Shown here: piece after piece, positions 1 to 15,854 of the stretch | Position numbering within the stretch: position 1 is the stretch's first letter | Layout of the letters: each line of letters opens with the position of its first letter | Source of the DNA: a bacterium | Lineage (GTDB): Bacteria; Thermosulfidibacterota; Thermosulfidibacteria; Thermosulfidibacterales; Thermosulfidibacteraceae | DNA: 15,854 bases | NCBI GenBank assembly: GCA_027022065.1 | Contig: JALVZS010000190.1 | Location: 1 to 15,854, forward strand | Direction: 5' to 3' | Made by a program: the position numbers and the translations under genes | The notes under the pieces: generated by a model | The model's input: only the letters and a program-made list of their open reading frames with translations | Database searches by the model: none | What the model was told of the DNA's origin: nothing

Positions 1-1
1 G

Positions 2-517
2 CCCAATCTCTTGGCATCTTTGACGGTTACCGGTCTTTTTGGCATTGATCTTGAGGTTGCACTTTCTGCCCTGAAAGGTTTTTCCCCTCCACGATTCAGG
101 ATGGAAAAGGTTGGTGAGTTTGGAAGAAGGATCTTTTACAACGACTCCAAAGCAACAAATCCCCATGCAGTTAAAAGGGCATTATCCCTTATACCGCAAA
201 AGGTGATCCTCATCATGGGAGGAAAGGACAAGGGAATGGACTTCAGCTTCCTTAGAGAAGTGTTAAAAAGTAAAGCGAAGCATCTTGTGCTTTACGGAGA
301 AGCGGCAAGGTCAATAGCGCTGCAAATTAATGGCTGTGTGCCAGTTACCTTTGAAGAGAAGTTTGATAAAGCTGTGGAGAAGGCATGGGAAGTTTCAGAA
401 GAGGGAGATATTATTGTGCTTTCTCCAGGATGTGCGAGCTTTGACCAGTTTTCCTCTTACGAGGAAAGAGGGGAAAGATTCAACGAGCTTGTAAGGAGTA
501 TAGCTTGCGCTGGCTAA
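2..517 (+). CDS. murD: UDP-N-acetylmuramoyl-L-alanine:D-glutamate ligase (MurD), 3' part
   Basis: This is the C-terminal part (about 171 residues) of MurD, which adds D-Glu to UDP-MurNAc-L-Ala in the cytoplasm. The frame is open to the left edge, so the start, ATP-binding loop and N-terminal domain lie outside the window. Visible Mur ligase C-terminal features are NDSKATNPHA (the conserved Ser-Lys and Asn-Pro-x-Ala segment after the central domain), GGKDKGMDF, and LSPGCASFDQFSSYEERG (the LSPxxxSxDxFxxxxxRG signature typical of MurD). The gene ends inside the start region of murG, overlapping it by 13 nt. No ftsW lies between the two, although many bacteria have it there. Family assignment is firm from the motifs and from the murG-murC neighbours. 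Confidence 0.95.
   Translation, partial: PNLLASLTVTGLFGIDLEVALSALKGFSPPRFRMEKVGEFGRRIFYNDSKATNPHAVKRALSLIPQKVILIMGGKDKGMDFSFLREVLKSKAKHLVLYGEAARSIALQINGCVPVTFEEKFDKAVEKAWEVSEEGDIIVLSPGCASFDQFSSYEERGERFNELVRSIACAG
493..498 (+). promoter_or_regulatory. Ribosome binding site setting the murG TTG start
   Basis: AAGGAG lies 6 nt before TTG at 505, inside the last codons of murD. It supports a TTG start for murG, whose Rossmann glycine loop begins only seven residues downstream. Confidence 0.7.
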
Positions 518-1569
518 TAGCGGGAGGGGGAACTGGGGGCCACTTCTTCCCCGCATTGGAAATAGCCAACAGCTTGGCAAAGAAAGGTGACAAGGTCACT
601 TTTATCGGCGTAAAAAGAGGAATAGAGGCAAAACTTGCTCCTCAGAAGGGTCTTCCCATAAGGTTCATTCCCTTTGAGGGAATTAGGGGAAGGGGGGCTA
701 TAGCCCTTTTAAAGGGACTTATAAAGCTTCCCATCTCGGTGGCCATATGCATTAAGAGCATAAAAGATTTCTCTCCAAACGGGGCAATAATCACAGGTGG
801 ATACACCTCTTTTCCCCTTGCTGTGGCCTGTATAATAGCAGGTGTCCCCTTCTTTGTTCACGAGCAGAACAGCGTGCCTGGCTGGAGCAACTTACTGGTC
901 TCTCCATTTGCCAAAAGGGTGTGGGTGAGCTTTGAGGAGAGCTTAAAATACTTTAAAAAATGTAGGGTAAAGCTTATGGGAAATATCGTGAGATCTCAGA
1001 TACTTAACGGACACTTTCCTTTAAGGCTTCATCCCTTCACGCTGCTGGTTGTGGGAGGGTCAAGGGGAGCAAAAAGCATAAACAAAGCTATGATAGAAGC
1101 TGCACCTCATCTTGCAAGTCTGCATATAAGACTGATCCATCAGACAGGCGAGGAGGATAGAGAGGAAGCAGAAAATACTTACAAAAGGGCAAAAATTAAA
1201 GCAAAGGTAAGGGCCTTCATAGAAGACATGCCCTCTGCCTATAGGGAAGCAACCTTTGTTTTATGCCGAGCGGGAGCTACAACATTGTTTGAGTTATCAT
1301 CTGTGGGAAGGGGGGCAATACTTGTTCCTTACCCCTTTGCCGTAGGTGACCATCAGAAGCTGAATGCTCAGGTGCTGGAGAGAAGAAAAGCGGCCCTGGT
1401 AATTGACAATCGGGACTGCACAGGGGAAAACTTAATAAGGAAGCTTCTTCCCATTTTCTTCAACAGGCGCCTTTGCATGGCCATGGGAAGAAGGATGAAG
1501 AGAGCCCTTAAACCCTGCAGAGGAGAAATGCTGGCAGAAGAGGTGAAACGTGAACTTCCCCTACCGTAA
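505..1569 (+). CDS. murG: UDP-GlcNAc:undecaprenyl-PP-MurNAc-pentapeptide GlcNAc transferase (MurG)
   Basis: MurG makes lipid II from lipid I by transferring GlcNAc on the inner face of the cytoplasmic membrane. The 354-residue length is normal. It has the two-lobe GT-B layout: an N-terminal glycine loop GGGTGGH (residues 7-13), ITGGYTSFP (about 96-104) and HEQNSVPG (119-126) for acceptor binding, then the C-terminal UDP-GlcNAc lobe with VVGGSRGA (182-189), CRAGATTLFE (254-263) and VPYPFAVGDHQ (274-284). The TTG start is chosen because of the AAGGAG 6 nt upstream and because the protein then begins MRWLIAGGGT, exactly where the family starts. It overlaps murD by 13 nt and murC by 20 nt, which indicates translational coupling. 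Confidence 0.97.
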   Translation: MRWLIAGGGTGGHFFPALEIANSLAKKGDKVTFIGVKRGIEAKLAPQKGLPIRFIPFEGIRGRGAIALLKGLIKLPISVAICIKSIKDFSPNGAIITGGYTSFPLAVACIIAGVPFFVHEQNSVPGWSNLLVSPFAKRVWVSFEESLKYFKKCRVKLMGNIVRSQILNGHFPLRLHPFTLLVVGGSRGAKSINKAMIEAAPHLASLHIRLIHQTGEEDREEAENTYKRAKIKAKVRAFIEDMPSAYREATFVLCRAGATTLFELSSVGRGAILVPYPFAVGDHQKLNAQVLERRKAALVIDNRDCTGENLIRKLLPIFFNRRLCMAMGRRMKRALKPCRGEMLAEEVKRELPLP

Positions 1570-2920
1570 GGTCCACTTCGTAGGAATAGGCGGCATTGGT
1601 ATGAGTGCTCTCGCGAGGGTGCTGTTAACCCTTGGGGTAGAGGTCACAGGTTCTGATATTACCGAAAATTTAAATGTTAAGGAGTTGAGAAAACTAGGGG
1701 CTAACATCTGCGTTCCCCACAGGGAAGAGGCTCTGAAGAATGATGTGGAGCTTGTGGTGTTCTCATCTGCGGTACCCCAAGACAACGTGGAGCTTAAAAA
1801 GGCTAGAAACATTGGCATTCCCCTTATGAAGAGGGGAAAGCTTCTTGCAGCCATAACCAAGGAAAAAAGAAGTCTAATCGTTGCTGGCTCCCACGGAAAG
1901 ACCACCACAACCGCTATGATAGGCAGAATCCTATGGGGAGCTGGTTTTTCTCCCACCATAATTGTAGGAGGAAAGCTGAAGGACTTTCAAAACACCAATG
2001 CCCTCATAGGCTCTGGGGAGCTTGTGGTTGCAGAAAGCGACGAAAGCGACGGTACATTCCTGCACCTTTCCCCCTATATAGGGGTTTTAACAAACATTGA
2101 CAGAGAACACCTAAACCACTACGGAAGCTTTGAAGCCTTAAAAGAGGCCTTTAGAAGCTACCTTGGACATGTAAAGGGCTATAGGGTTGTATGCATGGAC
2201 GATCCAAACGCTTACAGTGTTTCGCTAGGCTTTGAATGCCTATACTACTCTCTAAATAATTACAAGGCAGATATCACAGCAGAAAATCTAGAAATAAAAA
2301 GCGAAGGAACCTGTTTTGAGTGTGTTTCACCCTGGGGAAGGGAAAGGTTCTTTTTGAAACTTCCAGGACCCTACAATGTGAGAAATGCACTTGCAGCCAT
2401 TGCAACCGCTGCTCTTACAGGAGTTCCACTTGAAAGAATAGCATGCGAATTAGAAAAATTTAGCGGAGTGGAAAGGAGGCTAACTGTAAGGGGATACTGC
2501 AGAGGAGCAGTACTGATTGACGACTATGCCCATCATCCAACAGAGATATTGAATACATTAGAGGCGGTGAGACAGAGATGGCCTGACAAGCGCGTCTTGG
2601 TGGTCTTTCAGCCCCACAGATACAGCAGAATGAAGCTACTCTGGAAGGACTTTGCAGAGGTGCTTTCAAAAGTGGAGGAGCTTTGGGTAACCGATATTTA
2701 CTCTGCAGGGGAGAAAAGTAATGGATTTAACATGGAAAGCTTCTTAAAGGAACTGAAACGAAGAGGCATCTCCCCCAACTTCTTCAAGCACTGGAGGGAT
2801 ATGATAACTCCTCTAAGGAGAAGACTGACACCTGAGCACGTTCTTATAACCATGGGAGCCGGCGATATATGGAAGCTCTGCAACTTCCTTGCCGAAGAAT
2901 CCACAGAAACTACCCCCTAA
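1550..2920 (+). CDS. murC: UDP-N-acetylmuramate:L-alanine ligase (MurC)
   Basis: MurC adds L-Ala to UDP-MurNAc, the first peptide-stem step, in the cytoplasm. All three Mur ligase domains are present in 456 residues. The N-terminal Rossmann domain has HFVGIGGIGMSALA (9-22). The central ATPase has P-loop GSHGKTTTT (113-121), AESDESDGTF (161-170) and TNIDREHLNHYGS (181-193). The C-terminal domain has DDYAHHPTEI (324-333) and VFQPHRYSR (352-360). The GTG start at 1550 lies inside murG and is preceded by an AGAGGTGA purine run. The N-terminus fits the family. The stop lies 52 nt inside murB. Catalytic motifs look intact. Confidence 0.97.
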   Translation: MNFPYRKVHFVGIGGIGMSALARVLLTLGVEVTGSDITENLNVKELRKLGANICVPHREEALKNDVELVVFSSAVPQDNVELKKARNIGIPLMKRGKLLAAITKEKRSLIVAGSHGKTTTTAMIGRILWGAGFSPTIIVGGKLKDFQNTNALIGSGELVVAESDESDGTFLHLSPYIGVLTNIDREHLNHYGSFEALKEAFRSYLGHVKGYRVVCMDDPNAYSVSLGFECLYYSLNNYKADITAENLEIKSEGTCFECVSPWGRERFFLKLPGPYNVRNALAAIATAALTGVPLERIACELEKFSGVERRLTVRGYCRGAVLIDDYAHHPTEILNTLEAVRQRWPDKRVLVVFQPHRYSRMKLLWKDFAEVLSKVEELWVTDIYSAGEKSNGFNMESFLKELKRRGISPNFFKHWRDMITPLRRRLTPEHVLITMGAGDIWKLCNFLAEESTETTP

Positions 2921-3741
2921 ACCGTATATCTTTCGTAGGAACTAGGGGAAAGACAAGGCTCTATATAAAGCCAGAAAGCAAAGATGAGTTGGTTTATACG
3001 CTGAACCACCTTGCACAGCAAGGTATTCCCTTCATCGTATGCGGGGCATCAAGCAACATGCTTTGGGGGGATGGTTATTACGAAGGGGCGGTAGTAGATA
3101 CAAGTGGGATAAAGCAGGTAGAGATTAAAGGGACACGCCTTTTCGCATCCTGCGGAGTAATGCTAAACGAGCTTGTCAAGATCTGTGTAGAAGAAGGGCT
3201 TTCCGGACTTGAGGAGCTCTGGGGGATCCCCGGGACCCTGGGAGGGGCTCTTGTTATGAACGCAGGGGCATTTGGTAGAGAGATAGGGGAGCTGGTTGAA
3301 GAAGTGGAATGCTGGAAAGACACAGAGGTGTTTGTTCTCAAGAAAGAAGAGCTCTCCTTCGGCTATCGTTTCAGTAGTTTAAAACAATGTATTATTTTAT
3401 CTGCAAAATTGGCTCTAAAGGCGGGAAGAGAGCCTGAAAAAAGAGTAGCAGAAGTAGATCAATTAAGAAAAGTTAAGTTTCCACAAGGTCCTTCTCTTGG
3501 GTGCGTTTTTAAAAACCCGTTACCTTTTTATGCAGGAAGGCTTATTGAAGAGGCAGGGCTTAAGGGGTATAGTATAGGTAGGGTTAGGATTTCGGAAAAA
3601 CATGCGAATTTTTTCCTTTCTCCAAAAGAGGCAAGTGCTAAAGATTTTGTAAAGTTAGCTGAGTTTGTTAAAGTTAGAGTTTTAGAAACCGCTGGGGTTT
3701 CCCTCACCGAGGAGATTGTATATGCAGGAGCTTTTGTATAA
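2869..3741 (+). CDS. murB: UDP-N-acetylenolpyruvoylglucosamine reductase (MurB), Cys at the catalytic Ser site
   Basis: MurB is the FAD/NADPH enzyme that reduces enolpyruvyl-UDP-GlcNAc to UDP-MurNAc in the cytoplasm. The 290-residue length and the absence of a tyrosine-loop insertion suggest the type II subfamily. Visible motifs are the FAD-binding CGASSNMLWGD (58-68), GIPGTLGGALVMNAGAFG (119-136), the conserved FGYRFS (164-169), GCVFKNP (211-217) and the C-terminal EE (281-282), where the catalytic glutamate is expected. The usual catalytic proton donor in G-S-x-F-K-N-P is serine; here it is Cys212. The ATG start at 2869 has GGGAG 10 nt upstream and overlaps murC by an unusually long 52 nt; no later ATG precedes the conserved region. 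Its 3' end overlaps ddl. Confidence 0.95.
   Translation: MEALQLPCRRIHRNYPLNRISFVGTRGKTRLYIKPESKDELVYTLNHLAQQGIPFIVCGASSNMLWGDGYYEGAVVDTSGIKQVEIKGTRLFASCGVMLNELVKICVEEGLSGLEELWGIPGTLGGALVMNAGAFGREIGELVEEVECWKDTEVFVLKKEELSFGYRFSSLKQCIILSAKLALKAGREPEKRVAEVDQLRKVKFPQGPSLGCVFKNPLPFYAGRLIEEAGLKGYSIGRVRISEKHANFFLSPKEASAKDFVKLAEFVKVRVLETAGVSLTEEIVYAGAFV
3709..3714 (+). promoter_or_regulatory. Ribosome binding site that decides the ddl start
   Basis: GAGGAG lies 7 nt before ATG at 3722. It favours this ATG over the in-frame TTG at 3716 (only 1 nt away). It also favours it over the in-frame TTG at 3734, where a different AGGAG would be too close (3 nt). Confidence 0.65.
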
Positions 3742-4639
3742 AAGGGTAGGGGTGCTTTTGGGAGGTCCCTCCTCTGAGAGAGAAGTTTCTCTAAAGTCAG
3801 GAAAGGCTGTGGCAGAAGCCTTAAGGAGAAAGGGATACCAGGTAGTTGAGATAGATGTTGGGCAGGATCTCTGGGAAAGGCTAGACGAGATAGATGTAGC
3901 AGTTGTGATACTCCATGGGAAGCCGGGGGAGGATGGAGTTGTTCAGGGACTTTTGGAGATGAAGGGGATCCCATACACGGGCCCAAGGGTTCTTGGAAGT
4001 GCACTTGCCATGAACAAGCTGGTTTCTAAAAAGATCCTGCGTCAGCATGGTGTAAACACAGCCCCTTACAGGGTGGTGAGAAAGAATGGAAAAAGCCTTC
4101 CTGGAGAAGACCAGCTTGGTGAAAATGTATTTCCAGTGGTTGTTAAACCGTCTGATGAGGGCTCCACAATTGGTGTTTCCATTGCCCACAACGAAAGTGA
4201 GCTTAAGGACGCCTTGGATAAGGCCTTCAGCTACAGCGATGAGGTGATAATAGAAAAGTACATAGCCGGAAAGGAGCTCACCGTAGGGGTTGTCGGAGAT
4301 ACTGCACTTCCCGTTTTAGAAATAAGACCAAAGAAGGGCCTTTACGATTACGAAAGCAAATACACAAAGGGGCTAACAGAGTATCTTGTGCCTGCGCCTA
4401 TACCAGAGGAAATAGCCAAGAAGGCCCAGGAATGGGCATTGATCGCCCACAGGGCCTTGTATCAAAGGGGTGTCTCAAGAAGCGATTTCAGGCTTTCTGA
4501 AGATGGGGAGCTTTTCTACCTAGAAACAAATTCCATACCAGGACTCACCGAAACTTCTCTTCTGCCTAAGGCCGCCAAGGTCTTGGGCATAGAGTTTGAT
4601 GATTTGGCAGAGATGATACTAAAGTCTGCCTTCGAATAG
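3722..4639 (+). CDS. ddl: D-alanine:D-alanine ligase (Ddl)
   Basis: Ddl is an ATP-grasp enzyme joining two D-alanines for the UDP-MurNAc-pentapeptide. From ATG 3722 it has 305 residues, a typical DdlB length. Motifs in order are GGPSSEREVSL (14-24), LHGKPGEDG (64-72), the ATP-grasp glycine loop KPSDEGSTIGV (142-152), the omega-loop YDYESKY (208-214), RSDFR (253-257) and ETNSIPGLTETSLLPKAA (268-285). Tyr214 aligns with E. coli Tyr216, the residue linked to D-Ala-D-Ala rather than D-Ala-D-Lac ligation, so a vancomycin-sensitive type precursor is expected. The gene overlaps murB by 20 nt and stops 12 nt before ftsZ. Confidence 0.97.
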   Translation: MQELLYKRVGVLLGGPSSEREVSLKSGKAVAEALRRKGYQVVEIDVGQDLWERLDEIDVAVVILHGKPGEDGVVQGLLEMKGIPYTGPRVLGSALAMNKLVSKKILRQHGVNTAPYRVVRKNGKSLPGEDQLGENVFPVVVKPSDEGSTIGVSIAHNESELKDALDKAFSYSDEVIIEKYIAGKELTVGVVGDTALPVLEIRPKKGLYDYESKYTKGLTEYLVPAPIPEEIAKKAQEWALIAHRALYQRGVSRSDFRLSEDGELFYLETNSIPGLTETSLLPKAAKVLGIEFDDLAEMILKSAFE

Positions 4640-4651
4640 AGAGGTGAGAAC

Positions 4652-5809
4652 ATGAGAGAGGATGTTGAAAGAAAAGAGGCCTTTGAGGTTGTAGACGATA
4701 CATGCCATTCGGGCGCCAAGATAAAGGTTATTGGAGTAGGGGGAGCAGGGTGCAACGCCCTTAACAACATGGTGGAGCATGGCCTTAAAGGGGTGGAGTT
4801 TATAGCCGTTAACACAGACAAGCAGGCCCTCAACAACTGCCGTGGAGGGATAAAGCGCCTTCAGATAGGGGAAAAGATAACAGGAGGGCTGGGAGCAGGC
4901 AGCAACCCTGAAGTGGGAAGAAAAGCGGCGGAGGAGAGCGAAGCAGAGATCATAAAGATACTTGAAGGGGCCGATATGGTGTTTGTAACCGCAGGGATGG
5001 GAGGCGGAACAGGAACAGGAGCAGCTCCAGTTATAGCGGGAATAGCAAAGCAGATGGGAATACTAACGGTTGCAGTGGTGACGAAGCCCTTCTGGTGGGA
5101 GATGAAGCCTAGGATCCTCAACGCAGAAAAGGGTATAGAGATGCTCCAGGACAATGTGGATGCCATGATAGTCATCCAAAACGACAGGGTTGTCAATGAA
5201 GAACTCTCAATGATTCAAGCCTTTAAAAAGGTGGATGATGTTCTAAGGCAAGGTGTCCAGGGAATAACAGACATAATAAACCTTCCGGGATACATAAACG
5301 CAGACTTCAACGATATAAAGAGCATCCTCACCAACAACAGAGGCATGGCACTTATGGCCATAGCCGAAGCTTCAGGAGAAAACAGAAGCGAGGAGGTGGT
5401 AAGAAGGGCACTGGACAATCCACTTCTTGAGAACAAAGACATTAAGGGAGCCAAAGGAATACTGTATAATGTGACATCCAGCGAGAACTTCAAAATATCA
5501 GAGTGGCAGAGGATAGGAGAGCTTATAAAGGAAGAAGTGGGAACAGAAGCTTCCCTTATCTTTGGGTGGGTGCTGGATCCAGAAATGGGAGATAACATCA
5601 GGCTCACCATAATAGCAACAGGATTCAGCAACGAGGTTCAAGCTGTAAAGAGGGAAAGACCTTCCTATGATAAAGAGCTGATATTCAAGAGCGATCTTGA
5701 AAGCTCTGAAAGGATAATAAATCCAAGGCCCTGTGATGAAGAAAGCCCCCTATCGGATATAAAGATACCAGGGCTTCTCTCCAATATTGAAAAGCTCACA
5801 AGCAGGTGA
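4652..5809 (+). CDS. ftsZ: Cell division GTPase FtsZ
   Basis: FtsZ is the tubulin-like GTPase that polymerises into the cytokinetic ring. The 385-residue protein has the nucleotide loop [12 protein letters not shown] (29-40), VNTDKQAL (53-60), the intact tubulin signature [12 protein letters not shown] (115-126), the T7 synergy loop NADFNDIKS (216-224) with its acidic catalytic residues, a short variable linker (about 330-366) and a C-terminal peptide SDIKIPGLL (368-376) resembling the conserved DIPxFLR-type tail that binds FtsA/ZipA-like partners. Some usually conserved stretches are atypical: PFWWEMKPR where PFxFEGxxR is common, and IQNDRV where IPNDRL is common. SD GAGGTGA (4641-4647) precedes the ATG. 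No ftsQ or ftsA lies upstream. Its stop overlaps the next gene by 4 nt (GTGA). Confidence 0.97.
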
Positions 5810-7335
5810 TCTCCCGTAGATTACTGGCACTTTGGAGGAGATACAGGGAAGGGGAAAGGGCCAGCATACATCCTCCGGAAGCTTGGAATATTTCGGTGCT
5901 TTTAGTGTTTCCCAATGTTTACAGCGTTGGTGTATCAAATCTCGGCTTTCAAACAGTTTTTAAGATTTTAAACAAAACCCCAGGCGTTTCTTGTGATCTT
6001 CTTTATCTGCCTGATGAAGAAGCCATCCCATCTCTTGAGGAGGGGCAGGAGCTTTGCTCCTTTTATCTGGAAAGAACCCCCAGGGAGTTTGACATAATAC
6101 TATTTTCCATCAGCTTTGAAAACGACCTCATCAATATAGTTAAGATCCTCAAACTTGCTGGCATACCTCCGCTAAGCTCAGACAGAGACGAAAATTCTCC
6201 TCTCATTATGGGCGGTGGTATTGTTCCCAGCAGCAATCCAGAACCCTTTGCCCCCATATTTGACGCCATCTACTTGGGAGAAGCGGAAGAAATGCTGCCA
6301 AAAGTGATAGCAGACTTTGAAGGCGTATCCAAAAAGGCCTACCTTGAAAAGATATCCAAAATCCCCTGCATCTATGTGCCGCATCTTGTGGAAACAGAAA
6401 ACATAGGGGGTTTTATCATCCCAAAGGTGCAAAAGGTGAGAAACAGATGGAGGGATTTCAAAAAGCTGTCCAACGCTTCTTACATAATAAGCAATTACTC
6501 CCTCTTCAAAAATGCCTTTATTGTTGAGGTATCAAGGGGATGTCCTAGAAAGTGCAAATTTTGTCTTTCATCACATGTTTACTCACCTGTAAGGTTTGTA
6601 GAATCTAAAGCCTTAGAGGCCCTTTTAAATGAAGCACCCACTGAAAAGGTGGGATTTTTAGGAACCTCAGTTTCTGATCACAGAGGGCTTCCTGAGCTGG
6701 TTAAAAAATACTCGGGTAGATTAACTTTTAGCTTTTCATCTTTAAGAATAGACGCACCTGATGAGCTATTCCAAGCGCTTATAAACTCAGGGGCAAAAAC
6801 CCTCACCTTTGGGATAGAGGCAGCAACCGAAAGGTTAAGAAAAGCGATAGGAAAACCTCTTGATGACGAGCTCATATTCCAGAGGATTAAGGAGCTATCT
6901 CCTCATTTTCCCAATCTAAAGCTTTACTTCATGGTGGGGCTACCAGGGGAAAAAGAGGAAGACATAGATGCATTTTCCAGCTTCATAAAGAGGGTAGGGG
7001 AATGCTTTGAGGGAAGGATTTCTCTTAGCATCTCCCCCTTCGTTCCAAAGCCCATGACGCCTTTTGAAAGGGTTCCCTTTGAAGACCTTTCCTCCTTAAA
7101 ATCCAAAATAAGGGCTATAAGAAAAGCCGCATCCGGCATAAAGAGGGTAAGTGTCAACTACGAGCTTCCCAAGTGGTCCCAGGTGCAGGCCCTCATATCA
7201 AGGGGAGACAGAAGGGTGGGGCTTTACTTTGCCAGTGCCATAAAAAGCATAGACAAAGGCGTTTATCTAGAAGCATTGGAAGTAGAAACACTCCCTTGGG
7301 ATTTTTTAAGAAAAGCAGAATCTCTCAATCTCTGA
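5806..7335 (+). CDS. B12-binding-type radical SAM protein (TIGR03960-like), function unknown
   Basis: A 509-residue radical SAM enzyme. The N-terminal region (about 28-170) looks like a cobalamin-binding fold: [21 protein letters not shown], then [12 protein letters not shown], then [16 protein letters not shown] and [12 protein letters not shown]. The radical SAM core starts near 238 with the [4Fe-4S] motif CPRKCKFC (C246, C250, C253), followed by [31 protein letters not shown] and [12 protein letters not shown]. The segment GCPRKCKFC...[10 protein letters not shown] closely follows the TIGR03960 style. In many genomes that family is joined or adjacent to a TIGR03936-type partner near RNase E/G; neither is visible here. 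The GTG start overlaps the ftsZ stop in GTGA, so it is cotranslated with division genes. Substrate and reaction are not deducible. The last 73 nt overlap a convergent gene. Confidence 0.85.
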
Positions 7336-7877
7336 AAGGAAAGATGTGCCTCTTTAGCCGTCTTTTCTAGTGCACTAACTTTATCCTCAACAACCTCGCA
7401 TACCAGAGAAAAGTGCCTTTCCTTTCCTAAAACTACGTTTTCTAATCTTGGTTTAAAGCCCAGCTTCTTTAGAGATGAGACAGCAAGCTCAATATTCTCC
7501 TTCTCTTCGTAAGATCCTGCAAAGACCTTATATTTTCCATCACATCTCATCATCCATGGATCAAGATAAGGAGCCTTCTTTTTGATATACCTCACAATCC
7601 TTAGTGCCTTATGCCTAGGAAATATCCCTACCAAAATCCTTGTAAGAGTAATGGGAGTTTCGGAAACCTCAAGCTTCTTTTTTGTACACATACCAAACAA
7701 ATTTGTTTGATTCTGAGAAGAGAGCCTTATCCTATAAACAAAAAAATTTTTTATCTTACTCTGCGTCTTATTCTGGGTTTCATTTTGCTCGCTTAGCTCT
7801 GCAAGCTTTATAACTTTTGGAGATTCAACTCTTGTGACCTTCTCTTTCTTTTTTTTCTGCAGAAGCCTCTTACCCAC
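7263..7877 (-). CDS. SPOR-like domain protein, probably membrane-anchored; start uncertain
   Basis: From the only canonical in-frame start (GTG at 7877) this is a 204-residue, Lys-rich, AT-rich protein. Residues about 78-150 resemble a SPOR fold: RILVGIFPRHKALRIVRYIKK followed by YKVFAGSYEEKENIELAVSSLKKLGFKP, i.e. two beta-alpha-beta repeats with the G(S/I)(F/Y) signature. SPOR domains bind denuded peptidoglycan in the periplasm, so an anchor is expected. The open frame does continue upstream to about 8033 and encodes an acidic helix (KENLKEILEEVYQERL) and then a hydrophobic run, PLLFFLCLFFFALGVSIPVG, just before the GTG. No ATG/GTG/TTG starts that extension; an ATG at 7993 is in the neighbouring frame (see findings). 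The terminal 73 nt overlap the convergent radical SAM gene. SPOR assignment is moderate; exact function is unknown. Confidence 0.6.
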   Translation of the reverse strand: MGKRLLQKKKKEKVTRVESPKVIKLAELSEQNETQNKTQSKIKNFFVYRIRLSSQNQTNLFGMCTKKKLEVSETPITLTRILVGIFPRHKALRIVRYIKKKAPYLDPWMMRCDGKYKVFAGSYEEKENIELAVSSLKKLGFKPRLENVVLGKERHFSLVCEVVEDKVSALEKTAKEAHLSFQRLRDSAFLKKSQGSVSTSNASR

Positions 7878-7916
7878 AGGTATAGAGACACCTAGGGCAA
7901 AGAAGAAGAGACAGAG

Positions 7917-7948
7917 AAAAAAAAGGAGCGGCCTATTCAGCCGCTCCT
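7917..7948 (-). terminator. Intrinsic terminator of the EF-G gene
   Basis: On the minus strand a perfect 9-bp stem AGGAGCGGC / GCCGCTCCT with a 7-nt loop is followed at once by seven T residues. It begins 56 nt after the EF-G stop codon. It lies inside the upstream open frame of the SPOR-like gene. On the plus strand there is no T run, so it would act only on minus-strand transcripts. Confidence 0.88.
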
Positions 7949-8004
7949 GGTAAACCTCTTCAAGAATCTCCTTAAGATTTTCCTTCCTTGCATCAAAGGC
8001 GATT

Positions 8005-10077
8005 TTACTCAGCCTGGGCCTCCTTGGCCTTCTCTATGATTTCTTTTGCTATCTGGGTAGGAACCTCTTCGTAGTGGGAGAACTCCATGCTATAGGCACC
8101 CCTTCCACCGGTGAGGGATCTTAACTCCGGGGCGTATGTTAAGACTTCGGCCAGAGGGACAAGGGCCTTTATTACCTGGTTTTTGCCCTTGGCCTCAACT
8201 CCCATTATCTTGCCCCTTCTCGCATTGAGATCGCCTATCACATCTCCCACACAGTCATCCGGCACTATAACCTCCATCTTCATGATAGGCTCAAGGAGGA
8301 CAGGTTTAGCCTTCATGGCAGCATCTTTAAAGGCCATGGAGGCAGCTATCTGAAACGCTAGATCCGATGAGTCAACGGGATGGTGCTTCCCATCAAACAG
8401 GGTAACCTTAACATCAACAACAGGATAACCTGCCAAAACCCCGTCCTCCATAGCCTTTCTGACGCCCTTCTCAACAGAGGGGATGTACTGCCTAGGAACA
8501 ACCCCGCCCACTATGGCATCCACAAACTCAAAACCAGCTCCCCTGGGAAGAGGCTCTATCCTTAACCACACAACTCCATACTGCCCCCTTCCACCACTTT
8601 GCGTGATGTATCTTCCCTGGGCCTCTGCCTTACCCTTTATGGTCTCTTTATAGGGCACCTTAGGCTTCTGCAGCTCCACCTCAACGCCGTATCTCTTTTT
8701 CATCTTGTTAACCACGGATTCTATGTGCAGTTGTCCCAGTCCAGATATGAGAAGCTCCTTGGTCTGCGGATCCCTCCTCACATCAAGGGACATATCCTCC
8801 TCAAGCATCCTTTGAAGGGCAGTGGAGATTTTCTCCTCATCGGCGCGGCTTTTGGCCTTAATGGCGTAAGATAGTATAGGCTGTGGGAACTCAATTTCTG
8901 GAAACTTTATGGGGTTTGCAGGATCACAAAGGGTATCCCCCGTTCTTGTCTCCTTGAGCTTCGGGATACCCACTATGTCTCCAGCAACTATCTCAGGTGC
9001 AGGCTCCTGCTCCTTACCGATCATGAAGAAGGGCTTGGAAAGCTTCTCCTTAACATCCCTGTTGGGATTTAGAACCGTGGCATCGGGACTTGCCTTTCCT
9101 GAAAAGACCCTTACTAGAGATATTTTTCCCGCATAGGGATCAGAAACGGTCTTGAAAACAAGAGCAGAAAAGGGCTCATCCACCGTGGGTTTTCTTTCCA
9201 CTTCCTCTCCCGTTTCGGGATTTATTCCCTTTACGGGCGGCCTCTCCTCAGGGGAGGGAAGCAGCTCAACGACCTTGTCCATCAGTAGAGTTACTCCCTT
9301 GTTCTGGATGGCGGATCCCACCATCACGGGAAAAAGGGTTCCGGCAAGTATCGCTTCTTTAAAAGCCGGTATCAGCTCTTCCCTGGTAAGCTCCTCTCCC
9401 TCCAGATACTTTTCCAAAAGCTCATCCTTGGTTTCAGCGATGTTCTCTATCAATGCCTCCCTTGCAGACTCAATGGCGTCCTTCATCTCCTCAGGAGGCT
9501 CTCCTTCCTTCAAAGAGCCGTCCTCAAAGTAGAAGGCCTTTCTTCCAAGAAGATTATATATGCCCACAAACTCCTCACCCTTGATTATGGGAAGCTGTAT
9601 GGGGGTAGGTTTTATCCCTAAACTCTCCTTTATATCCTCAAGGGTGGCTTCAAAGTTGGCATTGGGCTTATCCATCTCGTTTATAAAAATTATCCTGGGG
9701 AGCCCATAGTTATCCATGAGACCCCAGAGCTTTTCCGTTTGCACCTTAACGCCGTCAACTCCTGAGACCAGCACCACAGCACCATCCACAACACGAAGGG
9801 CGCCGTAGGTATCAGATATGAAGTTAGCATATCCGGGGGTGTCTATGAGATTAACCTTGCAGTCCTTCCAGATAAAGTGGGCAACCGCAAGGTTGAGGGA
9901 GCATCCCCTTTCCTTCTCCTCCTCGTCGTAATCCATAACGGTGTTACCATCGGCCACGCTGCCCATTCTGGATATGACACCTGCGTTGAACAGCATGGCC
10001 TCTGCAAGCGTGGTTTTACCAGTTCCACCGTGTGCGAAAAGTCCAACATTCCTTATGCTCTTGTACTTTTGAGCCAT
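8005..10077 (-). CDS. fusA: Elongation factor G-like translational GTPase (EF-G2 type)
   Basis: A full-length 690-residue EF-G-family GTPase; EF-G drives tRNA-mRNA translocation on the ribosome. Domain order: G domain (1-about 270) with P-loop AHGGTGKT (15-22), switch I ERGCSLNL (56-63), DTPGYANF (79-86), NEMD (133-136) and GSAIQNKGV; domain II (about 300-390); domain III (ISGLGQLHIESVV); domain IV (QSGGRGQYGVVWLRIEP, GYPVVDVKV and DGKHHPVDSSDLAFQIA); and domain V (LEPIMKMEVIVPDD...GDLNARRGKIMG). AHGG, Tyr in DTPGY and the switch I sequence differ from canonical EF-G (AHIDAGKT, DTPGH, ERGITI) and match EF-G2-like paralogues. NEMD replaces the usual NKMD. It may therefore be a secondary EF-G rather than the main translocase. 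It has its own promoter, a strong SD (AGGGGGAGGT) and a terminator. Confidence 0.93.
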   Translation of the reverse strand: MAQKYKSIRNVGLFAHGGTGKTTLAEAMLFNAGVISRMGSVADGNTVMDYDEEEKERGCSLNLAVAHFIWKDCKVNLIDTPGYANFISDTYGALRVVDGAVVLVSGVDGVKVQTEKLWGLMDNYGLPRIIFINEMDKPNANFEATLEDIKESLGIKPTPIQLPIIKGEEFVGIYNLLGRKAFYFEDGSLKEGEPPEEMKDAIESAREALIENIAETKDELLEKYLEGEELTREELIPAFKEAILAGTLFPVMVGSAIQNKGVTLLMDKVVELLPSPEERPPVKGINPETGEEVERKPTVDEPFSALVFKTVSDPYAGKISLVRVFSGKASPDATVLNPNRDVKEKLSKPFFMIGKEQEPAPEIVAGDIVGIPKLKETRTGDTLCDPANPIKFPEIEFPQPILSYAIKAKSRADEEKISTALQRMLEEDMSLDVRRDPQTKELLISGLGQLHIESVVNKMKKRYGVEVELQKPKVPYKETIKGKAEAQGRYITQSGGRGQYGVVWLRIEPLPRGAGFEFVDAIVGGVVPRQYIPSVEKGVRKAMEDGVLAGYPVVDVKVTLFDGKHHPVDSSDLAFQIAASMAFKDAAMKAKPVLLEPIMKMEVIVPDDCVGDVIGDLNARRGKIMGVEAKGKNQVIKALVPLAEVLTYAPELRSLTGGRGAYSMEFSHYEEVPTQIAKEIIEKAKEAQAE

Positions 10078-10108
10078 GACCTCCCCCTTAAAAGGCTTGG
10101 TTTACTGG

Positions 10109-10137
10109 AAGATAACAAATGATGTTTGTAGCGTCAA
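10109..10137 (-). promoter_or_regulatory. Predicted sigma70-type promoter for the EF-G gene
   Basis: On the minus strand a -35 box TTGACG (10137-10132, 5/6 match) and a -10 box TATCTT (10114-10109, 4/6 match) are separated by 17 nt. The stop codon TGA of the sensor kinase is part of the -35 box. Transcription would start about 25 nt before the EF-G ATG. Prediction by pattern only. Confidence 0.5.
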
Positions 10138-12215
10138 CTTAGCTTCTTTATGGCTTCGGCAAGCTCAAAGACAGAAAAGGGCTTTAAAAGCACCGTGGTG
10201 TTCTTCTCCTGGGCCCTTGTAAGTATCTCAGAAGCCTTATTGGTGTAGCCCGTAATGTATATCACCTTCATATTAGGCTTTATTTTTCTAACCTCATCTG
10301 CCACAGCAAAACCATCCAGCCTGGGCATAACCACATCGGTTATCAAGAGGCAGTAGTCCTCTGTGGACTCCTTCAGATGTGAAAGGGCTAGATGGGGATC
10401 AGTAAAGCCATCAGCCTTCAAACCTAAGTTCGCCAAGGAGTGAAGCAAAACATCAAGGAGCTTTCCGTTATCCTCCACCACAAGTACCTTACCCTCAAGA
10501 CTGATAGAAGGGTAGACAGGAGCGGCTTCTCCCAGCTTCAGGATTCTGCCTGCCACATCATCTTCCTTTACCTCAGGCAGGTATATCCTAACGGTGGTGC
10601 CCTTTCCCCTAGAGCTGACAATATCAACAAAGCCATCCATAGACTTAACGATGTTGTAAACCTGGTAAAGGCCAAAACCTGTGCCCTTGTCTGGATCTTT
10701 GGTGGTAAAGAAAGGCTCAAAAACCCTATCAATGTACTCCTCAGGAATCCCCTCTCCTGTATCCTCCACCTCCAGAAGGATGGTGCTAGCGGCCTCCACC
10801 GCTGGGTGAGGGCCCTGCTTTTGAAGGCGCAATACCAGATTTCCCCCTTCAGGCATGGCATCCTTGGAATTTGCCACAAGATTCATCAACACCACATGGA
10901 TGTGCTCTGGAGTTCCCATAATATGGTAGCTTCCCTTGCCATCATCCTGGTATTCAACGTGTATGTTTTCAGGCAGGGTTCTCCTTATAAGCTTTACGAA
11001 CTCCTTAAGAAGGGGCTTAAGGTCCAGAACCTTCTTTTCAAAGTCGCTCTCCCTGGAGAAGGCCAGTATTTGAGATATAAGGGAGGCAGCCCTTTTACAC
11101 TCATCTATTATCACAGAGAGAAACTCCTTAACCTCGGGGTAGAAGGCCTTTTCCTGGCAGAGCTGCGCATAGCCCATTATGATATTGAGGCTGTTGTTGA
11201 AATCATGGGCAATTCCACCAGCAAGTATTCCTAAAGCTTCCATCTTCTGGGTTCTGGCAACTATACGGTTAAATACCTCCCTTTCCTTAACGAACCTGTA
11301 TATGGAAAACACAAAGTTTATAACCCTGGTGAAGGTCTCCAATACCTTCAGATCCGCTGGTGTGAACTTGGGCTGATATATGGATCTGCAGAAGGAGAGG
11401 GTTCCATATAGTTCATTCCCCACCATTATGGGAATGGCTACGGCGCTTGAGATGAGCTGACACTTTCCTGAGCAAACCGAGGGAAGCACATCCTTGGGAT
11501 AGTCCTCAAATATAACAAGCCTCCTTTTAAGTGCCGCCTGTCCAGAGGCCCCCTCTCCAAACCTTATAAATCTGCCCTCGGGGGGATCACCCTTGTACGC
11601 CACAATCTCCAGCTCATCTTTGCCTGAAACTACCTTTGAAAAGATGCAGGTATGGGCTTTAAAGAAGTCACTTGTTACTTCCAAAACTTCTTTTGCAAGC
11701 TCCTCCTCTCCAAGCTTCTCTTTTCTGAGGATGCTGAGAAGCCTAATGAGAGTTTCAACAAGCTCGGTTTTTCTTCTTTCCATCTCTTTAAACAGCATGT
11801 AGTTGTAAGCAAACGAAAGTAGTTTTGCCTTTTCCTCAAGGAAGTTCTCGTCATCAGAGGAGTAGGGCACCTTTCCCCTTTTTCTCCCAACTCCCACGCT
11901 TCCCACAAGTCCCAGATCAAGCTTCAGAGGGCGGCAGAGAACGGACCCAATATATCTTGTGAGCCTCTCAGGAACGTAGGGAAAGTCCTCAATATACCCT
12001 GATACAGGCTCACCTTTTTCCGCACACACCCCCATAGGACCTTTCCCAAGCCGAGGAGCAGGCTCCGATGCTGGAAAACCTTGGGATTCGTATAGATGCA
12101 GATCTCCCCTCTCAGGATTCCATACAGCTATTGCTGCATAATCAGAGGAGGTTTCCCTGACGATGCTTTCTATCTCTTTGTCAAAGAACTCTAAAAACCT
12201 GTCTTTTACTTCCAT
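10134..12215 (-). CDS. Cytoplasmic hybrid sensor histidine kinase (GAF-GAF-HisKA-HATPase-receiver)
   Basis: A signalling kinase of 693 residues from ATG 12215. No membrane segment or signal peptide is visible, so it should sense a cytoplasmic cue. GAF-like domains lie at about 15-140 and 170-310. The HisKA H-box [20 protein letters not shown] (325-344) carries phosphoacceptor His337. The ATPase has N-box [16 protein letters not shown] (443-458), DTGEGIP (485-491) and [18 protein letters not shown] (499-516). The C-terminal receiver has EDN (581-583), acceptor Asp627 in [13 protein letters not shown], and Lys678 in LLKPF. The second GAF holds a CxxxC pair (C248, C252). ATG 12215 is preferred over an in-frame TTG at 12254 because the TTG would put the promoter inside the gene and add 13 residues that match nothing. 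No DNA-binding response regulator is adjacent, so its output partner is unknown. Confidence 0.92.
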
Positions 12216-12221
12216 AGTTAA

Positions 12222-12250
12222 AATATATCCCGCAATGCGAGCTATTGCAA
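12222..12250 (-). promoter_or_regulatory. Predicted promoter of the sensor kinase (leaderless)
   Basis: On the minus strand TTGCAA (12250-12245), a 17-nt spacer and TATATT (12227-12222) form a good sigma70-like promoter. The expected start point, about 7 nt downstream, falls on the A of the kinase ATG (12215). No Shine-Dalgarno sequence precedes that ATG, which agrees with a leaderless mRNA. Confidence 0.55.
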
Positions 12251-12273
12251 TCAAAAGGACGAGGTATTATAAA
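12245..12273 (+). promoter_or_regulatory. Predicted promoter of tRNA-Thr, sharing the -35 box with the kinase promoter
   Basis: On the plus strand TTGCAA (12245-12250), a 17-nt spacer and TATAAA (12268-12273) precede the tRNA by 10 nt. TTGCAA is its own reverse complement and is the same hexamer used by the divergent kinase promoter. Confidence 0.6.
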
Positions 12274-12283
12274 ATCAGAGCAG

Positions 12284-12355
12284 GCCGGCGTAGCTCAGCG
12301 GTAGAGCAGCTGACTCGTAATCAGCAGGTCGGCGGTTCAAATCCGCCCGCCGGCT
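12284..12355 (+). tRNA. tRNA-Thr (anticodon CGT)
   Basis: A complete 72-nt cloverleaf folds by eye. The acceptor stem is GCCGGCG / CGCCGGC, the D arm GCTC-AGCGGTA-GAGC, the anticodon stem GCTGA / TCAGC with loop CTCGTAA, the variable loop AGGTC, and the T arm GGCGG-TTCAAAT-CCGCC. Anticodon CGT reads the Thr codon ACG. The discriminator base is T and CCA is not encoded, so CCA must be added after transcription. The 3' half (12321-12355) is antisense to the end of porB. Confidence 0.96.
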
Positions 12356-13127
12356 TTTTAAATCTTTTCTGTAGCCCGTAGTAGAGCTCCACAGGTAAAC
12401 CTTTTGGTTTGTATGTTTCTCTGTATTTGCCCTTTTCCACCTCAAAAAGCCTAACTATTCCGCACTCCACCGCAAGCCTTGCAGCCCTCACCGCAAGGGA
12501 GGGATCCATCCCCCATCCAGTAGGGCAGGGGCAGTGTATCAGTATAAACCTGAAGCCCTTTATAGCCTTGGCCTTAAGCACCTTTGATTTTAGATCCTCT
12601 GGGAAGGCTATTGAGGCCGAGGCGGCGTAAGGAACACCATGCTTAACCAGTATGCCTATTATATCCTTCTTCTCCTCGGGCTTTCCAAGGGGAGTGGTGG
12701 GAGTGACAGAGCCTTTGGGAGTGGAGGAGCTACGCTGTGCTCCTGTGTTCATATAGGCCTCGTTGTCGTAGCATATGTAGAGTATGTCCTCGTTCCTCTC
12801 CGCAGCAGCAGAGAGCAGGCCAAAACCTATGTCATAGGTTGCACCATCTCCTGCCCACACCACAACTTGAGCCTTTTTTGCCTTAAACTCCTGCGCGGCC
12901 CTCATTCCAGTGGCAAAGGCGGCGGCAAAGGCAAAGGGCGTGTGAACCGCAGGAAGTCTAAGGGAGGAGAAGGGATACCTCCCCAGTATTATAGACCAGC
13001 AGCCTGCCGGAATCACAATGCGAGTGCCATCGTCCAGAACAGAGGAAACGATCTTCATGGCAATGGCCGCTCCGCATCCGGCACAGGCGGGATGTCCAGG
13101 ATCAAGTTTGGTCTTTTCTACATCCAT
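12321..13127 (-). CDS. porB: Pyruvate/2-oxoacid:ferredoxin oxidoreductase, beta subunit (PorB)
   Basis: This is the TPP and [4Fe-4S]-binding beta subunit of a 2-oxoacid:ferredoxin oxidoreductase, which decarboxylates pyruvate (or a related acid) to acyl-CoA and reduces ferredoxin. The cluster cysteines fit C15 and C18 (ACAGCG), C43 (AGCW) and C201 or C199 (HCPCPTGW). The TPP motif is [10 protein letters not shown] (92-101) continuing to [18 protein letters not shown] (120-137); that last block is characteristic of the pyruvate-type family. ATG 13127 is chosen over an upstream in-frame start because GGGGGAG lies 7 nt before it; this gives a 10-nt overlap with porA and 268 residues. The last 11 residues ([11 protein letters not shown]) are encoded by the antisense strand of the tRNA-Thr gene, so the natural stop appears to have been lost or the genes have grown together. 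Confidence 0.93.
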
Positions 13128-14236
13128 AAAACATCTCCCCCACAAGAAGTGGCTTTCTTGTAGAAAGCTATTATCCTTTCAGGAGTTAGATCCTTTCCCC
13201 CAAGAGACCCTATAAAGTTCACCACCTTAGCATGGAAAATGCAGGACCTTATCTCCTGCCCCAAGATCCCCATCTTGCCATAGGAAACGGCCCTGTCTAT
13301 AGGAAGCACGAGATCTACATGGGATAAATGTTTAAGAACTTCCATTTCTGGAAAGGGCCTAAAGAGATTTATTTTCAAAAGACCTGCCTTTTCTCCCTGC
13401 CTTCTTAAGATGTTCACTGCCTCCTTTGTAGTGCATGAAGCTGCTCCCATGGCTACAAAGGCACATTCGGCATCCTCAAGCATGTAGCTTTCACAAATAG
13501 AGTAATCCCTTCCTGTAACCTTACTAAATTCAGAAAAGGCATTATTCCAAACATCAATGGCTCTTTTGTGATCCTCAAAGAGCTGCTGCCTTATGGTGTA
13601 GTAGGTGTCTGGATCAGGTATGGGCCATAGGGTAAAGGGATCATCGCCAAAGGCAAGGGGACTCTCAAAAGGCGGCAAAAACTCTCTTACATCCTCCTCT
13701 GAAAGAAGCTCTACGGGTTCTGCGGTGTGGGATATGAGAAAGCCATCCATGCAAACCATGCAGGGTATCATCACCGCTTCCGCCACCCTGTAGGCCAAAG
13801 GTATAAAGTCGTGCACCTCTTGTGCGGTTGAGGCAAAGAGCATCATCCATCCCGTATCCCTCTGGCTCAATGCATCCTGCATGTCAGACATGAGTATCCA
13901 GGGGGCACCGATTCCCCTCGTGGCAACGACCATTACAACGGGAAGCCTTCCGCCCGCTATCCAATGGAGGGCCTCGTGCATGAAGACAAGCCCGTGGGAT
14001 GCCGTTGCAGTGAAGGCCCTTACCCCCTCAATTACGGCACCTGCTGCTATACCTATGGAAGAAAGCTCCGAATCCGTGCATATGTATCGGGCCTTAAGCC
14101 TTCCTTCAGAGACAAACTGGGCAAGTTTCTCTATTATGTGCGTCTGAGGGGTTATAGGGTAAGCCGCAATTACCTTGGGATCCGAAAGCCTGATGGCTTC
14201 AGCCGCTGCATCCGCCCCGGTTATGAGCTTTTTCAT
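13118..14236 (-). CDS. porA: Pyruvate/2-oxoacid:ferredoxin oxidoreductase, alpha subunit (PorA)
   Basis: The alpha subunit of the same oxidoreductase, cytoplasmic, 372 residues (a normal PorA length). It carries the hallmark YPITPQT (26-32), a [14 protein letters not shown] segment with Glu57 where the TPP-activating glutamate is expected, and [24 protein letters not shown], followed by a domain II region ([18 protein letters not shown]...[12 protein letters not shown]) and [10 protein letters not shown] near the C-terminus. It starts in a 4-nt ATGA overlap with the ClC gene and ends 10 nt inside porB. No gamma (porG) or delta ferredoxin-like (porD) gene adjoins, so those subunits, if used, are encoded elsewhere. 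Substrate (pyruvate versus another 2-oxoacid) is inferred from the PorB motif. Confidence 0.94.
13135..13141 (-). promoter_or_regulatory. Ribosome binding site setting the porB start
   Basis: GGGGGAG on the minus strand lies 7 nt upstream of ATG 13127, inside the last codons of porA. It fixes the porB start downstream of the longest possible open frame. Confidence 0.65.
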
Positions 14237-15854
14237 TCCCTCTTTACCCTCTTTATCTCTCTGCTGTACGCATCCATTATATGGGAAAACCTTAACAATC
14301 CCAAGGCCCTGTTGGGATCCTTCTCATCCACCACCACCGCAAAGCGAGAGTTCCCATCAAGCATCTTAACAAGGGCATCGTAAAGGGAGTCCTCAGGATG
14401 AACCACTACAGGCTTTGTCATCACATCCTCCGCTATCAACACATCGGAAAACTCCTCATCGCTTAAAAACACAGGCTTTGCCTTGTCAAAGACCACAAAG
14501 CCCACAAGGTTCCCCGACTCATCCTTTACCAAAACACAGTCCGCACCGTGAAAGGCGCCTATCTCTCTAACCCTCTTGACACTGGTGGTCCTTGAAACAG
14601 TGGGAACCTTAACAGGCTCAAAGGCATTCTCCACCTTTATCCTCTCAAGGATGTTTACGGTAACATTCCCCATGTGGGCAGGGGAGTTGAACTTATTCCA
14701 GACCTGCATCTTGTATATGGACCAACGCCTTGTGAATATCAAAGCTATCACGGACACTAAAAGCAAAGGGGTTATAAGTCCGTATCCCCCTGTCATCTCG
14801 CTGCACATAAGAAGAGAACCAATGGGTGCGTTTGCTACACCTGCGAAGAAAGCTGACATTCCCACAACCACATAGGCCCCCGGATCCGTTACTATGTGGG
14901 GAAAGAAGTGATGAGCAGTGTAGCCAACAACGCCTCCTATCATCCCCCCGATGAACAGGGTAGGGCCGAAGACACCACCGGATCCACCGGAGCCTATGGT
15001 AAAGGATGTAGCCATTATCTTAAGGATTATTAGGACATAAAGTATATCCAGCCTTATGTCCCCCAGCATGGCCTGCTGTATCCATCCCCAGCCATCCCCG
15101 TAAACCTGGGGATACATAAGGCCCAAGAGCCCCACAAGGAGCCCTCCAATGGCGGGCTTAAATACGGGAGATATGGGCATGGGAGCAAAAACCCTATCTC
15201 TCACGAAGTAGAAGAACTTTACATAAAAGGCACCCACGGGAACGCAGAGGAAACCCAGTAGTATATAAAAGGGTATCTCCTTCACATTGGTGAAGTAGTA
15301 GTTGGGTAGGTAAAAGATCTTGTCGTGGCCGTATATGGATGTGAAGATGATGTATGCCGTAATGGACGCCATAACGGCAGGGATGGTAGCCTCCGTTTCA
15401 AGATCCTCCTTGTAAAGCACCTCCATAGCGGTTAAAGCCCCTCCGAGGGGCGCCCTGAATATGGCACCCAGTCCGCCTGCTGCACCTGCTATAAGCATTA
15501 TCCTTCTTTGCCTCACGGAAAGCCCCAGCTTTTCCGCTAGAAAAGAGCCGAAGCCTGCCCCTATCTGGATGGTGGGACCCTCTCTACCTGCCGACCCTCC
15601 TGTGGAGAGAACAGCCACGGTGGCAAGGGTCTTTATTATGGGAACCCTTCCCCTTATCTCTCCCTTCTTGTAGTGAAAGGCTTCTATCATCGCATCCGTT
15701 CCGTGGCCCTCCGCCTCTGGAGCAAAAAGATATACCAGAAAGCCGGAGATCAGCCCTCCCACAGCGGGAAGTATGAAAAATAACAGCTTGTTAAATTTGC
15801 CACAGCTTATGGCCTCAAAAAGCCTTTCACCGTAGGGAGCAGGAGACTCGTAAC
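14233..15854 (-). CDS. ClC-family chloride channel/transporter with tandem CBS domains (5' end missing)
   Basis: A multi-pass inner-membrane ClC protein; the frame is open to the right edge, so the N-terminus lies outside. About 540 residues are visible. ClC signatures in order: EGHGTD (the GxGxP-like anion site, variant), [16 protein letters not shown] with the gating glutamate in [17 protein letters not shown], and [17 protein letters not shown], with [22 protein letters not shown] near the last membrane segments. The cytosolic tail carries two CBS repeats (about [15 protein letters not shown] to AKPVF and [17 protein letters not shown] to FSHIMDAY), which in this family bind nucleotides and gate transport. 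At the position of the internal proton glutamate of E. coli ClC (E203) there is Val (AMEVLYKE). It overlaps porA by 4 nt, so it heads the visible por operon. Confidence 0.93.

Follow-up and report, generated by a model that had tools for sequence, protein, structure and literature searches.

SPOR domains act outside the cytoplasm, and the SPOR proteins FtsN and DedD have one membrane helix near the N-terminus, followed by a linker. Three described aspects of bacterial gene expression bear on the SPOR-like gene considered here, which follows an EF-G gene. Coupled overlapping gene pairs are reported to use termination-reinitiation (PMC10666635); intrinsic terminators within translated RNA can be blocked by ribosomes (PMC5021804); and initiation at non-canonical codons is repressed when IF3 is in excess (PMC2268962). 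A literature search for attenuators within coding regions found none. The window, meaning the whole stretch of 15,854 nucleotides that was analysed, corresponds to contig C190 in an assembly of 251 contigs and 1.57 Mb. Our main reading of the locus, to which we give a probability of roughly 0.4, is a coupled EF-G-SPOR operon with a ribosome-masked terminator in the N-terminal codons of the second cistron. All of the components are of known kinds, and the combination is mildly unusual but mostly ordinary operon biology.

On the minus strand the gene for an EF-G-type GTPase (8005..10077; 690 aa; stop TAA at 8007-8005; all EF-G domains above the Pfam gathering scores) comes first and the SPOR-like gene second, the latter converging on a radical SAM gene on the plus strand (5806-7335). 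The tail-to-tail overlap of these last two genes is 73 nt (7263-7335), and 63 nt at the same place in the relative G002. The comparison set comprised eight other genomes of the same order, and start codons were compared in a sample of these. A membrane-anchored SPOR-like gene directly follows EF-G in five relatives (G002, G003, G005, G007 and G008), with products 17-28% identical to the window protein over their full length. In G004 (locus L098) the EF-G and radical SAM genes are convergent with a 240-nt gap, the SPOR gene apparently having been lost, and among 80 more distant EF-G loci the pairing was represented by one weak match (L062). Elsewhere in the window, a plus-strand tRNA-Thr (CGT; 12283-12356) and the 3' end of a minus-strand oxidoreductase ORF (12321-13145) overlap; the ORF ends in GGFEPPTC, which corresponds to the tRNA translated from the opposite strand.

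The SPOR frame is open on the minus strand from 8033 to a stop at 7263-7265 and holds no ATG, GTG or TTG between 8033 and the GTG at 7877, as the original prediction had described with correct coordinates and frames. The further claim that the start codon is missing is weakened, having been based on a search for ATG, GTG and TTG only. An in-frame CTG at 8012-8010 (minus strand) lies where the relatives start, 6 nt downstream of a Shine-Dalgarno sequence with a 7-nt match (AAGGAGG, 8019..8025) inside the 3' end of EF-G, a spacing within the 5-9 nt sought. The sequence here reads AAGGAGG-CCCAGG-CTG-AGT-AAA-ATC, and the CTG overlaps the EF-G stop, giving an overlap of 8 nt (CTGAGTAA). The relatives' TTG starts are at a near-homologous place, standing directly behind the EF-G TGA in G005, G007 and G008 (TGATTG) and overlapping it in G002 (TTGA), while G003 uses an ATG 10 nt downstream of the EF-G stop; TTG to CTG is a single transition. 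The distance from start to membrane segment is about 28-32 residues in all five relatives and 28 from the CTG. Alignment of the N-terminus, which is poorly conserved, proved too weak to place the start by itself (p 0.04-0.08 for G002, no match for the others). Judged from these sequence features, translation of the SPOR-like gene probably begins at CTG 8012-8010, which would yield a protein of 249 aa (7263..8012).

The N-terminal extension created by this start is genuinely coding and includes a membrane anchor. It encodes an acidic stretch and then PLLFFLCLFFFALGVSIPVG, with the membrane segment LLFFLCLFFFALGVSIPVG at residues 29-47 (7872..7928). Its 45 codons have a codon score of 0.30, in the range of genes (0.38, sd 0.19) and away from that of other frames (-0.39, sd 0.19), and none of about 2,100 off-frame windows reached this value. 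The anchored extension that was originally proposed is thus borne out by its coding score and by the relatives, all five of which have a hydrophobic stretch at the equivalent position. The contrary finding named beforehand, homologues that begin at the GTG and lack the membrane segment, was looked for, and the segment was present in five of five. The GTG itself (7875..7877), the formal start of the mechanical ORF, is an unlikely start because the membrane helix that all five relatives keep would be lost. In a sample of the genome, about 1.2% of the non-start codons located near ORF starts have a Shine-Dalgarno match of at least 7 nt before them; no genome-wide Shine-Dalgarno enrichment was found at CTG codons, so starts of this type can be no more than rare in this genome. 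This was also the only sampled ORF that combined about 50 codons lacking a canonical start with a coding-like score over them and a strong Shine-Dalgarno-CTG pair. Gene callers that accept just ATG, GTG and TTG would trim the anchor, making an envelope protein look like a cytoplasmic fragment.

The gene after EF-G is probably not broken, and the anomaly can be explained without a sequencing error. Three origins had been offered for it, of which the non-canonical start gains from the Shine-Dalgarno-CTG pair, while a homopolymer error and a frameshift are unneeded and of low prior. That the assembly lacks one nucleotide of the A4 run (7978-7981), and that the true start is the ATG at 7993 (7991..7993), appears improbable. 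That ATG is one frame off and its own frame ends at a TGA inside the hairpin, as first described. Its position 11 nt past the EF-G stop resembles that of the G003 ATG, the assembly contains at least one probable point error (in the leucyl-tRNA synthetase gene, where a TGA stands in frame in place of a conserved Trp), and a motif profile was unable to tell the SPOR frame from the reading given by the ATG plus one base. However, the ATG has no Shine-Dalgarno sequence at a usable distance, the A4 run is a weak error site, and the SPOR frame as it stands extends upstream through a strong Shine-Dalgarno-CTG pair where relatives start. A homopolymer error is moreover unlikely because about 40 orthologous genes compared with G002 held no recognisable frameshift; among 462 sampled genes there was no other frameshift-like coding 5' extension, the one exception lying at the edge of a contig. 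ATG 7993 could also be joined to the SPOR frame by slippage of the transcript or by programmed frameshifting at the A4 run, to which both frames are open, but A4 is short for slippage, the ATG lacks a Shine-Dalgarno sequence and the relatives start directly in the SPOR frame, which leaves this alternative very improbable. Since the assembly probably holds at least one point error, the CTG at 8012 could itself be a misread TTG or ATG, in which case the start site would be unchanged.

Several other irregular reading frames came to light in the same assembly. The leucyl-tRNA synthetase gene (L204, 3253-5736, plus strand, contig C201) has its one in-frame TGA at a tryptophan (KWQKR-TGA-EEAGLF) where none of eight relatives has a stop, which suggests either a private variant or an erroneous base; a single tRNA-Trp was found in the sample, with the anticodon CCA. 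A peroxiredoxin gene (L177, about 640-1228, plus strand, contig C53) has TGA in frame at the position of its peroxidatic cysteine (YPADFTFV-TGA-PTELAAV) and, judging by sequence, probably encodes a selenocysteine peroxiredoxin. A cNMP-binding-like regulator (L150, ORF 6723-7464 in coordinates of the minus strand) reads AAAGGAGGT-AGAG-ATA, with ATG, GTG and TTG absent for about 75 more codons, pointing to an ATA start or a misread ATG. A search for relatives of two other odd-start ORFs found none.

The protein would consist of a cytoplasmic N-terminus, the membrane anchor, a linker and a SPOR-fold domain, a layout drawn from the relatives and the coding score. In the AlphaFold model, residues of about 115-194 (7431..7670) are confident, with pLDDT mostly >80, and adopt the beta-alpha-beta-beta-alpha-beta arrangement of SPOR domains. 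The best structural matches of the model are the SPOR domains of CwlC (1x60) and RlpA (6i09), both at Z 10.7 against about 7-8 for unrelated rows, and Foldseek matches it to 1x60 with E 1.4e-4. The original identification of a SPOR-like protein is upheld by this fold. In sequence the domain is very divergent: the window protein scores 13.3 bits against PF05036, below the Pfam cut-off of 21, and four of the six family members match this profile at E<=1 (best E 1.2e-5). The modelled structure makes the protein SPOR-like by fold, with a putative role in binding denuded peptidoglycan. A SPOR fold implies an exported protein, for which an anchor is needed. The linker directly after the membrane segment also contains an A8 run (CAGAAAAAAAAGAAAG, 7849-7856, minus strand), a possible slippage site.

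Within the same N-terminal codons lies a terminator-like hairpin with a 5-nt loop, AGGAGCGGCTGAATAGGCCGCTCCT (7924..7948, minus strand; codons for QERLNRPLL). Its stem has nine Watson-Crick, G+C-rich pairs, or ten if the outer A-T pair (7948-7924) is counted, and it is followed immediately by a T8 tract (7917..7924) within the codons for L-F-F. The 9-bp hairpin was as first described, but the T run is of eight residues rather than seven. As RNA, the 56-nt hairpin region folds at -25 kcal/mol, compared with -14.1 (sd 2.6) for shuffled sequences (z -4.15), and the stable G+C-rich stem with its adjoining T-rich tract is the structure of an intrinsic terminator. That the hairpin acts as one is somewhat favoured by these sequence properties.

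Whether such a structure could arise by chance was assessed by synonymous re-coding. That the gene starts at CTG 8012 but its hairpin arose by chance through codon choice, or is a weak pause that plays no part in regulation, is somewhat unlikely as an overall explanation, although the peptide ERLNRPLLFF favours G/C-rich arms and a T run, and 0.7% of 20,000 synonymous draws of the first 70 codons yielded a site of similar grade (stem >=8, >=7 T of 8). The absence of a hairpin at the corresponding place in G002 also suits coincidence, and among the many genes of a genome one such case would not be astonishing. Re-coding of 569 kb of ORFs speaks against it, giving no such sites in any of eight replicates where two were observed, including the SPOR hairpin; so do the placement of the hairpin just past the EF-G stop and the presence in genus g5 of strong hairpins at the equivalent position. 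Codon choice alone is, on the sequence evidence, an unlikely yet possible source of the hairpin. In that genus, to which both G005 and G008 belong, the hairpins lie about 70 nt into the gene and reach -21 kcal/mol in G005 (2% of 300 synonymous versions fold as well, p 0.02) and -26 kcal/mol in G008 (0 of 300 as stable, p <0.004); as the two are congeneric, they amount to independent support from one other lineage. Of these two only G008 has a reasonable T tract after the hairpin. The structure is unremarkable in G003 and G007, is not terminator-grade in G003, G005 or G007, and is not conserved as sequence among the relatives.

The position of the hairpin, 57-80 nt past the EF-G stop, is usual for this genome, in which 12 strong terminator-like sites were counted in the 674 kb sampled, most of them 16-75 nt after a stop codon. 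This placement would suit a plain EF-G terminator, with translation of the SPOR-like gene beginning further downstream (at CTG 7940, ATT 7967 or GTG 7877) and its weak expression due to read-through or a promoter of its own, and an AGGAG does precede CTG 7940. Such an arrangement seems rather improbable, given that CTG 7940 and its Shine-Dalgarno sequence lie inside the stem, GTG 7877 would sacrifice the helix found in five of five relatives, the upstream codons score as coding, and no promoter-like site was found upstream on the minus strand in the region searched (7000-8400). Two further hairpins near gene starts were seen in this genome. One is a second strong terminator (AGGCCTGCGAG...CTCGCAGGCCT TTTTCTTT; L163, 7803-8334, plus strand) within an open reading frame that continues into the signal peptide of a lipoprotein (FFFIRKVTVVLFSISCVVVVLSGCSS) and has no good start codon past the hairpin. 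The other is a 13-bp hairpin (CCCAGGTTCCTGC...GGGAACCTGGG; L168, 1329-1358, plus strand) within the opening codons of a gene for a small lipoprotein; it stands 75 nt beyond the stop codon upstream.

In the coupled operon that we prefer, EF-G and the SPOR-like gene would form one transcription unit, with SPOR initiation at the CTG inside the EF-G 3' end through the AAGGAGG. Ribosomes ending EF-G probably feed this start across the 8-nt overlap, or else 30S subunits could bind the AAGGAGG directly. In the product, a single membrane helix would separate a short segment in the cytoplasm from a SPOR domain in the periplasm. It had been argued that SPOR expression would depend on initiation within a terminator or read-through of it; translation need not start inside the terminator, since initiation at the CTG is about 64 nt upstream of the hairpin, and the question becomes that of RNA polymerase passage while ribosomes cover the hairpin. 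The hairpin and T8 tract would constitute an intrinsic terminator within coding sequence. A ribosome initiated at the CTG would cover the 5' arm of the hairpin as RNA polymerase passes, so that transcription continues, whereas failed initiation, which would be frequent at CTG, would let the hairpin form and the transcript end after EF-G. The outcome would be SPOR levels much below those of EF-G, set by initiation efficiency. Masking of the hairpin by translation is probable, provided that the CTG is used and the hairpin does terminate. At the level of sequence, this scheme draws on the open coding frame, the Shine-Dalgarno-CTG pair, the synteny and start position in relatives, the SPOR fold and the improbable hairpin; CTG use, termination in vivo and masking by ribosomes are the steps we infer.

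Given the effect of IF3 on non-canonical codons, such a switch would respond to initiation conditions. Plainer alternatives to a switch are a constitutive stoichiometry device or coincidence. A more far-reaching proposal, a recurrent attenuator in the EF-G-SPOR operon of the order, written into the codons of the SPOR membrane helix, we consider unlikely. If true, Leu and Phe codons would give the T tract, a weak TTG or CTG at the EF-G stop would set ribosome coverage of the hairpin, and envelope-protein output would be tied to translation-initiation capacity. The single locus offers a clean test case for terminators within coding sequence: its T tract comes from T-rich codons of the membrane helix, and the stoichiometry of the operon could be set by its weak start codon.

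In its C-terminal fold the window protein resembles the SPOR proteins (PF05036; FtsN, DedD, CwlC, RlpA), and its one N-terminal membrane helix and linker match the layout of FtsN and DedD, but its sequence is very divergent from theirs, and additional strands and a helix surround the SPOR fold. The EF-G-SPOR pair, read from the proposed CTG, shares with the coupled pairs of PMC10666635 a start in or at the upstream stop and a Shine-Dalgarno sequence in the upstream 3' end; it differs from them in its 8-nt overlap and in a CTG in place of ATG, GTG or TTG. RNA 3' ends internal to ORFs, some with intrinsic terminator scores, have been mapped in E. coli (PMC7815308) and likewise fall inside coding sequence, whereas the SPOR site is predicted from sequence, lies early in its gene and follows a gene for a translation factor. 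In the E. coli pyrL leader (PMC5021804) an intrinsic terminator can be blocked by an advancing ribosome, as is proposed here, but where pyrL employs a separate leader peptide, the candidate SPOR terminator occupies the first codons of the structural gene.
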